A program made the position numbers and the translations under genes. A stretch of 64,000 nt of DNA from Quatrionicoccus australiensis. Lineage in GTDB: Bacteria > Pseudomonadota > Gammaproteobacteria > Burkholderiales > Rhodocyclaceae. Under the pieces are notes generated by a model that saw nothing but the letters and a program-made list of their open reading frames with translations, was not told the origin of the DNA and searched no databases. The stretch spans positions 2,647,001 through 2,711,000 of the forward strand of contig NZ_JAHBAH010000001.1 of assembly GCF_020510425.1 (NCBI RefSeq). The letters are read 5' to 3'. Of this stretch, positions 1-64,000 are shown piece by piece; position 1 is the stretch's first letter, and every line of letters starts with the position of its first letter.

Positions 1-1695
1 GCTGGCGGCCTGCTCGCTCGCCGATTGCGACAGGCTCTGGGCGGTGGCGCTGACCTCTTCCGCCGAGCCGGAGAGCGAGTTGGCTGCGTCGCGCACTTCG
101 CCGATGATTTCGGCCAGCTTCTGCTGGGTCTGATTCACCGAGTTCTTCAGTTCGAGCAGGCTGCCCTGGTAATTGCCGGCGATGTTGCGCGTCAGATCGC
201 CGCTTTCCATGGCTTGCATGACGCCCATCGCTTCGTTGAGCGGTTGCACGATGGCATCGAGCGTGCCGTTGATGCCGTCGATGATGCGGAAGAAATCGCC
301 GCGGTGGCGACCGGCGTCGGCGCGTACGTCAAGTTGTCCGGCGCGGGCGGCCTGGGCCAGCATCTGGGTGTCGGCGATCAGCGCCTTGATATTGGTGCGA
401 ACCTGCTCGACGGTGTCGTTGATGAAGGCTTTCTTGCCCGGGAACTGTTCGAGCGGCGCGTCGCAATTGCCTTCGCCGAATTCCCTGATGCAGGCCATCG
501 CCTTTTTCTTGACGGCGATATGGCCGCCAACCATGTCATTGACGCCCTGTGCCATGATCTGGAAGTCACCCTTGAACTTGCCGGTGTCGATCTGGACGTC
601 GATGTCGCCATTGTTGTGCTCGGCGCTCATGTGGCGCATGTCGGCGATGAAGTCCTGCAGGTTGCGGCGCATCTGCTCGATGGTGTCGTTGATGAAAGCC
701 TTCTTGCCCGGGAACTGTTCGAGCGGTGCCGAGAAGTTGCCTTCGCCGAATTCCTTGATGCAGGCCATGGCTTTTTTCTTGACGGCGATATGGCCGGTCA
801 CCATGTCATTGACGCCCTGCGCCATGACCTGGAAATCGCCCTTGAATTTGCTGCTATCGATCAGGACGTCGATGTCGCCCTTGTCGTGCTCTGTACTCAT
901 GTGGTGCATGTCGGCGATGAAACTCTGCAGGGTGCCGCTCATGTCGCGGATGGCGGCCATCAGACTGCTTGTGTCGCCGGTGCGAAGTTCGATCTGGGTA
1001 CTCAGGTCGCCGGCCGCTACGCGACGAGCGATGGTCGTGGCCTGATCAGGTTCGCCTCCGAGCTGGCGCAACAGGTTGCGGGTAATCAGGAGGCCGATGA
1101 TGCTGAGTGCCCCCAACGTCAGGACCAAGACGCCTGACAGCATCATGACGGCTGTTTGTTCCGTGGCGGCGGCGGCGGCGGCCCCGGTTTTTGCCAGCTC
1201 GACGTTGTATTGCATATGTTCGTCGAAGGCCGCATTGATTCTCTGCGACAGGGCGGCAGTCGCATTGAGCTGGGCTTTCGCTTGCTCCGTCTTGCCGCTT
1301 TCGGTCAGGACCGTGAACTGTTGCAGGCTGGCCTCATATTCGGCAAGCGCTGCCTTGTCGGCGGCGAGCAGGGAGCGGTCTTTTTCATCCGAGAGGAGGC
1401 TTTCGTATTCCTTCAAGGTGGCGAATATCTGATCGCGGTTGGCTTTTCCCTTTTCATGCTCGTAGTTGCGCTCGCCTTCGGTTTCCGCCATGCGCTGGCG
1501 ATAGATACGCACACGCCAGCGGCCGAATTGTTCGACGGCCTGACTCAGGGTCAGGATGCTTGGGACACTGTTTTCATTGCCGTAATTGGCGGAGGAGAAA
1601 ACCTGCTTGGTCTGATAGATGGCGATGCCGGCCAGAAGCAGGGCGCCGAGGATGCCGGATAAAACGAGCAGGGCCATTTTTTTGCTGACGCTCAT
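1..1695 (-). CDS. Methyl-accepting chemotaxis protein with tandem HAMP-like repeats (3' end beyond window)
   Basis: Membrane chemoreceptor that should feed the CheA encoded just upstream. 565 codons are visible. TM1 is about residues 7-27, followed by a helical periplasmic domain of about 155 residues and TM2 about 183-204. Then come a HAMP segment and two near-identical 90-residue blocks, each with GDIDV, KFKGDFQ, MAQGVNDM, AVKKKAMACI, FGEGN and FPGKKAFINDT. Another HAMP-like segment follows (AGQLDVRADAGRHRGDF) and then the first helix of the MCP signalling domain (SAEEVSATAQSLSQSASEQA), where the window edge cuts the gene. It starts 5 bp after the cheA stop, with an AGGAGTAA-type ribosome site inside the cheA end. 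The repeat blocks look like a recent internal duplication. The ligand is unknown. Confidence 0.93.
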   Translation of the reverse strand, partial: MSVSKKMALLVLSGILGALLLAGIAIYQTKQVFSSANYGNENSVPSILTLSQAVEQFGRWRVRIYRQRMAETEGERNYEHEKGKANRDQIFATLKEYESLLSDEKDRSLLAADKAALAEYEASLQQFTVLTESGKTEQAKAQLNATAALSQRINAAFDEHMQYNVELAKTGAAAAAATEQTAVMMLSGVLVLTLGALSIIGLLITRNLLRQLGGEPDQATTIARRVAAGDLSTQIELRTGDTSSLMAAIRDMSGTLQSFIADMHHMSTEHDKGDIDVLIDSSKFKGDFQVMAQGVNDMVTGHIAVKKKAMACIKEFGEGNFSAPLEQFPGKKAFINDTIEQMRRNLQDFIADMRHMSAEHNNGDIDVQIDTGKFKGDFQIMAQGVNDMVGGHIAVKKKAMACIREFGEGNCDAPLEQFPGKKAFINDTVEQVRTNIKALIADTQMLAQAARAGQLDVRADAGRHRGDFFRIIDGINGTLDAIVQPLNEAMGVMQAMESGDLTRNIAGNYQGSLLELKNSVNQTQQKLAEIIGEVRDAANSLSGSAEEVSATAQSLSQSASEQAAS

Positions 1696-1700
1696 GGTGC

Positions 1701-3842
1701 TTACTCCTTGGTAGCGATGCATTGTTCCTGGGCGATAGCCGGAACATGCTGGTTTGCTGTGGTGGTCAGTTTGATCAGACCGGGAATGTCGAGGATGAGA
1801 GCGACTTCGCCGCTCCCCAGAATGGTCGAACCGCCGATGCCGCGGATCTGGCTGAAGACCTTGCCCAGCGGTTTGATGACGGTCTGGAATTCGCCCATCA
1901 GACGATCGACGACGAGCCCGGCGCGTTGTCCGGCGTACTGGACGACGACCACGTTCTCGCGTCCCGGTGCCGGGGCGGCGACTTCGAATTGCTCGCGCAA
2001 GCGGATGAAGGGCAGCACGCTACCGCGCAGGTTGAGGTAATCCGGGGGCTGTTCTTCGCTGAGGGGCGGTGTCGGCAACTCGATACATTCGACCACCATG
2101 TCGAGCGGCAGCACATAGGACGCTGCTCCGACGCCGACCATGAAGCCGTCGATGATCGCCAGGGTGAGCGGCAGGCGGATACGCACCGTGGTGCCGACGC
2201 CCTCGATGCTTTCAATGTCTACCGTGCCGCGCAGAGCCTGGATGTTGCGCTTGACGACGTCCATGCCGACACCGCGCCCGGAGAGCTTGCTGACCTGTTC
2301 GGCCGTTGAGAAGCCGGGCTCGAAGACAAGATTGAATATTTCCTTGTCGGACAGTGTCTGGTTCTCGCCAACCAGGCCTCGCTCGATCGCTTTTTGCAGG
2401 ATGCGCTCTTTCTTCAGTCCGCCGCCATCGTCGCTGACTTCGATGACGATGCTGCCCGACTCGTGAAAGGCATTGAGGCGCAATTGTCCTTTCGCCGGCT
2501 TGCCACGGGCGCGGCGGACATCGGCCGCCTCGATGCCGTGGTCCATCGAGTTGCGGACGATGTGGGTCAGCGGGTCGCCGATCTTTTCGACGACGGTCTT
2601 GTCGAGCTCGGTGTCGCCGCCGCGGATGTCGAGCTCGATATCCTTGCCGATTTCCTTGGCGACATCGCGTACGACGCGCCGGAAACGGTTGAAGGTGGCG
2701 CCGATCTGGACCATGCGCAGGGTCAGGGCCGAGTCGCGGACGTCCTCGACCAGGCGCGAAACCTGTGCCGTTGCTTCAGTGAGTTCGGGGGCCTTGAATT
2801 TCCGGGCGACCATGCTGGCGCCGGCGCCGGCGATGATCAGTTCGCCGACCAGGTCGATCAACTGGTCGAGCTTGGCGGCATCGACCCGGATCAGGCTGGA
2901 TTCGGAATTTCTGACTTCCTTGCATTGCGGATCGGCAGCTTCGCCGATCGGGGTGTCGTTCTGGCTGGTCTCGACTCCGGTTTCCTGCGTATCGAGGCGG
3001 GCGACTTCATCGGACGTCAGGCTGCCCAGCGCCAGCAGGATCTCGTGCATGTCCGGGTCCTTGCTCAGGGCGGCAACCATGTTGCGATATTCGGCCAGCG
3101 GCGCGTGCGGGGGGATCAAGTGGATCAGGCAGTCGTCGCGGATGAAATCGAAGGCGCCATCGATTTCGGTTGGGGGGCTGGTGCTGCTCAGTGCCAGTTC
3201 GAAACCCAGGTAGCAGGCTTCCGGATCGATTTCGGCGAGCATCGGGACGGCATCCGTGATGCTGCGGATGGCGGCGATTTCGCCCAATGTTGCCAGATAG
3301 CGCAGGATGGACACGGGGTCCATCCCCTGGCGCAGCACATCCGGGCCGAAACGCAGGGAAACATGCCAGTTGGCACTACTGACCCCCGCTCCGGCTGTAC
3401 CACTCGCCTGCACGGCATTTCCCGCAGAGACGGCGGCAGTGGCAGTGGTTCCGAGATAGGTTTCGAGGCTGGCAACCAGCGTCTGGCCAATGGCGTTGAC
3501 GGAGGCGTCGGGCGTTTTGTGCGCAGCCAGCAGTTCGATCAATTGCCCCATGTAGTCGCCCGCCTTGAGTAACAAGGCGCCGAGTACCTCATCTAACCTG
3601 ATCTCGTTGTTGCGGACGCGATCGAGTACGCTTTCGGCGACGTGAGTGAAGGCGACAATGTGGTCGAGTCCGAACAGGCCGGCGCTACCCTTGATGGTGT
3701 GGGCGGCACGGAAAATGGCATTGATCGTTTCCGGGTCGTTTGGCCGGTTCTCCATGTCGAGCAGCGCTTCTTCCATCTGCTGCAGGAGTTCTCGGCTTTC
3801 GGCAATGAAGGTCTGCAGGGCGTCGTCGAGATCCATGCTCAT
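1701..3842 (-). CDS. cheA: Chemotaxis sensor histidine kinase CheA
   Basis: Cytoplasmic histidine kinase that takes receptor signals and phosphorylates CheY/CheB-type regulators. 713 aa. The Hpt domain is N-terminal, with phospho-acceptor His48 in AAHTIKGSAGLFG. A variable middle region follows, then the dimerisation helix pair, the HATPase domain (N-box HIVRNSMDHGIE; DDGGGL; GRGVGMDVVK) and a C-terminal CheW-like domain. I chose the ATG at 3842 because it overlaps the stop of the STAS gene as ATGA (translational coupling); a second ATG lies two codons later. An upstream in-frame extension to 3935 lies inside the STAS gene and is unlikely. No cheW, cheR or cheB is visible here; they could lie left of the window. 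Confidence 0.96.
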   Translation of the reverse strand: MSMDLDDALQTFIAESRELLQQMEEALLDMENRPNDPETINAIFRAAHTIKGSAGLFGLDHIVAFTHVAESVLDRVRNNEIRLDEVLGALLLKAGDYMGQLIELLAAHKTPDASVNAIGQTLVASLETYLGTTATAAVSAGNAVQASGTAGAGVSSANWHVSLRFGPDVLRQGMDPVSILRYLATLGEIAAIRSITDAVPMLAEIDPEACYLGFELALSSTSPPTEIDGAFDFIRDDCLIHLIPPHAPLAEYRNMVAALSKDPDMHEILLALGSLTSDEVARLDTQETGVETSQNDTPIGEAADPQCKEVRNSESSLIRVDAAKLDQLIDLVGELIIAGAGASMVARKFKAPELTEATAQVSRLVEDVRDSALTLRMVQIGATFNRFRRVVRDVAKEIGKDIELDIRGGDTELDKTVVEKIGDPLTHIVRNSMDHGIEAADVRRARGKPAKGQLRLNAFHESGSIVIEVSDDGGGLKKERILQKAIERGLVGENQTLSDKEIFNLVFEPGFSTAEQVSKLSGRGVGMDVVKRNIQALRGTVDIESIEGVGTTVRIRLPLTLAIIDGFMVGVGAASYVLPLDMVVECIELPTPPLSEEQPPDYLNLRGSVLPFIRLREQFEVAAPAPGRENVVVVQYAGQRAGLVVDRLMGEFQTVIKPLGKVFSQIRGIGGSTILGSGEVALILDIPGLIKLTTTANQHVPAIAQEQCIATKE

Positions 3843-4159
3843 GGCTGTTCCCCTTGGCCGAGGTTTTGCATGTTCACGTTCAGGGACTGCATCAGCTGGG
3901 CAAAGTCGAGCAGGGCGCGAACGACCGAGCTGCACTGGCCGAATTGCAACTGACGTCCTTCCCCGGCGGCCTGGCGCTGTACCGCCAGCAAGAGTTGCAG
4001 ACCGGCGCTGTCGATTTCGCTGACTTCGGCAAGTTCGAGCTGGATGTCGTCATTGCCGGTCATTTCATTGACCAGCTTGTCCCGCCATTCGCTGGCGGTG
4101 TATATGGTCAGCTCGCCGTTGATGAAAATTTGGCGGCCGCTCTGGGCAGACTCGTTCAT
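3839..4159 (-). CDS. STAS-domain protein (anti-anti-sigma-factor-like)
   Basis: 106 aa, a single STAS domain. The segment EVSEIDSAGLQLLLAV holds the conserved D-S-A-G loop whose Ser is the usual phosphorylation site in SpoIIAA-type proteins, so that site is intact. STAS proteins usually bind a kinase or anti-sigma partner. Here the gene sits between the CheY-like gene and cheA and overlaps cheA by 4 bp, so a role in modulating the chemosensory complex is the simplest inference. No anti-sigma kinase is visible nearby. The downstream target is unknown. Confidence 0.88.
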   Translation of the reverse strand: MNESAQSGRQIFINGELTIYTASEWRDKLVNEMTGNDDIQLELAEVSEIDSAGLQLLLAVQRQAAGEGRQLQFGQCSSVVRALLDFAQLMQSLNVNMQNLGQGEQP

Positions 4160-4185
4160 GGTGTCTTCTCCGTGGGGCGGGATGA

Positions 4186-4554
4186 TCAGGGCAGGATCAG
4201 CTTGCCGACCGCGGCAAGCATCTGGGCCGGCTGGAAAGGCTTGACCACCCAGGCTTTCGCCCCGGCCGCCTGACCGGCCTGTTTCTTGGTGTCGCCGGCT
4301 TCCGTGGTAAGCATGATCACCGGCGTGAATTTGTAGGCCGGCAATTGCTTGCTTTCCTTGACGAAGGTGATGCCGTCCATGTTCGGCATGTTCACGTCGC
4401 TGATGATCAGGTGGATCTTGCGACCGTCGAGTTTCTTCAGGCCGTCGACGCCGTCACAGGCTTCGATGACGTCGTAACCGGCGCCCTTGAGGGAAATGCT
4501 GACGACCTGGCGCAGCGAGGCGGAGTCATCGACGATAAGAATGGTTTTTGCCAT
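4186..4554 (-). CDS. CheY-like single-domain response regulator
   Basis: 122 aa, a receiver domain only. The acidic pair is D9/D10 (ILIVDDS), the phospho-acceptor is D53 (IISDVNMPNMDG), the switch Thr is in MLTTEAG, and K105 is in VVKPF, so the full active site is present. It would be phosphorylated by the CheA encoded downstream. The start is the ATG at 4554, from MAKTILIVDD; upstream in-frame sequence to 4848 belongs to the antisense of the neighbouring MCP gene. It lies 16 bp after the short MCP gene and 26 bp before STAS, in one operon. Whether it acts on a flagellar switch or another output cannot be told from sequence. Confidence 0.95.
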   Translation of the reverse strand: MAKTILIVDDSASLRQVVSISLKGAGYDVIEACDGVDGLKKLDGRKIHLIISDVNMPNMDGITFVKESKQLPAYKFTPVIMLTTEAGDTKKQAGQAAGAKAWVVKPFQPAQMLAAVGKLILP

Positions 4555-4570
4555 GGGATTTCTCCGTATT

Positions 4571-5758
4571 TCAGAAAAAGGTGATTTCGTCGGCAGCGGC
4601 GGGCTTGGCGCCGCTGTGCTGGAGTTGATGCTGTTCGGGGGTGGTGAATTTTTCGGCCATCTCGGCCAGCCATGCCGCGCTGTCGACTTCGCCGGCAGGG
4701 TGGCCGGCGGCTGCCGCGCGTGCCGCATCATGTACGCGCTCTTCGAGGCGGCGCAGATCGGTGCGGACATGGTCGAGCACCTGGCCGACGCGGTCCTGGA
4801 ATTGCAGGGCGACCAGGACTTCACCGATTTCCTGGCCGATATGCTCACCCTCGCGGGTCAGCGTATTCGAGTTGGCCACCAGCACATCAGCCGCATCGCG
4901 AAAACGTGCCACGACATCGCCGATATGCTGGCCGGAGTTGCTGAGCAGCTTGAGTTCCTGCTCGGCGTACTGCTGCGAGGTATCAAGCGTGGTGCTGATG
5001 CTGTGATTCACGATGGCAACCGTTTCGGCGATTTTGCGACCGGTATCGCCAGACAGGGATGACAGCTTGCGGACTTCATCGGCAACGACCGCAAAGCCGC
5101 GTCCGGCCTCGCCTGCCCGGGCGGCTTCGATGGCCGCGTTGAGGGCCAGCAGATTGGTCTGCTTGGCAATTTCGCCGACACCGCGGGCCATCGATTCGAG
5201 TTGGCTGGTCATGCCGGACAATTCGCGCATCTGCTGCAGCAGGATGTCCTTGTTGGCCAGCGTGCCCTGCAGGTCGGAGATGATGCCGTTGAGTTCGGCC
5301 TCGCTGCTGGCCAGCAGACTGACCATGTCGACGCCGGCGTCCGAACGCACCGCGCTGACCGTACTCTGGATGCGCCCGGAAAGATCGGCAAAGCGATTGC
5401 TCAGGGCGGTGATCGATTCCTCGGTCTGGGCATGCACGATATCGATCTGGCTGGCCCACAGCGGCAGCACCTGCGTGCACAAGTGATCAAGGCCTTGCAG
5501 GCGTCGGGTTGCCGCCGTATCGAGTGCTTCTTGCGTCGCGGCCGTGGCTTGCTCAGACCAGGTGCGCCGGGCCGATTTTTCGCCGTGTCGCAGCCAGAAC
5601 AGGCCGATAGTCGCAGCCAGCAGAATCGCGCCGACGCTGAGCAGCATGCTGCCGGAAAAGCCATCGCGCAGAACGCTGCTCAGGCAGCCGGCCAGCGTCG
5701 GCAAGGCGAGGGAAAACGTCATCGCCCGGGTCAGTGATGGCACTGTCTTGTCGCTCAT
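4571..5758 (-). CDS. Short MCP-like signalling protein without a periplasmic sensor domain
   Basis: 395 aa. Two hydrophobic segments near residues 14-32 and 36-55 leave almost no periplasmic loop. The MCP signalling core follows, with the conserved tip [29 protein letters not shown]. The C-terminus ends in an acidic/aromatic tail (EITFF) after an EKFTTPEQH segment, not the NWETF-type CheR pentapeptide; I recall similar tails in other short MCPs, but this is not checked. The design suggests it senses the membrane or a cytoplasmic cue. Its start overlaps the stop of the upstream HTH-REC gene by 4 bp (ATGA), so the two are probably translationally coupled. Confidence 0.9.
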
Positions 5759-6360
5759 GCTTTTCTCCGATGGTTTTGGCGCCCCTGGATAAAAGCGCGG
5801 ATCAAACGTTGCAGTTCATCTTGGGCGGGCGGCTTGCCGAGCAGGATGAACTCGCTCGGCAATTGCCGGCGCAGCTCGGCCATTGCGGCGTGATCGGGGG
5901 CAAGGGCAATGAGCAGGGTGCCGGCGAGAAGGGAGGTGCCTGACGCACGATCGTGCTGCTGCAGGCTCACGGCATCGAGGGTGTCGAGATTGGCGATCAG
6001 GACATCCGGCGTTTTTTCGCCGAGGCTGAGCAGACTTTCGAAGGCCGTTGCCGAAAGCTGGATCTTGCTGTTCGGGAAAGCGGCGAGCAGTGCTTCGCCG
6101 AGATACTCGCGTTCGCTCTGCGCGGTTTCAATGATCAGGATGGAAAGTGCTTCTCCCGTTCCCTGGTCGGCCGCCATTTTCTGCTGCTCGACGATCAGGG
6201 CAAGTGAACTGCGCAGGATGCGGCGGTGCCCGCCCGGGGTTTTCCAGGCTTGCAGCATGCCGTTTTCGACCCACAGCTGGGCGGCGCGTACGCTGATGCC
6301 GAGTATCTTGGCGGCTTCGCTGGTGGAGCAGGTGGCAGGAATGGCAGGTTTGTTTGTCAT
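5755..6360 (-). CDS. Regulator with excisionase/MerR-type HTH and degenerate receiver domain
   Basis: 201 aa. Residues about 10-58 form a winged helix-turn-helix of the MerR/excisionase kind ([20 protein letters not shown], then a GGHRR wing). Residues about 72-190 resemble a receiver fold, but the acidic pocket is eroded: ILIIETAQ replaces the DD pair and [10 protein letters not shown] stands at the phospho-Asp strand, while the K of LLGKPPA remains. It heads the chemosensory operon. I infer a DNA-binding regulator whose receiver works without ordinary phosphorylation. A good sigma70-type promoter lies immediately upstream. Confidence 0.82.
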
Positions 6361-6383
6361 GGTTTCGTTTGTCAGTTTTGATC

Positions 6384-6412
6384 ATATTAACAGATTTATT
6401 GAATTTAACAAT
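6384..6412 (-). promoter_or_regulatory. Probable sigma70 promoter of the chemosensory operon
   Basis: On the minus strand a -35 TTGTTA (6407-6412) and a -10 TAATAT (6384-6389) are separated by 17 bp, placing transcription start near 6377 and leaving a short leader before the ATG at 6360. The area is AT-rich in a GC-rich genome and contains two TTAACA direct repeats 18 bp apart (6387 and 6405), a possible operator. This is a sequence-only prediction. Confidence 0.5.
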
Positions 6413-6460
6413 AGGATAGCGTTTTTACAGTTGTTAATACTTTTGTTGGCTGTAAACGCA

Positions 6461-6487
6461 GAAAGCGCCTTGCTGGAAGGCGCTTTC
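6461..6487. terminator. Perfect 11-bp stem hairpin in an otherwise empty intergenic stretch
   Basis: GAAAGCGCCTT pairs with AAGGCGCTTTC across a 5-base loop. The U-tract is poor on both strands. The stretch 6361-6695 has no convincing gene: it holds the operon promoter, this hairpin, a weaker cgctt/aagcg hairpin near 6575-6589 and the OsmC terminator. The hairpin may stop read-through toward the chemosensory operon or end a small unrecognised transcript. Confidence 0.4.
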
Positions 6488-6633
6488 GCATGGGAGGAAT
6501 TTCAGGGGAGCGCTTTTAGCGCCTGATGATTTCTGATCGGACCTGGATCAATCCTGATCGCAAGCGGCACAACGCGCTTGGAAAAAGCGTGGGCCAAGGC
6601 AATCCGAAGGCATGTTTACGCAAGGCCATAAAG

Positions 6634-6660
6634 GAAAAGCCCGCCAATTGGCGGGCTTTC
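6634..6660 (-). terminator. Rho-independent terminator of the OsmC gene
   Basis: On the minus strand the stem GAAAGCCCGCC / GGCGGGCTTTTC with an AATT loop is followed by TTTTCCTTTA. It lies 36 bp downstream of the OsmC stop codon. Confidence 0.8.
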
Positions 6661-6695
6661 TGCAGTCTGTTGGCGGCCGCCGGGCGGCCTGGCGA

Positions 6696-7073
6696 TCAGA
6701 CCTCTTCGACCTGGAAGTCGATGTTCGGGCCGTCGGCAACCACTTCCTTGACGGCGCAGTGCACGATGCTTTCGAGCACTGCGGCTTTCTGCTCGGCCGT
6801 GAAGCCTTCCGGGAAGCGTACTTCGGTCTTGAACTTGGCCAGGGTCAGCGGGCCGCCGGGGCCGGCGAAGGGCTTGCAGTTGATCTCGATGCCGGCGGCG
6901 GAAATGCCGAGGCCCTTGCAGGCCTTCTTGGCAAACACGGCGGCGCAGGCGGCGAGCGAGGCGTAGAAGGCTTCCAGCGGATTCATCAGCGAGCCGTCGA
7001 GGGCATAGTCGGCCTCGTACTTGCTGGTGGTGACCTTGATGCGCGGGGTGCTGTCGACAACGGTGGCGTACAT
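6696..7073 (-). CDS. OsmC/Ohr-family protein
   Basis: 125 aa. OsmC-family proteins are cytoplasmic dimeric thiol peroxidases that reduce organic hydroperoxides. The two family cysteines are present: one in LAACAAVFAKK (the central helix) and one in ESIVHCAVKEV. The ATG at 7073 (MYATVVD) is preferred because AAGGAAG lies just upstream; an in-frame start at 7127 would add 18 residues of non-family sequence and remove the leader. A perfect palindrome at 7112-7127 sits in the upstream region. Monocistronic, with its own terminator. Whether it is of the OsmC, Ohr or YhfA subgroup cannot be settled by eye. Confidence 0.85.
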   Translation of the reverse strand: MYATVVDSTPRIKVTTSKYEADYALDGSLMNPLEAFYASLAACAAVFAKKACKGLGISAAGIEINCKPFAGPGGPLTLAKFKTEVRFPEGFTAEQKAAVLESIVHCAVKEVVADGPNIDFQVEEV

Positions 7074-7111
7074 GCTGATCTTCCTTGATGTTGGTTTTCT
7101 GGTTTTGACGG

Positions 7112-7127
7112 GTGATCTGGCGATCAC
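7112..7127. promoter_or_regulatory. Palindrome upstream of the OsmC-family gene
   Basis: GTGATC-TGGC-GATCAC is a perfect 6-bp inverted repeat 39 bp upstream of the start codon, next to an AT-rich run (7130-7155) that could hold the promoter. It is a candidate operator; the regulator is unknown. Confidence 0.35.
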
Positions 7128-7169
7128 TACATATCAATATAATAAACCGCTAATATGTTTGGCGCAAAA

Positions 7170-7199
7170 AAAGACCGTCGGTACTCACCGGCGGTCTTT
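7170..7199 (-). terminator. Rho-independent terminator of argH
   Basis: Stem AAAGACCGCCGG / CCGACGGTCTTT (one mismatch) followed by a run of seven T on the minus strand, 19 bp after the argH stop. Confidence 0.85.
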
Positions 7200-7217
7200 G
7201 TCCTTGCTGGCGGAAAA

Positions 7218-8606
7218 TCAGGCCAGACGGGCGCGGGCGCGGGCGATGGCGGCCCGGACCTGGTTCGGTGCGGTGCCGCCGATATGGTTGCGCGAGGCGA
7301 GCGAGCCCTCGACGGTCAACACTGCAAAAACGTCGTTTTCCACTTGCGGGCAGAAAGCGCGCAGTTCTTCCAGGCTCAGTTGCGGCAGGTCGACGCCTTT
7401 CTGTTCGGCGGCCTTGACGGCGTGGCCGACCGCTTCGTGCGCGTCGCGGAAGGGCAGGCCCTTCTTGACCAGGTAGTCGGCGAGGTCGGTGGCGGTGGCG
7501 AAGCCCTGGGTCAGCGCGGCTTTCATGTTGTCGGCGCGCACCGTGATGCCGCCGGCCATGTCGGCGAAGATGCGCAGCGTGTCGGTGACGGTGTCGACGG
7601 CGTCGAACAGCGGCTCTTTATCTTCCTGGTTGTCCTTGTTGTAGGCCAGCGGCTGCGACTTCATCAGGGTCAGCAGCGACATCAGCTGGCCATAGACGCG
7701 ACCGGTCTTGCCACGGGCCAGTTCCGGCACGTCCGGATTCTTCTTCTGCGGCATGATCGACGAGCCGGTGCAGAAGCGGTCGGCGATCTGGATGAAGCCG
7801 ACGCGCGGGCTCATCCACATCACCAGTTCTTCCGACAGGCGGCTGATGTGCATCATCAGCAGGGCGCAGGCCGAGGTGAATTCGATGGCGAAATCGCGAT
7901 CCGAGACGGCGTCCAGCGAATTTTCGCAGACACCCTCGAAGCCGAGCTGTTCGGCGACATATTCGCGGTCGATCGGGTAGGTCGTACCGGCCAGCGCGGC
8001 GGCACCGAGCGGCAGGCGGGCAACGCGCTTGCGGCAGTCGGCGTAGCGCTCGGCATCGCGGCCGAACATCTCGAAATAGGCCAGCATGTGGTGGCCGAAA
8101 GTCACCGGTTGCGCGACCTGCAGGTGCGTGAAGCCGGGCATCGGCGTTGCTGCTTCCTTCTCGGCCAGATCGACCAGGGCCGAGCGGAAGGCCTTGATCA
8201 GGACCAGGATGTCGTCGATCGAATCGCGCAGGTAGAGGCGAATGTCGGTGGCCACCTGGTCGTTGCGCGAACGGCCGGTATGCAGGCGCTTGCCGGCATC
8301 GCCAACGAGCGCGGTGAGGCGCTTTTCGATATTCAGATGCACGTCTTCGAGGTCGAGCGACCATTCGAACTTGCCCGATTCGATTTCCTCGGTGACGATC
8401 GCCATGCCGCGCTCGATGTCGGCCAGGTCGGCCGCGGCGATGATGCCCTGCTTGGCGAGCATGCGGGCGTGCGCCAGCGAGCCGCGGATGTCCTGACGCC
8501 ACATGCGCTGGTCGAAGTCGACGGAAGCGGTATAACGTTTGACGAGATCGGAAACCGGTTCGGAGAAACGGCCGGCCCAGGTGTATTGCGTGGCGTTGGA
8601 AGTCAT
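7218..8606 (-). CDS. argH: Argininosuccinate lyase
   Basis: Cytoplasmic enzyme of the last arginine step: argininosuccinate to arginine plus fumarate. 462 aa, the usual family length. The fumarase/aspartase superfamily signature [12 protein letters not shown] is present, as are the substrate-binding segments [12 protein letters not shown] and [13 protein letters not shown]. It starts 45 bp from the divergent histidine-kinase gene and is followed by its own terminator. ArgH next to an AlgZ/AlgR-type pair is an arrangement also known from Pseudomonas, so the neighbourhood is probably ancestral. Confidence 0.97.
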
Positions 8607-8651
8607 GTCTTTGGTCTAGAATCGGGAAATCAGGCGCAAATTGCACAGAGA

Positions 8652-9665
8652 ATGACAAGTATACGGCACTTTCCCGCGACTCACCCCCTGCCCGACTGGC
8701 GCAATTTCGGGGTCATGTTGCGCGTGCTGCTCGGCATCAATGGCCTGGCGCTGCTCGCCGCGCTCGTCATGGCCACCGATATCGCCGGCTGGCCGGGGCG
8801 TTTTATCGAACTGACGGCGGCCGTCGAGCCCTTGCTGCTGATCGGCCTGGCTTCGCTTGCCTTCCTGCGTGATGTGCTGTGGCGCCTGCCGCTACGGCTC
8901 GGGCAGTTTCTCGTTTTGGCCCTGGTCGGCGGGTTGACCGGTGGGCTGTTCATTTACTGGCAGTCATTGATGCTCAGCGAAGGCGGCAGTCCGGGCCGCG
9001 CCATCCTGCTTGCGCTGGCCGCCACGGCGCTGTTGCTGCTCTATTTCGAACTGCGTGCCCGCGCCTTTTCACCGGCGCAGAGCGAAGCCCGCCTGGCGGC
9101 GCTGAATGCACGCATCCGGCCGCATTTCCTGTTCAATTCCCTGAATGCGGTGCTGTCGTTAATTCGTGCCCGGCCGCAACAGGCCGAGGCGGCGCTCGAG
9201 TCGCTGTCTGACCTGTTTCGCGCCGCGATGCGTGATCCCGGCGAACTGGTCAGCCTGGCCGACGAGATTGCGCTCGGCAAGCAATACCTCGAACTCGAAT
9301 ACCTGCGCCTGGGCGAGCGCCTGGCGGTCGACTGGCAAATCGGGGCGGTTTCCCTGGATTTGCCGATTCCGCCGCTGATGCTGCAGCCCTTGCTGGAAAA
9401 TGCCGTCTATCACGGCATCGAGCCGGCGCCGGAAGGCGGCACGGTACGCATAGGGCTGGAGCAGCGCGGTGACGAACTGCACATCAGCATTGCCAACCCG
9501 ACCGTCGGTCAGACTGCGCATGCCGCCGGCAACCACATGGCGCTGGCCAATATCCGCGAACGCCTGGCCTTGTATTACGATCTCGAGGCCCGTCTCGAAA
9601 TCGAGGTCGGCGATCATCGCTACGAGGTTCGCATCGTCCTGCCATGCCGTCAAAAAATCCGCTGA
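8652..9665 (+). CDS. LytS/AlgZ-type sensor histidine kinase
   Basis: 337 aa. The first ~135 residues contain about four hydrophobic segments. A His-kinase domain of the LytS/YehU/AlgZ type follows, with phospho-His158 in ARIRPHFLFNSLNAV and an ATPase part with PPLMLQPLLENAVYHGIEP. Its reading frame is open far upstream, antisense to argH; the ATG at 8652 is chosen because it precedes the first family-like sequence and lies just outside argH. It overlaps the response-regulator gene by 22 bp. Resembles Pseudomonas AlgZ/FimS in position and architecture; its signal is unknown. Confidence 0.9.
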   Translation: MTSIRHFPATHPLPDWRNFGVMLRVLLGINGLALLAALVMATDIAGWPGRFIELTAAVEPLLLIGLASLAFLRDVLWRLPLRLGQFLVLALVGGLTGGLFIYWQSLMLSEGGSPGRAILLALAATALLLLYFELRARAFSPAQSEARLAALNARIRPHFLFNSLNAVLSLIRARPQQAEAALESLSDLFRAAMRDPGELVSLADEIALGKQYLELEYLRLGERLAVDWQIGAVSLDLPIPPLMLQPLLENAVYHGIEPAPEGGTVRIGLEQRGDELHISIANPTVGQTAHAAGNHMALANIRERLALYYDLEARLEIEVGDHRYEVRIVLPCRQKIR

Positions 9666-10423
9666 AAATCCTCATCGTCGACGACGAGCCGCTGGCCCGC
9701 GCCCGCCTGCGCGAGCTGCTCGGCGACATCGCCGGGCAGTTGCCGAGCCAGGTGGTCGGCGAAGCGGTCAACGGCCTCGCTGCCCTCGATTTCCTGCGCG
9801 AGAACCCGGTCGACGTGGTGCTCGCCGACATCCGCATGCCGGGCATGGACGGCATCGAGCTGGCCGGCCATCTCGGCGCCCTGGCCAAACCGCCGGCGAT
9901 CATCTTCACCACCGCCTACGACAATTACGCGGTGCAGGCCTTCGATCTCAATGCCGTCGATTACCTGCTCAAGCCGGTGCGCGCGCAGCGCCTGCTCACC
10001 GCGCTGCACAAGGTCGCCGCCGCGCCGCCGCTCAACCCCGAATTGCTCGGCAGCATCGGCCAGGCCGTGCGCGGCGGCGGGCGTACCCATCTCGCCTGCC
10101 AGGAGCGCGGCCGCCTGCTGCTGGTGCCGGTTGCCGAAGTGCTCTACTTCAAGGCCGATCTGAAATACGTCACGGCGCGCACGGTCGAGCGTGAATATCT
10201 GCTCGACGAGGCGCTGACCCATCTCGAAACCGAATACGCCGAGCGTTTCATCCGCCTGCACCGCGCCGTGCTGGTTGCCCGTTCGGCCCTGGCCGGTTTT
10301 GAAAAGGCGGCCGGCGACGATGCCGAAGCCTACGGCTGGGCCTTGTTGCGCGGCGTCCCGGAAAAGCTGCCGGTCAGCCGCCGGCAATGGGCGCCGGCCA
10401 AGGCGCTGGTCAAGAGCGCCTGA
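9644..10423 (+). CDS. LytTR-family response regulator (AlgR-like)
   Basis: 259 aa. The receiver domain is N-terminal, with acidic residues in ILIVDDEP, phospho-acceptor D62 in VVLADIRMPGMDG, and Lys in YLLKPV. A LytTR DNA-binding domain follows (about 150-255; VLYFKADLKYV, FIRLHRAVLV). It pairs with the kinase gene it overlaps. Family members such as AlgR regulate surface structures, exopolysaccharide or virulence genes; the targets here are unknown. In Pseudomonas the next genes are hemC-hemD; here they begin 13 kb further on. Confidence 0.93.
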   Translation: MPSKNPLKILIVDDEPLARARLRELLGDIAGQLPSQVVGEAVNGLAALDFLRENPVDVVLADIRMPGMDGIELAGHLGALAKPPAIIFTTAYDNYAVQAFDLNAVDYLLKPVRAQRLLTALHKVAAAPPLNPELLGSIGQAVRGGGRTHLACQERGRLLLVPVAEVLYFKADLKYVTARTVEREYLLDEALTHLETEYAERFIRLHRAVLVARSALAGFEKAAGDDAEAYGWALLRGVPEKLPVSRRQWAPAKALVKSA

Positions 10424-10451
10424 TCACACTTAAGGAAAGCGACCGCCTGCC

Positions 10452-10967
10452 ATGCTCCCGATTTGTCCCCATTGCGGCCATGCCCGCACCGCCAATGCCG
10501 AGGTGCCCGACTGGCAGTGTCCGGCTTGTGGCAGGGCCTACGTCAAGGTCGACGCGCATCTGTCTCCGGCTGAGCGGCGCCAGTACGGCCGCATCGAGGT
10601 GCCGGAAAGCGGTGGCGGCGGCAAATGGCTGTTGTTGCTGCTGGTTTTCGGCGCCTTGCTGTGGTTTACCCGTCCGCTCTGGCAGGCGCGGGTCAAGCCG
10701 CCGGAGATGATCGCGGCCATCGGCCAACCCGCGGTGCATCTCTACGCGACCGACTGGTGCGGCTACTGCAAGGCGAGTCGCGAATTTTTCCGCGCCAACG
10801 GCATCCGCTATACCGAACATGACATCGAAAAAAGCTCGGAGGCGCTCAGTGCCCACCAGAAACTGGGCGGCAATGGCGTGCCGCTGATCGTGGTCGGCGA
10901 CGACGTGGTCAACGGCTACAACGAAGACCGCCTGCGCCAGTTGCTGCAGCCCTGGATCAAGGGCTGA
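10452..10967 (+). CDS. Membrane-anchored zinc-ribbon plus glutaredoxin protein
   Basis: 171 aa. An N-terminal zinc ribbon has two CPxC knuckles (C5/C8 and C23/C26), a single transmembrane segment lies at about 59-75, and a glutaredoxin domain follows with active-site CGYC (C103, C106) and the cis-Pro motif GVPLIVVG. With no signal peptide ahead of the ribbon, I infer ribbon inside and glutaredoxin domain outside the membrane, so it may act on periplasmic disulfides; orientation is not proven. It lies 28 bp after the response-regulator gene and may share its transcript. Confidence 0.82.
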   Translation: MLPICPHCGHARTANAEVPDWQCPACGRAYVKVDAHLSPAERRQYGRIEVPESGGGGKWLLLLLVFGALLWFTRPLWQARVKPPEMIAAIGQPAVHLYATDWCGYCKASREFFRANGIRYTEHDIEKSSEALSAHQKLGGNGVPLIVVGDDVVNGYNEDRLRQLLQPWIKG

Positions 10968-11176
10968 GCGCCGGCGGCACCTGACGGTGAACCGCTGAAA
11001 ACAGGCGATTTTCGGTGGTTTACCGCTGGCCGGCAGGAGGTGCGATGCTACCCCTTGGGTGACAGGGCGGGCCGGCCCGTTGGCGATCCCGGATTAACTT
11101 GTTGTAAAGCAATTTTTTCCCCATGCTTCGGTCGCATAATATCCCTCCCCTGATGACTGGCTGGATCTTCTGCATC

Positions 11177-11674
11177 ATGCAAAGCGCAAACTCCCTGTTC
11201 TCGCTGTGTCTCGCTGTTTCCCTGCTTTTCTCCGGACCGCTGGCCGCCGGCGAATTGCAGGCCAGTTCGGCCGACCAGCCGATCCACGATGCGGCGCGTG
11301 CCGGCTCGGGCCAGGCGGTCAGCGCCCTGCTCAAAGCCCAGCCGGCCAGCCGCGACGCGCGCACCGCGGTGGGCTCGACGCCCCTGCACCTGGCGGCGAC
11401 CAATCCCGACCTCAGCGCGATCAAGGCGCTGATCGCCGCCGGCGCCGACTGCAATGCGCGCGATCTCGACGGCCTGACCCCGTTGCACATGGCGGCCTAT
11501 ACGCAGAATGCGCGTCAGGCCCAGTTGCTGCTCGAATGCGGCGCCGACCCCTATGCCAAGACCAATGCCGGGCGCGATCCGACCTCGATGGCGCGCAAGA
11601 CGATGTCGAACGAAGTGGCCGGCGTGATTTCGCTGTGGCTGCTCAAAGGCTGCGTTGCCGGCAAGCCGTGCTGA
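11177..11674 (+). CDS. Secreted ankyrin-repeat protein
   Basis: 165 aa from the chosen start. A signal peptide (about 1-24, LFSLCLAVSLLFSGPLAAG) is followed by roughly three ankyrin repeats, seen as QPIHDAARAG, TPLHLAATN and TPLHMAAYT helices with intervening GADCNARD and GADPYAKT loops. Ankyrin repeats bind proteins; the partner is unknown. The ATG at 11177 is chosen because it places a normal signal peptide at the N-terminus; in-frame ATGs at 11123 and 11153 are also possible and no site has a strong ribosome-binding sequence. The next gene starts 1 bp after its stop. Confidence 0.7.
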   Translation: MQSANSLFSLCLAVSLLFSGPLAAGELQASSADQPIHDAARAGSGQAVSALLKAQPASRDARTAVGSTPLHLAATNPDLSAIKALIAAGADCNARDLDGLTPLHMAAYTQNARQAQLLLECGADPYAKTNAGRDPTSMARKTMSNEVAGVISLWLLKGCVAGKPC

Positions 11675-11675
11675 G

Positions 11676-12182
11676 ATGAACATGCTGCAACGACTTTGCC
11701 TTGTCTTGTGCCTGCTCGCCGCGCAGTCGGTGTTCGCCGCCGATCCGGTCGACCGTCCGGAAATCGAGATTTTCATGCCTTCACCCTGCCTGGCCTGCAT
11801 CGACTGGGGCGCCTACCTGGCCGACAACGGTTTCCGCGTGAGCTACAAGGAGACGGCCGACATGGCCGCGGTCAAGAAGCGCTGGCGCGTGCCGGCGGCG
11901 TTGCAATCGACGCATACGGCGGTGATCGCCGGCTATTTCGTCGAAGGCCACGCGCATGCCGAGGATATCCAGGAACTATTGCGCGAGCGCCCCAAGGCGC
12001 GCGGCATCACAGTGCCGGGTTGGCCGCGCGGCGCGCCCGGGCGCGAGCTGTCGAACCCGACCTGCGAAACGGCATGCACGACGCTGGACAACACCGGCGG
12101 CGAGCGCGAAGTGCGCCGCGAGCTCTACGAAACCCTGCTCGTCAAGCCGGATGGCTCAACCCGCACCTGGGCCCGGCACTAG
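11676..12182 (+). CDS. DUF411-type periplasmic metal-binding protein
   Basis: 168 aa. A signal peptide (LCLVLCLLAAQSVFA) precedes a DUF411-like body: IEIFMPSPCLACIDWGAYL, then HTAVIAGYFVEGHA and a GITVPGWPRGAPG segment, the usual order for this family. The family is often found near metal, especially copper, resistance genes, so a metal-binding role is inferred. The Cys pair here is PCLAC instead of the CGCC common in the family. Its start is 1 bp after the ankyrin gene stop, so the two form a small operon. Confidence 0.72.
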   Translation: MNMLQRLCLVLCLLAAQSVFAADPVDRPEIEIFMPSPCLACIDWGAYLADNGFRVSYKETADMAAVKKRWRVPAALQSTHTAVIAGYFVEGHAHAEDIQELLRERPKARGITVPGWPRGAPGRELSNPTCETACTTLDNTGGEREVRRELYETLLVKPDGSTRTWARH

Positions 12183-12188
12183 CCGGCG

Positions 12189-13448
12189 CTACAGACCGAG
12201 TTCGCCGAACATTGCCGTCGCCCAGCGTCGGTCTTCATCCTCGGCCTGCGCGAAGTGGGTCTGCTTGACCGTCTGCTGGATCAGGCCGTCGGCGCGGAAG
12301 CGGAAGTCGGTGTCGATGCGGCTGATCTCGAGCGGGCTGACCCGGCGCACGACATAGCAACTGCTTGACGGCAGGCTCTGGCCCGGCGCCAGGCCGGCGG
12401 CCCGCGCCGCGATTTCCTGTGCTGCGATGGCGCCCTGGCGCGCCGCGATCTGGCCGGTCTTCGGGTAGAAGCCGAACAGCGGCGAAGCCTTGTCCACCAT
12501 GTCGCCGACCAGGAAGACGCGCTCGTCGCCGGGGATGTGCAGGTGCACCGGGTCCTGTGCCGCCCAGCCGCTCGTCTTGCCGTCCTTGCCCGGAGCGACC
12601 AGGCCGGCTTGCCAGGCAATGTCGGCCGCCTGCTGCGGCGGCGCGAGGATGGCGTCGGCGAAGTCGATGGTCTCGAAATCGGTGGTCAGGCGTTTTTGGT
12701 AGGGGTCGAGCGTATTGATCCGCGCCTGCGGGAAATAGCTGATCTGCTCGCTGTAACTGTCGCGGAAGACGCGGTCGAAGGCGAGCGCTGGCTGGTTCGG
12801 GTCGAGCACCAGCAGGCGGCCCTTGATGCGCTTTTCCTTGAGCCACCAGGCAAGCATCACGGCGCGCTCGTAAGGCGCCGGCGGGCAGCGGTAGGGCATG
12901 GGCGGGATGGTCATCACCAGGTCGCCGCCCGTGAAGTTTTGCAGGCGCGCCTTGAGGCGCAGCAGTTCGTCGCCGCCGGTGAAGGCCGAACCGAAATGCT
13001 GGCGGGTATGGCTGGCGGCGGCAGCATCGGCGCCGAACCAGCTCGTGAAATCCTCGCGGATGCCGGCGGCGAGCACCAGCCAGTCGTAGTCGAGCGTCTC
13101 GGTGCGGGTGACGACCTGGCGCCGCTCGCGCTCGATGGCGATCACCTCGGCCTGCAGGAAGCGATAGCCGTGGCGGCTGGCGGCGGCCGCGTAGTCGTAG
13201 ACCAGCGGCTCATTGCCGGCGAGGCCGACCAGCCAGCGGTTGGAAAGCGGTAGCGAGCGGAACTCGGCGTTGCGCTCGACCATGACGACTTCGAGCGCCG
13301 GCACCAGTTGGCGCAATTGCCGGGCTGCGGCGAGGCCGCCCCAGCCGCCGCCGACGATGAGTACGCGCCCGGAGCTGGCGCGCGCCAGCGGCGTTGCCGC
13401 CAGCGCGGCAAGACCAAGGCCGGCTTTGAGAAGCTGACGCCGCTGCAC
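12189..13448 (-). CDS. FCSD/SQR-like flavoprotein with Tat-type signal
   Basis: 419 aa. The N-terminus RRQLLKAGLGLAALAATPLARA looks like a Tat or Tat-like export signal. An FAD-binding GxGxxG (VLIVGGGWGGLAAARQL) follows, then the region typical of flavocytochrome c sulfide dehydrogenase flavoproteins: YRCPPAPYERA, then GDMVDKASPLFGFYPKTGQIA and a C-terminal SSSCYVVR. The two redox-type cysteines are therefore present. The early Cys that covalently holds FAD in classical FccB is absent (EFRSLPLSNRW at that place). No cytochrome subunit is adjacent. I call it a probable sulfide- or sulfur-compound-oxidising flavoprotein; another periplasmic dehydrogenase role is possible. Confidence 0.75.
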   Translation of the reverse strand: MQRRQLLKAGLGLAALAATPLARASSGRVLIVGGGWGGLAAARQLRQLVPALEVVMVERNAEFRSLPLSNRWLVGLAGNEPLVYDYAAAASRHGYRFLQAEVIAIERERRQVVTRTETLDYDWLVLAAGIREDFTSWFGADAAAASHTRQHFGSAFTGGDELLRLKARLQNFTGGDLVMTIPPMPYRCPPAPYERAVMLAWWLKEKRIKGRLLVLDPNQPALAFDRVFRDSYSEQISYFPQARINTLDPYQKRLTTDFETIDFADAILAPPQQAADIAWQAGLVAPGKDGKTSGWAAQDPVHLHIPGDERVFLVGDMVDKASPLFGFYPKTGQIAARQGAIAAQEIAARAAGLAPGQSLPSSSCYVVRRVSPLEISRIDTDFRFRADGLIQQTVKQTHFAQAEDEDRRWATAMFGELGL

Positions 13449-13450
13449 GC

Positions 13451-16051
13451 TTAGCCGAGGGCGCGGGTGACCACTTCGAGCACGTCGCGTGACAGGCCGG
13501 CGTGGTCGCGGATGTGCTCGAGCGCGGCGCGGGCGTGCGTCTGGCGGCCGGCGTCGAACTTGGTCCAGCGATCGAAACAGCGCGCCAGGCGCGAGGCGAC
13601 CTGCGGGTTGCGGTCGTGCAGGACGAGCACCTGGTCGGCGATGAAGGCATAGCCGCTACCGTCGGCCGCGTTGAAGCGCACGAGATTGGCGCCGAAAGCG
13701 CGGATCAGCGAATAGATCTTGTTCGGGTTGCCGATCTCGAAGGCCGGATGCGCGGTCAGCGCCTTGACGGTGGCCAGCGTGTCGGGGCGGCGGCTGGTCG
13801 ATTGCGCCTGCAGCCACTTGTCGACGACCAGCGCTTCGTCTTTCCACCTGGCGTAGAAGTCGGCGAGCGCCTGTTCGCGTTGCGGGCAGTCGGCGGCATT
13901 GACGTTGGCCAGCGCGGCGAGTGCGGCGAACTGGTCGGTCATGTTGTCGGCCGTCCTGAACTGTTGCAAGGCGAGTTGGCGTACGGACAGGGTGTCGAGT
14001 TCAAGCAAATAGGAAAGACAGAGATTGCGCAGGGCACGGCGGCCGGCCTGCTCACTGCTCGGCGCGTAGGCTTCCTGGACGGTCAACCCGGCGTAGAGGC
14101 CCGAAAACTCGCCTTCGAGCTGTTCGGCGAGATGCCGGCGCAGGCCGTTGCGGGCGGCGTGCAGGGCATCCGGATCGACGACCGTCATCAGTTCGGCGAG
14201 CGTTGTTTCGCCGGGCAGGGTCAAGGCTTCGGCGACGAAGGCGGCGCCACGGCTGGCTTGCGTCTGCAGCAGCTTGCGCGCGGCATCGACGAAGCTGGCC
14301 GGCCAGAGCGGTTTCTGACCGGCGGCGATGGCCGCGGCGGCGTCGAGGATCAACTGCGTCGCCAGGCGCTGGCCGGCTTCCCAGGCATTGAACGGGTCGG
14401 ACTCATGCGCCAGCAGCACGGTGAGCTGTTCCGGCGTGTAGTCGAAATCGAGATAGACCGGCGCCGAGAAGTCGCGCAGCAGCGACGGCACCGGCTCGGC
14501 GGCAATATCATTGAAGACGAAGGACTGCGTCGTCGCCGTGAGTTGCAGCAGGCGTTCGCTGCCCGGCAGCAGGCTGCCGTCCTCGCCGAACAGGGCGACC
14601 CGGATCGGGATCAGGTAAGGCGCATCATCGCTGGCGCGCGGGTTGGCCTGCGTGCAGGTCAGCGTGTAGGTCTTGCTTTCGGCATCAAAAAAGCCGTCGA
14701 CCGTGACGCGCGGCGTGCCCGGCTGGCGGTACCAGCGCATGAATTGCGTGAAGTCGAAGCCGGAGGCGGCGGCCATCGCTGCGACGAAATCCTCGCAGGT
14801 CACGGCCTGGCCGTCGTGGCGGCGGAAGTATTCGTCCATGCCGGCGCGGAAGCCATCGCGACCGATCAGCGTCTGGATCATGCGGATGACTTCGGCGCCT
14901 TTTTCATAGACGGTCGCCGTGTAGAAATTGTTGATTTCGACGAAGCTCTCGGGCCGGATCGGGTGCGCCATCGGGCCGGCGTCTTCCGGGAACTGCCCGG
15001 CGCGCAGGCCGCGCACCTCGCGAATGCGGGCGGTCTGGCGGTTGTGCAGGTCGGCGCCGAATTCCTGGTCGCGGAAAACCGTCAAGCCTTCCTTGAGCGA
15101 CAGCTGGAACCAGTCGCGGCAGGTGACGCGGTTGCCGGTCCAGTTGTGGAAATACTCGTGCGCGACGACGCGGTCGATGTTCTCGAAATCGACGTCGGTG
15201 GCGACATCGCTGCGCGCCAGCACGTACTTGGTGTTGAAGATGTTGAGGCCCTTGTTCTCCATCGCGCCCATGTTGAAGTCGCCGACGGCGACGATCATGT
15301 AATGGTCGAGATCGCATTCGAGGCCGAAACGTTCTTCGTCCCACTGCATCGATTTCTTGAGCGCTTCCATCGCGTGCGGACACTGGTCGAGCTTGCCTGG
15401 CTCGACGTAGATGGCGAGCTGCACGCTGCGGCCGGAAGTCGTCTGGAAAGTGTCGAACAGGCCGTCGAGCTTGCCGGCGACGAGCGCGAACAGGTAGGCG
15501 GGCTTCCTGAACGGATCGGCCCATTTCGCCCAGTGGCGACCGTCGGCCTCCTCGCCGCTGGCCACCGGATTGCCGTTGGCGAGCAGGATCGGGTAAGTCG
15601 CCTGGTCGGCGTGCAGCGTGGCCGTGTAGGTGGACATCACGTCCGGGCGGTCGAGGAACCAGGTGATGCGGCGGAAACCCTGCGCCTCGCATTGCGTGAA
15701 ATAACCGTCCTTGGAACGGTACATGCCGGAAAGGCGGGTGTTGCCGTCGGGCTTGATGCGCACGACCGTCTGCAGCGTGAAGCTGGCCGGCAGATCAGTA
15801 ATGGTCAAGGTGCTGGCCGTCGCGGAAAACGGCACTTCGGCGCCGTCGACCGTCACGGCGATGGTTTCCAGTTCTTCGCCATCAAGCACCAGCGGCTGCA
15901 CGGCAACGGCCGGATTGCGGCGCATGGCCAGCGTGGCGGTGACGACGGTGCTGCCGGTTTCGATGCTGAAATCGAGGTCGACCGTGTCGACCAGGTAAGC
16001 GGGCGGGGTGTAGTCCTTGAGATAGACGGTCTGCGGGGTATCGGTTTTCAT
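13451..16051 (-). CDS. pepN: Aminopeptidase N
   Basis: 866 aa M1 zinc aminopeptidase that removes N-terminal residues from peptides in the cytoplasm; length matches E. coli PepN. The exopeptidase motif is GAMENKG, and the zinc site is HEYFHNW (about residues 295-301) with the third ligand Glu in LKEGLTVFRDQEF. The start ATG at 16051 gives MKTDTPQTVYLKDY, typical of the family. It lies upstream of the FCSD-like gene in the same direction (2 bp apart), so co-transcription is likely although a functional link is not obvious. Confidence 0.97.
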   Translation of the reverse strand: MKTDTPQTVYLKDYTPPAYLVDTVDLDFSIETGSTVVTATLAMRRNPAVAVQPLVLDGEELETIAVTVDGAEVPFSATASTLTITDLPASFTLQTVVRIKPDGNTRLSGMYRSKDGYFTQCEAQGFRRITWFLDRPDVMSTYTATLHADQATYPILLANGNPVASGEEADGRHWAKWADPFRKPAYLFALVAGKLDGLFDTFQTTSGRSVQLAIYVEPGKLDQCPHAMEALKKSMQWDEERFGLECDLDHYMIVAVGDFNMGAMENKGLNIFNTKYVLARSDVATDVDFENIDRVVAHEYFHNWTGNRVTCRDWFQLSLKEGLTVFRDQEFGADLHNRQTARIREVRGLRAGQFPEDAGPMAHPIRPESFVEINNFYTATVYEKGAEVIRMIQTLIGRDGFRAGMDEYFRRHDGQAVTCEDFVAAMAAASGFDFTQFMRWYRQPGTPRVTVDGFFDAESKTYTLTCTQANPRASDDAPYLIPIRVALFGEDGSLLPGSERLLQLTATTQSFVFNDIAAEPVPSLLRDFSAPVYLDFDYTPEQLTVLLAHESDPFNAWEAGQRLATQLILDAAAAIAAGQKPLWPASFVDAARKLLQTQASRGAAFVAEALTLPGETTLAELMTVVDPDALHAARNGLRRHLAEQLEGEFSGLYAGLTVQEAYAPSSEQAGRRALRNLCLSYLLELDTLSVRQLALQQFRTADNMTDQFAALAALANVNAADCPQREQALADFYARWKDEALVVDKWLQAQSTSRRPDTLATVKALTAHPAFEIGNPNKIYSLIRAFGANLVRFNAADGSGYAFIADQVLVLHDRNPQVASRLARCFDRWTKFDAGRQTHARAALEHIRDHAGLSRDVLEVVTRALG

Positions 16052-16118
16052 GGTTTGACGCTGCGGGGGACAAGAACGCCCGATGATACGTCAAGCCGCC
16101 GCTGCCTGCCCCAATGCA

Positions 16119-16148
16119 AAACGCCCCGGCCGGAGGGACGGGGCGTTT
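16119..16148 (-). terminator. Rho-independent terminator of the Arg/Asp-rich protein gene
   Basis: AAACGCCCCG / CGGGGCGTTT stem with TTTTGCATT after it on the minus strand, 24 bp past the stop of the gene at 16173. Confidence 0.8.
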
Positions 16149-16172
16149 GTTCAGGCAAGAGCGGACGGGGGC

Positions 16173-16661
16173 TCAGTCGTGACCATGACCTTTGCCATGG
16201 CCGTGGTCGCCACCACCGCGCCGGTCGTCACGACGGTCCTCGCGGAAATCACGGCGATCGTCGCGTCGGTCTTCCCGGTAATCGCGGCGATCATCCCGGC
16301 GCTCATGGCGATACTCCTGGCGGCTATGGCCATGCTGTTCGCGGTAGCGCGGTGCGTATTCGTTGCTGTACCAGTCGTCACGCACGAAATAGACGCGCTC
16401 GCCGCAGGCCCGGTAACGCCCGCAATACTTGCCCCAGTGATTGGCATGGCCGGGCGGCACGCGCAGGTAAAGCGGCGGACGCCCCACAGGCACCCGCTGG
16501 ATCATCACCGGCTGCGGGAAGAGCAGGGCCGGCTCCGGGAAACCGCCGATATCGATACGGCCATAGAAGCCGGGTTGGCCAATGCTGACCGAAACCTGGG
16601 CGGTGGCGGGGGCGCTGAAGACCGCGGCGCCAAGGGTAAGAGCCAGAAGCAGACGTTTCAT
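16173..16661 (-). CDS. Secreted protein with Arg/Asp-rich repeated tail
   Basis: 162 aa of unknown function. A clear signal peptide (MKRLLLALTLGAAVFSAPATA) is followed by a conserved-looking core (PGFYGRIDIGGFPEPALLFP, VPPGHANHWGKYCGRYRACG with two Cys, VYFVRDDWY). The C-terminal ~55 residues are highly charged, with repeats of the type RRDDRRDxRED and a final GHGKGHGHD. The core resembles small periplasmic hypothetical proteins common in betaproteobacteria. The tail could bind metal or anionic polymers; that is inference. It has its own terminator. Confidence 0.72.
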   Translation of the reverse strand: MKRLLLALTLGAAVFSAPATAQVSVSIGQPGFYGRIDIGGFPEPALLFPQPVMIQRVPVGRPPLYLRVPPGHANHWGKYCGRYRACGERVYFVRDDWYSNEYAPRYREQHGHSRQEYRHERRDDRRDYREDRRDDRRDFREDRRDDRRGGGDHGHGKGHGHD

Positions 16662-16886
16662 TTTGTTTTCCTTATGGGGTGATGCCCGATTAACGCGGCA
16701 AGGCGGCGAGTTGCCGACAATGGGGTTGCAACAGATTGTAAGGGGGCAGGGGCTGCAATTGCAGTCTTGTGGCCGAAGGGGGAGGTGTTTCCCGGTTGTC
16801 TGCGATGCAAGAAGGAGTTCGTGTGGGGGGGGCTACTTCTGGTTTGTGCCCAAAGGCGACGGTCAGAGCTTTGGAAAGCGGTCGTT

Positions 16887-16973
16887 CAGGAACGTGCTAG
16901 GTGAGGGGCACGGAGCCGGCCTGCCGGCGTAGCGTCCCAGCGGCGTAGCCGCGCCTCGACCGTTGGGTTAGCC
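16887..16973 (-). other. attC-3: integron cassette recombination site of cassette B
   Basis: On the minus strand the site begins 15 bp after the stop of the lipoprotein cassette with R'' GGCTAAC (16967-16973). Then come L'' GGTCGAGGC, an imperfect palindrome (GCGGC/GCCGC, CCGGC/GCCGG) and L' GCCCCTCACC. It ends at a G-TT crossover (CACGTTCCTG). It is clearly homologous to the site at 18806-18879. The last R' (GTTCCTG) departs from GTTRRRY, as expected if the array was inserted at a secondary site or has decayed. Nothing else was seen in the 16662-16988 gene-free stretch. Confidence 0.75.
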
Positions 16974-16988
16974 ATCGTTCCTTCTCGG

Positions 16989-17318
16989 CTATTGAGGGCG
17001 GCAATTGAAGCGCGCATGCACTCCTCCACCACTCTCTGCGTATCCGATGCTATTCGGCACGAGATCGTATCCATGTGCACATAGGCCACGTGCGCGAGCT
17101 TCACTTGCGAATACCTTCTCTAGCGCCCCCGGGACATCAATTGAGAACCGAGCCAAATGTGACTGGGTTGTGAAAAGCGAATACTGAGTGGACGGCGTAC
17201 CGTCTTTTAGTATGCGCCGGCTGATGGGATCTGTAGGCAGGACGTTCACTTGAGGACCCGAACATGCCGAGAGGACCAAAAAGGCAAGGCTGGCGTAGTA
17301 CATGCAGGCGCAACGCAT
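16989..17318 (-). CDS. Cassette B: predicted lipoprotein of unknown function
   Basis: 109 aa. The N-terminus MRCACMYYASLAFLVLSACSG ends in a lipobox (LSAC), so export and lipid attachment at Cys19 are likely. The mature part has no family I recognise; it contains two further Cys (GLCAHGYDL, ARFNCRPQ) that could form a disulfide. The ATG lies 3 bp after an R' core site GTTAGCC, and the stop lies 15 bp before attC-3. This is the standard layout of a mobile integron cassette carrying a single gene, and it supports both the start and the reality of this small gene. Expression would depend on an upstream promoter or the IS. Confidence 0.7.
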   Translation of the reverse strand: MRCACMYYASLAFLVLSACSGPQVNVLPTDPISRRILKDGTPSTQYSLFTTQSHLARFSIDVPGALEKVFASEARARGLCAHGYDLVPNSIGYAESGGGVHARFNCRPQ

Positions 17319-17321
17319 GAT

Positions 17322-17328
17322 GGCTAAC
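17322..17328 (-). other. attC-2, R' part (separated from the rest by the IS)
   Basis: Reads GTTAGCC on the minus strand, directly ahead of cassette B. Joined to 18806-18879 it completes an attC of about 81 bp (CTAAAAC-GTTAGCC), complementary in form to R'' GCCTAAC. The IS lies exactly at this junction. Confidence 0.7.
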
Positions 17329-17335
17329 GAATGAA

Positions 17336-17347
17336 AGGGACTTCCCC
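17336..17347 (+). repeat. Left sub-terminal inverted repeat of the IS
   Basis: AGGGACTTCCCC. It matches the right repeat (18791-18801, reverse complement AGGGCTTCCCC) except for one extra base. A 10-bp inverted copy, GGGGAAGTCC, lies directly before the transposase ATG (17426-17435) and supplies its ribosome-binding sequence. Adjacent AACGAATG (17326-17333) is also mirrored, at 17413-17420. Confidence 0.75.
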
Positions 17348-17435
17348 GTCCCGAACTAGCGGCGGAAGCCGCCGGCAGCAGTTGCTGCCATGATTAAGTT
17401 TCCAGACCAAATCATTCGTTCGAAAGGGGAAGTCC

Positions 17436-18461
17436 ATGAATATTGTCACCGTAGGCATCGATCTCGCCAAGAATGTATTCGCTTTGCATGGTATTGACCA
17501 GAGCGGCAAGGCGGTTTTCATCAAGCCCAAGGTGGTTCGCGGCCAATTGCTCGAAATGGTCGCCCTGTTGCCGCCGTGCCTGATCGGCATGGAAGCCTGC
17601 TCCGGCGCACACTACTGGGCAAGAGAGTTCAGCCGCTTCGGCCACACCGTCAAGCTGATGGCACCGAAGTTCGTGGCGCCGTACCGGATGAGCGGCAAGC
17701 GTGGCAAGAACGACGCCGCCGATGCCGCCGCCATCTGCGAAGCCGTCACCCGGCCGAACATGCGCTTCGTCCCGGTCAAGGATGTCGATCAACAAGCCAT
17801 CCTCTGCCTGCACCGCACCCGGCAAGGCTTCATTGAAGAACGCACGGCGCTCTATAACCGCCTGCGTGGCCTAATCAGCGAGTTCGGCATTGTTCTACCG
17901 CAGAAAGTCGAACGCCTGCGCCGGGAAATCGGTGCCCACCTTGAAGCACTCCCCGGCTGGGCCAACCGCTGCGTCGGCGATCTGCTCGTACACGCCGACC
18001 GCCTTAATGAACGCATCGACGAGTACGACAAAGCCATTGCCCAAGCTGCCAAACAAGACCAGCGCAGCCGGCGCCTGATGCAACTCCCTGGCATCGGCCC
18101 GACCACAGCCAGCGCCCTGGTTGCCAGCCTGGGTGGTGGTCATGATTTCAAGAACGGTCGGCAACTCGCCGCTTGGGCCGGACTCGTTCCCGGCCAATAC
18201 AGCAGTGGCGGCAAAGCCCGGCTGGGGCGGATCACTAAGGCCGGTGATGCCTACCTGCGCAGCCTGCTCGTCATGGGTGCCCGCGCCGTTCTCGCCGGCC
18301 TCGGAGAGAAGCAGGACCGGTTCAGTCGCTGGGCGAGAAGTCTGGTCGAACGACGGGGTTACTGGAAAGCGGCGGTCGCCATCGCCGCCAAGAACCTGCG
18401 ACTGGCCTGGGCGGTCATGCACTACGGAGATGATTTCCGACTCATCGACGAGACCGCGTGA
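17436..18461 (+). CDS. IS110-family transposase (IS1111 group, DEDD type)
   Basis: 341 aa recombinase that catalyses excision and insertion of the element. The N-terminal RuvC-like DEDD domain shows VGIDLAKNVF (Asp9), CLIGMEACSGAHYW (Glu) and KNDAADAAAICEA (Asp pair). A coiled middle follows, then the C-terminal Transposase_20 domain with LPGIGPTTASAL, GRQLAAWAGLVPGQYSSGGK (catalytic-Ser region) and GDAYLRSLLVMGARA. Full length and without stops, so it may be active. The start ATG is preceded by AAGGGGAAG. It reads opposite to the cassettes it interrupts. Confidence 0.95.
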   Translation: MNIVTVGIDLAKNVFALHGIDQSGKAVFIKPKVVRGQLLEMVALLPPCLIGMEACSGAHYWAREFSRFGHTVKLMAPKFVAPYRMSGKRGKNDAADAAAICEAVTRPNMRFVPVKDVDQQAILCLHRTRQGFIEERTALYNRLRGLISEFGIVLPQKVERLRREIGAHLEALPGWANRCVGDLLVHADRLNERIDEYDKAIAQAAKQDQRSRRLMQLPGIGPTTASALVASLGGGHDFKNGRQLAAWAGLVPGQYSSGGKARLGRITKAGDAYLRSLLVMGARAVLAGLGEKQDRFSRWARSLVERRGYWKAAVAIAAKNLRLAWAVMHYGDDFRLIDETA

Positions 18462-18790
18462 ACAGCAAAAAGCGTCTATAGGAAAAAAGAAAGGAATCAC
18501 CGGCTGGTCGCTGGCGGCCCAAGCCCAGCGAAGCACTGCAGCGTTGATGTGAAGCGGGTTGGACCCGCGCGGGGAGAGCCTGATTACCTCCAGGGGAGGC
18601 AAGTGACTCCCGGCTAACGAATGAGGCCCCCGCGCGCGTCTTTCATCAGGGTCCGGGCAAAAGCCCAAGATGACCGGTTGTAGTACCGCAGTCCTTCACC
18701 TTCTCGCACCGGCACGACAGTGAATCGATGAACAGCAGGAAAACGGGATCAGGAATGAAACGATAAAACTTCAGAACGCTTGCAAAGAAT
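18462..18790 (+). ncRNA. Candidate bridge/seeker RNA region in the IS 3' non-coding part
   Basis: 329 bp without a gene, between the transposase stop and the right sub-terminal repeat. It is rich in potential hairpins (GGCTGGTCGCTGGCGGCC, GCGGGTTGGACCCGC, CCTCCAGGGGAGG, GGGCAAAAGCCC). It holds 13 bases, GGCTAACGAATGA (18612-18624), identical to the left junction at 17322-17334. A nearby TTACCT (about 18590) matches the complement of the right flank AGGTAA, and TTGTAGTA (about 18677) matches the right IS end and junction. In IS1111 elements the guide RNA is known to come from the 3' non-coding region; exact RNA ends cannot be set here. Confidence 0.6.
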
Positions 18791-18802
18791 GGGGAAGCCC
18801 TT
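18791..18802 (+). repeat. Right sub-terminal inverted repeat of the IS
   Basis: GGGGAAGCCCTT, inverse of the left repeat with a one-base indel, followed by about 3 bases and then the attC-2 flank GTTTTAGG. Confidence 0.7.
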
Positions 18803-18805
18803 GTA

Positions 18806-18879
18806 GTTTTAGGTAAGGGGCGGCCCGCTTGCGGGACGTCCCAGCAGCCGAAGGCTGCGCCTTGACCGGAATGTTAGGC
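18806..18879 (-). other. attC-2: recombination site of cassette A, lacking its R' because of the IS
   Basis: On the minus strand: R'' GCCTAAC (18873-18879, overlapping the TAA stop of cassette A), L'' GGTCAAGGC, an imperfect palindrome (GCAGCC-TTC-GGCTGC; GTCCCGC-AA-GCGGGCC), and L' GCCCCTTACC. It ends CTAAAAC where attC-3 has CTAGCAC-GTT. The missing GTTAGCC is found at 17322-17328, on the far side of the IS. Confidence 0.75.
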
Positions 18880-19182
18880 AGCATGCGCGCTCCCGAACAC
18901 TTGCGAATACCAGTACGCATTTGGGTCAGCAAACCATGATGAATTTGCTTGGTTTGCGAACTGGGCGAGTTCACTCATGTTGCCCTGATAGCGTTGATAA
19001 AGGGCAAGAAACTCCCGAAGGCTCTGAACGGAGAGCTTCTTGGACCGAAGCTGAATATGTAACTCACGGCCATAGCCCTTAACCGAAACGACGCCAGAAA
19101 TAGACTGCAACCACGAGAAAAACGCCGCCTCGTCACCGGCGGAGAAGTAGCGCATAGGTGCCTGCCAGATGAGCGTGGCCAT
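18874..19182 (-). CDS. Cassette A: small protein of unknown function
   Basis: 102 aa, no family recognised. No signal peptide; predicted soluble, with YFSAGDEAAFFSWLQSISGV, then LHIQLRSKKLSVQSLREFLALY and an aromatic C-terminus (SSWFADPNAYWYSQVFG). The ATG at 19182 lies 5 bp after a perfect R' core GTTAGGC (19188-19194), and its stop overlaps the R'' of attC-2, exactly the layout of an integron cassette. An in-frame ATG at 19260 would run back through attC-1 and is rejected for that reason. Many cassette genes encode small orphan proteins, so the absence of relatives is not surprising. Confidence 0.7.
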   Translation of the reverse strand: MATLIWQAPMRYFSAGDEAAFFSWLQSISGVVSVKGYGRELHIQLRSKKLSVQSLREFLALYQRYQGNMSELAQFANQANSSWFADPNAYWYSQVFGSAHAA

Positions 19183-19187
19183 ACGAT

Positions 19188-19249
19188 GCCTAACAGTGTT
19201 TACACGGACGCTGGGGTCCGTATAACAATTGATATTGTTGACGTTGGGC
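19188..19249 (-). other. attC-1: attC-like site at the upstream boundary of cassette A
   Basis: 62 bp on the minus strand from R''-like GCCCAAC (19243-19249) to R' GTTAGGC (19188-19194). It has an inner inverted repeat TATACGGAC / GTCCGTGTA and a second small palindrome AACAAT-ATCA-ATTGTT. The internal sequence differs from attC-2 and attC-3, so it could be the attC of a lost upstream cassette or a decayed attI. No integrase gene follows. Between 19250 and 19590 I see no gene; a TTGTTATAC word found in attC-1 recurs near 19298-19306, possibly an older site. Confidence 0.6.
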
Positions 19250-19589
19250 TGGCTGCTCAAATCGCATTGTCGTCAGTGACTTAGAATTCCGGCCGTCAGT
19301 ATAACAAAGCAATATGCCGAACAACTACCGAAGGGCAATGTCTGCTTTGGGGATGGGTAGCCAAGTGTCCGCTTGTGGCCGAAAGCCGTCCGTGGCGCTT
19401 CATTGATCCTCCTACTGTTCAAACGCTGTCGCTATGTGGAACATCCGCATCTCGGCTTTTTGCGACTTGCATCACCGTCTGCTCCCGAAAAGTCCCTGAA
19501 TCCTGCCGTCAACCGCTGCAGCTGCGGCAATATGTCGCAGGGCCCGTCGTATTCGGCCCTATAAAATCCCGCCTTCTTTTATTCTAATT

Positions 19590-19623
19590 AAATCAGCGTG
19601 TTAGTGTTTTCTAATGCTGATTT
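19590..19623 (+). promoter_or_regulatory. Hairpin immediately before the TonB-receptor start
   Basis: AAATCAGC-GTG-TTAG-TGTTTT-CTAA-T-GCTGATTT, a nested stem-loop followed by TTTTT and then GGGGG, which would be the ribosome-binding sequence of the next gene. It has terminator form and sits in the presumed leader, so it could be an attenuator or the end of a short upstream transcript. Confidence 0.45.
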
Positions 19624-19635
19624 TTGGGGGCGGCG

Positions 19636-21654
19636 GTGTTCAGGATCAAATCTTCTGTTTGCATGGTGTTGCTGGCTTTGGGTTCGCTTGCCCAGGCGGT
19701 TGAAAGTGGCGAGGATTCCGCCGTGACGCTGGGTGAGGTGCGCGTCCAGAGTGCGGCGGGCGGCTTGCCGGCGCGCAGTGTGCTGAGTTCGGTCAATCTG
19801 CTCGGCAGCGACCAGATCGAGAACCAGAACATCAAGGCGCCGTGGCAGTTGTTCAACCTGATGCCGGGCGTGATGATGACCGAGTTCGGCATGGGCACGA
19901 CCTCGGGCAAGCTGTCCTTCCGCGCCTTCAACGGCGAGGGCGAGGTCAATGCCGTCAAGCTGCTGATCGACGGCATTCCGAGCAACAGCAACGACGGCAA
20001 CATGCCTTATCTCGACATGCTGGCGCCGCTCGACATCGAGTCCATCGAACTGGTCAAGGGCACCAACGATCCGCGCTATGGCCTGCACAACATCGCCGGC
20101 AACGCCAACCTGACGACGCGGATCGGCGGCAATTACACCCGGGCCCGTGTCGGCCTGGGCAGTTTTGCGACGCGCGACCTGCAACTGAGCAAGGGCATCG
20201 AGGAAAACGGCCTGGCCCAGAACTATTTCCTCGCCTACCAGGCGGGTGACGGCTGGCGCGACCATGCCTTCTCGGAGAAGTTTTCCGGTGCCGGCAAGTG
20301 GTTCTTCAGTCCGAACGAGGGGCGCAGCAACTTCGGCCTGATCGTGCGCGCCTACCAGCAGGTGGCGCAGGAGGCCGGTTACCTGAGCCCGGCCCAGCTG
20401 CGCGCCGACCGGCGCCAGTCGCCGGCGAGCAACGACACCGACGGCGGCGAGCGCGCGATGCAGCAGATCAGCCTGCATGCCGACCACCAGTTTTCGGACC
20501 GGGTGTACGGCAGTGCCAAGGCCTATCTGAACCACATCGACGACCGTCGCTGGCTCGATTACGGCCAGGGCACGACGCCGCAGGAGCGCGCCATCCAGGA
20601 AACCCACAAAGGCGTGATCGGCACGCTGACCTGGCGACCGGTGGTGAGTGGCCTCTACGATCTGGCCATCGAGAGCGGTGTCGATGCCGAGTGGCAGGAC
20701 AACAGGAGCCAGCGCTACACCATCAGCCAGCGCGTCCGCTCGGCGCAGACGCGAGACCAGCAGTTCGATCTCAATATTGCAGGGGCCTTCGTGCAAGCGG
20801 TGATCCGGTTGACCGAGAATCTCAAGATCGTGCCCGCCTACCGGGTTGATAGAGTCGATGGTTCTTACACCAACCTGCGGACCGGCGTGAATTACGCGAT
20901 CAATGATTTTGGTGTGATCAGTCAGCCCAAGCTCAGCGCCTTGTATACCTTGGCTCCGGGTTACAGCCTGTACGGCAATGTCGGACGCTCCTTTCAGATC
21001 GGTGGCGGTACTGGTGCATATCATGTCAATCCGCTGGTCGACCAGACGCCCTCGCTCAACGATGGCTGGGAGGCCGGTCTGAAATTCAAGCCGCTGGCCG
21101 GAGTCGAGGGGCGAGTCGCCCTGTGGCGCCAGGTCGCCTCGAACGAAATGCCGCGCGTACTCTATGGAGACGACAACGATGTCGAGGCGATTGGCAAGAC
21201 GCGTCGTCAGGGCATCGATCTCGAACTCTCGGCGCGCCTGGGCGATCGTACCCGTGTTTGGTCCTTCCTTTCCTTGCAGCAGTCGAAGATCCTGCAGGCC
21301 GGTGCCACCGAGCCGGAGGCACAGGGCAAGGAAATTGATCATGTACCGCCTTACCTGGTGTCGGCCGGGATCGAGCATCGCCTGCTGCCGGCCTTGCGCG
21401 TCTCGGCGACGGTTAATGCGCAAGGGTCTTATTATCTGAATCGCAAAAATTCGACTGATAAATTTGGCGCCTACACGCTGCTCAACCTGTCGGCCAATTA
21501 CCAGCTCAACCGCACGACCAGCCTCGACTTCCAGGTGCGCAACGTGGCCAATGAAAAGTACGAATATGCCTGGTACTCGAAAGATGTCGACAAAACCTTC
21601 CATTCGCCGGGCGAAGGGCGCAGCTTCTTTGCCGCCCTCAATCTTGCCTACTGA
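19636..21654 (+). CDS. TonB-dependent outer-membrane receptor
   Basis: 672 aa from the GTG at 19636. Gated outer-membrane channel driven by TonB; importer of a ferric siderophore or similar ligand. A signal peptide (FRIKSSVCMVLLALGSLAQA) is followed by the plug domain (VTLGEVRVQSA, NLMPGVMMTEFG, LLIDGIPSN, SIELVKGTNDPRYG), a 22-strand-type barrel and a C-terminal aromatic end (FFAALNLAY). The GTG has GGGGG six bases upstream and two basic residues in the N-region; a TTG at 19624 is the alternative. It is followed 9 bp later by a PepSY protein, a frequent pairing in iron uptake. No Fur box was identified with confidence. Confidence 0.9.
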   Translation: MFRIKSSVCMVLLALGSLAQAVESGEDSAVTLGEVRVQSAAGGLPARSVLSSVNLLGSDQIENQNIKAPWQLFNLMPGVMMTEFGMGTTSGKLSFRAFNGEGEVNAVKLLIDGIPSNSNDGNMPYLDMLAPLDIESIELVKGTNDPRYGLHNIAGNANLTTRIGGNYTRARVGLGSFATRDLQLSKGIEENGLAQNYFLAYQAGDGWRDHAFSEKFSGAGKWFFSPNEGRSNFGLIVRAYQQVAQEAGYLSPAQLRADRRQSPASNDTDGGERAMQQISLHADHQFSDRVYGSAKAYLNHIDDRRWLDYGQGTTPQERAIQETHKGVIGTLTWRPVVSGLYDLAIESGVDAEWQDNRSQRYTISQRVRSAQTRDQQFDLNIAGAFVQAVIRLTENLKIVPAYRVDRVDGSYTNLRTGVNYAINDFGVISQPKLSALYTLAPGYSLYGNVGRSFQIGGGTGAYHVNPLVDQTPSLNDGWEAGLKFKPLAGVEGRVALWRQVASNEMPRVLYGDDNDVEAIGKTRRQGIDLELSARLGDRTRVWSFLSLQQSKILQAGATEPEAQGKEIDHVPPYLVSAGIEHRLLPALRVSATVNAQGSYYLNRKNSTDKFGAYTLLNLSANYQLNRTTSLDFQVRNVANEKYEYAWYSKDVDKTFHSPGEGRSFFAALNLAY

Positions 21655-21663
21655 GGCCAGCGC

Positions 21664-22776
21664 ATGATGCGGCAGCGTCGGCGTCGTTTCTGGCTGGCGC
21701 TGCATCGCTGGCTCGGCCTGTCGGCAGGCCTGCTCTTCGTGTTGCTCGGGCTGACCGGCAGCGCCTTGTGCTTCTATCAGGAGATCGACCTCCTGCTCAA
21801 TCCGCTGCCACGCCCGATGGCGGCGGTGACGGCCGATTATCGCTGGCAGCCGGTGGCCGATGCGCTGCGGGCCAACTACCCGGACTATGCCGGGCCGTGG
21901 CGCATCGAGGTGCCGCTCGCCGCCGGGCGGCCCATCGTTGCCCGTTACTACCGGCCGCCGGAACGCGCCGGCCGCAGCTTCGCGCCGCGCCTGGTGGCGC
22001 TCGATCCGACGACGCTGGCCGTGGTCCAGGACCGCTACTGGGGTGATTTCGCGATGACCTGGCTGTTCGACCTGCATTACATGCTGCTCGCCGGTGCGAC
22101 CGGCCGGGTCGTGCTGGCCTGGTGCGGTGCCGTGCTGCTCGTGGTGCTGGGCATCGGCCTGTGGCTGTGGTGGCCGGCGCCGGGGCGCTGGCGCGAACGC
22201 ATGCGCCTGCAGCTACGCCCGGGCCGGGTGCGGGCGACCTATGACCTGCATGTGCTGAGCGGCGTGTATGGTCTGCCCTTGCTGCTCGTGCTGGTGGTGA
22301 CCGGGATTGTGCTCGAAGTGCCGGATACCGTGCAGCCGGCGGTCGCATTGCTCGGTCCATTGACCAGGGCGCCGGACGCCTTGCCAGTCGAGCCTGCGCC
22401 CCTGTCGCTCGACGCCGCGCTGGCCGTCGCTCGCAGCCGCTTTCCCGATAGTCAGCCGCGCTGGCTGGAGACGCCGGCACGGGATGGCGGGGTGACGCGG
22501 ATCAGGCTAGAGCGGCCGGGCGAGCCGGGCCGGCGCTTTCCGCAAAGCACGGTCTGGGTCGGGAGCGCTGCCAGCCCGCTGGCGGTGCGCGATATCGCGG
22601 CCGATTCGCCGGCCGACCGTTTCATGGCCTGGCAGCATCCGCTGCACAACGGCGAGGCCTTCGGCCTGCTCGGCCGGATTGCGGTCGCCGGGGCCGGCTT
22701 GCTGCCCTTGCTGCTTTTTGTCAGCGGCCTGCTGCGCTGGCGCCAGAAATGCGCAGCCCGTGCCGGCCGGGACTGA
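21664..22776 (+). CDS. PepSY-associated transmembrane protein (siderophore-iron reductase-like)
   Basis: 370 aa inner-membrane protein. The PepSY_TM pattern is clear: an N-terminal helix after LHRWLGLSAGLLFVLLGLTGS, a periplasmic domain, the paired helices after MTWLFDLHYMLLAG and TYDLHVLSGVYGLPLLLVLVVTG, and the last helix after FMAWQHPLHNGEAFG. The His residues at helix starts suggest haem binding, as in PiuB/FsrB-type reductases. In an operon with the TonB receptor, so the likely job is to reduce or release iron from the imported complex. The Cys-rich C-terminus of FsrB is absent. Confidence 0.88.
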   Translation: MMRQRRRRFWLALHRWLGLSAGLLFVLLGLTGSALCFYQEIDLLLNPLPRPMAAVTADYRWQPVADALRANYPDYAGPWRIEVPLAAGRPIVARYYRPPERAGRSFAPRLVALDPTTLAVVQDRYWGDFAMTWLFDLHYMLLAGATGRVVLAWCGAVLLVVLGIGLWLWWPAPGRWRERMRLQLRPGRVRATYDLHVLSGVYGLPLLLVLVVTGIVLEVPDTVQPAVALLGPLTRAPDALPVEPAPLSLDAALAVARSRFPDSQPRWLETPARDGGVTRIRLERPGEPGRRFPQSTVWVGSAASPLAVRDIAADSPADRFMAWQHPLHNGEAFGLLGRIAVAGAGLLPLLLFVSGLLRWRQKCAARAGRD

Positions 22777-22785
22777 AAATCCGCT

Positions 22786-23409
22786 TCAGCGCCGCTGCCA
22801 GACCTGCCAGCGTTCGCGTCCGGAAAAGACCGCAATCGAGTCGTCGACCGCTGCGTCTTCGAGCCGTGTGAAATTGGGCGTCAGCAGGGCGTCGAGTTCG
22901 TCCGGCAGGATGCCGAAGGGCGGGCCTTTCGGCTGCTCGCAGATGAAGAAGAAACCGGCGAGCAGGGCGCCGCTCGGCAGCAGTTCGGCGACGCGGCGGC
23001 CCCAGTCGGCCCACAGCTTGCGCGGCAGGGCGCAGAGGAAGGCGCGTTCGTAGATCAGCTCGAACGGTCGACTGCCGGAAAAAGTGAAAAAGTCGGCGCA
23101 GACGAGGTCGACCGCTGTGTCGCCGAGCACTTCGCGCGCCGTGGCGACCGCCGTCGGCGAGAAGTCGAGCGCCGTCACCGGCCAGCCGGCATGGGCCAGA
23201 TGCACCGCTTCCCAGGCGCTGCCACAGCCGGGAATCAGCGTGTTGAGCGGCGTCGACCGCTGGCCGACGAAAGCGGCGAGGGCGTTCGGCACCTTGCCGG
23301 CATCCCAGGGCATGACGCCCGTGCCGAAGCGCTTGCACCAGAAATCCGGGTGTTCCGGGCGTTGATGGTCGGCTTTGCTCTGTGCCGGGGAAGTCGGGCT
23401 GTCGCTCAT
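22786..23409 (-). CDS. Thiopurine S-methyltransferase-family SAM-dependent methyltransferase
   Basis: 207 aa. The TPMT-type features are [14 protein letters not shown] near the N-terminus, the SAM-binding segment [30 protein letters not shown], and [11 protein letters not shown]. Bacterial members act on thiopurines, tellurite/selenite or other soft nucleophiles; the substrate here is unknown. The ATG at 23409 (MSDSPTSPA) is chosen; upstream in-frame sequence to 23520 lies in the hemC coding region on the other strand. Divergent from hemC with 42 bp between, convergent with the PepSY gene (stop codons 9 bp apart). Confidence 0.83.
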
Positions 23410-23451
23410 GCTAAGATTGCCCTCTTTCCAACCCTTGCTGCGTGCCGTTTC

Positions 23452-24387
23452 ATGTCCGCTCCTTCGAAGATTGTCATCGCTTCCCGCGAATCGCGCCTCG
23501 CCATGTGGCAGGCTGTTCATGTCCAGGGCCGTCTGGCCAGTCTGAATCCGGGGGCTGAGGTCATCATTCTAGGCATGACCACCAAGGGTGACCAGATTCT
23601 TGATCGGCCGCTCGCCGAAATCGGCGGCAAGGGCCTGTTCATCAAGGAACTCGAAGTCGCGATGCAGGAGGGCAAGGCCCACCTCGCCGTGCATTCGATG
23701 AAGGACGTGCCGATGGTGATGCCGGAAGGCTTCGTGCTGGCCGCCATCTCGGCGCGCGAGAATCCGCGCGATGCCTTTGTCTCGAACAAATACAACGGCC
23801 TCGACGAACTGCCGGCCGGTGCCGTGGTCGGCACCTCCAGCCTGCGCCGCGAAGCCATCCTGCGCGCCAAATATCCGCAACTGGTCATCAAGAGCCTGCG
23901 CGGCAATCTCGACACGCGCCTGAAAAAGCTCGACGCCGGCGAATACGACGCGATCATCCTGGCCGCCGCCGGCCTGATCCGCCTCGGCCTGGAAAACCGC
24001 ATCAAAACGGTGTTGACCGCTGAACAGTCGCTGCCGGCCCCCGGCCAGGGCGCGCTCGGCATCGAATTGCTCGACGGCGCCGCCAACATGCTCGATGTCG
24101 TCGCGCCGCTCAACGATCCGGAAACCGCCCACTGCGTCAAGGCCGAACGCGCCTTCTCGCGCGCCCTCGGCGGTTCCTGCCAGGTGCCGCTGGGCGGCTA
24201 CGCGATCATCGACAACGGCCAACTGTGGCTGCGCGGTTTCGTCGCCACCGCCGACGGCAAGGAAATGATCGCCGCCGAGTTGCGCGGCAATCCGGCCGAT
24301 GACGAAGCGCTCGGCCTGCAACTGGCCGCCACCCTGCGTGCCCAGGGCGCCGATGCCATCCTGGAAAAGCTCGCCCACTGCAAATAA
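23452..24387 (+). CDS. hemC: Hydroxymethylbilane synthase (porphobilinogen deaminase)
   Basis: 311 aa. Joins four porphobilinogen molecules into hydroxymethylbilane in the tetrapyrrole pathway. The dipyrromethane-cofactor Cys243 is in [11 protein letters not shown]. Other signatures are [17 protein letters not shown] with the catalytic Asp, GTSSLRR and RGNLDTRL. The start ATG at 23452 gives [15 protein letters not shown]. First gene of hemC-hemD-hemX-hemY; its stop overlaps the hemD start by one base (TAATG). Confidence 0.98.
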
Positions 24388-25169
24388 TGACTTCTGGCGG
24401 CCCGCTTGCCGGCCGAACCATCGTCGTTACCCGGCCCAGGGCGCAGGCAGCGCCGCTGGCCGAGGCGATTGCCGCCGCCGGCGGTAAGCCGCTGCTCTTC
24501 CCCCTGCTCGAAATTGCGCCGGCCGCCGATCCGGCGCCGCTGGCTGCGGCTGTTGCCGATTTGCCGCAATACAGCCTCGCCGTTTTCATCAGCCCGAATG
24601 CGGTCGACCATGCCGTACCGGCCATTTTGGCGCGCGGGGCGTGGCCGGCCGGCTTGCGTCCGGCGGCGGTCGGGCCGGGCACGGTCAAGGCCTTGGCGGC
24701 GCATGGCATCGCCAACTGCCTGGTGCCGGCAGAGCGCTTCGATTCGGAAGCCCTGCTTGAATTGCCGGAGCTTGCCGCCACAGCGGTCGACGGCCGGCGA
24801 GTGGCCATTTTTCGCGGCGACGGCGGCCGCGAATTGCTCGCCGATACCTTGCGCCAGCGCGGCGCGACGGTCGATTGCATTACCTGTTACCAGCGCTCCG
24901 GCCCGACTGCCGGCGCCGACGAATTGCTCGCCGCCTGGCGCGCCGGGCGGCTTGATGCGCTCACCGTGTCGAGCAGCGAAGGCCTGCGCCATCTGTGCGA
25001 ATTGCTCGACGGCGAAGGCATGGCCTGCCTGCGCGCCACGCCGCTTTTCGTGCCGCATGCCCGCATCGCCGAAAGTGCGCGGGCGCTCGGTCTCGACAAA
25101 ATTATCCTCACCGCAGCAGCGGACGCCGGCATCATCGCCGGTTTAGTTGCTTATAATTGGCTGGCATGA
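24387..25169 (+). CDS. hemD: Uroporphyrinogen-III synthase
   Basis: 260 aa. Closes hydroxymethylbilane to uroporphyrinogen III with inversion of ring D. The sequence is weakly conserved, as usual for HemD, but shows the two-domain pattern: IVVTRPRAQAAPLAEAI, AVFISPNAVDHAV, AVGPGTVKALAAHG, and in the second half VAIFRGDGGRELLADTLRQRGA and DALTVSSSEGLRHL. Position directly after hemC with a one-base overlap and before hemX makes the assignment firm. Confidence 0.95.
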   Translation: MTSGGPLAGRTIVVTRPRAQAAPLAEAIAAAGGKPLLFPLLEIAPAADPAPLAAAVADLPQYSLAVFISPNAVDHAVPAILARGAWPAGLRPAAVGPGTVKALAAHGIANCLVPAERFDSEALLELPELAATAVDGRRVAIFRGDGGRELLADTLRQRGATVDCITCYQRSGPTAGADELLAAWRAGRLDALTVSSSEGLRHLCELLDGEGMACLRATPLFVPHARIAESARALGLDKIILTAAADAGIIAGLVAYNWLA

Positions 25170-26188
25170 TGTCCGAAAACGATCAAACTCCCCCTCCCGC
25201 CGCGATGCCTGTTTCTGCTCCCACTCCCGTTTCCGCCCGTTCGGCCCGCTCTGCGATTGCGTTGGCGATTGCCGTCATCGCGCTGCTGCTGGCCGGCTGG
25301 CAATGGTTTGAAAGCCGTGCGCGGCTGGCCGATGTGGCTGCCGCCAGCCTGGAAGCGCGCGGTGCGCAAAAGGAAGTGCGCGAGCAGTTCGAGGCGCTGC
25401 AGGTCCGGCTGGGTGCGCTCGAAGGCCGCCTGAGCGAATTCCAGAGCCAGGGCGCCGCCTTGCAGGGGCTCTACCAGGAAATCGCACATAACCGCGAGGA
25501 TGCGACTCTGCTCGAAGTCGAGCAGGCGATCACGCTGGCCAGCCAGCAGCTGCAACTGGCCGGCAACGTGCCGGTCGCGGTGCTCGCCTTGCAGACCGCC
25601 GACCTGCGTCTGGCGCGTCTCGATCCGGCCCGTTACCTGCCGCTGCGCAAGGCGCTGGCCAAGGATCTGGCGCAGTTGAACGGCTTGGTCATGGTCGATG
25701 TGCCGGGTATCAGCCTGCGTCTCGAGCAGGTTCTGCTCAATGCCGACAAGTTGCCGCTGGTGGCGGACGGTCGACCTGTCGTCAAAGCCGAAAATGCCGC
25801 CCCGGCCGCGCCCCTCACTTGGTGGCAACGCCTGAGCGGTGCCGCCGGCGAAGAGTTCAAGGGCCTGGTGCGTATCCAGCGCTTCGACCGCAGCGAGCCG
25901 GTCCTGCTGGCACCCGGCCAGGACTTCTTCCTGCGCGAAAATCTCAAGCTGCGCCTGCTCAATGCCCGTCTGGCATTGCTCTCGCGTGATTCCTCCACCT
26001 TCCGCGCCGAACTGGCGGTCGCCCAGTCCTGGCTGACCCGCCATTTTGATGCCGCCGACAAGACCGTACAGGCAACCCAGGCCAGTTTGCGCCAGATGGC
26101 CGGCAGCGAACTGAACGCCACGCTGCCTGATCTCGGCGCCAGCCTGTCGGCGGTACGTGCCCTGCGCACCGGCAAGGAAAAGCGGTGA
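25166..26188 (+). CDS. hemX: HemX-family membrane protein
   Basis: 340 aa. A proline/alanine-rich N-terminus, one transmembrane helix (about 33-47, IALAIAVIALLLAGW) and a long, partly coiled-coil periplasmic domain (EVREQFEALQVRLGALEGRL, then LEVEQAITLASQQLQLAGN). These proteins are often annotated as uroporphyrin-III C-methyltransferase, but this one has no methyltransferase domain; the role is probably structural in haem synthesis. The ATG at 25166 overlaps the hemD stop as ATGA; the ATG at 25169 is equally possible. The next gene overlaps by 4 bp. Confidence 0.9.
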   Translation: MMSENDQTPPPAAMPVSAPTPVSARSARSAIALAIAVIALLLAGWQWFESRARLADVAAASLEARGAQKEVREQFEALQVRLGALEGRLSEFQSQGAALQGLYQEIAHNREDATLLEVEQAITLASQQLQLAGNVPVAVLALQTADLRLARLDPARYLPLRKALAKDLAQLNGLVMVDVPGISLRLEQVLLNADKLPLVADGRPVVKAENAAPAAPLTWWQRLSGAAGEEFKGLVRIQRFDRSEPVLLAPGQDFFLRENLKLRLLNARLALLSRDSSTFRAELAVAQSWLTRHFDAADKTVQATQASLRQMAGSELNATLPDLGASLSAVRALRTGKEKR

Positions 26189-27372
26189 AGAGCCTGTTCT
26201 GGATCCTGGCGCTGTTTGCCGCCGCCGTGGCGTTGGCGCTCGGCGCGCGCATGAATGACGGCTACCTGCTGCTGGTGCTGCCGCCCTGGCGCATCGAAAT
26301 CTCGCTCAACCTGTTCATCCTGCTGCTGGCACTCGGCTTTGTCGGGGTCTATGCCGCCCTGCGTACCTTCTTCCTGGCTGCCGGCATGCCGCAGCGGGCG
26401 CGCGAGTATCGCGAACGGCAGCAGAAGGCACGCGCTGCAGTGGTCTTCCAGGATGCGGTGCGCCTGCTCTTCGAAGGCCGTTTTGGCCAGGCCCTGAAAA
26501 AGGCGACCGAGGCGCATGCGGCCGGCACGGCACCCGGCCTGTCTGCGCTGATCGCGGCGCGCGCCGCACAGCGCATGCGCGAATCGGGCAAGCAGCGGGG
26601 CTGGATGCAGCGCGCCAAACTCGACGATCCGCGGACCGAAGCGGCGACGCTGATGCTCGAAGCCGAAATGATGAACGAGGCGCGCCGCTTTGATGAAGCG
26701 CTGGTCGCCCTGGAGCGTCTGCAGGCGACCCACGGTCGCCATATCGCCGCGCTGCGCCTGGAACTGCGGGCACGGCAGGGCGCCGGCGACTGGGATGGCG
26801 TGCTCAAGTTGGCGCGGCAACTGGCCAAACGTGATGCGCTGCCGCTCGAAGTGGTCAGTGAAATCAAGGTACAGGCGCACCTCGCCAATATTGCCCGGCA
26901 TGCCGGCGATCGCGGCGAGTTGAGCGCATACCTGCGCGGCATTGCCGCCGATGAGCGCAACTGGCGCATCGTTTTGGCCGCGGCGCGGGCGTTGACCGCG
27001 CTGGGCGCCGATGCCGAGGCGCAGAAACAGATCGAGTCGGTGCTCGCCGATGACGCGCTTGACGCCGCCTGGCAGCCGGAACTGCTGGTTATCTACGGTC
27101 GTCTGGCCGGTGGCGAGCAGACGGCCCGTATCGCCCGCGCCGAAGCCTGGCTGCGCCAGCATCCCGACGATGCCGTGCTGCTCCTGGCGCTGGGCCGGAT
27201 GTGCCTGCGCCAGCGCCTGTGGGGCAAGGCGCAGAGTTATCTTGAAGCATCGCTGGCCGTGGCGGAGTCGCAGGAAGCGCATCTCGAACTGGCCCGCCTG
27301 TTCGACCTGCTGGAACGCAGCGAAGAAGCCAACAAGCATTACCGGGCAAGTGCCAGATCAGAAGTGCATTAG
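26185..27372 (+). CDS. hemY: HemY-family TPR membrane protein
   Basis: 395 aa. Starts with GTG at 26185, overlapping the hemX stop as GTGA. Two transmembrane helices at about 4-20 and 42-63 flank a conserved GYLLLVLPPWRIEISL segment, typical of the proteobacterial HemY_N domain. The rest is helical TPR-like repeats (AATLMLEAEMMNEARRFDEAL, LALGRMCLRQRLWGKAQSYL). Not the protoporphyrinogen oxidase also called HemY in Gram-positives. The gene closes the hemCDXY operon. Confidence 0.92.
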   Translation: MKSLFWILALFAAAVALALGARMNDGYLLLVLPPWRIEISLNLFILLLALGFVGVYAALRTFFLAAGMPQRAREYRERQQKARAAVVFQDAVRLLFEGRFGQALKKATEAHAAGTAPGLSALIAARAAQRMRESGKQRGWMQRAKLDDPRTEAATLMLEAEMMNEARRFDEALVALERLQATHGRHIAALRLELRARQGAGDWDGVLKLARQLAKRDALPLEVVSEIKVQAHLANIARHAGDRGELSAYLRGIAADERNWRIVLAAARALTALGADAEAQKQIESVLADDALDAAWQPELLVIYGRLAGGEQTARIARAEAWLRQHPDDAVLLLALGRMCLRQRLWGKAQSYLEASLAVAESQEAHLELARLFDLLERSEEANKHYRASARSEVH

Positions 27373-27401
27373 CCTGAAATAAAACAGGAGCGAGGGGACA
27401 A

Positions 27402-27641
27402 ATGCTGAATATCGACATGCGCAAGATCTACAATTTTTATCCCCTCGACCCGGCACCGGATGCGGCGAGCCTGCCGAGTGGCGGCGATCTTTACTACGAA
27501 TGCACCGAATGCCAGGTCATCGTCAATTCGGTGCCGCACATCAAGGCGGCCTGCGCCTGCGGCAACCTGGCCGGCAGCGGCGGCAAGCTGGAGGTGAAAA
27601 ACCCGGAGCAGGTCCGGGTTGTGCGGGGCAAGCTGAAGTAG
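27402..27641 (+). CDS. Small conserved protein with Cys pairs
   Basis: 79 aa, unrecognised function. Contains ECTECQ and ACACGN motifs (four Cys spaced like a small zinc-binding or redox site), preceded by YNFYPLDPAPDA. A ribosome site GGAGCGAGGGG lies before the ATG. It follows hemY by 29 bp and may be the last gene of that transcript. The 16-copy GGATCGA repeat begins at its stop codon. Confidence 0.72.
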   Translation: MLNIDMRKIYNFYPLDPAPDAASLPSGGDLYYECTECQVIVNSVPHIKAACACGNLAGSGGKLEVKNPEQVRVVRGKLK

Positions 27642-27752
27642 GATCGAGGATCGAGGATCGAGGATCGAGGATCGAGGATCGAGGATCGAGGATCGAGGAT
27701 CGAGGATCGAGGATCGAGGATCGAGGATCGAGGATCGAGGATCGAGGATCGA
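27641..27752. repeat. Sixteen perfect tandem copies of GGATCGA
   Basis: 112 bp of an exact 7-bp repeat, each copy containing a GATC. It lies between the convergent 79-aa gene and hemF, starting at the former's stop codon. On the far side, CTCGATCCTGAATTCTGGATCC (27777-27798, reaching the hemF stop) is the inverted partner, so together they form a large hairpin-capable element. Related sequences occur at 33369-33509 and 38031-38107. Confidence 0.97.
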
Positions 27753-27797
27753 GGGCGGGTCTGCTTTTGCTGACAGCTCGATCCTGAATTCTGGATC

Positions 27798-28715
27798 CTA
27801 AATAGCCAGCCAGTCCTGCGGCTGCAGGAAGACTTCATACAATTCGGCTTCCGGCGTGCCGGCTTCCGGCTGCCAGTCGTAGCGCCATTTGACGATGGGC
27901 GGCAACGACATCAGGATGGATTCGGTGCGCCCGCCCGATTGCAGGCCGAACAGCGTGCCGCGGTCCCAAACCAGGTTGAACTCGACGTAGCGGCCGCGCC
28001 GGTAAGCCTGGAAGTCGCGTTCACGCTCGCCGTAAGGCATGTCGCGCCGCTTGCCCAGCACCGGCAGGTAAGCTTGGGTGAACGCATTGCCGACGGCCTG
28101 GGTCAGGCTGAAACAGCGCTCGAAATCGCCTTCGTTGAGGTCATCGAAGAAGACACCGCCGACGCCGCGCGGCTCGTTGCGGTGCTTGAGGAAAAAGTAG
28201 TCGTCGCACCAGGCCTTGTACTTCGGGTAGACCGCGGCGCCGAAGGGCGCCAGCGCATCCCGGCAGGTGCGGTGAAAATGGATCACATCTTCGCGTTGAC
28301 CGTAATAGGGCGTCATGTCCATGCCGCCGCCGAACCACCAGACGTCGGCTTCGCCTTCCTTGCGTGCGACGAAGCAGCGCACGTTCATGTGTGCCGTCGG
28401 GCAATACGGATTGCGCGGATGCAGGACCAGCGAGACGCCCATCGCTTCCCAGGAACGGCCGGCCAGTTGCGGCCGGACGGCGGTTGCTGAGGCGGGCAGC
28501 GAGGTGCCGGTAACGTGCGAGAAATTGACGCCGCCGCGCTCGAAGAAGTTGCCTTCCTCGATCAGGCGCGAGGTGCCGCCGCCGCCTTCCGGGCGAACCC
28601 AGCTGTCGGTGCGAAAGGCTGAGCCGTCAAAGGCCTCCAGTTCGCTGACGATACGGCTTTGCAGTTCGGTAAAGAAGGCCTTGAGGCGGGCGGTGGGGAT
28701 GTTTTGTTCAGACAT
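27798..28715 (-). CDS. hemF: Oxygen-dependent coproporphyrinogen-III oxidase
   Basis: 305 aa. Converts coproporphyrinogen III to protoporphyrinogen IX using O2, so haem synthesis is at least partly aerobic. Signatures are [48 protein letters not shown] and the C-terminal [21 protein letters not shown]. The start ATG at 28715 gives [14 protein letters not shown]; it overlaps the stop region of the upstream diguanylate-cyclase gene by 8 bp. Convergent to the hemCDXY operon. Confidence 0.97.
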
Positions 28716-30351
28716 TTTTGTTGTTCGCGGGGAGTGAAGGGGCGGCATAAACCGCATAGCGATTGCGCCCGGCCGCCTTGGCGCGGTACATCGCGACATC
28801 GGCCTGGCTCATCAGCTGGCTGGCGGTTACCGATTCTGCCTGCTGCTTTTCACAGATGACAATGCCGATCGAGGTGGTGACCGTGAGGGCGAGATCGCCA
28901 ATGATGATCGGTTGGGCCAGCGCATGCAGGCAGGTTTCGGCAACGCGTTCGGCGGCTTCGAGCGGGTTGTCGGCCGGGCTGAGGATGATCAGGAACTCGT
29001 CGCCACCGAGGCGGCCGACCGTGTCGGCGGTACGTACGCTGTCGCTTAGGCGACGGGCAATTTCGATCAGCAGCAGGTCGCCGACCTGATGGCCGTGGTT
29101 GTCGTTGACTGTCTTGAAACCGTCCAGGTCAAGAAAAAGCACTGCCATGCTGTGCTGGATGCGGGGCATCTGCTTCAGGCCGTTCTCGAGGCGGTCGGTG
29201 AGCAGCAGACGGTTGGGCAGGCCGGTCAGGACATCGTGATGCGCCATTTCAGCGAGGCGGTATTCCTGCTCCTGCAGTTTGCCCTGCAGGCGGTTGAAGC
29301 TGTTGGCGACGTCGGCCACTTCATCAGCAGAGCGGGCTTCGACCGGGTGCATCGGGCGGGTGCCTTCCGCCATGCTGTGCAATTCGCCGGCCAGCGTGGC
29401 GAGCGGTTGCAGCAGGCGGCTCAGCGCGGCGAGCAGCATCACGACTATCGGCAGCGCCAGCAGGGCGGTGATCAGCAGCAGGTTGCGCAGGGTGTTGGCA
29501 ACGGTAGCAAAGGCTTCCTTGCCCGGTTGCCGGGCGATCAGCAGCCAGCGCGGCTGGGGTACCCCGACAATGGCCACGAGTTCCTCTTCGCCCGCAGCAT
29601 TGGTGATGATGCGGATGCCACGCATGCCGTTGATTGCCTGGTCGATGATCGGATCTTTGCCGGTGTCAGGCAGGGGGGTAACCGCCGTGCTCTTCTCCGA
29701 GGTCAGTGCGTAGATGCGGTGGCGTGGCGAGATCAGCTGGTAACTGCCCTGGGTGCCCGGCCTCACGCCCTGGATCAGGTCGAGAAAGCCGGGTGTAGCC
29801 AGCGGCGTCACGCCGGCCAGGATGCCGAGCAGATTGTTTTGCGGGTCGAAGATGGGGACGGCGACGACCAGTGCGGGCTCCTGCGTGGCACGGGCGATCA
29901 GGGGCTTGCTGACGACGGTTTCACGGCTGGCGATGACGTCGATGAACCAGTCGCGGTCGGTAAAGGACTTGGGGCGCGTTTTCAGGTGCGGCGTGTCGGC
30001 CAGGGTGGGGCCGCCATCGGGCGGGATGACCATCAACCCGATCGGGAACAGGGTGTGGATGGCCTTGCGGTCTTCCAGCCAGATTTGCAGCGCCGCCGGG
30101 TTGGTGAACAGCGCGGGCGGCATGTTGAGCGCAACGCGCTTGAGGCTTTCGCGGCGCAGCGTGATCTTGCCGTCGATGTCGCGGGCAATGTAGTTGGCCG
30201 CGGTGAGTTGCTGCTGGGAGACAAGATCCTGCATGTCGTCATGCAGGATCTTGGTGGCAAACAGCGAAATCAGCGTGATACCGGCCAGAAGCAGCAGGCC
30301 GGCAACGACAGCAATCCTTGTCTTGAGACTGCTGCCGAAGTGCAAGATCAT
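28708..30351 (-). CDS. Membrane diguanylate cyclase with dCache-type sensor, HAMP and GGDEF
   Basis: 547 aa. Makes cyclic di-GMP from GTP. One transmembrane helix near residue 12-32, a periplasmic Cache sensor of about 250 residues ([21 protein letters not shown]), a second helix at about 290-312, HAMP, then GGDEF with intact active site RLGGDEF and the NGHQVGD/DLDGFK nucleotide motifs. The I-site RxxD is not evident ([14 protein letters not shown] has RTAD five residues before, which would fit). No EAL domain. The signal is unknown. Confidence 0.94.
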
Positions 30352-30363
30352 TGCGCCGGCAAC

Positions 30364-31641
30364 TTAGCGGGAAATGGCGCGGTAGCCAATGTCCTTGCGG
30401 AACTGCATGCCATCGAAGTGGATCTGCACAGCCGATTCGTAAGCCAGCTTCTGCGCCAGCTTGACGTTCTCGCCCAGCGCCGTGACACAGAGCACGCGGC
30501 CGCCGTTAGTCACCACCTGGCCGTCGGCATCGGTCGTGCCGGCGTGGAAAACGTGGGCGTCCTCGCCAAAGCTGTTGCCGTTCGGCAGACCGGTGATCTG
30601 GTCGCCCTTCTTCGGGCTGTCGGGGTAATTGGCGGCAGCGAGCACGACGCCCAGCGCGACGCGGCGATCCCATTCGGCTTCGACGGTGTCGAGCGTGCCG
30701 TCGATGGCGTGTTCGAGCAGATCGACGAAATCGGACTTGAGGCGCATCAGGATCGGCTGGGTTTCCGGGTCGCCCATGCGGCAGTTGAATTCCAGGGTCT
30801 TGACCGTGCCGTCCTTGTTGATCATCAGGCCGGCGTAGAGGAAGCCGGTGAACGGAATGCCGTCGGCCGCCATGCCGCGTACGGTCGGCAGGATGATTTC
30901 GCGCATGGCCTTGGCATGCACTTCCGGCGTCACGCAGGGCGCAGGGGAGTAAGCGCCCATGCCGCCGGTGTTGGGGCCGGTGTCGCCGTCGCCGATGCGC
31001 TTGTGGTCCTGGCTGGAAGCCAGGGCGAGCACGTTCTTGCCATCGACCATGACGATGAAGCTGGCTTCCTCGCCGTCGAGAAATTCCTCGATGACGACGC
31101 GGGCACCGGCATCGCCCAGCTTGTTGCCGGACAGCATGTCGTCGATCGCGGCATGCGCTTCTTCCAGGCTCATGGCAACGACGACGCCCTTGCCGGCGGC
31201 CAGGCCGTCAGCCTTGATGACGATCGGTGCGCCTTTTGCATCGATGTAGGCGTGCGCAGCGGTCGACTCGGTAAATGTGGCAAATTCCGCGGTCGGAATG
31301 TTGTGGCGGGCCATGAAGCGCTTGGCGAAATCCTTGGAGGATTCGAGCTGGGCGGCTTCCTTGGTCGGGCCGAAGATTTTCAGGCCACGGGCGCGGAAGA
31401 CATTCACCACGCCGGCTGCCAGCGGCGCTTCCGGGCCGACCACGGTCAGGTGGATCTTGTTCTGCTCGGCAAAATCCGCCAGTGCCACCGGATCGGTGAT
31501 GTTGATGTTTTCCAGCTCATGCTCGCGCGCCGTGCCGGCATTGCCGGGGGCGACGAAAACCTTCTGCATGCCGGGCGTCTTGGCGAGGCGCCAGGCCATG
31601 GCGTGCTCACGGCCGCCGGAACCGATGACTAGTAGATTCAT
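30364..31641 (-). CDS. purD: Phosphoribosylamine-glycine ligase (GAR synthetase)
   Basis: 425 aa ATP-grasp enzyme of purine synthesis: phosphoribosylamine plus glycine plus ATP to GAR. Motifs are the N-terminal VIGSGGREHAMAWRL, VGPEAPLAAGVV, ADGLAAGKGV (ATP-binding) and EFNCRMGDPETQPIL. Downstream of purH on the same strand with a 132-bp gap, so the two are probably one purine transcript, with fis-dusB upstream. Confidence 0.98.
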   Translation of the reverse strand: MNLLVIGSGGREHAMAWRLAKTPGMQKVFVAPGNAGTAREHELENINITDPVALADFAEQNKIHLTVVGPEAPLAAGVVNVFRARGLKIFGPTKEAAQLESSKDFAKRFMARHNIPTAEFATFTESTAAHAYIDAKGAPIVIKADGLAAGKGVVVAMSLEEAHAAIDDMLSGNKLGDAGARVVIEEFLDGEEASFIVMVDGKNVLALASSQDHKRIGDGDTGPNTGGMGAYSPAPCVTPEVHAKAMREIILPTVRGMAADGIPFTGFLYAGLMINKDGTVKTLEFNCRMGDPETQPILMRLKSDFVDLLEHAIDGTLDTVEAEWDRRVALGVVLAAANYPDSPKKGDQITGLPNGNSFGEDAHVFHAGTTDADGQVVTNGGRVLCVTALGENVKLAQKLAYESAVQIHFDGMQFRKDIGYRAISR

Positions 31642-31773
31642 GGGGTGTTTCCTTGTCGTTATATCCGAGGCGATTTCGTGGCCGGCAAGGCCGTGACGCG
31701 AAGACGAGCCGAAGACAGTGCTGTTGCACGGCGAGGCGAAGTCGACAAAGTCACGGCGTGGCCGGGCGCGAAA

Positions 31774-33366
31774 TCAGTGGCGGAAGTGGCGGGCGCCGGT
31801 GAACACCATCGCAATGCCGTGTTCGTCGGCGGCTGCAATGACTTCCTCGTCGCGCATCGAGCCACCCGGCTGGATGACTGCCTTGGCGCCTGCTTCGGCC
31901 AGCACGTCGACACCGTCACGGAACGGGAAGAAGGCATCGGATGCGACGACCGAGCCGGCCAGGTCGAGACCGGCATGCTGTGCCTTGATGCTGGCGATCT
32001 TGGTCGAATCGACGCGGCTCATCTGGCCGGCGCCGACGCCCAGCGTCATGCCGTTGCCGCAGAAGACGATGGCGTTCGACTTGACGAACTTGGCGACGCG
32101 CTCGGCGAAGAGCAGGTCTTCGATCTGCTGCGCGGTAGGCTGTACCTTGGTGACGATCTTCAGGCCGGAGGCCTGGGCCGTGAAGTTGTCCGGCGTCTGG
32201 ACGAGCAGGCCACCGCCGACACGCTTGTATTCGAGGGCGTTGAGTTGGCGCGAGATCGGCACGACCAGCACGCGCAGGTTGGCCTTGGCGGCCAGCGCAG
32301 CCTTGGCTTCGGCGGTGAAGGCCGGGGCGATCAGCACTTCGACGAAGTGCTTGCGCTCGTTCATGGCGTTGACGACATCCATGCCGACTTCGCCGTTGAA
32401 GGCGATGATGCCGCCGAAGGCCGAGGTCGAATCGGTCTTGAACGACTTTTCGTAGGCGCCGAGCAGGGTGCCGTCGACGGCGACGCCACACGGGTTGGCA
32501 TGCTTGACGATGACACAGGCCGGGGCATCGAAGGACTTGACGCATTCCCAGGCGGCGTCGGAGTCGGCGATGTTGTTGTAGGACAACTCCTTGCCCTGCA
32601 ACTGGGTGTAGGCGGCGATGCTGCCGGCGACCGGGTTGGTTTCGCGGTAGAAGGCGGCCGACTGATGCGAGTTCTCGCCGTAACGCAGGATTTCCGTGCG
32701 GTCAAAAGCCAGTTGCAGCTTGGCCGGGAAGATGGCCGGAACCGGCGCGGCTTCGGCCGGCTTGGCTTCAGCGCCGTCGTCGAGGCCGGTCAGCCAGTTG
32801 GCGATCATGCTGTCGTAGCGGGCGGTGTGGGTGAAGGCCTTCTTGGCCAGACCGAAGCGGGTCGCCAGTTGCAGGGCGCCGCCGTTGGCTTTCATCTCGG
32901 CGAGCAGCGGGGCGTAGTCTTCCGGATCGGTGACGATGGACACGCCGTTGTAGTTCTTGGCCGAAGAACGGACCATGGCCGGGCCGCCGATATCGATGTT
33001 CTCGATCGCATCTTCCAGCGTCACACCGGCCTTGGCGATGGTCGCCGCAAACGGGTAGAGATTGACGCAGACCAGGTCGATCATCGGAATGCCGTGCTGT
33101 TCGATGGTCGCCAGGTGTTCCGGCAGGTCGCGACGCGCCAGGATGCCGCCGTGTACCTTCGGGTGCAGCGTCTTGACGCGGCCGTCGAGCATTTCCGGGA
33201 AGCCGGTGTAGTCGCCGATTTCGGTAACGCTCAAGCCGGCATCGCGCAGCATTTTCGCGGTACCGCCGGTGGACAGCAGCTTGACGCCTTGGGCGGCAAG
33301 GCCCTGGGCGAATTCGAGAACACCCGTCTTGTCGGAGACGGAAATCAGCGCTTGTTTGATGGTCAT
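31774..33366 (-). CDS. purH: Bifunctional AICAR transformylase / IMP cyclohydrolase
   Basis: 530 aa, the full two-domain length, catalysing the last two steps of IMP synthesis. The N-terminal cyclohydrolase part has [27 protein letters not shown] and [14 protein letters not shown]. The transformylase part has the catalytic Lys-His of KHANPCGVA and the [24 protein letters not shown] end. The C-terminus RHFRH is normal. purH-purD order is as in many proteobacteria. Confidence 0.98.
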
Positions 33367-33368
33367 AT

Positions 33369-33509
33369 TAGGATCGAGTGATTAGGAATTAGGAACGAGT
33401 GGTTAGGATCGAGGATCGAGTGATTAGGATTCAGGATCGAGTTGCCTAGGAGTTAGGGTGCCTACTAACAGCTAATGGCTGGATCCTCGATCCTGGAAGC
33501 TTGATCCTA
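33369..33509. repeat. GGATCGAG-type intergenic element between purH and fis
   Basis: The left part carries several variants of GGATCGAG, GATTAGGA and AGGATTCAGGATCGAG (33369-33441); the right part is the inverted GGATCCTCGATCCTGG...TTGATCCTAG (33481-33509), which runs into the fis stop codon at 33507. Same words and layout as the elements at 27641-27798 and 38031-38107. Confidence 0.8.
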
Positions 33510-33740
33510 GAGCAACTGGTGTTCGGTAAGTTTCTTGCGCAGGGTGTTGCGGTTGATGCCGAGCATCTCGGCGGCCAGCGTCTGGTTGCTGCCGGCCTTG
33601 GCCAGAACGACCTCGAGCATCGGCTTTTCGACGCTGCGCAGGACCATGTCATAGATCGCGCCCGGTTTTTCCCCATCCAGGTCGCGGAAGTACTGCTCCA
33701 GTGCGTTGATCACGCACCGCCCCAAATCATGTTGGCTCAT
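33507..33740 (-). CDS. fis: Fis-family DNA-binding protein
   Basis: 77 aa, the short betaproteobacterial form. The C-terminal helix-turn-helix is intact: LAKAGSNQTLAAEMLGINRNTLRKKL. Nucleoid-associated regulator of growth-linked genes. Its start overlaps the dusB stop by 4 bp, the classic dusB-fis operon. Confidence 0.96.
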   Translation of the reverse strand: MSQHDLGRCVINALEQYFRDLDGEKPGAIYDMVLRSVEKPMLEVVLAKAGSNQTLAAEMLGINRNTLRKKLTEHQLL

Positions 33741-34753
33741 GCTGCCAACGCCTCCTCTGAAATATATTTAAGATGTTCGTGCGCTTCTGCCTGTTGGTGG
33801 AAGAAGTCGTTCACTGCCTGCATCTGTTGTTCGATGCTCGGCAAAGTGTTCATTTCCTTGCGGAAGGCCGCTGAGCCAACCAGCCCTTTGGTGTACCAGG
33901 AGATGTGCTTGCGGGCGACCTTGAAGCCGGTTTCCGGGCCGTAGAAGTCGTACAGGTCGACCAGGTGGGCCTTGAGGATTTCGTGAATCTCGGTGACCCT
34001 GGCCGGCGGCAGGTGCTGGCCGGTTTTCAGGTAGTGCTCGATCTCGCGGAACAGCCAGGGGCGGCCCTGGGCGGCGCGACCGATCATGACGCCGTCGGCA
34101 CCGGTCACGTCGAGTACGTGCTTGGCCTTTTCCGGGCTGGTGATGTCGCCGTTGGCGATGACCGGGATGCGGATCAGCGTCTTGACCATGGCGATGGTGT
34201 CGTACTCGGCTTCGCCGGTGTATTGCTGGCAGCGCGTCCGGCCGTGGATGGCAACGGCGCGCACGCCGGCCGATTCGGCAATACGGGCGATGGTCGGCGC
34301 GTTGCGGTTGGCGAGATTCCAGCCAGTGCGGAATTTCAGCGTGACCGGGGTATCGGGAATGGCGCCGACTACGGCATCGAGGATCTGGCCGACCAGCTTT
34401 TCGTCCTGCATCAGGGCCGAGCCGGCCATTACGTTGCAGACCTTCTTGGCCGGGCAGCCCATGTTGATGTCGATGATCTGGGCGCCGTTGTCCACGTTGT
34501 GGCGGGCGGCTTCGGCCATCATTTTCGGGTCGGCACCGGCGATCTGTACCGAGATCGGCGCGACTTCACCCTGGTGATTGGCGCGGCGCAGCGTCTTGGC
34601 GCTGCCGTAAAGCAGCGAGTTGGACGTGACCATTTCGGACACGGCCAGGCCGGCGCCCATCTTCTTGCACAACTGGCGGAAAGGACGGTCCGTCACGCCA
34701 GCCATGGGCGCGACAAACAGGTTGTTGCGAAGCGTGAAACCGACAAAATCCAT
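33737..34753 (-). CDS. dusB: tRNA-dihydrouridine synthase B
   Basis: 338 aa FMN enzyme reducing uridine to dihydrouridine in tRNA D-loops. Signatures are the FMN/N-terminal NLFVAPMAGVTDRPFRQL, the catalytic Cys in DINMGCPAKKVCNVMAGSAL, HGRTRCQQYTGEAEYD and DGVMIGRAAQGRPWLF. First gene of the dusB-fis operon. Confidence 0.97.
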   Translation of the reverse strand: MDFVGFTLRNNLFVAPMAGVTDRPFRQLCKKMGAGLAVSEMVTSNSLLYGSAKTLRRANHQGEVAPISVQIAGADPKMMAEAARHNVDNGAQIIDINMGCPAKKVCNVMAGSALMQDEKLVGQILDAVVGAIPDTPVTLKFRTGWNLANRNAPTIARIAESAGVRAVAIHGRTRCQQYTGEAEYDTIAMVKTLIRIPVIANGDITSPEKAKHVLDVTGADGVMIGRAAQGRPWLFREIEHYLKTGQHLPPARVTEIHEILKAHLVDLYDFYGPETGFKVARKHISWYTKGLVGSAAFRKEMNTLPSIEQQMQAVNDFFHQQAEAHEHLKYISEEALAA

Positions 34754-34838
34754 GGGCGAGCGAGGGCGCGAGGCGAATCAAGGGAAGCCGCACATTTTAC
34801 CCGAGTCGGCGCCTAAAAAATAGTCAATTTGTAAAGTT

Positions 34839-34862
34839 GGGGGATCGTTGCTGCGATCCCCC
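34839..34862 (-). terminator. Probable terminator after ubiH
   Basis: Perfect 9-bp stem GGGGGATCG / CGATCCCCC with a 6-base loop, 8 bp downstream of the ubiH stop on the minus strand. The U-tract (AACTTTACAAATT) is weak. Confidence 0.55.
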
Positions 34863-34870
34863 GTTTGCCT

Positions 34871-36016
34871 CTACGGCCAGGCGCGGGCGCCCCAGATCAT
34901 GCGCTTGGCGACGAAATGGCGGGCTGGCGGGCACAGGTCGAGGGCGAGCAGGCCGAGGCCACGCGCCAGTTTGAGCGGTCCGAAATCGTTCGAGAAGGCG
35001 CGCACGATTTTGTCGGTAAAGAAGGCGCTGCCCTGGCGGTCGAGCTTGCGGCTGGCAGCGTAGCGGGCCAGTGCTGAGCGGTCGACGCCGTCGGCGAGCA
35101 ATATTTCGGCGAGTTGCCAGGCGTCGCGGATGCCCAGGTTGAAGCCCTGACCGGAGACCGGATGCAGGGTCTGCGCCGTGTTGCCGATCCAGACTTCGTT
35201 GCCCTTGGTCAGCGTGTCGCGCAGGCGCAGGTAGAGCGGGAAACGGCTGCGCTTGCCCGGTTTGGCAAAAGTCATGCGCTGGCCGAACTGCTTTTGCAGG
35301 GCGGCGATGAAGGCATCGTCGTCGAGTGCCATGACGGCATCGGATTTTTCCGGCGGCAGCGTGAACACGATGGAAAACTCGTCGCCGAGCGGCAGCAGCG
35401 CAAGCGGGCCGTCCGGCGTGAAGCGTTCCCAGGCGCGCTTGTTGTGGCCCGGCGTCGGCGTGACTTCGCAGATCACTGCATGCTGCACGTAGTCGCTGAC
35501 CGTCACGCCCGGCTGGTCGCCCGGCGTGCCTTCGGCGTGCACCAGCAAGCGGGTGCGGATGTGGCGGATTACATCTTGATGGCGCAGTGTGACGTCGACG
35601 TACTCGTCGCCGGCCTGGATCTCGATGATTTCGCTGCCGGCGAGCACGGCATCGGCAGCGAGATTCTTGCTCAGGGCGGCGCTGAGGTCGCGATAGCGCA
35701 CGACGTAGCCGAGCGCCGGCAGCTTGTAGTCGTTGCGATCGATGACGGTGCGCCCGAAGCCGTCCTTTTGCGAGACGTGGATGGTTTCGATCGGCGTTGC
35801 GGCGCGCGTCGGCCAGCTCTCGATCTGTTCGAGCAACTGGCGGGCGCCGTGCGACAGGGCGAGGGCGCGCGGGTCGTCCTGTTGGGCGTCCAGCGGTCGA
35901 CGGTCGATAAGCAGCGATTTCTGCCCGCCGGCGGCGAGCGCCAGATGCAGCGTCTGGCCGACCGGGCCGGCGCCGATGATCAGGACGTCAACGTGTTCAA
36001 TGGCGGCTTCAGTCAT
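34871..36016 (-). CDS. ubiH: UbiH/UbiF/VisC-family ubiquinone-biosynthesis hydroxylase
   Basis: 381 aa FAD monooxygenase. Motifs are VLIIGAGPVGQTLHLALA (FAD, Rossmann), a DDPRALALSHGARQLLE segment and GNTAQTLHPVSGQGFNLGIRDA (second FAD motif and family signature). Hydroxylates the ubiquinone ring; assignment to UbiH and not UbiF or UbiI rests on its place directly after pepP, as in E. coli, and is less certain than the family. The ATG at 36016 (MTEAAIEHVD) overlaps the pepP end by 8 bp. Confidence 0.9.
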   Translation of the reverse strand: MTEAAIEHVDVLIIGAGPVGQTLHLALAAGGQKSLLIDRRPLDAQQDDPRALALSHGARQLLEQIESWPTRAATPIETIHVSQKDGFGRTVIDRNDYKLPALGYVVRYRDLSAALSKNLAADAVLAGSEIIEIQAGDEYVDVTLRHQDVIRHIRTRLLVHAEGTPGDQPGVTVSDYVQHAVICEVTPTPGHNKRAWERFTPDGPLALLPLGDEFSIVFTLPPEKSDAVMALDDDAFIAALQKQFGQRMTFAKPGKRSRFPLYLRLRDTLTKGNEVWIGNTAQTLHPVSGQGFNLGIRDAWQLAEILLADGVDRSALARYAASRKLDRQGSAFFTDKIVRAFSNDFGPLKLARGLGLLALDLCPPARHFVAKRMIWGARAWP

Positions 36017-37307
36017 GGCGCATGACTTCCTCGATTTCGGCGACCGTCTTTGGCGCCGTGGTGAAGACATGGCAACCCGCTTCGGTAACGCGCACATCGT
36101 CCTCGATGCGGATGCCGATGCCGGCCAGGGCCGGCGGAATGTCGGCGCCGGGGCGGATGTAGAGGCCGGGTTCGACGGTCAGCGTCATGCCCGGTTGCAG
36201 CGAGGTCCAGGCGTCGCCAACCTTGTATTCGCCGGCGTCGTGCACGTCGAGGCCGAGCCAGTGGCCGGTGCGGTGCATGTAGAAGCGCTTGTAATCGCTT
36301 TTTTCGATCAGGTTGTCGAGATCGCCGGCGAGCAGCTTGAGGTCGATCAGGCCCTGGGTCAGCACGCGCACGGCGGCGTCGTGACCTTCCATGAAGTGGC
36401 GGCCGGGCGCGGTCGCGGCAAAGGCGGCGTCCTGCGCGGCGAGGACGATTTCATAGACGTCCTTCTGCGCCGCATTGAAACGGCCATTGACCGGGAAGGT
36501 CCGGGTGATGTCGGCAGCGTAGCCGGCGACTTCGCAGCCGGCGTCGATCAGGACCAGCGTGTTGTCGTTGAGGATCTTGTTGTTCTCGACGTAATGCAGC
36601 ACGCAGGCATTGGCGCCGCCGGCGACGATGGGCGTGTAGGCGTGCGCGTCGGCGCCGCGCTTTCTGAATTCGTAAGTCAGTTCGGCTTCCAGCTCGTACT
36701 CGGCCATGCCCGGCTGGCAGGCGCGCATGGCGCGGGCGTGGCCGGCGCTGGCAATGTCGGCCGAGCGCTGCTGGATATCCGCTTCGGCGGCATCCTTGAT
36801 CAGGCGCATGGCGTCGAGCTCGAAACGCAGGTCGTGGATGGCGCGCGGTGCCCGCTTGCCGGCCCGACTCTCCGCGCGCACGGCATTCAACGCCCTGGCG
36901 ATGCGCGCATCCCAGGCATCGTCGTGGCCGACGGCATGCCACAGCGTGTCGCGGTCGACGAGAAATTCGGGCAGTTTTTGGTCGAGCAGTTCGATCGGGT
37001 AGGCGGCGTCGAAACCGAAGGCGGCTTTGGCGGCCTTCGGGCCATAACGGTAGCCGTCCCAGATTTCGCGCTCTGCGTGCTTCTCGCGGCAAAAAAGGAT
37101 GGATTTCGGACGTCGACCGCCAACCAGCACGACGACGGCTTCCGGTTCCGGGAAACCGCTTAGGTACCAGAAGTAGCTGTCGAAACGGAAGGGGTGATGC
37201 GCATCGCGGTTGCGCACGACTTCCGGCGCGGTTGGGATGATCGCGACGCCGTCGCCGATGGTCTTGAGGAGGCGCTTGCGGCGGGCGATGAAATGGGCGT
37301 GGCTCAT
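36009..37307 (-). CDS. pepP: Xaa-Pro aminopeptidase P
   Basis: 432 aa metallopeptidase (M24B) removing N-terminal residues before proline. The metal ligands are visible: ALVLIDAGCEVAGYAADITRTFP (two Asp), MHRTGHWLGLDVHD (His), TVEPGLYI and GIRIEDDVRVT (Glu residues). The N-terminal creatinase-like domain has PFRFDSYFWYLSGFPEP. Overlaps murU and ubiH by 4 and 8 bp. Confidence 0.97.
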   Translation of the reverse strand: MSHAHFIARRKRLLKTIGDGVAIIPTAPEVVRNRDAHHPFRFDSYFWYLSGFPEPEAVVVLVGGRRPKSILFCREKHAEREIWDGYRYGPKAAKAAFGFDAAYPIELLDQKLPEFLVDRDTLWHAVGHDDAWDARIARALNAVRAESRAGKRAPRAIHDLRFELDAMRLIKDAAEADIQQRSADIASAGHARAMRACQPGMAEYELEAELTYEFRKRGADAHAYTPIVAGGANACVLHYVENNKILNDNTLVLIDAGCEVAGYAADITRTFPVNGRFNAAQKDVYEIVLAAQDAAFAATAPGRHFMEGHDAAVRVLTQGLIDLKLLAGDLDNLIEKSDYKRFYMHRTGHWLGLDVHDAGEYKVGDAWTSLQPGMTLTVEPGLYIRPGADIPPALAGIGIRIEDDVRVTEAGCHVFTTAPKTVAEIEEVMRHD

Positions 37308-38026
37308 GCGTTTCTCAATTCGGTATCCAGTTCCGCCAGGCGTTGTGGTGTTCCTACATCGACCCAGCGGCCGTCGTAACGTTCCCCGGTCAGCGTGCCA
37401 GCGGCGATCGCGGCATCGAGCAGCGGGCGCAGTTTCATGATCGAGCCGGCTGGCACGTCGGCAAACATGGCCGGCGAAAAGACGCCGATGCCGGCGTAGG
37501 TGAGTGTTTGCTCACCCTGGGCGTAGACGACGCGTTCGCCGTCCAGACTGAAGTCGCCGCCGGCATGGTGCGCCGGGTTGGCGACGAAGAGCAGGCGGGC
37601 GCCGCCGGCGGGGCATTTTGTGGTGTTTTCAGCGACCATGGAAGCAACGGCTGGTCCTAGGGTCGACCGGGAAAAACACGCGAAATCCACGTCGCAGTAA
37701 ACATCGCCATTGACGACCAGAAACGGTTCGCTGTCGAGCAGTGGCAGGGCGCTTGCGATGCCGCCCGCGGTTTCCAGCGCGCCCGGTGGTTCCGGCGAGT
37801 ACTGGATATGCAGGCCCCAGCGCGCGCCGTCGCCGAGCGCCGCCTCGATCTGCGCGCCGAGATGGGCGTGATTGATGATGATGTCGCGAAAGCCTGCTGC
37901 CGCCAGGCGCTCCAGGTGCCAGACGATGAGCGGCTTGCCGCCGGCTGCGAGCAGCGGCTTGGGCGTGTGGTCGGTGAGCGGTCGCATGCGTTCGCCGCGA
38001 CCGGCGGCCAGGATGAAGGCTTTCAT
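37304..38026 (-). CDS. murU: Nucleotidyltransferase, probable N-acetylmuramate-1-phosphate uridylyltransferase
   Basis: 240 aa with the nucleotidyltransferase signature FILAAGRGERMRPLTDHTPKPLL, then DIIINHAHLGAQIEAAL, NGDVYCDVDF and GRWVDVGTP. With the kinase gene just upstream (amgK-like) and lptD divergent, it matches the Pseudomonas putida amgK-murU peptidoglycan-recycling locus, giving UDP-MurNAc without de novo synthesis. The ATG at 38026 (MKAFILAAG) is chosen; in-frame sequence to 38086 runs through the intergenic repeat. Confidence 0.9.
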   Translation of the reverse strand: MKAFILAAGRGERMRPLTDHTPKPLLAAGGKPLIVWHLERLAAAGFRDIIINHAHLGAQIEAALGDGARWGLHIQYSPEPPGALETAGGIASALPLLDSEPFLVVNGDVYCDVDFACFSRSTLGPAVASMVAENTTKCPAGGARLLFVANPAHHAGGDFSLDGERVVYAQGEQTLTYAGIGVFSPAMFADVPAGSIMKLRPLLDAAIAAGTLTGERYDGRWVDVGTPQRLAELDTELRNA

Positions 38027-38030
38027 TTCG

Positions 38031-38107
38031 GGATCGAGGATAGAGTTGTCAGGATTCAGGGGCGAGTGGTCAGGGCGGGTTTTCACTCGATCCTGACTCC
38101 TCGATCC
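38031..38107. repeat. GGATCGAG-type inverted-repeat element between amgK and murU
   Basis: Left arm GGATCGAGGATAGAG...GTCAGGATTCAGGGGCGAGTG, right arm CACTCGATCCTGACTCCTCGATCC (38084-38107), strongly complementary around a short loop. The right arm ends 6 bp from the amgK stop, the left arm 4 bp before the murU ATG. It would place a hairpin in the amgK-murU transcript. Confidence 0.8.
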
Positions 38108-38113
38108 TAACCG

Positions 38114-39127
38114 CTATCGCCGGTAGCCAATCTGCTCGGTATTGCCTTCCAGCTTGTCGAGCAGGTTGAGCAGCGGCTTGAGCTGGAGGTAGCGGTGGGC
38201 GGTCTTGCGGGCGTAGTTCATGAAGCGCGGCAGGTCTTCGCTGTATTTTTCCTTGCCGTCGCGGTACTTGAGGCGGCAGAAGATGCCGAGCACCTTGAGG
38301 TGGCGTTGCAGGCCCATCAGTTCGTAATCGCGCCAGAAGTCGCCGAAATCCTCGCGTACCGGCAGGCCGGCGGCGCGGGCCTTTTCCCAGTAACGGACGA
38401 CCCAGTCGAGTTCCTGTTCTTCTTCCCAGGAGATGAAGGCGTCGCGGAAGAGCGAGACGACGTCGTAGGTGATCGGGCCGTAGACGGCGTCCTGGAAGTC
38501 GATGATGCCCGGCGTCAGGCGTTCGGCGCTTTCGACGACCATCAGGTTGCGCGGCATGAAATCGCGATGCACGAAAACCTTGGGCTGGGCCAGTGCCGAG
38601 TTGATCAGGAACTTGAAGGTCCGGTCGAGCATCAGCTTTTCGTTGTCGTCGAGCTGCACGCCGAGGTGGCGACCGATGAACCATTCCGGGAACAGGTCGA
38701 GTTCGCGGCGCAGCAGCGTCGCGTCGTAAGGCGGCAGCGTGCTCGCCTTGCTGGAGAGTTGCCATTTGATCAGCACGTCGAGGACCGGACGGATCAACAG
38801 GTCGGCCAGCGACAGGTCGGCGTTCAGCGCATCAAGATAGCCGATGCGGCCGAGGTCGGTGAGGACCAGGAAACCGTTGTCGAGATCCTTGTCGAGGATG
38901 CGCGGCGCGGCAAGATCGGCCTTGGCGAGCAGGCCGGCGACGTGGATGAAGGGTTTGCAGTCCTCTTTTTCCGGCGGCGCATCCATCAGGATGCGTGTGC
39001 TGCCGTCCGGCCAGGTCAGCCGGAAATAGCGGCGGAAGCTGGCATCGGCCGAAGCGGGGGTGATCTGGACGGTCTGGCCGGGGAAGCGACTGGCAACCCA
39101 GTCGGTAACAAGTTGATCGCGCGACAT
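38114..39127 (-). CDS. amgK: Phosphotransferase-family kinase, probable AmgK (cell-wall amino-sugar kinase)
   Basis: 337 aa, aminoglycoside phosphotransferase fold: FRRYFRLTWPDGSTRILMDAPPEKED (Lys/ATP region), FVHRDFMPRNLMV (catalytic Asp of HxDxxxxN) and PGIIDFQDAVYGPITYDVVSLFRD (metal-binding DFQ). AmgK phosphorylates N-acetylmuramate and GlcNAc at C1; the product is the MurU substrate. Gene order with murU and divergent lptD supports this over antibiotic resistance. A GGATC repeat separates it from murU. Confidence 0.9.
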   Translation of the reverse strand: MSRDQLVTDWVASRFPGQTVQITPASADASFRRYFRLTWPDGSTRILMDAPPEKEDCKPFIHVAGLLAKADLAAPRILDKDLDNGFLVLTDLGRIGYLDALNADLSLADLLIRPVLDVLIKWQLSSKASTLPPYDATLLRRELDLFPEWFIGRHLGVQLDDNEKLMLDRTFKFLINSALAQPKVFVHRDFMPRNLMVVESAERLTPGIIDFQDAVYGPITYDVVSLFRDAFISWEEEQELDWVVRYWEKARAAGLPVREDFGDFWRDYELMGLQRHLKVLGIFCRLKYRDGKEKYSEDLPRFMNYARKTAHRYLQLKPLLNLLDKLEGNTEQIGYRR

Positions 39128-39215
39128 CTGCCTGGAGTGGGTTCGTTGTAAAATGGCGCGATTTTAACACCCGGGTTCCAGCCGTTCCGGTGTTGCCCAC
39201 CAACTGATCGCCCAG

Positions 39216-41744
39216 ATGACTGGTTTTGCCCGCCGCCCGCTTGCCGTTTTTGTTTGTTGCATGTTTACTGGAATGCAGACCAGTCATGCCGCAATCGACA
39301 CGGCGCGCCTGCCTTTGCCGCAAGGCGAGACAGTCGCTCCGACGCCGCTGCAGGCAGACGATGTCCTGCTGCTGGCCGCCAACGACACCCCGGTGCGCCT
39401 GCGTGTCGAGCGCAAGTTCAATGTGCTGGGCAAGAAGAAGATAACGCCGGCGCCGGTGGTCGGGATTACGCACCCGGTAGATTTGAACAAGGATGACAGC
39501 TATCCGCTGTTCATTGTCGCCGACCATATCGAGGGGCGGGCGGGTGAAACGACCGAAGCCGATGGCAGCGTCGAGTTGCGTCGGGCTGGTTCGCTGGTTT
39601 TTGCCGACAAGCTGACCGCTTGGCCGCTGGATGACGAGATCGAGGCAAGCGGCAACGTTCGCTTGTTGCAGGATGGTGCCGAGATCGAAACCTCCTATCT
39701 CCGCATGAAAATGTCGGAGCAGATCGGCTTTACCAAGGATGCGGATTACAACATCGTCCGCGAGGTCAAAAGCAACTTCTATCGGCCGCAGCAGACTTAT
39801 TTGTCGGTTGCCACGACGGCAACGTCGTCGGGGGCGCCAATGATGCTCAATGTGCCGAATTCCTATGGTTTGCCGACCACGGTGCCGCCGACCCGGGCGA
39901 CTGATGCGAGTGGTCATGCTGAGCGCATTGATTTCGAAGGTGAAAACCAGATCCGTCTTTCCGCCGCGACCTATTCAACCTGCAAGCCCGGTGAGCATGA
40001 CTGGTATTTCCGGGCGACGGAGTTTCATCTCGACTACGATAGGGATGTTGGTGATGCCAGCAATGCCACGCTTTGGTTCGAGGGCGTGCCGCTGTTCTAC
40101 ACACCTGCCGCATCTTTTGCGTTGAATCGGCAGCCACGTTCTGGTTTCCTGCATCCCCATTTCTCGACGTCGACGAAAAACGGCCTTGATGTCACTGCGC
40201 CTTTGTACTGGGCGATCGCACCGAATTACGATGCAACCTTTTTTCCCCGTTACATGAGCAAGCGTGGTCTCCAGCTGGGGACCGAGTTGCGCTACGTCGA
40301 CGAGTACACCACGCATGTGACGCGTGGCGAGTATTTGCCGAACGACGATGCCGAACAGCGTAGCCGCTACGCGATCAGTATCTCGCACCAGCAGAGCCTG
40401 GGGCAGGGCGTTTCGGCCCAGGTGGACTGGAATGAGGTTTCCGACGCGCATTACTGGGAGGACATGTCCTCGCGCCTGATGCAGACTTCGCAGACGCAGT
40501 TGCGGCAACAACTGGCCCTGAACTATTCACCGGCTCCCTGGCTGACCAGCAGCCTGCAGATGCTGCACTACCAGACCTTGCAACTCGACCCGACCATCAA
40601 GCGGCCCTACTTCCTCGATCCGCAATTTACCGTGGTCGGCTACAAGCCCGATTTCCTGAAAACCGATCTCAGCCTGATCGGCCAGTATTCGAAATTTACG
40701 CACCCGACCCAGGACCAGGGCAGCCGTTTCGTCTTCTATCCGCAGTTGTCGCTGCCAATTGTCAGTCCGGCCTTCCAGATTACGCCCAAGGTTGGTTTGC
40801 ACATGAGCAAGTACGATATCGACCGGCAGCAGAATCCGGGTGAACCGACCAGTTTCAGTCGCACCATCCCGACCTTTACGCTCGATGCGACTGCTGTTTT
40901 CGAGCGCGACAGCAACTGGTTGGGCAACGATTACATTCAGACACTGGAGCCACGTCTCTACTACGTGAATATTCCTTACAAGGATCAGAGCAAGATCCCG
41001 GTTTTCGACTCGGCACTGACCGACTTCAACTTTGCCCAGATGTTTGCCGAGAATCGTTACAGCGGTTTTGACCGGATCAACGATGCCAATCAGCTGACAG
41101 CCGCCGTTACCAGTCGCCTGATCGATGCCCGAACCGGGGTCGAGCGAGTCAAGGCAATGATCGGCCAGCGCTATTATTTCAAGTCGCAGCAGGTGGCGAT
41201 CGACGGCGAGACTGCTCGCTCTTCCAGTTTTTCCAACCTGGTGGCAGCGGTCAACGGTGCAATCTTGCCGAAAACCTATGCCGATGTGGCCTGGGAATAC
41301 AACTATCGGGATGGCATCAGCGAACGTTTTTCTGCCGGCCTGCGTTACCAGCCCGAGTTGGGCAAGGTCATCAGCGCCAGTTACCGTCTGACGCGTGATT
41401 CGCTGACCAATACGTCGACCGTCGATCAGATCGATATCGCCGGCCAGTGGCCGTTGGGGTCGCAATGGTATGCCGTCGGGCGCTACAACTACTCCCTGCG
41501 CGACAACAAATTGCTGGAGGCGATTGCCGGTTTTGAATACAACGCCAGCTGCTGGTCGGCACGCTTTGTCGCGCAGCGCCTGGAGGCGACCACCACGACG
41601 GCCAATACCTCGCTCTTTTTCCAGCTTGAACTCAGCGATTTCGGTAGTATTGGCGCGAATCCGATCGGCCTGCTGCGGCGTACCATTCCCGGCTACGGCA
41701 AAACCAACGAACTGCCCACCAGCGGCAGCCTGCTCTCCCCTTGA
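39216..41744 (+). CDS. lptD: LPS-assembly outer-membrane protein LptD
   Basis: 842 aa outer-membrane barrel that inserts lipopolysaccharide in the outer leaflet with LptE. Signal sequence at the N-terminus ([17 protein letters not shown]), then an OstA/LptA-like periplasmic domain (about 90-210, [23 protein letters not shown]), then the barrel ([60 protein letters not shown]). The Cys of STCKPG and [10 protein letters not shown] fit the disulfides of LptD. First gene of lptD-surA-pdxA-rsmA; its TGA overlaps the surA ATG by one base. Confidence 0.97.
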
Positions 41745-43063
41745 TGAATACCATGTCCAATCCAATTCGCCGTTTGCTTGTCCTGATTTCCTGCCTGAGC
41801 GGATTCCTTGCCCAGCCGGTATGTGCCGCGCCGCAGGAACCGGTCGAGGCTGACCATATCGTGGCCGTGGTCGGCAATGAGGTGATCACCTATTACGAGT
41901 TGCGCAGTCGCCTCGAAACGGCGCTCAAGCAACTGCAGAAACAGGGAACGCCGTTGCCGCCGCAGGATGTGCTGGAGCGCCAGATGCTCGAGCGGGTGAT
42001 CATGGATCGGGCGCAAGTGCTCTATGCCCGTGATACCGGCATGCTGGTCGATGATGTGCAGCTCGATCAGGCGATTGGCCGGATTGCCGCCAACAACAAG
42101 ATGGATGCGAAGCAGTTCCGGCAGGCGCTGGAAAAGGATGGCATCGAATACAGCAAGTTCCGCGAGGAGATCCGCACCGAGATGCTGATGGTGCGCCTGC
42201 GCGAACGCGAAGTGGATAGCAAGCTGGTCATTTCCGATGGCGAGATCGACAACTACCTGGCCAATCAGCCGGCCGGTGCTGCTGCCAAGGAAGAATATCA
42301 AATCGCTCACATCCTGCTGCGGGCGCCGGAGTCGGCCAGTCCCGAGCAATTGCAGAAATTGCGTCTGCGCGGTGAGCAGGCGCTCAAGCGGGCACGGGCC
42401 GGCGAGAATTTCTCCGAGTTGACGGCCTCTTTCTCCGATGCGCCCGATGCCCTGAAGGGTGGCGATCTCGGCTGGCGGCCGCTGGATCGCCTGCCGGCGC
42501 TCTATGCCGACAGCGCGGCGCGTTTGTCGGCTGGCGGGGTCAGCGACCTGCTGCGCTCCTCGGCCGGTTTCCATGTCATCAAGTTGCTCGGCAAGCGCGG
42601 CGGAGCCGGTCCGGCTTCGGTGCAACAGACGCATGCCCGGCACATCCTGGTTCGCATCAACGAAGTCGTTTCCGAAGCCGAAGCACGGCGCAAGCTGGAG
42701 AACGTGCGCGAGCGCATCGTCAATGGCGTCGATTTCGCCGAGCAGGCGCGTCTTTATTCGCAGGACGGTTCTGCCGCCAAGGGCGGCGATCTCGGCTGGC
42801 TGAGCCCGGGCGACACGGTGCCGGAATTCGAGCGCGCCATGGATGCGCTGAAACCGGGCGAACTGAGCCCGGTCGTCCAGTCGCCGTTCGGCATGCACCT
42901 GATCCGGGTGGACGAACGCCGCGAGCGCGACGTCTCGGTCGAGCGCGAACGCGGTGCGGCGCGTCAGGCCCTGCGCGAGCGCAAGCTCGACGAAGCCTAT
43001 CAGGACTGGCTGCGCCAGCTGCGCGACCGGACCTACGTCGAAAACCGGTTGCAAGAACAGTAA
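41744..43063 (+). CDS. surA: Periplasmic chaperone/peptidyl-prolyl isomerase SurA
   Basis: 439 aa. Helps outer-membrane proteins, LptD among them, reach BAM. A signal peptide (about 1-29, [18 protein letters not shown]) precedes the N-terminal chaperone domain ([20 protein letters not shown]), and then two parvulin domains: [12 protein letters not shown]...[13 protein letters not shown], and [11 protein letters not shown]...[17 protein letters not shown]. The ATG at 41744 is preferred; a TTG one codon earlier and an ATG at 41753 are alternatives. Confidence 0.97.
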
Positions 43064-44058
43064 TGCGGCCGCTGATCGCCGTTACCAGCGGCGAACCGGC
43101 CGGGATCGGACCGGAAATCTGCCTGCGCCTGGCCGGCCACGCCCGCGCAGCCGATGTCGTCATTCTCGGCGACAAGCGCCTGCTCGCGGCGCGCGCGGCC
43201 CAACTCGGGCTGGCGGTCGAACTTTTCGATTATTGCCCCGGCCAGGCGGTCGACCGTCCGGATGCGGCCAATTCGCTGACCGTGCTCGACATCCCGCTCG
43301 CCGCGCCGGCCGTTGCCGGTCAGCTCGATGCCGCGAACGGCCCTTACGTCCTCGCCATTCTCGATCGTGCCCTGGCCGGTTGCCAATCCGGCGAATTTGC
43401 GGCGATGGCGACGGCGCCCGTGCACAAGGGTGTGATCAACGCGGCCGGTGTGCACTTCACCGGCCACACCGAATATCTCGCCGAAAAGACCGGCACCCCG
43501 CTCGTCGTCATGATGCTCGCCGGCAATACCGAGCGCGGCCCGCTGCGCGTCGCGCTGGCGACCACGCACCTGCCGCTCAAGGACGTGCCGGCGGCGATCA
43601 CCGCCGAGGTGCTGGCGCGGACGCTGCATATCCTGCATGCCGATTTGCAAAAAAAATACGGCCTGGCCGCGCCGCGCATCCTGGTCGCCGGACTCAATCC
43701 GCATGCCGGCGAGGGCGGTTACCTTGGCCGCGAGGAAATCGAGGTCATCACACCGGTGCTCGACAAGCTGCGCGGCGAGGGCCTGCTGCTCTCCGGCCCG
43801 TATCCGGCCGATACCATGTTCACGCCGCCGATCCTGGCGCGGGGCGATGCCGTGCTTGCCATGTACCACGACCAGGGGCTGACCGCGCTCAAGTACGCGA
43901 CCTTCGGCCAGGGTATCAATGTCACCCTCGGCCTGCCCATCATCCGGACCTCGGTCGACCACGGCACGGCGCTGGAATTGGCCGGCACCGGGCGCGCCGA
44001 TCCCGGCAGCCTTTTTGAAGCGGTCGCCGAAGCGGCCAGAATGGCGGTAAAGCAATGA
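43063..44058 (+). CDS. pdxA: 4-hydroxythreonine-4-phosphate dehydrogenase
   Basis: 331 aa NAD-dependent enzyme of pyridoxal-5'-phosphate synthesis. Typical segments are [63 protein letters not shown] and [37 protein letters not shown] with metal-binding His. Overlaps surA by one base and rsmA by four, the conserved order of this operon. Confidence 0.98.
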
Positions 44059-44822
44059 AAGAACACGTCGCGCGCAAACGCTTCGGGCAGAATTTCCTCG
44101 TCGACCAGGGCATCATCGGTGCCATCGTCTCGGCGATCAATCCGCAGCGCGGCGACACCGTGGTCGAGATCGGCCCCGGCCTCGGCGCCATCACCCGGCC
44201 GCTGCTCGATCGCGTCGATCATCTGCATGTCGTCGAAATCGACCGCGACCTGATCGCCCGCTTGAAGAAGCAGTATCCGCGCGAGCGCATGACCATCCAC
44301 GAGGGCGACGCGCTTGCCTTCGATTTTGCGACTATCGGCGGCAAGCTGCACCTGGTCGGCAATCTGCCCTACAACATCTCGACGCCGCTGCTCTTTCACC
44401 TCGCGGACTATGCCGAGTCAGTCTACGACATGCACTTCATGCTGCAGAAGGAAGTCGTCGAACGCATGGTGGCGACGCCGGGCGATGCCGATTTCGGCCG
44501 CATGTCGGTGATGCTGCAGTACCGCTTCCATCTCGAATGGCTGATCGACGTGCCGCCGGAAAGCTTCGACCCGGCACCCAAGGTGCAGTCGGCCGTCGTC
44601 CGCCTGATCCCCAAGGATGTGGCCGAACTGAACGCGAAAAACCACGACAAGTTTGCCCAGATCGTGCGGATTGCCTTCGCGCAACGCCGCAAGATGCTGC
44701 GCAACACGCTCAAGGGCACGCTCAGCGACGCCGATTTTGCCGAACTCGGCATCGATCAGACGGCACGCCCGGAAGATCTGACGGTCGAAGACTACGTGCG
44801 CATCGCCAACCATCTTTCCTGA
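44055..44822 (+). CDS. rsmA: 16S rRNA dimethyladenosine transferase
   Basis: 255 aa. Dimethylates A1518 and A1519 (E. coli numbering) of 16S rRNA. Motifs are [35 protein letters not shown] (SAM), [14 protein letters not shown] and the NLPYN catalytic motif in [16 protein letters not shown]. Also known as ksgA. Overlaps pdxA as ATGA. Confidence 0.98.
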
Positions 44823-44870
44823 GCGCAGCCCCCTGTCTCTGGCGATGGCGGGCAGGGGCCGGAGTAGTTC

Positions 44871-45521
44871 ATGCTGAATATCGAAATCGTTTCGGACATC
44901 GTCTGTCCCTGGTGCTTCATCGGCACCCGTCGCCTGGCGACGGCCATCGCGCAGGTGCGCACGACGCATCCCGACTTCGTCTGCCGCAAGATATGGCGGC
45001 CGTTCTTCCTGAATCCGGATACGCCGCCGCAAGGCGAACCCTATCTGCCCTTCCTGATTGAAAAGTTCGGCAGCCGCGAACGCGTCGAGTCTATCTTCGC
45101 GCATGTCCGGAATGCCGGGCAGGCCTACGCTCTCGATTACGCTTTCGAAAAAATCCAGGTGCGCGCCAATACCCTGCAGGCACACCGCCTGATCGCCTTG
45201 GCGCAGACCGATGGGGCTGATGCGACGCCGCTGGTCGACGCCTTGTTCGCGGCGCAATTCCAGCACGGGCGCAACGTCGGCGATCGCGGCGAACTGCTCG
45301 CCATCGCCACGGCCTGCGGCTATCCGGCAGAAGCCGTCCGCGTCTTTCTGGCCGGGGATGACAATACGCTCGAAGTGCGCGCGCTCGAACGCGAGGGCCG
45401 CCGGCTTGGTATCAACATGGTGCCGACCTTCATTCTCGACGGCCGGCGCATCATTGTCGGCGCCGAAGATCCGGCCGTGCTGGCGGCCGGCATCCGCGAA
45501 GTTCTGGCGGCACAAAAATAA
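44871..45521 (+). CDS. DsbA-family (FrnE-like) thiol oxidoreductase
   Basis: 216 aa, no signal peptide, so cytoplasmic. Thioredoxin-fold active site IVSDIVCPWCFIG, with a helical insertion and GINMVPTFILDGRRIIVGAEDP (cis-Pro) near the end. FrnE-type members act in oxidative or polyketide chemistry; the substrate is unknown. It follows rsmA by 48 bp and shares a bidirectional terminator with the convergent DUF2892 gene. Confidence 0.9.
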   Translation: MLNIEIVSDIVCPWCFIGTRRLATAIAQVRTTHPDFVCRKIWRPFFLNPDTPPQGEPYLPFLIEKFGSRERVESIFAHVRNAGQAYALDYAFEKIQVRANTLQAHRLIALAQTDGADATPLVDALFAAQFQHGRNVGDRGELLAIATACGYPAEAVRVFLAGDDNTLEVRALEREGRRLGINMVPTFILDGRRIIVGAEDPAVLAAGIREVLAAQK

Positions 45522-45523
45522 AA

Positions 45524-45552
45524 AAGGCGGCCTGGGTTGTCCCGGCCGCCTT
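45524..45552. terminator. Bidirectional terminator between the DsbA-family gene and DUF2892
   Basis: AAGGCGGCC / GGCCGCCTT stem, extendable by TGGG/CCC. The minus-strand side is followed by TTTTTTATTTTTG, a strong U-tract for the DUF2892 gene; the plus-strand side is weaker. Confidence 0.85.
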
Positions 45553-45584
45553 CTGCAACAAAGCCTGAAAGGCTTTTGTGCTGC

Positions 45585-45779
45585 TTAGTCCTTCTTCATC
45601 GGGCAGGTGCTCAGGCCGAGCAGCGGGTAGAGCGGGCACCAGCCCATCAGGCCGGTAGCCAGCGGCACGATGCCGATGTAGCCCCAGACCGGCAGAGCAC
45701 CGGCGACGGTGGCGCCGATCAGGCCGAGGCCGGCAACAATACGCAGGATTTTATCGATACCGCCAACATTGCTTTTCAT
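45585..45779 (-). CDS. DUF2892 small membrane protein
   Basis: 64 aa. The opening MKSNVGGIDKILRIVAGLGLI and the two hydrophobic segments (about 11-28 and 33-52) are typical of DUF2892, with WCPLYPLLGLSTCP near the end (two Cys). The family occurs alone or fused to rhodanese (YgaP). Function unknown; perhaps linked to sulfur handling by association. Confidence 0.9.
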   Translation of the reverse strand: MKSNVGGIDKILRIVAGLGLIGATVAGALPVWGYIGIVPLATGLMGWCPLYPLLGLSTCPMKKD

Positions 45780-45852
45780 GCTGAGTTCTCCATCGGGTTA
45801 GTGAATATGGGCGAACTTTAGCGGCTGGAGATGACAGGGTATGTAACCTGGG

Positions 45853-46518
45853 TCACACAGAAGCAAGTTTTTGCAGGCCGGCCCGGTCGCTGACGGTCAA
45901 CTGCTCGCGCCCGAGCAAAACCAGGCCCTGCGCGGCAAAACCCTTCAACAAGCGGCTGACGATTTCGCGCACGCTGCCCAGTTCGTCGGCCAGTTGCTGG
46001 TGGGTGACGTTGAGCACGTCGTCCTGACGCGCCAGGATCAGTTTGGCGAGGCGCTGGTCGAGGCGGCTGAAGGCGACTTCCTCGACCAGTTGCATCAGCT
46101 CGCCGATCCGGTCGGCAAACAGGTGAAAGACGAAGTCGCGGAAGGGCGCATGTTCCAGCATCAGGCCGGCGAAGACCGGTACCGGCAGGGCGAGCAGGGT
46201 GAGCGGCGTTTCGGCGATGCCGCGTGCGTTGTAGTCGGTATGGCCGAGCAGGCAGCTTGAACTGATGATGCACGAGCCGCCGGGTTGCACGCGATACAGC
46301 ATCAGTTCGCGCCCGTTGCTGGCCAGTTTGATGACCTTGATGCTGCCCGCCAGCAACAGCGGAAACCCTTGGCAGGGCTGGTGTTCGGCAAAGACCTGGG
46401 TGCCGGCCGGCAGTTGCATGACGGCCTGTGGCTGGAGCAGGGCATCGAGCCGTTCGGCCGGCAGGCCGGCGAGGGCTGGATACATTTTGAGGACTTCGGC
46501 GCGGTCGACCGTTGGCAT
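45853..46518 (-). CDS. Crp/Fnr-family transcription regulator
   Basis: 221 aa. Cyclic-nucleotide-like sensory domain (AGTQVFAEHQPCQGFPLLLAGSIKVIK), dimer helix, and C-terminal HTH (NVTHQQLADELGSVREIVSRLLKGF). Cys are present at QPCQG, GGSCI and SSCLLG, but not the N-terminal Cys cluster of Fnr, so an Fe-S oxygen sensor is not assured. Next to DUF2892, a pairing I know from other betaproteobacteria but cannot verify here. Confidence 0.9.
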   Translation of the reverse strand: MPTVDRAEVLKMYPALAGLPAERLDALLQPQAVMQLPAGTQVFAEHQPCQGFPLLLAGSIKVIKLASNGRELMLYRVQPGGSCIISSSCLLGHTDYNARGIAETPLTLLALPVPVFAGLMLEHAPFRDFVFHLFADRIGELMQLVEEVAFSRLDQRLAKLILARQDDVLNVTHQQLADELGSVREIVSRLLKGFAAQGLVLLGREQLTVSDRAGLQKLASV

Positions 46519-46525
46519 GGTCGCG

Positions 46526-47290
46526 TCAGCCTACGTTGGCCCAGACCGGGGCGTGGTCGGAGGGGCGTTCGCGCTTGCGCGGCGCCCGGTCGACGCCGGC
46601 GGCGGTGCATTTTTCGGCGAGCGGCTGCGAGAGCAGGATGTGGTCGATGCGCAGGCCCTGGTTCTTCTGGAAGCCGAGCATGCGGTAATCCCACCACGAG
46701 AAGGTTTTTTCGGGCTGCTCGAAGAGGCGGAAGCTGTCGGTGAGGCCGAGGGCGAGCAGGCGCTGGAAGGCGGCGCGTTCGGGCGGCGAAACCAGGATGC
46801 AGTCGTGCCAGCGCTTCGGGTCATGCACGTCGCGATTATCCGGCGCGATGTTGTAGTCGCCGCACAGCGCCAGTTGCGGCTGCGCCGCCAGTTCCTGTTC
46901 CAGCCAGACGGCCAGTGCATCCAGCCAGCGCAGCTTGTAGTCGTACTTGTCGCAGCCGACTTCCTGGCCGTTCGGCATGTAGGCGCCGATGACGCGCACG
47001 CCGTTCACGGTGCCACTGATCAGGCGTTTCTGCTCGTCGGGGAAATGCGGGTTGCCGAGCACGACGTCCTCGATCGGCGACCTGGCCAGCAGGGCGACGC
47101 CGTTGTAGGTCTTCTGGCCGGAGAAGGCGACGTGATAGCCGGCCGCCTCGATCTCGGCACGCGGGAAGTTGTGATCTTCAAGCTTGAGTTCCTGCAGGCA
47201 CAGCGCATCCGGCTGCGCTTCGGCGAGCCAGTCGAGCAGGTGCGGCAGGCGGACCTTGAGCGAATTGACGTTCCAGGAAGCAATCTTCAC
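46526..47290 (-). CDS. xthA: Exodeoxyribonuclease III
   Basis: 254 aa AP endonuclease/3'-5' exonuclease of DNA base repair. Signatures are IASWNVNSLKVRLPHLLDWL, LCLQELKLED (catalytic Glu), CGDYNIAPDNRDVHDP, and a C-terminal RIDHILLSQPL and SDHAPVW (catalytic Asp-His). Its start overlaps the upstream DUF4124 gene by 4 bp. Confidence 0.96.
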   Translation of the reverse strand: MKIASWNVNSLKVRLPHLLDWLAEAQPDALCLQELKLEDHNFPRAEIEAAGYHVAFSGQKTYNGVALLARSPIEDVVLGNPHFPDEQKRLISGTVNGVRVIGAYMPNGQEVGCDKYDYKLRWLDALAVWLEQELAAQPQLALCGDYNIAPDNRDVHDPKRWHDCILVSPPERAAFQRLLALGLTDSFRLFEQPEKTFSWWDYRMLGFQKNQGLRIDHILLSQPLAEKCTAAGVDRAPRKRERPSDHAPVWANVG

Positions 47291-47775
47291 TTGCCGCTCC
47301 CGCCGGCCGGCTTGCTGCCGTAGGGCGCGGTCTTCGGATAGCCGGCCAGGTCGAGCAGGTTGTTGTAGCCGGCTGCATTGAGGCCGCGACTGGTTTGCGT
47401 GCCGACCTTGAGGGTAGGCACGAAGCTGTCGCCGATCAGTTTCTTCAGCTCTTCGACATCCTGCGCTGTCTTCAGCACTTTCTCGGTGAACGGGATGCCG
47501 CGCGAGTTCAGCAGGTCGCGGGCCTGCTTGCTCTCGTTGGTGTTTTCCGGATCGGTGTACAGCGTGACCGGGAATTTTTCCATGGCGCGTTTGACGGCAA
47601 ACGGCAGATTGTCGCCGCTGCTCGCCGCTTCCTCCGTCTTGGCGACGCCCTGGGTCTTGCCCGGTGGCGGCGTGTCGGAAAAGACGGTGCGACCGGACGA
47701 GTCGACCCAGCGGTAGGTTTGCCCGAAGGCGGTGGCGCTGACCAGGATCAGGCTGGCGATGAGCAGGCGACGCAT
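47287..47775 (-). CDS. Secreted DUF4124 protein with glutaredoxin-like domain lacking catalytic cysteines
   Basis: 162 aa. A signal peptide (MRRLLIASLILVSATAFG) and a DUF4124 segment (TYRWVDSSGRTVFSDTPPPG) precede a glutaredoxin-fold region (FPVTLYTDPENTNESKQARDLLNSRGIPF, then VPTLKVG). The usual CxxC position reads DPENTNES, with no Cys anywhere in the mature protein, so it cannot act by ordinary thiol chemistry. The ATG at 47775 gives a good signal peptide. Co-transcribed with prlC (upstream) and xthA. Confidence 0.83.
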   Translation of the reverse strand: MRRLLIASLILVSATAFGQTYRWVDSSGRTVFSDTPPPGKTQGVAKTEEAASSGDNLPFAVKRAMEKFPVTLYTDPENTNESKQARDLLNSRGIPFTEKVLKTAQDVEELKKLIGDSFVPTLKVGTQTSRGLNAAGYNNLLDLAGYPKTAPYGSKPAGGSGK

Positions 47776-47794
47776 AGGATTCTCCCTGGAAAAG

Positions 47795-49849
47795 TCAGGC
47801 GGCAACCATGCCGCTGTGGCGGAGCAGCGCATCGACGCTCGGCTCGCGCCCGCGGAAGGCCTTGAAGGATTCGATGGCCGGGCGCGATCCGCCGACCGAC
47901 AGGATCTCGTCGAGAAAACGCTGGCCGACTGTGGCATCGAACGGATTGCCGGCTTCCTCGAAGGCGGCGTAGGCATCGGCCGACAGCACTTCTGCCCACT
48001 TGTAGCTGAAGTAGCCGGCACCGTAGCCGCCGCCGAAAATGTGCGAGAAGCTGTTCGGGAAGCGCTGCCATACGGGCGGCAGCAGCACGGCAACTTCCTT
48101 GCGCACATCGTTGAGCACATCCATGACGGTCAACCCGGATTTCGGGTCGAAATCCGAATGGATCAGCATGTCGAACAGCGAGAACTCGATCTGGCGCACC
48201 ATCATCATGCCGCCCTGGAAGTTGCGCGCCGCCAGCATCTTGTCGAACAGGGCACGCGGCAGGGTGGCGCCGGTGTCCACATGCGCGGTCATGCCCTCGA
48301 CGACTTCCCATTCCCAGCAATAGTTTTCCATGAACTGCGAGGGCAGTTCGACGGCATCCCACTCGACGCCGTGGATGCCGGAAACGCCCAGTTCTTCGCC
48401 GCGCGTCAGCAGGTGGTGCAGACCGTGTCCGGTTTCGTGGAACAGGGTATTCACTTCGTCGTGCGTGAAGGTGGCTGGCTTGTCGCCGTTCGGGCGGGCG
48501 AAATTGCAGTTCAGGTAGGCGATCGGCTTCTGGATGCCGCCGGCGGTGCGCCGCCGGGCCCGCGCCTCGTCCATCCAGGCGCCGCCGCGCTTGGTTTCGC
48601 GGGCGTAGAGGTCGAGGTAGAACTGACCGACCAGTTCACCGGTCGACGTCTCCAGACGGAAGAATTTGACGTCCTCGTGCCAGACCGGTGCCGTGTCCGG
48701 TTTGACCTTGACGTTGAACAAGCTCTCGATGACCTTGAACAGGCCGCCCAGTACCTTGGGTTCGGTGAAGTACTGCTTCACTTCCTGCTCGGAGAAGGCG
48801 TAGCGCGCCTGCAGCAGCTTTTCGGAAACATAGGCGGCATCCCAGGGCTGGAAGTCGCTCATGCCCAGCTCGTCCCTGGCGAAGGCCCGCAGTTCGGCGA
48901 TGTCCTTCTCGGCGAAGGGCTTGGCCTTGGCTGCCAGTTCGCGCAGGAAGGCGAGCACCTGGGCCGGGCTGTCGGCCATCTTGGGCGCCAGCGAGACTTC
49001 GGCGAAATTGTTGAAACCGAGCATCTGCGCGTCTTCCTGACGCAGCGCCAGCATCCGCTGCATGAGCGGCGTGTTGTCCCATTCCGGCTTGCTCGTGCCG
49101 TCGGTGAATTCGGCGGCGCGCGTGCCGTAGGCGCGGTAGAGGCGGGCGCGCAGCTCGCGGTTGTCGGCGTACTGCATGACCGGGCCGTAGGACGGCGCGT
49201 GCAGCGTGAATTTCCAGCCGGCGACGCCGGCCTTCTCGGCCGCAGTCTTGGCAGCGGCGAGTGCATCTTCCGGCAGGCCGGCGAGCAGGGCTTCGTCGGT
49301 GACGATCTCGGCGAAGGCGTTGGTCGCATCGAGCAGGTTTTCCGCGAATTTGGCGGAGAGCTGCGACAGCTCTTCCATGATCGCCTGGAAGCGCGGCTTC
49401 TGTTCTTCCGGCAACTCGGCGCCGGAGAGGCGGAAATCGCGGACTTCGTTGTCGACGACCTTCTTCTGCTCAACGGTCAACGTCGCATATTCGGCACTTT
49501 CGCGCAGCGCCTTGTACTTCTCGAACAGCTTGAGGTTCTGGCCAAGCTCGGCGTAGAAGCGCGAGACTTCCGGCAGCATCTCGTTGTAGGCCTCGCGCCA
49601 GGCGGGCACGTCATTGACCGAGTGCAGGTGGCCGACGACGCCCCAGGCGCGGCCGAAGTCTTCCAGGCCGTCGGCAAGCGCCCCGGCAAAGTCGGCCCAG
49701 GTGGCCGGCGTGCTGTCGGCGGTCAGGCGCTCGATCAGGGTGCGGCCAGCGGTCAACAGCGATTCGATGGCCGGTTTGACGTGTTCGGGCTGCACCAGGT
49801 CGAAGCGGGGCAGGTCGGAGAAATCGAGCAGGGGATTGGCGGTCGTCAT
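47795..49849 (-). CDS. prlC: Oligopeptidase A (M3 zinc metallopeptidase)
   Basis: 684 aa cytoplasmic peptidase degrading oligopeptides and cleaved signal peptides. The zinc site is FHETGHGLHHLL with the distant Glu of SGIHGVEWDAVELPSQFMEN. N-terminal helical domain and C-terminal GGGYGAGYFSYKWAEVLSADAYAAFEE are standard. Stop 19 bp before the DUF4124 start. Confidence 0.96.
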   Translation of the reverse strand: MTTANPLLDFSDLPRFDLVQPEHVKPAIESLLTAGRTLIERLTADSTPATWADFAGALADGLEDFGRAWGVVGHLHSVNDVPAWREAYNEMLPEVSRFYAELGQNLKLFEKYKALRESAEYATLTVEQKKVVDNEVRDFRLSGAELPEEQKPRFQAIMEELSQLSAKFAENLLDATNAFAEIVTDEALLAGLPEDALAAAKTAAEKAGVAGWKFTLHAPSYGPVMQYADNRELRARLYRAYGTRAAEFTDGTSKPEWDNTPLMQRMLALRQEDAQMLGFNNFAEVSLAPKMADSPAQVLAFLRELAAKAKPFAEKDIAELRAFARDELGMSDFQPWDAAYVSEKLLQARYAFSEQEVKQYFTEPKVLGGLFKVIESLFNVKVKPDTAPVWHEDVKFFRLETSTGELVGQFYLDLYARETKRGGAWMDEARARRRTAGGIQKPIAYLNCNFARPNGDKPATFTHDEVNTLFHETGHGLHHLLTRGEELGVSGIHGVEWDAVELPSQFMENYCWEWEVVEGMTAHVDTGATLPRALFDKMLAARNFQGGMMMVRQIEFSLFDMLIHSDFDPKSGLTVMDVLNDVRKEVAVLLPPVWQRFPNSFSHIFGGGYGAGYFSYKWAEVLSADAYAAFEEAGNPFDATVGQRFLDEILSVGGSRPAIESFKAFRGREPSVDALLRHSGMVAA

Positions 49850-49870
49850 TTTTATATTCCAGGCAAGAAA

Positions 49871-49893
49871 AACGGGCGGTCAGGCCGCCCGTT
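49871..49893 (-). terminator. Terminator-like hairpin in front of prlC
   Basis: AACGGGCGG / CCGCCCGTT with a 5-base loop and TTTTTCTT after it on the minus strand. It lies 19 bp past the stop of the DUF2189-like remnant and 22 bp before the prlC ATG, so it most likely terminated the gene that the remnant came from. Confidence 0.75.
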
Positions 49894-49912
49894 GAATCTG
49901 GGGGCAGAACCC

Positions 49913-49984
49913 CTATTCTACAAGCTCGCGCCAGGCATGCCACGAGGCATGGCCGAGAATCGGCATGATCAGGACGAGGCATCG
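49913..49984 (-). pseudogene. Probable C-terminal remnant of a membrane-protein gene (DUF2189-like)
   Basis: In one minus-strand frame the sequence reads CLVLIMPILGHASWHAWREL, two more residues, then a stop (TAG at 49913-49915), followed directly by a strong terminator. The GHASWHAWREL end resembles the C-terminus of DUF2189 integral membrane proteins as I remember them. The upstream part is missing; the purC terminator begins within a few bases. This looks like a deletion scar. No other content is seen in this interval. Confidence 0.4.
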
Positions 49985-49991
49985 CCAAACA

Positions 49992-50016
49992 AAACGCCCG
50001 CATGGCGCGGGCGTTT
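49992..50016. terminator. Terminator of purC
   Basis: AAACGCCCGC / GCGGGCGTTT stem, with TTTTGTTT after it on the minus strand and TTTTT on the plus strand; 20 bp past the purC stop. Confidence 0.85.
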
Positions 50017-50035
50017 TTCTTGAAGAGAGTATTGC

Positions 50036-50968
50036 TTACAGCGTCTTGCCGGTCAGCTTTTCGTAGGCCTCGATGTACTTGGCGCTGGTCTTGGCGATGA
50101 CGTCGGCTGGCAGGGTCGGGCCGGGGGCGACTTTGCCCCAGGTTAGGGTTTCCAGGTAGTCGCGGACGTATTGCTTGTCGTAGGACGGCGGGTTCTTGCC
50201 TTCCTCGTACTGGTCGGCCGGCCAGAAACGCGAGGAATCCGGGGTCAGGGCTTCGTCGATCAGGTGCAGGGTGCCGGCGGCGTCGATGCCGAATTCGAAC
50301 TTGGTATCGGCAATGATGATGCCGCGCGTCGCGGCGAAGACGGCAGCTTCCTCGTAGAGGCGGATGGCGGCGTCGCGCGCTTCGGCGCAGAGCTGGGCGC
50401 CGGTCTTGCCGGTGCCCTTGAGGGCGTCGGCGAGGGTGGCGTCGCAGTTGGCGGCGGCCTGCTCGTAGGAAACGTTTTCGTCGTGGTCGCCGACTTCGGC
50501 CTTGGTGGCCGGGGTGAAGATCGGGGACGGCAGCTTCTGGGCCATCTTGAGACCGGCCGGCAGGGCGATGCCGCAGATGGCGCCGGTTTCCTGGTAGTCC
50601 TTCCAGCCCGAACCGATCACGTAGCCACGCACGACGGCTTCGATCGGCAGCGGCTTGAGGCGCTTGACGACGACGGCACGGCCGCGCACCTGGTCGCGCT
50701 CGTTTTCGGCGACGACGCTTTCCGGGTCAATGCCGGTCAGCTGGTTGGGCACGACGTGGCCGAGCTTTTCGAACCAGAAGTTGGCGACGGCTTGCAGCAC
50801 TTCGCCCTTGCGCGGAATCGGGTCCGGCAGGATGACGTCGAAGGCCGACAGGCGGTCGGTGGTGATAATCAGCAGTTTGTCGGCGTCGACCGCGTAGATG
50901 TCGCGGACCTTGCCCTTGGAGAGCAGCGGCAGGCTGGTGATGGAAGACTGGAAGAGAGGTGCGGTCAC
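50036..50968 (-). CDS. purC: SAICAR synthase
   Basis: 310 aa, the longer (yeast/betaproteobacterial) form. Adds aspartate to CAIR in purine synthesis. Motifs are [68 protein letters not shown] and [20 protein letters not shown]. Monocistronic by appearance with its own terminator; not linked to purH-purD. Confidence 0.97.
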
Positions 50969-51006
50969 GGTCGTGTTCCCGAAAGCTAAAAAAGAAGGAT
51001 TATAAA

Positions 51007-52320
51007 TTAATGCGCGCCGCCTTCTTCAGCGGCGAGTTTTTTCCGCATCTGGCGGGTGCCCCAGAACACCAGACCGGCGATCAGCGGGATCGAAATCGCG
51101 GTGATCACGTCGGTGTTCAGGTGATGCAGCTCCTTCGTGCCTTTGGCCAGATACTGCACGAGCTGCGAGCCGTAATAGGTGAGGACGACGACGGAGAGGC
51201 CTTCGACCGTTTCCTGCAGGCGAAGTTGCAATTTGGCACGCCGGTTCATCTGCGACAGCAGTTCCTGGTTCTGGCGCTCGAGTTCGATATCGACGCGGGT
51301 GCGCAGCAACTGGCTGTTGCGTGCGACGCGGCTGGAGAGTTCTTCCTGGCGACGGCTGATCGCCTGGCAGGTGTTCATCGCCGGCAGCAGGCGGCGCTGC
51401 ATGAATTCAAAAAAGGTCGGCAGGCCGGAGATGCGGCTTTCGCGCAATTCCTCGATGCGCTGCATGACCAGGCCGTGATAGGCGTGCGCCGCGCCGAAGC
51501 GGAAGGTGGTGCGCGCCACCGAATGTTCGACTTCGGCGGCCAGCGCCGACAGTGTGCCGAGCACGGTGCGCTCGTCGTCGGGCGAGCGCGCCTGGCCGAT
51601 GCGGTCCATCAGCTCGGCAAGCTGCTTTTCGCCGGTGTACAGCCAGCGGCTGACTTCCTTGGCGACGGGCAGGCCGAGCAGGGCCATCATGCGGTAGGTC
51701 TCGATCTCGCACAGGCGCTGCACGGTGCGCCCGGTCTGGCGCTGCGTCATGCCGGCATTGAGAATGAGAAAGCGCGAGAAACCATTGTCGATCTTGAAGT
51801 CGCTGAAAATCCATGCGGTTTCGTCGGCCACCTTGGCGGCGACCATGGTGCGGCCGTTCGGGGTCAGGCTGGCGAGTACCGATTCCGGGCTGATTTCGTC
51901 GGTCGACCGCAGCTCGACATGGCAGGCGACGATCAGCTTGCCTGGAATGCCGGACAACCATTCCGGATTGACCGCGTCGAAGGCGGTGACGTCCGGATCG
52001 AGCAACTCGCCGCTTTCGAGCGGCCGGTAGAAGGTATAGCTCGAGAATTCGGTATGCAGTTCCCAGCGTACGCGAAAGGCGCCGGCGTCGAGCATCATGT
52101 GCGCGTCGGAACTGTCGATCGAGTTGCAGACGTGGTTGTGGCACAGCTTGCCGAGGTTTTCGCGCTCGGCCGGGGCGGTCGTCGCGCTGTGCTTGAAGAC
52201 GAGGTGCGAGACCAGCATCGCGCCGATCAGAGGCACCGGCGGGCGGGCGTGGAACTCGTTGTTCAGGCGCTGGCGGAGCGGGTGCTCCTCAAGCTCGGCG
52301 GCGGCTAATCGGGGATGCAT
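51007..52320 (-). CDS. DUF3422 family membrane-anchored protein
   Basis: 437 aa. N-terminal [19 protein letters not shown] and a later [22 protein letters not shown] match the DUF3422 pattern. A coiled-coil (about 320-370) leads into two C-terminal hydrophobic segments (about 375-395 and 405-425), so a cytoplasmic domain tethered to the membrane is likely. The function of the family is unknown. Confidence 0.85.
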
Positions 52321-52375
52321 GGCTTCTCTTGGTAAACAAGTCCGGCAGGACGGATGGGTGGGCGGATTCTAGCAT

Positions 52376-53332
52376 TCAGGCGGCCGCTGCCGCCGGGCGC
52401 CGCAGGTGGCTGCCGTATTCCTGCTCGAGGGCGGGCGCGGCGTGGTCGAGCAGGAAGGAACGGAACTTCTGGCCAGCCGGCAGCAGGCGCTTGCTGTTCA
52501 TGTGCACGACGTACCAGGTGCGCTCGACCGGCGTGCCCTGCACGTCGAGGACGCTGATCTCGCCGGTCTTCAACTCGAGCGGCAGGGTGTGCAGCGAGAG
52601 CAGGCTGACGCCCATGCCGGCCATCACCGCCTGCTTGATCGTCTCGTTGCTGCCCATGCTGATCGTGCGCGCCGGCGTGAACAGGTGGTTCTTGAACATT
52701 TCCTCGACGACGCGACGCGAGCCCGAGCCTTCTTCGCGCAGCAGGAAGGTTTCGTGGCGCAACTCCTGCAGGTCGAAGTTGCGCGCCGCGCGCAGCGGGT
52801 GATCGGCCGGCGCGATCAGCACGTAAGGGTGGCTGGCCATCGGCTCGGCGTGCGCGTCGATCTCGATCGGGATGCGGCCCATGACGGCGAGGTCGATCGC
52901 GTTGTCCTGCAGCTTCTGCAGCAGGCCGGCCCGGTTGCCGACGGTGAACTGCACTTCGACGCCCGGGTGGTCCTGGGCGAACTTGGCGAGCAGGCGCGGC
53001 ATGAAATACTTGGCGGTGCTGACCAGGCCGACCGAGAGCTGGCCCGTCTCGGCGCCGAGCAGGCCCTGCAGGTTGGCCTCGGCATCCTTGATTTCGCCGA
53101 GGATGCGCAGTGCGTGATGGACCAGCATTTCGCCCGCCCCGGTCAGTGCCACGCCGCGTCCGAGGCGCTCGAAGAGCGGCAGGCCGACGTTGTCCTCGAG
53201 CTGCTTCAACTGCATCGAAACGGCCGGCGGCGTCAGGTGCAGCTCCTCGGCCGCGCGCGCGTAGCTCAAGTGGCGGGCGGCGACGACAAAGATCTGCAAC
53301 TGGCGCAGGGTCAGGCTGCGAACGAAATTCAC
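52376..53332 (-). CDS. cbbR: LysR-type regulator CbbR
   Basis: 318 aa. HTH at the N-terminus (LRQLQIFVVAARHLSYARAAEELHLTPPAVSMQLKQLE), then the effector-binding domain (LGAETGQLSVGLVSTAKYFMPRLLAKF; ETFLLREEGSGSRRVVEEMF). The strong CbbR-like sequence and the place beside cbbM identify it as the Calvin-cycle activator. It is encoded downstream of cbbM in the same direction and not divergently, and the cbbM terminator separates the two, so it has its own promoter in about 53333-53430. Confidence 0.92.
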   Translation of the reverse strand: MNFVRSLTLRQLQIFVVAARHLSYARAAEELHLTPPAVSMQLKQLEDNVGLPLFERLGRGVALTGAGEMLVHHALRILGEIKDAEANLQGLLGAETGQLSVGLVSTAKYFMPRLLAKFAQDHPGVEVQFTVGNRAGLLQKLQDNAIDLAVMGRIPIEIDAHAEPMASHPYVLIAPADHPLRAARNFDLQELRHETFLLREEGSGSRRVVEEMFKNHLFTPARTISMGSNETIKQAVMAGMGVSLLSLHTLPLELKTGEISVLDVQGTPVERTWYVVHMNSKRLLPAGQKFRSFLLDHAAPALEQEYGSHLRRPAAAAA

Positions 53333-53432
53333 GCGCGGGCTTTCCTGAAAAATGGGGCGGTCGAAGTAAAGACTGGTTTAACTGTAGGGCTTTGCCCGGA
53401 GCCGGTCAAACCCGCCGGCCGGTCGCATGAAA

Positions 53433-53452
53433 AACCCCGCCGCAGCGGGGTT
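53433..53452 (-). terminator. Terminator of cbbM
   Basis: AACCCCGC / GCGGGGTT stem with a 4-base loop followed by TTTTTCATG on the minus strand, 20 bp after the cbbM stop. Confidence 0.85.
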
Positions 53453-53471
53453 GACCGGTGGGCATCCGGTT

Positions 53472-54845
53472 TCATGCCGCGAGCTTTTCGCGCCAGCCGG
53501 GGTAGAGCGCATCGGCATCCTGCGGAAACGATGCAAAGGCGCGCGCGAACTCGTGATGTTCCTTCGCCCAGTCGAGCGGGTCGGCGCCGGCCTTCCAGCA
53601 TTCGTAGGCCTGGCGCAGCGAGCGCGCGCCGGCGGCCGGCGAATCGAGATGGCCGTAGGCGCCGCCGCCGGCCGTGTTGATCACGTTGCCGTGCCCGAGA
53701 TTGGCGAAAAAGCCGGGCAGACGCAGCGCGTTCATGCCGCCCGAGATGATCGGCGTCGTCGGCTTCATACCGTACCACTCCTGGTGATAGGCCGGGCCGG
53801 TGTAGCTGTCGCGCTCGATGATGTAGGCGATGGCGCGGTCGTCCTTGTCGCCCTCCATCTTGCCGTAGCCCATGGTGCCGACGTGGATGCCGGAAGCGCC
53901 CTGCAGGCGGCTCATCTTGGCCAGCACGTAGGCGGTGTAGCCGCGCTTCGACGAAGGCGAGGTGACGGCGCCGTGGCCGGCGCGGTGGTAATGCAGGTAC
54001 TGGTTCGGATACTGGCGGCGTGCCGTGGTGATCATGCCCGGCCCGCCGACGTAGCCGTCGACCAGGAAGGCCAGCTTGTCGGCATCCGGGCCGAAGGTTT
54101 CGAGCGCGAAATCGGCGCGCGCGCACATCTCGAAATGGTCGTCGGCCGTGATGTTCATCGAGAACAGCTTGGCCTCGCCGGTCTCGTCCATGGCGCGCTT
54201 CATCGCATCGTAGACGAGCGGGATGGTCTGCTTGAGCGGCGCGAAGACCTGGTTGCCCTGCGGCTCGTCGTTCTTGATGAAATCGCCGCCCAGCCAGAAC
54301 TCGTAGGCGGCGCGCGCGAAGGGCTCCGGACGCAGGCCGAGCTTGGGCTTGATGATGGTGCCGGCGATGTAGCCGCCATCCCTGACCGGCCGGCCGAGCA
54401 TGCGCCAGAGATCGGCGATGTCCTTGGCCGGGCCGTCGAACAGCTCGATGGCGCGGCGCGGCATGTAGAAGTCGTACATCTTGGCGTGCTCGATGTCGCC
54501 CATGCCCTGGTTGTTGCCTATGGTCAGGGTGAGGAAGGAGGCGAGCATCATGCGCCCGTCCGTCATGTTGCGGTCGAACAGGTCGAGCGGGTAGGCGATG
54601 CGCATCTCCTCGCTCGCCTCGTCGATCAGATAGACCAGCGCATCGACGCCCTTGGTGAAGTCGTCGGTGGTGCACACCTCGACATTGGTCCCGGTCGACG
54701 ACTCGGCGGCAAAATGCGCCGCCGCCTCGAGATAGCCATGCCCGGCCTTGGGTTTCATCTTGTAGGCACACAGGATGTGCCGGCCGCCGGCAATCAGCTC
54801 GGCCTCGCGCAGGCTCAGGTCGGCATAGCGTTTTGATTGGTCCAT
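53472..54845 (-). CDS. cbbM: Ribulose-1,5-bisphosphate carboxylase/oxygenase, form II
   Basis: 457 aa homomeric large subunit that fixes CO2 on ribulose bisphosphate. Active-site residues fall at the same numbers as in Rhodospirillum rubrum: K166 ([10 protein letters not shown]), carbamylated K191 with D193 and E194 ([14 protein letters not shown]), H287 ([10 protein letters not shown]) and loop-6 K329 ([10 protein letters not shown]). No small-subunit gene is near, as expected for form II. Form II has low CO2/O2 specificity and suits low-oxygen, CO2-rich settings. The 196 bp upstream (54846-55041) should hold its CbbR-controlled promoter; an AT-rich TTGACTTTTGTTTATC run is visible near 54910-54935. 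Confidence 0.98.
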
Positions 54846-55041
54846 CGTCTCTCTCCTTCAGCGTTGGTCTGGAATGGCTGCGGTGCTGGAAGGAATGCTA
54901 GGGCTGACGATAGATAAACAAAAGTCAAAGGTTTTTACTGGAGTGATCAGGTAGGGCTTATTGTTTTTGGAGGGCAGAGAACGGCCAGGAGCAGACTGTT
55001 CCCCTACGTACGGTAAATGACTGCAAACCGTCAGGTAGCGG

Positions 55042-55893
55042 TCATCGTCCCCAACGATAGATTTCCGTCTGTCGTTTCATTTCGCCTTCTTCCTGCTCAA
55101 TGGTGACGGCAGTTGAGTCCGTCACACATTTCTCCTGGGATGCCTCGGCATCAGCCGGAACGCGTTTCGGTGCCTGATGCCTGGCCTGTTCCTGCGGTGA
55201 TTTGCCATCCCAGGCAAACGGATTCTTGAACGCCGGCGGGTCCGGTAGGCAGTCCAGGGTATAGCTTGGCGGCCAGCCGGTCTCATAGGGCTGGAATGAA
55301 ATCGTCCGCTCGAATATCAGGGGCTGCCCGGTTGGCGTCGGTGGCAGCGGAGGCAAGGATTTGATGGCCTGCCACGCCAATTTCGACGCATTTTCGGAAG
55401 TGGACCACAGCTCCTTGATGTTCGCGAGCGTGCCATCCGGGGCAATCTCGATACGAAAGCGCACCATCCCCTGACCGGGCCCTTCGACTGCCGTGCCCAT
55501 CATGCTGCGCACCAGCTGCCCCCAATTGTTTCGATAACGCTTGCTGTTCTTGAGCTTGTAGGTCGACGCCACTTGCCACTCTTCTGCACTCGGTGGCGGC
55601 GGTGCCTCCAGTGAAGCCGGGGTCTTGGCTGATGGGACGACTAATACCTCTGGTGCCGATACCGGGTTTGCCTCACGTGGCGGTGTCGTAGTTGGCGGCG
55701 CAGATGCACTGGGTTTCGCAGGCTTCGGCGGAGGTGGTGCAGGCAACTCCTGAACGTCCTCCCGAACTTGGGCTGCAATCCGGATTTCGATGGTTTCAGG
55801 GTTCTTCGCAATCTTCAATGCGTCGAGCTGCCATCCTGCGACCAGGACGGCATGCAGCGCCAGCGACAGCAGGAGCGGGATGCTCAACTTCAT
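55042..55893 (-). CDS. TonB-like periplasm-spanning protein
   Basis: 283 aa. An N-terminal membrane helix (KLSIPLLLSLALHAVLVAGW) with the His seen in TonB, a proline-rich span (PAPPPPKPAKPSASAPPTTTPP), then a TonB C-terminal-like domain (YRNNWGQLVRSMMGTAVEGPGQGMVRFRIEIAPDGTLANIKELWSTS). About 90 further residues follow with two Cys and no known domain. No ExbB/ExbD is adjacent. The ATG at 55893 is chosen; a GTG two codons earlier is possible. Divergent from the ArsR-rhodanese gene. Confidence 0.78.
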   Translation of the reverse strand: MKLSIPLLLSLALHAVLVAGWQLDALKIAKNPETIEIRIAAQVREDVQELPAPPPPKPAKPSASAPPTTTPPREANPVSAPEVLVVPSAKTPASLEAPPPPSAEEWQVASTYKLKNSKRYRNNWGQLVRSMMGTAVEGPGQGMVRFRIEIAPDGTLANIKELWSTSENASKLAWQAIKSLPPLPPTPTGQPLIFERTISFQPYETGWPPSYTLDCLPDPPAFKNPFAWDGKSPQEQARHQAPKRVPADAEASQEKCVTDSTAVTIEQEEGEMKRQTEIYRWGR

Positions 55894-55971
55894 ATGCACG
55901 CCACCGTTTCAGGCTGTGCCATGCATGGTTGATTCCGCGAAATATTTCCAACTGAGCATCGATGTTTACAA

Positions 55972-55995
55972 ACAATCCAATAATCGTTAGATTGT
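55972..55995. promoter_or_regulatory. Inverted repeat overlapping the ArsR-rhodanese start region
   Basis: ACAATC-12 bp-GATTGT, perfect 6-bp arms, ending 4 bp before the ATG at 56000. Probable operator for the regulator it precedes, able to control this operon and perhaps the divergent TonB-like gene. Confidence 0.6.
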
Positions 55996-55999
55996 AATC

Positions 56000-56659
56000 A
56001 TGAAACCAACCATTACCAAGTCCTACCTCTATGAACACGTTGCCCGCATCGGCAAGGCGATTTCCAGCCCCAAGCGTCTGGAGCTCATCGAACTGCTCGC
56101 GCAAGGCGAGAAGACCGTCGAGACCTTGGCCGAACAGGCCCGCATCGACATGCGTCTGGCCAGTGCTCATTTGCGCGCTCTCCGCGAAGCCCGCCTGGTC
56201 GAAACCCGCCGTGAAGGCAAGTTCATCCACTACCGCTTGAGCGGCCCGGATGTGGCCCAGTTGTGGGTCAACGTCCGTGAAGTGGCCGAGGAACATCTCG
56301 TCGAATTGCGGGTAGCGCTCGACCAGATGGCGGCTTCACCCGATGCTCTATCGTCCGAAAGCCGTGAGAGCTTGCTGGCCAAGGCACGCAGTGGCGACAT
56401 CGTGGTTATCGACGTTCGCCCGGAAGCGGAATACGTCGCCGGTCACCTGCCGTTTGCTCGTTCGCTGCCCTTGGCCGAACTGGAGAAGCGACTGGCAGAC
56501 CTCCCTGCCGGCAAGGAAGTCGTCGCCTACTGCCGGGGGCCGTTCTGCCTGATGTCCGACGAAGCCGTGAAGCTGCTGCGTCAGCGCGGCTACACCGCCC
56601 ACAAGATTACCGATGGCGTCAGCGAATGGCGTGCTGGCGGCCTGCCCATCGAGAACTGA
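56000..56659 (+). CDS. ArsR-type HTH regulator fused to a rhodanese domain
   Basis: 219 aa. Residues about 1-100 are an ArsR winged helix (ISSPKRLELIELLAQGEKTVETLAEQARID, LRALREARLVETRREGKFIHYRL). Residues about 120-217 are a rhodanese domain with VVIDVRPEAEYVAGHLPFA and an active-site loop YCRGPFCLMSDEA, whose Cys could carry a persulfide. Such fusions are thought to sense sulfur species or redox state. No ribosome site precedes the ATG, which sits 4 bp after the palindrome, so the mRNA may be leaderless. First of four co-directional genes. Confidence 0.9.
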   Translation: MKPTITKSYLYEHVARIGKAISSPKRLELIELLAQGEKTVETLAEQARIDMRLASAHLRALREARLVETRREGKFIHYRLSGPDVAQLWVNVREVAEEHLVELRVALDQMAASPDALSSESRESLLAKARSGDIVVIDVRPEAEYVAGHLPFARSLPLAELEKRLADLPAGKEVVAYCRGPFCLMSDEAVKLLRQRGYTAHKITDGVSEWRAGGLPIEN

Positions 56660-56687
56660 AGTAAAAACCACACAGAGGAGACAACTC

Positions 56688-57128
56688 GTGAAGCATCTAT
56701 CCATCTTCGCCTTGTTCGGCACCCTGGCTTTTGCGGCCATGGCGGCTGATGTATCGATGGCCGTTCCCGGTGCCCAGGGCGCCAATGGCCAGAAGGTACT
56801 GACCTTCATCGCCAAGGACCCGCCAGGCCAGCGTTGCAACGGCAACCTCCAGGTTGCTGCCGAGGTTGCCAACACCTACCGCGTCCCCATCCAGTTGCTG
56901 CCTTCCAGCCTGGCCCCCGGACTGCCAGCACCGGCCGTCTTCTACGGTACCCAGCTCATCGTCGCTGATGGCAAGGATTTCAACGGTGCCGCCAGCTACC
57001 AGATTGTTGCCGATGTCCTCGACATGGAGAGCGTCCCGAAACAGGCCAAGTCGGGCCTGCTCTTCCAGGACGGTGTACGCAAGGATTTCGATGCCCTGAA
57101 GGCCACCATCAAGGCCGGGGGCAAATAG
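56688..57128 (+). CDS. Secreted protein of unknown function in the rhodanese/DsrE operon
   Basis: 146 aa from a GTG at 56688 with AGAGGAGA eight bases upstream. Signal peptide (KHLSIFALFGTLAFAAMAA); the mature part reads VLTFIAKDPPGQRCNGNLQVAAEVANTY, then IQLLPSSLAPGLPAPAVFYGTQLIVADG. One Cys and a conserved-looking Pro before AVFY suggest a thioredoxin-like fold, but there is no CxxC. An in-frame ATG at 56613 lies within the previous gene and gives no signal peptide. The function is probably tied to its sulfur-type neighbours. Confidence 0.72.
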   Translation: MKHLSIFALFGTLAFAAMAADVSMAVPGAQGANGQKVLTFIAKDPPGQRCNGNLQVAAEVANTYRVPIQLLPSSLAPGLPAPAVFYGTQLIVADGKDFNGAASYQIVADVLDMESVPKQAKSGLLFQDGVRKDFDALKATIKAGGK

Positions 57129-57157
57129 CTTTTTCAATCACGCACAGGGAGCCCACC

Positions 57158-57499
57158 ATGAATACGCTGTTCATTCTCAATGATGCACCATACGGCTCGG
57201 AACGCAGCTACAACGCCCTGCGCCTGGCTCGCCAGCTTGGCAAGATGGAAGGTGAGACGGTACGCGTCTTCCTGATGGGTGACGCGGTCGCCTGCGCCAA
57301 GAGCGGCCAGAAGGTGCCCGAAGGCTATTACAACGCCGGAGATATGGTGCGCATGGTCGGCGGTGAGGTAGGTCTTTGCGGCACCTGCATGGACGCTCGC
57401 GGCATGAGTATCGACCAAGTGGTTGAAGGGGCTCGCCGCAGCACCTTGAAGGAACTGGCCGAATGGACGGCAGCTGCTGACAAGGTTCTGGTGTTCTGA
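57158..57499 (+). CDS. DsrE-family protein
   Basis: 113 aa. FILNDAPYGSERSYNALRLARQL and VRVFLMGDAVACAKSGQKVPEGYYN are typical of the DsrE/YchN family, and a CGTC motif lies in GEVGLCGTCMDARGM, at the place of the DsrE active Cys. Such proteins relay sulfur atoms. A good ribosome site (CAGGGAG) precedes the ATG; the next gene starts 2 bp after the stop. Confidence 0.87.
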   Translation: MNTLFILNDAPYGSERSYNALRLARQLGKMEGETVRVFLMGDAVACAKSGQKVPEGYYNAGDMVRMVGGEVGLCGTCMDARGMSIDQVVEGARRSTLKELAEWTAAADKVLVF

Positions 57500-57501
57500 G
57501 T

Positions 57502-58086
57502 ATGAAGGGACGTGAAAGCGGTATGCCGGACGAGGCCTACTGGGACTCGTTCTTTCAGCCAGAGGGCATTCTCGACCGACTGCTGGTTAGCCAAGGGGGC
57601 TGCTACAACCTGGTCGAATTCGGCTGTGGCTACGGCACGTTTAGTCTTCCAGCAGCAAAGCGTACGCGAGGCACGGTCACTGCACTGGACATCGAGCCTG
57701 TGATGGTTGAGTTGGTGGCTGAACGAGCCAAGGCTGATGGCCTGCTTAATGTGCGAACCGAGCTGCGTGACTTTGTTGAGCACGGCACAGGCGTACCCGA
57801 CTGCTCACAGGGACACGCGATGGTTTTCAACCTTCTTCACATTGAAGACCCGCAGACCCTTCTGCGTGAAGCCTATCGAACGCTTCGACCGGGTGCCATT
57901 CTCTCGGTGATTCACTGGCGCAGTGACATTGAGACACCTCGTGGGCCACCCCTGGACATTCGGCCGAAGCCCGAACAATGTGCTTCCTGGCTATCCGAAA
58001 CTGGGTTTGATTCGGTGGTTCATGTGGACCTGGGAGCAAGTGCGCCCTACCACTTTGGCTTGTTAGCGCAGCGGCCGTTGGCTTGA
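57502..58086 (+). CDS. Class I SAM-dependent methyltransferase
   Basis: 194 aa. SAM site VEFGCGYGTFSLPAA, acidic ribose-binding VTALDIEPVMVEL, then HAMVFNLLHIEDPQTLLREAYRTLRPGAILSVIHW, the ordinary methyltransferase pattern. The substrate is unknown; co-transcription with DsrE suggests a sulfur, arsenic or thiol substrate. A second ATG at 57523 is a possible start. Confidence 0.85.
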   Translation: MKGRESGMPDEAYWDSFFQPEGILDRLLVSQGGCYNLVEFGCGYGTFSLPAAKRTRGTVTALDIEPVMVELVAERAKADGLLNVRTELRDFVEHGTGVPDCSQGHAMVFNLLHIEDPQTLLREAYRTLRPGAILSVIHWRSDIETPRGPPLDIRPKPEQCASWLSETGFDSVVHVDLGASAPYHFGLLAQRPLA

Positions 58087-58136
58087 GCCATGAAATACAA
58101 AGGGCACCGGTGGCTACCGATGCCCGTAATTGATGC

Positions 58137-58484
58137 TCAGCGGTTCGGTCCCGGCCCCATTCCTCCGCCGGGCCCCATGCCACCCATGCCACCGCCCGGT
58201 CCCATGCCGCGACCTTGTCCGCTTCCTTGAGCGGGCGGCGTATCTGGCAAGGTCACGCCTTGTTGCTTGGCACGCAATTGCATCTGTTCATGATGTTGCA
58301 GGCGGACTTGCTCACGCTCTTCAGCGGTTTTTGCCGCCTGCAGCTTGTTGCGATGCTCAATACGTTCCTGATTGGTCATCAATTGGCTGCCGTAAATGGG
58401 GGCATCAGTAGCAAAGGAAGCAGTAGATGCCATCAAACCCAGTGCGATAGCAGACAGAGTAATTTTCAAAGTGCTCTTGGTCAT
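58137..58484 (-). CDS. Secreted small protein with Gly/Met-rich tail
   Basis: 115 aa. Signal peptide (STLKITLSAIALGLMASTASFA), then YGSQLMTNQERIEHRNKLQAAKT and REQVRLQHHEQMQLRAKQQGVTLPD, a helical His/Met-containing region, and a low-complexity GGGMGPG tail. The helical motif recurs in proteobacterial periplasmic proteins of unknown function, some near metal genes. The ATG at 58484 (MTKSTLKITL) is chosen because it starts the signal peptide. Convergent with the methyltransferase. Confidence 0.78.
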   Translation of the reverse strand: MTKSTLKITLSAIALGLMASTASFATDAPIYGSQLMTNQERIEHRNKLQAAKTAEEREQVRLQHHEQMQLRAKQQGVTLPDTPPAQGSGQGRGMGPGGGMGGMGPGGGMGPGPNR

Positions 58485-58711
58485 TTTGCTCTCCCAAACA
58501 GCTAATTCATCAAGGCTGTGAATACCTTCAACCATCATGACGAGGTGTTTTTCCATCCCGTCACTTCAGTTATAGCCGCAATTACAGATAAATCCGGCGT
58601 TGCAACAAACAGTTGCAATTGGCGTAAGGGTGAGCGGCTGTAGTCAGCAGTTAGCCAGGAAGCAGACGTAAATAATGGGAGTGTTGAATGACAGCAACGG
58701 GCACGTTGCAG

Positions 58712-59407
58712 TCACCCCAACCCCTCCAGCCTCTCCCCCGCCAAATCCCCCTCCACCCGCCACGCCCCGTTGAAATCCTCGTCGGCGGTGTATTCCCCCG
58801 GCGTGACTAGGCAGCGCAGGCCGGCGGTCAACGCGGCTTGCAGGCCGTTTTTCGAGTCTTCGATGGCGAGGCAGTTCGCGGCCGGTAGCGCCAGGCGTTC
58901 GAGAACCCAGCGGTAAATGTCGGGGGCGGGTTTCTTGTTGGGGACGCAGTCGCCGGCCCCGATGACTTCGAACCAGCCGGGCGCGTCCGGGCCGAGGCTG
59001 GCGCGCAATAAGGCGGTGACGTTTTCCGGCGAGGTGGTGGTGGCGATGGCGAGGCGCAGGCCGGCGCTGCGGGCGGCGGCGATCAGCTCGGCGACGCCGG
59101 GGCGCAGCGGCAGTTGGCCGGCGGCGACGCGCTGCAGGTAATGCGCGGTCTTGGCGGCGTGCAGGCTCTTGATCTGGGCGGCGAAGTCGGGGCGCGCGGC
59201 GCAGGCCGGATCGTGGCGTTCGGCGTAGTGGCGGATGCGCTCCTTGCCGCCGGTGACGGCGAGCAGTTCGCCGTACCGTTTTTCATCCCAGTGCCAGGCC
59301 AGGCCGAACTCGGCGAAGGCGGCGTTGAAGGCGGGGCGATGGCCGTCGCGCTCGGTTTCGGCGAGCGTGCCGTCGACATCGAAGATCAGGGCGTGCAGGC
59401 GGTTCAT
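58712..59407 (-). CDS. cbbY: HAD-family phosphatase CbbY
   Basis: 231 aa. HAD motifs are LIFDVDGTLAETE (nucleophile Asp), IATTTSPENV (motif II Thr), NKKPAPDIY (Lys) and CLAIEDSKNGLQAAL (motif IV). CbbY removes xylulose-1,5-bisphosphate, a RuBisCO inhibitor. Divergent from fbp in the Calvin gene region, which supports this over a general phosphatase. The stretch 58485-58711 has no gene. Confidence 0.92.
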   Translation of the reverse strand: MNRLHALIFDVDGTLAETERDGHRPAFNAAFAEFGLAWHWDEKRYGELLAVTGGKERIRHYAERHDPACAARPDFAAQIKSLHAAKTAHYLQRVAAGQLPLRPGVAELIAAARSAGLRLAIATTTSPENVTALLRASLGPDAPGWFEVIGAGDCVPNKKPAPDIYRWVLERLALPAANCLAIEDSKNGLQAALTAGLRCLVTPGEYTADEDFNGAWRVEGDLAGERLEGLG

Positions 59408-59454
59408 GCCGGCGACGATAGCGCGCCGCGCGCCGGCGGCGCCAGTCAGGATTG

Positions 59455-59497
59455 CTGAAGGGCGGATTCAGCGTCGCTTTATTCAGCGATCACTGAA
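59455..59497. promoter_or_regulatory. Candidate CbbR operator between cbbY and fbp
   Basis: Four half-sites: CTGAA-7 bp-TTCAG (59455-59471) and TTCAG-6 bp-CTGAA (59482-59497). Located 48 bp from the cbbY start and about 95 bp from the fbp start, the usual range for a LysR-type regulator controlling both directions. The identity of the binding protein is inference. Confidence 0.45.
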
Positions 59498-59589
59498 GCG
59501 GTTGGTAAAAAATACTGACTGTTGCTTAACAAAGAATACACATATTGTCGCTTCCATCGCAGCACAAAAATAACGATGGAGACAACATC

Positions 59590-60690
59590 ATGCAATTCGG
59601 ACGAACGACGCTTTCCAAGTTTGTCATCGAGCAGACGCGCGTCCAGCACGCCCAGCTCGGGGCGCTGCTGATCGACGTGGCGGCGGCGGTGAAGACCATC
59701 TCGGCGCTGGTCGGCAAGGGCGCCCTGAGCGGTTTTGCCGGCGTGCTGGAGTCGACCAACGTGCAGGGCGAGGTGCAGAAGAAACTCGACGTGCTGACCA
59801 ACGAGGCGATGCTGCGCCATTGCGAGTGGGGCGGCCAGCTGGCCGGCATGGCGTCGGAGGAGATGGACGAGCCCTACGCGATTCCCGCCGACTATCCGCG
59901 CGGCCGCTACCTGCTGCTGTTCGATCCGCTCGACGGTTCGTCGAACAGCGACGTCAATGTCTCGGTCGGGACCATTTTCTCGATTTTGCAGCGGTCGACC
60001 CTGGATCCAGCCGTTGATTCTATGGATGCCGGGGACGCCGAAAATGCCGATTTCCTGCGCCCCGGTCTCGAACAGGTGGCTGCCGGCTACGCCATCTATG
60101 GTCCGGCGACGATGATGGTGCTGACCCTGGGCAACGGTACGCATGCCTTCACGCTCGACCGCGAGAGCGGCAATTTCATCCTGACCCACCCGAATATCCG
60201 CATTCCCGAGGAGACGCGCGAGTTCGCGATCAATACCTCGAACGAGCGCTTCTGGGAGCCGCCGGTGCAGCGCTACGTCGCCGAGTGCAAGGCCGGGCGC
60301 AGCGGCGTGCGCGGTGCCGATTTCAACATGCGCTGGATCGCCTCGCTGGTCGCCGAGGTACATCGCATCCTGATGCGCGGCGGCATCTTCATGTATCCCA
60401 AGGACAACAAGGACCTGGCCAAGCCGGGCCGGCTGCGCCTGCTTTACGAGGCCAATCCGATGGCGATGCTGGTCGAGCAGGCGGGCGGCGCGGCCAGCAC
60501 GGGCCGGGCGCGCATTCTCGAAGTGATGCCGGACGGCCTGCACCAGCGCATCCCGGTGATTCTCGGTTCGCGCCAGGAGGTCGAGCGCGTCGCGCGCTAC
60601 CACGCCGAGTACGACGCCGGTACCGACCGCCCCTTCGTCTCGCCGCTGTTCGCCGAGCGCTCGCTGTTCCGCGACGAATCGCGCGGCTGA
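59590..60690 (+). CDS. fbp: Fructose-1,6-bisphosphatase class I
   Basis: 366 aa. Hydrolyses fructose-1,6-bisphosphate in the Calvin cycle and gluconeogenesis. Metal and substrate motifs are [23 protein letters not shown] and [19 protein letters not shown]. The ATG at 59590 has GGAGAC before it; upstream in-frame sequence to 59545 is leader. First gene of fbp-prk-tkt-gap. Confidence 0.97.
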
Positions 60691-60713
60691 ATTCATCGTC
60701 CAGGGAGAACGCC

Positions 60714-61586
60714 ATGTCCGTCAAACACCCCATCATCGCCATCACCGGTTCTTCCGGCGCCGGCACCAGCACGGTGATGCAGAGCTTCCAGCACATCTTC
60801 CGGCGCGAGCAGCTCAAGGCGCAGATCGTCGAGGGCGATTCCTTCCACCGCTACGACCGGCTCGCCATGCGCGCCGAGATGAAGGCGCAGGAAGAGCGCG
60901 GCAATCTCAACTTCAGCCATTTCGGGCCGGAAGCCAACCTGCTCGAGGAATTGCAGGATCTCTTCGTCAGCTACGGCAGGACGGGCTCCGGCCAGGTCCG
61001 CAAGTACCTGCACGATGCCGGCGAGGCCGAACCCTGGGGGCAGGAGCCCGGCACATTCACGCCGTGGGGCGAAATCGCCGCCGACACCGACCTGATGTTC
61101 TACGAAGGCCTGCACGGCGCCTGGGCCGGCAACGGCATCGACATCGCGGCGCAGGTCGACCTCTGCGTCGGCGTCGTGCCCATCATCAACCTGGAGTGGA
61201 TCCAGAAACTGCACCGCGACCAGAAGATGCGCGGCTATTCGCAGGAGGCGGTGACCGACACCATCCTGCGGCGCATGCCCGACTACGTCAGCCACCTGTG
61301 CCCGCAGTTCAGCCGCACGCACGTCAATTTCCAGCGCGTGCCGATTGTCGATACCTCGAATCCCTTCATCGCGCGCGACATCCCGAGCGCCGACGAAAGC
61401 ATGGTGGTGATCCGCTTCGCCAACCCCAAGGGCATCGACTTCCAGTACCTGCTCGGCATCCTGCACGGCTCGATGCTGACCCGGCCGAATACGCTGGTCG
61501 TGCCCGGCGGCAAGATGGGGCTGGCCATGCAGATGATTTTCACGCCGATGATCCTGCGTCTGATGGACCAGAAGCGCCGCGCCTGA
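60714..61586 (+). CDS. cbbP: Phosphoribulokinase
   Basis: 290 aa, the proteobacterial class. Makes ribulose-1,5-bisphosphate, the RuBisCO substrate. The P-loop is AITGSSGAGTSTVMQSF; also VEGDSFHRYDRLAMRAEMK and DLMFYEGLHGAWAGNGIDIAAQVD. The ATG at 60714 is preceded by CAGGGAGAA. Follows fbp by 23 bp. Confidence 0.97.
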   Translation: MSVKHPIIAITGSSGAGTSTVMQSFQHIFRREQLKAQIVEGDSFHRYDRLAMRAEMKAQEERGNLNFSHFGPEANLLEELQDLFVSYGRTGSGQVRKYLHDAGEAEPWGQEPGTFTPWGEIAADTDLMFYEGLHGAWAGNGIDIAAQVDLCVGVVPIINLEWIQKLHRDQKMRGYSQEAVTDTILRRMPDYVSHLCPQFSRTHVNFQRVPIVDTSNPFIARDIPSADESMVVIRFANPKGIDFQYLLGILHGSMLTRPNTLVVPGGKMGLAMQMIFTPMILRLMDQKRRA

Positions 61587-61607
61587 TTCGAAAAAAGGGA
61601 GAGAGAC

Positions 61608-63638
61608 ATGACCGACATTACCCGCCGCGACCTTGCCAATGCCATCCGCTTCCTGGCGGTCGACGCCGTCGAAAAGGCAAAATCCGGACACCCCGGCGCC
61701 CCCATGGGCATGGCCGACATCGCCGAAGCCCTGTGGTGCGGCCCGTTCAAACACAATCCGCTGAACCCCGCCTGGCCGGACCGCGACCGCTTCGTGCTGT
61801 CGAACGGGCATGCCTCGATGCTGCTCTACGCGCTGCTCCACCTGAGCGGTTACGCGCTGGAACTGGACGAGCTGCAGAACTTCCGCCAGCTCGGCAGCCG
61901 CACCCCGGGGCATCCCGAGGTCGGCCACACGGCGGGTATCGAGACGACTACCGGGCCGCTTGGCCAGGGGCTGGCCAACGCCGTCGGCATGGCGCTGACG
62001 GAGAAATTGCTGGGCCAGCGCTACAACCGCCCCGGATTCCCGGTGGTCGACCATCGCACCTGGGCATTTCTTGGTGACGGTTGCCTGATGGAAGGCATCA
62101 GCCACGAAGTCTGCTCGCTGGCCAGCGTCTGGAGGCTGGACAAGCTGGTCTGCTTCTACGACGACAACGGCATCTCGATCGACGGCGACGTTGCCGGCTG
62201 GTTCCGCGACGACACGGCGGCCCGCTTCCGCGCCTACGGCTGGCACGTGCTCGGGCCGCTCGACGGCCACGATGCGGCGGCGCTCGATGCCGCCATCGCC
62301 GCTGCGCTCGCCGGCAACGGCAAGCCGACCCTGATCATCTGCCGGACCACGATCGGCTGGGGTTCGCCGGGCAAGGCCGGCAGCCACGACGTACACGGTG
62401 CACCGCTCGGCGCAGCCGAAATTGCCGCGACGCGCGCCGCGCTCGGCTGGCCGCATGCGCCTTTCGCGATTCCCGAAGACATCCGCGCCGCCTGGGACCA
62501 CCGTCTCGCCGGGGCTGCCGCCGAAGGCGAATGGCAGGCGCTGTTCGCGCGTTATCGCGCCGCCCACCCCGAGCTGGCGGCGGCTTTCGAACGCGGTGCC
62601 AGCGGTGGCCTGCCCGCCGACTGGGCGCAGATCCGGCGCGACTTGCTCGAACAGGCGGCTGGGCGCGAAGGCGCCGTGGCAACGCGCAAGTCCTCGCAAA
62701 ACTGCCTCGATTTGCTGGTCGACCGGGTGCCGGAACTGCTTGGCGGCTCAGCCGACCTGACCGGCTCCAACCTGACCGCCGGCCGGCACAGCCGGCCCTG
62801 GCACGCGGCGGCCGGCGGCGTGCCCAACTATCTTTCCTACGGCGTGCGCGAGTTCGGCATGGCGGCGATCATGAACGGCGTCGCGCTGCACAAGGGGCTG
62901 ATTCCCTACGGCGGCACCTTTGCCGTGTTCTCCGACTATTCGCGCAACGCGATCCGGATGAGCGCGCTGATGCAGCAGCGCGTCGTGCATGTGCTGACCC
63001 ACGATTCGATCGGCCTCGGCGAGGACGGCCCGACGCACCAGCCGGTCGAGCACGCCGGCTGCCTGCGCGCGATTCCCGGTCTCGACCTGTGGCGGCCGTG
63101 CGACGAGCTGGAAACGGCGGTCGCCTGGACGCTGGCGCTGGAACGCCAGGACGGCCCGTCGGCGCTGATGCTGTCGCGCCAGAACCTGCCGCAGTACAGC
63201 GCTGCGGCCGGCCGGGCCGACGATATCTGGCGCGGCGGCTACATCCTGAGCGAGGCCGAGGGGCCGTTGCAGGCGGTGATCATCGCCACCGGCTCGGAGG
63301 TGGCGACCGCGATGCAGGCGCAGGCCACGCTGGCCGCGCACGGGGTCGGCGTGCGTGTCGTCTCGATGCCTTGCACGCGCCGCTTCGACCAGCAGCCGGC
63401 GGCCTGGAAGAAGGCGGTGCTGCCGCCCGACGTCTGCCGCATCGCGATCGAAGCCGGGCTGCCCGACTCCTGGTGGAAATACGTCGGCCTCGACGGCGCC
63501 GTGCTCGGCATCGGCGAGTTCGGCCAGTCGGCGCCCGCCGCCGAACTGTTCGCCTACTACGGCCTGACCTGCGAACACCTGGTGCAGAGCGTGCAGCGCA
63601 CGATCGCCAGCTACGGCGGCAGCGACGGCGACTTCTAG
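61608..63638 (+). CDS. cbbT: Transketolase
   Basis: 676 aa thiamine-diphosphate enzyme regenerating pentose phosphates. Signatures are AKSGHPGAPMGMADIAEALW, GPLGQGLANAVGMA, FLGDGCLMEGISHEVCSLA (ThDP GDG), RTTIGWGSPGKAG, and in the second half FAVFSDYSRNAIRMSALM and THDSIGLGEDGPTHQPVEH. Start after GGGAGAGAGAC. Third gene of the Calvin operon. Confidence 0.97.
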   Translation: MTDITRRDLANAIRFLAVDAVEKAKSGHPGAPMGMADIAEALWCGPFKHNPLNPAWPDRDRFVLSNGHASMLLYALLHLSGYALELDELQNFRQLGSRTPGHPEVGHTAGIETTTGPLGQGLANAVGMALTEKLLGQRYNRPGFPVVDHRTWAFLGDGCLMEGISHEVCSLASVWRLDKLVCFYDDNGISIDGDVAGWFRDDTAARFRAYGWHVLGPLDGHDAAALDAAIAAALAGNGKPTLIICRTTIGWGSPGKAGSHDVHGAPLGAAEIAATRAALGWPHAPFAIPEDIRAAWDHRLAGAAAEGEWQALFARYRAAHPELAAAFERGASGGLPADWAQIRRDLLEQAAGREGAVATRKSSQNCLDLLVDRVPELLGGSADLTGSNLTAGRHSRPWHAAAGGVPNYLSYGVREFGMAAIMNGVALHKGLIPYGGTFAVFSDYSRNAIRMSALMQQRVVHVLTHDSIGLGEDGPTHQPVEHAGCLRAIPGLDLWRPCDELETAVAWTLALERQDGPSALMLSRQNLPQYSAAAGRADDIWRGGYILSEAEGPLQAVIIATGSEVATAMQAQATLAAHGVGVRVVSMPCTRRFDQQPAAWKKAVLPPDVCRIAIEAGLPDSWWKYVGLDGAVLGIGEFGQSAPAAELFAYYGLTCEHLVQSVQRTIASYGGSDGDF

Positions 63639-63714
63639 CGGCCTCAGCCAAGGCGAAGCCGCGCAACTCCCCGGCTAATAACTCACTACTCACAACTAAC
63701 ACGGAGACTTTCCC

Positions 63715-64000
63715 ATGCCAATACGGGTGGCAATCAACGGCTTCGGCCGGATCGGACGCATGGCCCTGCGCGCCATCGTCGCGGAGGCCGAGTTTTCCGA
63801 ACTCGAGGTGGTTGCGGTCAACGACCTGCTCGAACCGGATTACCTGGCCTACCTGCTGCAGCACGACTCGGTACACGGGCAATTTGCCGGTGAAATCAGC
63901 GTCGACCGCAACGAACTGCTGGTCGACGGCCAGCGCATCCGGCTCAGCGCCTGCAAGAACCCGGCCGAACTGGCCTGGGGCGAGCTCGACGTCGATGTCG
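63715..64000 (+). CDS. gap: Glyceraldehyde-3-phosphate dehydrogenase (5' part; runs off the window)
   Basis: 95 codons visible: [19 protein letters not shown] (NAD Rossmann motif), [26 protein letters not shown], all typical of GAPDH. The catalytic Cys lies beyond the window. It follows tkt by 76 bp with ACGGAGAC as ribosome site; by position a Calvin-cycle isozyme. Confidence 0.95.

Follow-up and report, generated by a model that had tools for sequence, protein, structure and literature searches.

How do two gene cassettes come to lie in a chromosome with no integrase beside them? The question is raised by a stretch of 64,000 nucleotides of Quatrionicoccus australiensis DNA (the window), in which a first-pass annotation had described two small leftward genes, framed by three attC or attC-like sites, as a CALIN-like cassette array without an integrase. 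Our analysis indicates that the region is probably an integrase-less integron unit that has its own attI-like site, was loaded with cassettes by an IntI acting in trans, and has been dispersed in the genus. The features that the argument uses are these, in window coordinates.

16846..16894, minus strand, 3′ terminus of the unit (TTCCTGAACGACCGCTTTCC...GGGCAC), from the profile of ends and its recurrence
16889-16973, minus strand, attC-2, of cassette 2 (covariance model with filters off, 37.7 bits, E 2.2e-7)
16989..17318, minus strand, cassette 2 gene, open reading frame of 109 aa, matching no family over cut-off
17323..17329, minus strand, displaced R′ core GTTAGCC, the start of cassette 2
17330-18808, strand not given, IS110/IS1111-type element between the spacer and R′ of attC-3
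17436-18461, plus strand, IS110-family RNA-guided transposase, 341 aa (NF033542, 366 bits; PF02371, PF01548)
18797-18879, minus strand, attC-3, of cassette 1 (33.6 bits, E 2.4e-6; attC proper 18809-18879)
18874..19182, minus strand, cassette 1 gene, open reading frame of 102 aa, matching no family over cut-off
19184..19381, minus strand, conserved module of about 198 bp: terminus, conserved TTGTTATACTGAC block and attI-like site (alignment A1; model R1, 161 bits)
19188..19254, minus strand, attI-like site, earlier called attC-1: ACGGACCCCAGCGTCCGT palindrome, 9 nt, G^TTAGGC (homology to R1)
19376..19391, minus strand, 5′ terminus of the unit (GGCTTT-CGGCCA...), an outer inverted-repeat-like end, from the column information of 58 aligned read-outs

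The covariance model used to score the attC sites was trained on 21 sites picked by eye from 38 regular-expression candidates; these come from intI loci of the genus, including the host integron, and the window was excluded. Its consensus has the R′′/R′ and L′′/L′ arms, with one unpaired base in L′′. Covariance scoring, one of the checks proposed in the first-pass annotation, bears out two of its sites: attC-2 and attC-3 lie in one orientation and stand well apart from the other 21 rows obtained over the whole 64 kb, the best of which reaches 12.9 bits. The match of attC-3 extends 12 bases into the insertion sequence. The supposed third attC (19188-19249) scores 10.6 bits on the plus strand and 7.6 on the minus strand, which is noise for this model, and was rejected; it is the end of the attI-like module. 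A scan of Rfam at gathering thresholds gave no match. Folding of the minus strand, likewise proposed, was of less help: the single-strand folding energy of attC-2 is not separable from shuffles (z -0.07), and attC-3 without R′ gives z -1.58. The cassette layout was described correctly. The gene of cassette 1 starts as GTTAGGC-5 nt-ATG and that of cassette 2 as GTTAGCC-3 nt-ATG, and one stop lies inside R′′, the other directly ahead of it. Among the matches listed, the 102-aa protein has 50 homologs; its AlphaFold model has a mean pLDDT of 83.7, and no PDB structure matched at E<=0.001 (best E 0.065). The 109-aa protein, which by eye looks lipoprotein-like, has one homolog among the matches listed, 95% identical.

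No intI lies near the array, as had been stated. The genome-wide search finds a sole intI over the family cut-off in the 4.31 Mb of the host, at C1:811236-812174 (469 bits); the window starts at 2647001, and the resident gene is about 1.85 Mb from the array. This resident integron consists of a full intI and, after it, roughly 8 kb of cassette array. Its first attC is 94% identical to attC-3 over 70 nt, which supports the earlier proposal that attC-2 and attC-3 were built by one chromosomal integron family. Scanning the host genome gave 25 attC matches in all at E<=0.1. Some of these lie at eight other places, apart from the intI locus, with the match at 1829.2 kb a weak one; in 5.5-9 kb of sequence around each of the eight, tblastn detected no intI.

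Upstream of cassette 1 lies the module that sets this array apart. Nineteen copies of it were aligned (A1), with a mean column identity of 81%, and R1 is a sequence-only model made from them; the window module scores 161 bits as one of the 19 training rows. Read in the direction of the array, each copy has a sharp terminus (CGGCCA), the strongly conserved TTGTTATACTGAC block, a palindrome, nine bases, and GTT. The block resembles a promoter and may drive expression from this leader; a promoter consensus scan of the module found none. Several attI at intI loci share the plan of the module, including the attI1-like one of locus L229. In two genomes of another family (loci L171 and L172), R1 positions 46-196 and 64-196 match directly beside a full-length intI, and the encoded integrases are 49% and 51% identical to the host IntI. 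By this sequence comparison, the attI part of the module is homologous to attI that stand beside real intI genes. At the window the attI-like site has no intI beside it, as a complete integron would. No module match was found on plasmids.

The module is not peculiar to the window. Searched through 76 genomes of the genus at E<=0.001, R1 matches 67 times, in 38 of them; 39 of the matches, in 29 genomes, reach at least 60 bits, and the 28 weaker ones include a few partial matches. Some partial matches may be false, for example the one at G030:C1:2451847. Across the order, 23 of 399 genomes (three of them of the same genus) and 13 of 158 genera have matches, many of them weak. When the 64 units with at least 300 bp of flank were clustered, their flanks fell into 61 clusters, and the 39 strong copies into 38, so that the unit occupies many unrelated places in the manner of a MITE. 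With the host IntI as tblastn query, no intI was found in the unit loci fetched from the genus (E<=1e-5), the upstream stretch searched having a median of 1485 bp and falling below 300 bp in 3 of 67. Cassette sites do accompany the module: when the 63 genus unit loci besides the window were scanned with the attC model (E<=0.01), 28 of them gave a total of 41 matches, every one within 4 kb downstream of a module and on the array strand. The host genome itself has a second unit. No site shared with other genomes was noticed for its flanks, whose matches besides its own locus were one long match to the downstream gene (in G048) and short scattered ones.

A unit that recurs at many places should have recurrent limits, and both were found. 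Beyond the last attC, units continue with TTCCTGAACGTCCGCTTTC... and then GGGCAC or GGGTCG. A search over 4 kb that tolerated up to 4 substitutions located this 3′ end on the array strand of 35 of the 67 units; on the opposite strand, taken as control, it turned up in 2 (among the 39 strong units, in 23 and 2). The spacing is 459 to 3134 bp, with a median of 1039. The remaining 32 units have no 3′ end at the search threshold, and some of them lie on short contigs. Profiles of the ends, made from the 58 of 67 units with a readable 5′ end and the 35 with a 3′ end, fall to nearly zero information within about 15 bp outside the end motifs. The consensus ends of these read-outs form imperfect inverted repeats; single copies are not perfect. 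On its own, the inverted-repeat pattern gives nine matches in eight of 30 genomes searched, against one for the reversed pattern; beside the six matches outside known units, no transposase was noticed by eye. Target-site duplications were sought in 32 units (the 35 with both ends, all of which stay in the profile, minus two with misplaced 3′ ends and one duplicate), and no offset had consistent repeats. In the window, both junctions of the array conform to the G^TT rule. The first bases of the 3′ end are the TT of the crossover, and the last attC, attC-2, therefore takes its R′ half from the fixed end of the unit, G^TTCCTGAACG.

The first-pass annotation had offered a detached cluster or a piece inserted at a secondary site as the origin of the array. 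Both fit poorly with a module and terminus found in 61 flank clusters, since neither a chance detachment nor insertion at an arbitrary site would yield the same two ends each time. Its term CALIN-like holds for the two attC without a nearby intI; it does not cover the frame of the array, which has an attI-like module and a recurrent terminus.

Three genomic places show what happens between the ends. The close relatives G039, G070 and the host (G000) share one place, with both outer flanks in common and different contents. In G039 the content is a one-cassette unit lacking intI. That of G070 is an integron with intI, whose 5′ and 3′ ends are on two contigs and presumably belong together. In the host, the same outermost bases enclose an operon that by eye is of efflux type. 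In a second such place, shared by G007 and G036, identity also ends about 22 bp inside the module, and in a third (G005 and G007) the units are alike throughout. Contents can thus change between fixed ends. No clean empty site was found for the place in G039, the intergenic stretch being too diverged in other genomes, and a search for an empty unit with joined ends (up to 3 mismatches) found none in 76 genomes.

These observations can be put together as follows. On the minus strand, the unit would consist of the 5′ terminus, a leader with the promoter-like block, the attI-like site, two cassettes with their attC, and the 3′ terminus, the first bases of which would be the far half of the attI core. 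The cassettes would have been inserted into the attI-like site, at its G^TT, by an IntI encoded elsewhere: either today's, from the resident integron at 811 kb, or a predecessor. Since the same two ends surround different cassettes at many places, the whole unit was probably dispersed in the genus as one bounded piece, and an IS1111-attC-type element later split the first attC. The distribution of integrases tells against this reading. Presence of the unit is not associated with intI, which exceeds the cut-off in 25 of the 38 genomes with a unit and in 23 of the 38 without (Fisher p 0.81). In G035, a single-contig genome rated 100% complete, a unit with four attC is present and no intI reaches the cut-off. 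Together with the lack of an empty unit, this allows past loading by integrases since lost and weakens the case for service in trans at the present day.

Three origins of CALINs are proposed in PMC8618304, namely off-target insertion, loss of intI, and rearrangement, and each has a counterpart here. Simple insertion at a secondary site was our first reading and was dropped because both flanks recurred elsewhere. A refined version holds that IntI placed both cassettes at an ordinary chromosomal GTT of the attG type inside a pre-existing repeat, the flanks being that repeat. The G^TT junctions would suit it, a resident IntI exists, and insertion off target by an IntI located elsewhere is the first of the origins that the same account names. 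Yet the supposed repeat carries an attI-type core and the palindrome homologous to attI beside real intI, and an independent repeat should mostly be empty, whereas no cassette-free copy turned up in 76 genomes at up to 3 mismatches. An attG target would be non-attI and varying; here an attI-like target recurs, as 67 matches of one model. We consider this explanation unlikely.

Alternatively, each unit could be the remnant of a complete integron that stood in the same place and lost its intI by deletion. Integrase loss is among the proposed origins of CALINs (PMC8618304), a 37-aa intI remnant adjoins one module of another genus (L161), and the integron in G070 shows an intI between the same outermost bases at the site of the G039 unit. 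However, the 19 aligned copies join the 5′ terminus to the attI leader at the same point, an agreement that separate deletions would not produce; moreover, none of 22 intI loci of the genus has a full R1 match, and the scatter of 64 flanks over 61 clusters speaks against it too. Decay in place is quite unlikely as the general origin of the units. A plain CALIN split from the 811-kb integron by rearrangement would account for the near identity of attC-3 to the first attC there and for the same insertion sequence in both. The window array, however, starts at a different type of attI and has its own ends, the two stretches read from the resident integron (L015 and L016) contain no R1 match, and tblastn with both cassette proteins returned only the window and overlapping loci. 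The difference in attI largely contradicts such a split, which we regard as very improbable.

The integrase-less unit with its own attI-like site, our preferred reading, can be compared with several known systems. Like a CALIN, the window array has two attC in one orientation and no intI nearby; unlike a CALIN, it has its own attI-like site, a conserved leader and recurrent ends, and it recurs as a unit. The CALIN accounts in PMC8618304 and PMC12444791, in the portions consulted, make no mention of an attI-like site, leader or recurrent ends. With the chromosomal integrons of Betaproteobacteria, including class 1, the unit shares the order of attI followed by cassettes with attC, and it differs from them in having no intI and an attI sequence of a different type. 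The MITE-flanked class 1 integrons of Acinetobacter, as presented in PMC10969869, are likewise pieces, bounded by inverted-repeat ends, that may be moved in trans; there two separate MITE copies flank the integron, whereas the ends of the window unit are its own, intI is absent, and no target-site duplication is seen. In the open-licence papers searched, no description of integrase-less attI units was found, and a prior description may exist. We read the window array as a variant of the CALIN and the integron, the integrase-less attI unit being new relative to the searched literature. Orphan cassette clusters are common, and a recurrent unit of this kind would be a fourth, testable origin for them. 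The leader and ends, both missed by searches for attC only, would identify such clusters.

A short motif offers a lead toward class 1 integrons. L247, one of the 22 intI loci, matches R1 positions 1-71, the 5′ end of the model. The 5′ motif occurs with at most one substitution at 102 to 131 bp from the 3′ end of intI in four loci, in G039, G070, G034 and G051, and the last two are class 1 integrons. An exact 5′ motif 424 bp from the host intI (L015) and another with one substitution at 562 bp were judged to be chance and were not counted. In the class 1 loci, the 5′ region carries GGGCTGCTGCCGGCCATCAGCGGACGC between intI1 and what we take to be the Tn402 end, like the 5′ end of the unit. The piece of locus L228 that holds the motif matches at least 5000 plasmid records, with intI1 annotated in 5 of 6 among the matches listed. 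In the view presented in PMC5460862, the class 1 integron was originally chromosomal and a Tn402-type transposon captured it. Since the 5′ end of the unit resembles this motif of clinical class 1 integrons, located between intI1 and the Tn402 end, the chromosomal ancestor of class 1 could have been carried by the same mover as the units. This belongs to a broader and tentative proposal, possible rather than probable, of a Burkholderiales-wide family of non-autonomous, dispersing integron units with leader, attI and recurrent ends and no integrase, which are loaded in trans and seed CALINs. A recurrent integrase-less attI unit also makes testable the idea that chromosomal integrons moved as bounded units before the capture of class 1 by Tn402.

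The insertion sequence between the two cassettes splits attC-3 and displaces the R′ core by 1.48 kb, and two more copies, 100% and 98% identical over 1479 bp, are in two attC sites of the resident integron. All three copies seen occupy the same position in attC and have the same orientation relative to it, so that an IS110-family transposase lies at a fixed attC place each time. The element, which is absent from the first-pass annotation, matches the IS1111-attC group (Tetu and Holmes 2008; Post and Hall 2009, cited via PMC11187229). As that group is characterized in PMC11187229, the likeness covers the IS110-type transposase, the noncoding stretch after the gene, and insertion at one end of attC; with no notable difference found, the copy in the window is an ordinary one by position and transposase.

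Ends like those of the integrase-less unit are also met around other genes. At two fetched loci (L178 and L181), unit-like ends enclose single genes, and no attC was noticed by eye between them, which hints that these ends bound more than integron arrays. At a locus of the host genome (L205; contig C1, 692.0–699.4 kb) lies an operon named efflux-type by eye. This operon is bracketed by the bases that form the outer edge of the unit at its 5′ and 3′ ends, and the counterpart of the site is occupied by an integron unit in the related genome G039 and by an integron in G070.

Eight further attC places were found in the host genome besides the window (L248–L255):

C1, 82.9–85.7 kb, attC place
C1, 184.1–185.8 kb, attC place
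C1, 1829.2 kb, attC place
C1, 3505.6–3506.2 kb, attC place
C1, 3529.3–3530.1 kb, attC place
C2, 75.5 kb, attC place
C2, 83.1 kb, attC place
C2, 123.0 kb, attC place

The 5′ terminus of the unit is present at two of the eight with one substitution, and the 3′ terminus at two with three substitutions; the R1 module, the modeled attI-like segment, was found at none of them, and no intI occurs in the stretches fetched around them. A second unit of the kind found in the window is carried by the same genome (L075, 2788–4300; C1, 249.8 kb), with one cassette gene and a 3′ terminus bearing three substitutions.

Class 1 integrons were identified in two genomes of the genus (L228 and L229), and an attI1-like site was read out in the latter. 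In both, the 5′ motif of the unit lies between the Tn402 end and intI1.

In the close relative G039 (L074), the place that the unit occupies in the window holds other DNA instead, roughly 1.9 kb long, which by eye resembles oxidoreductase and regulator genes.
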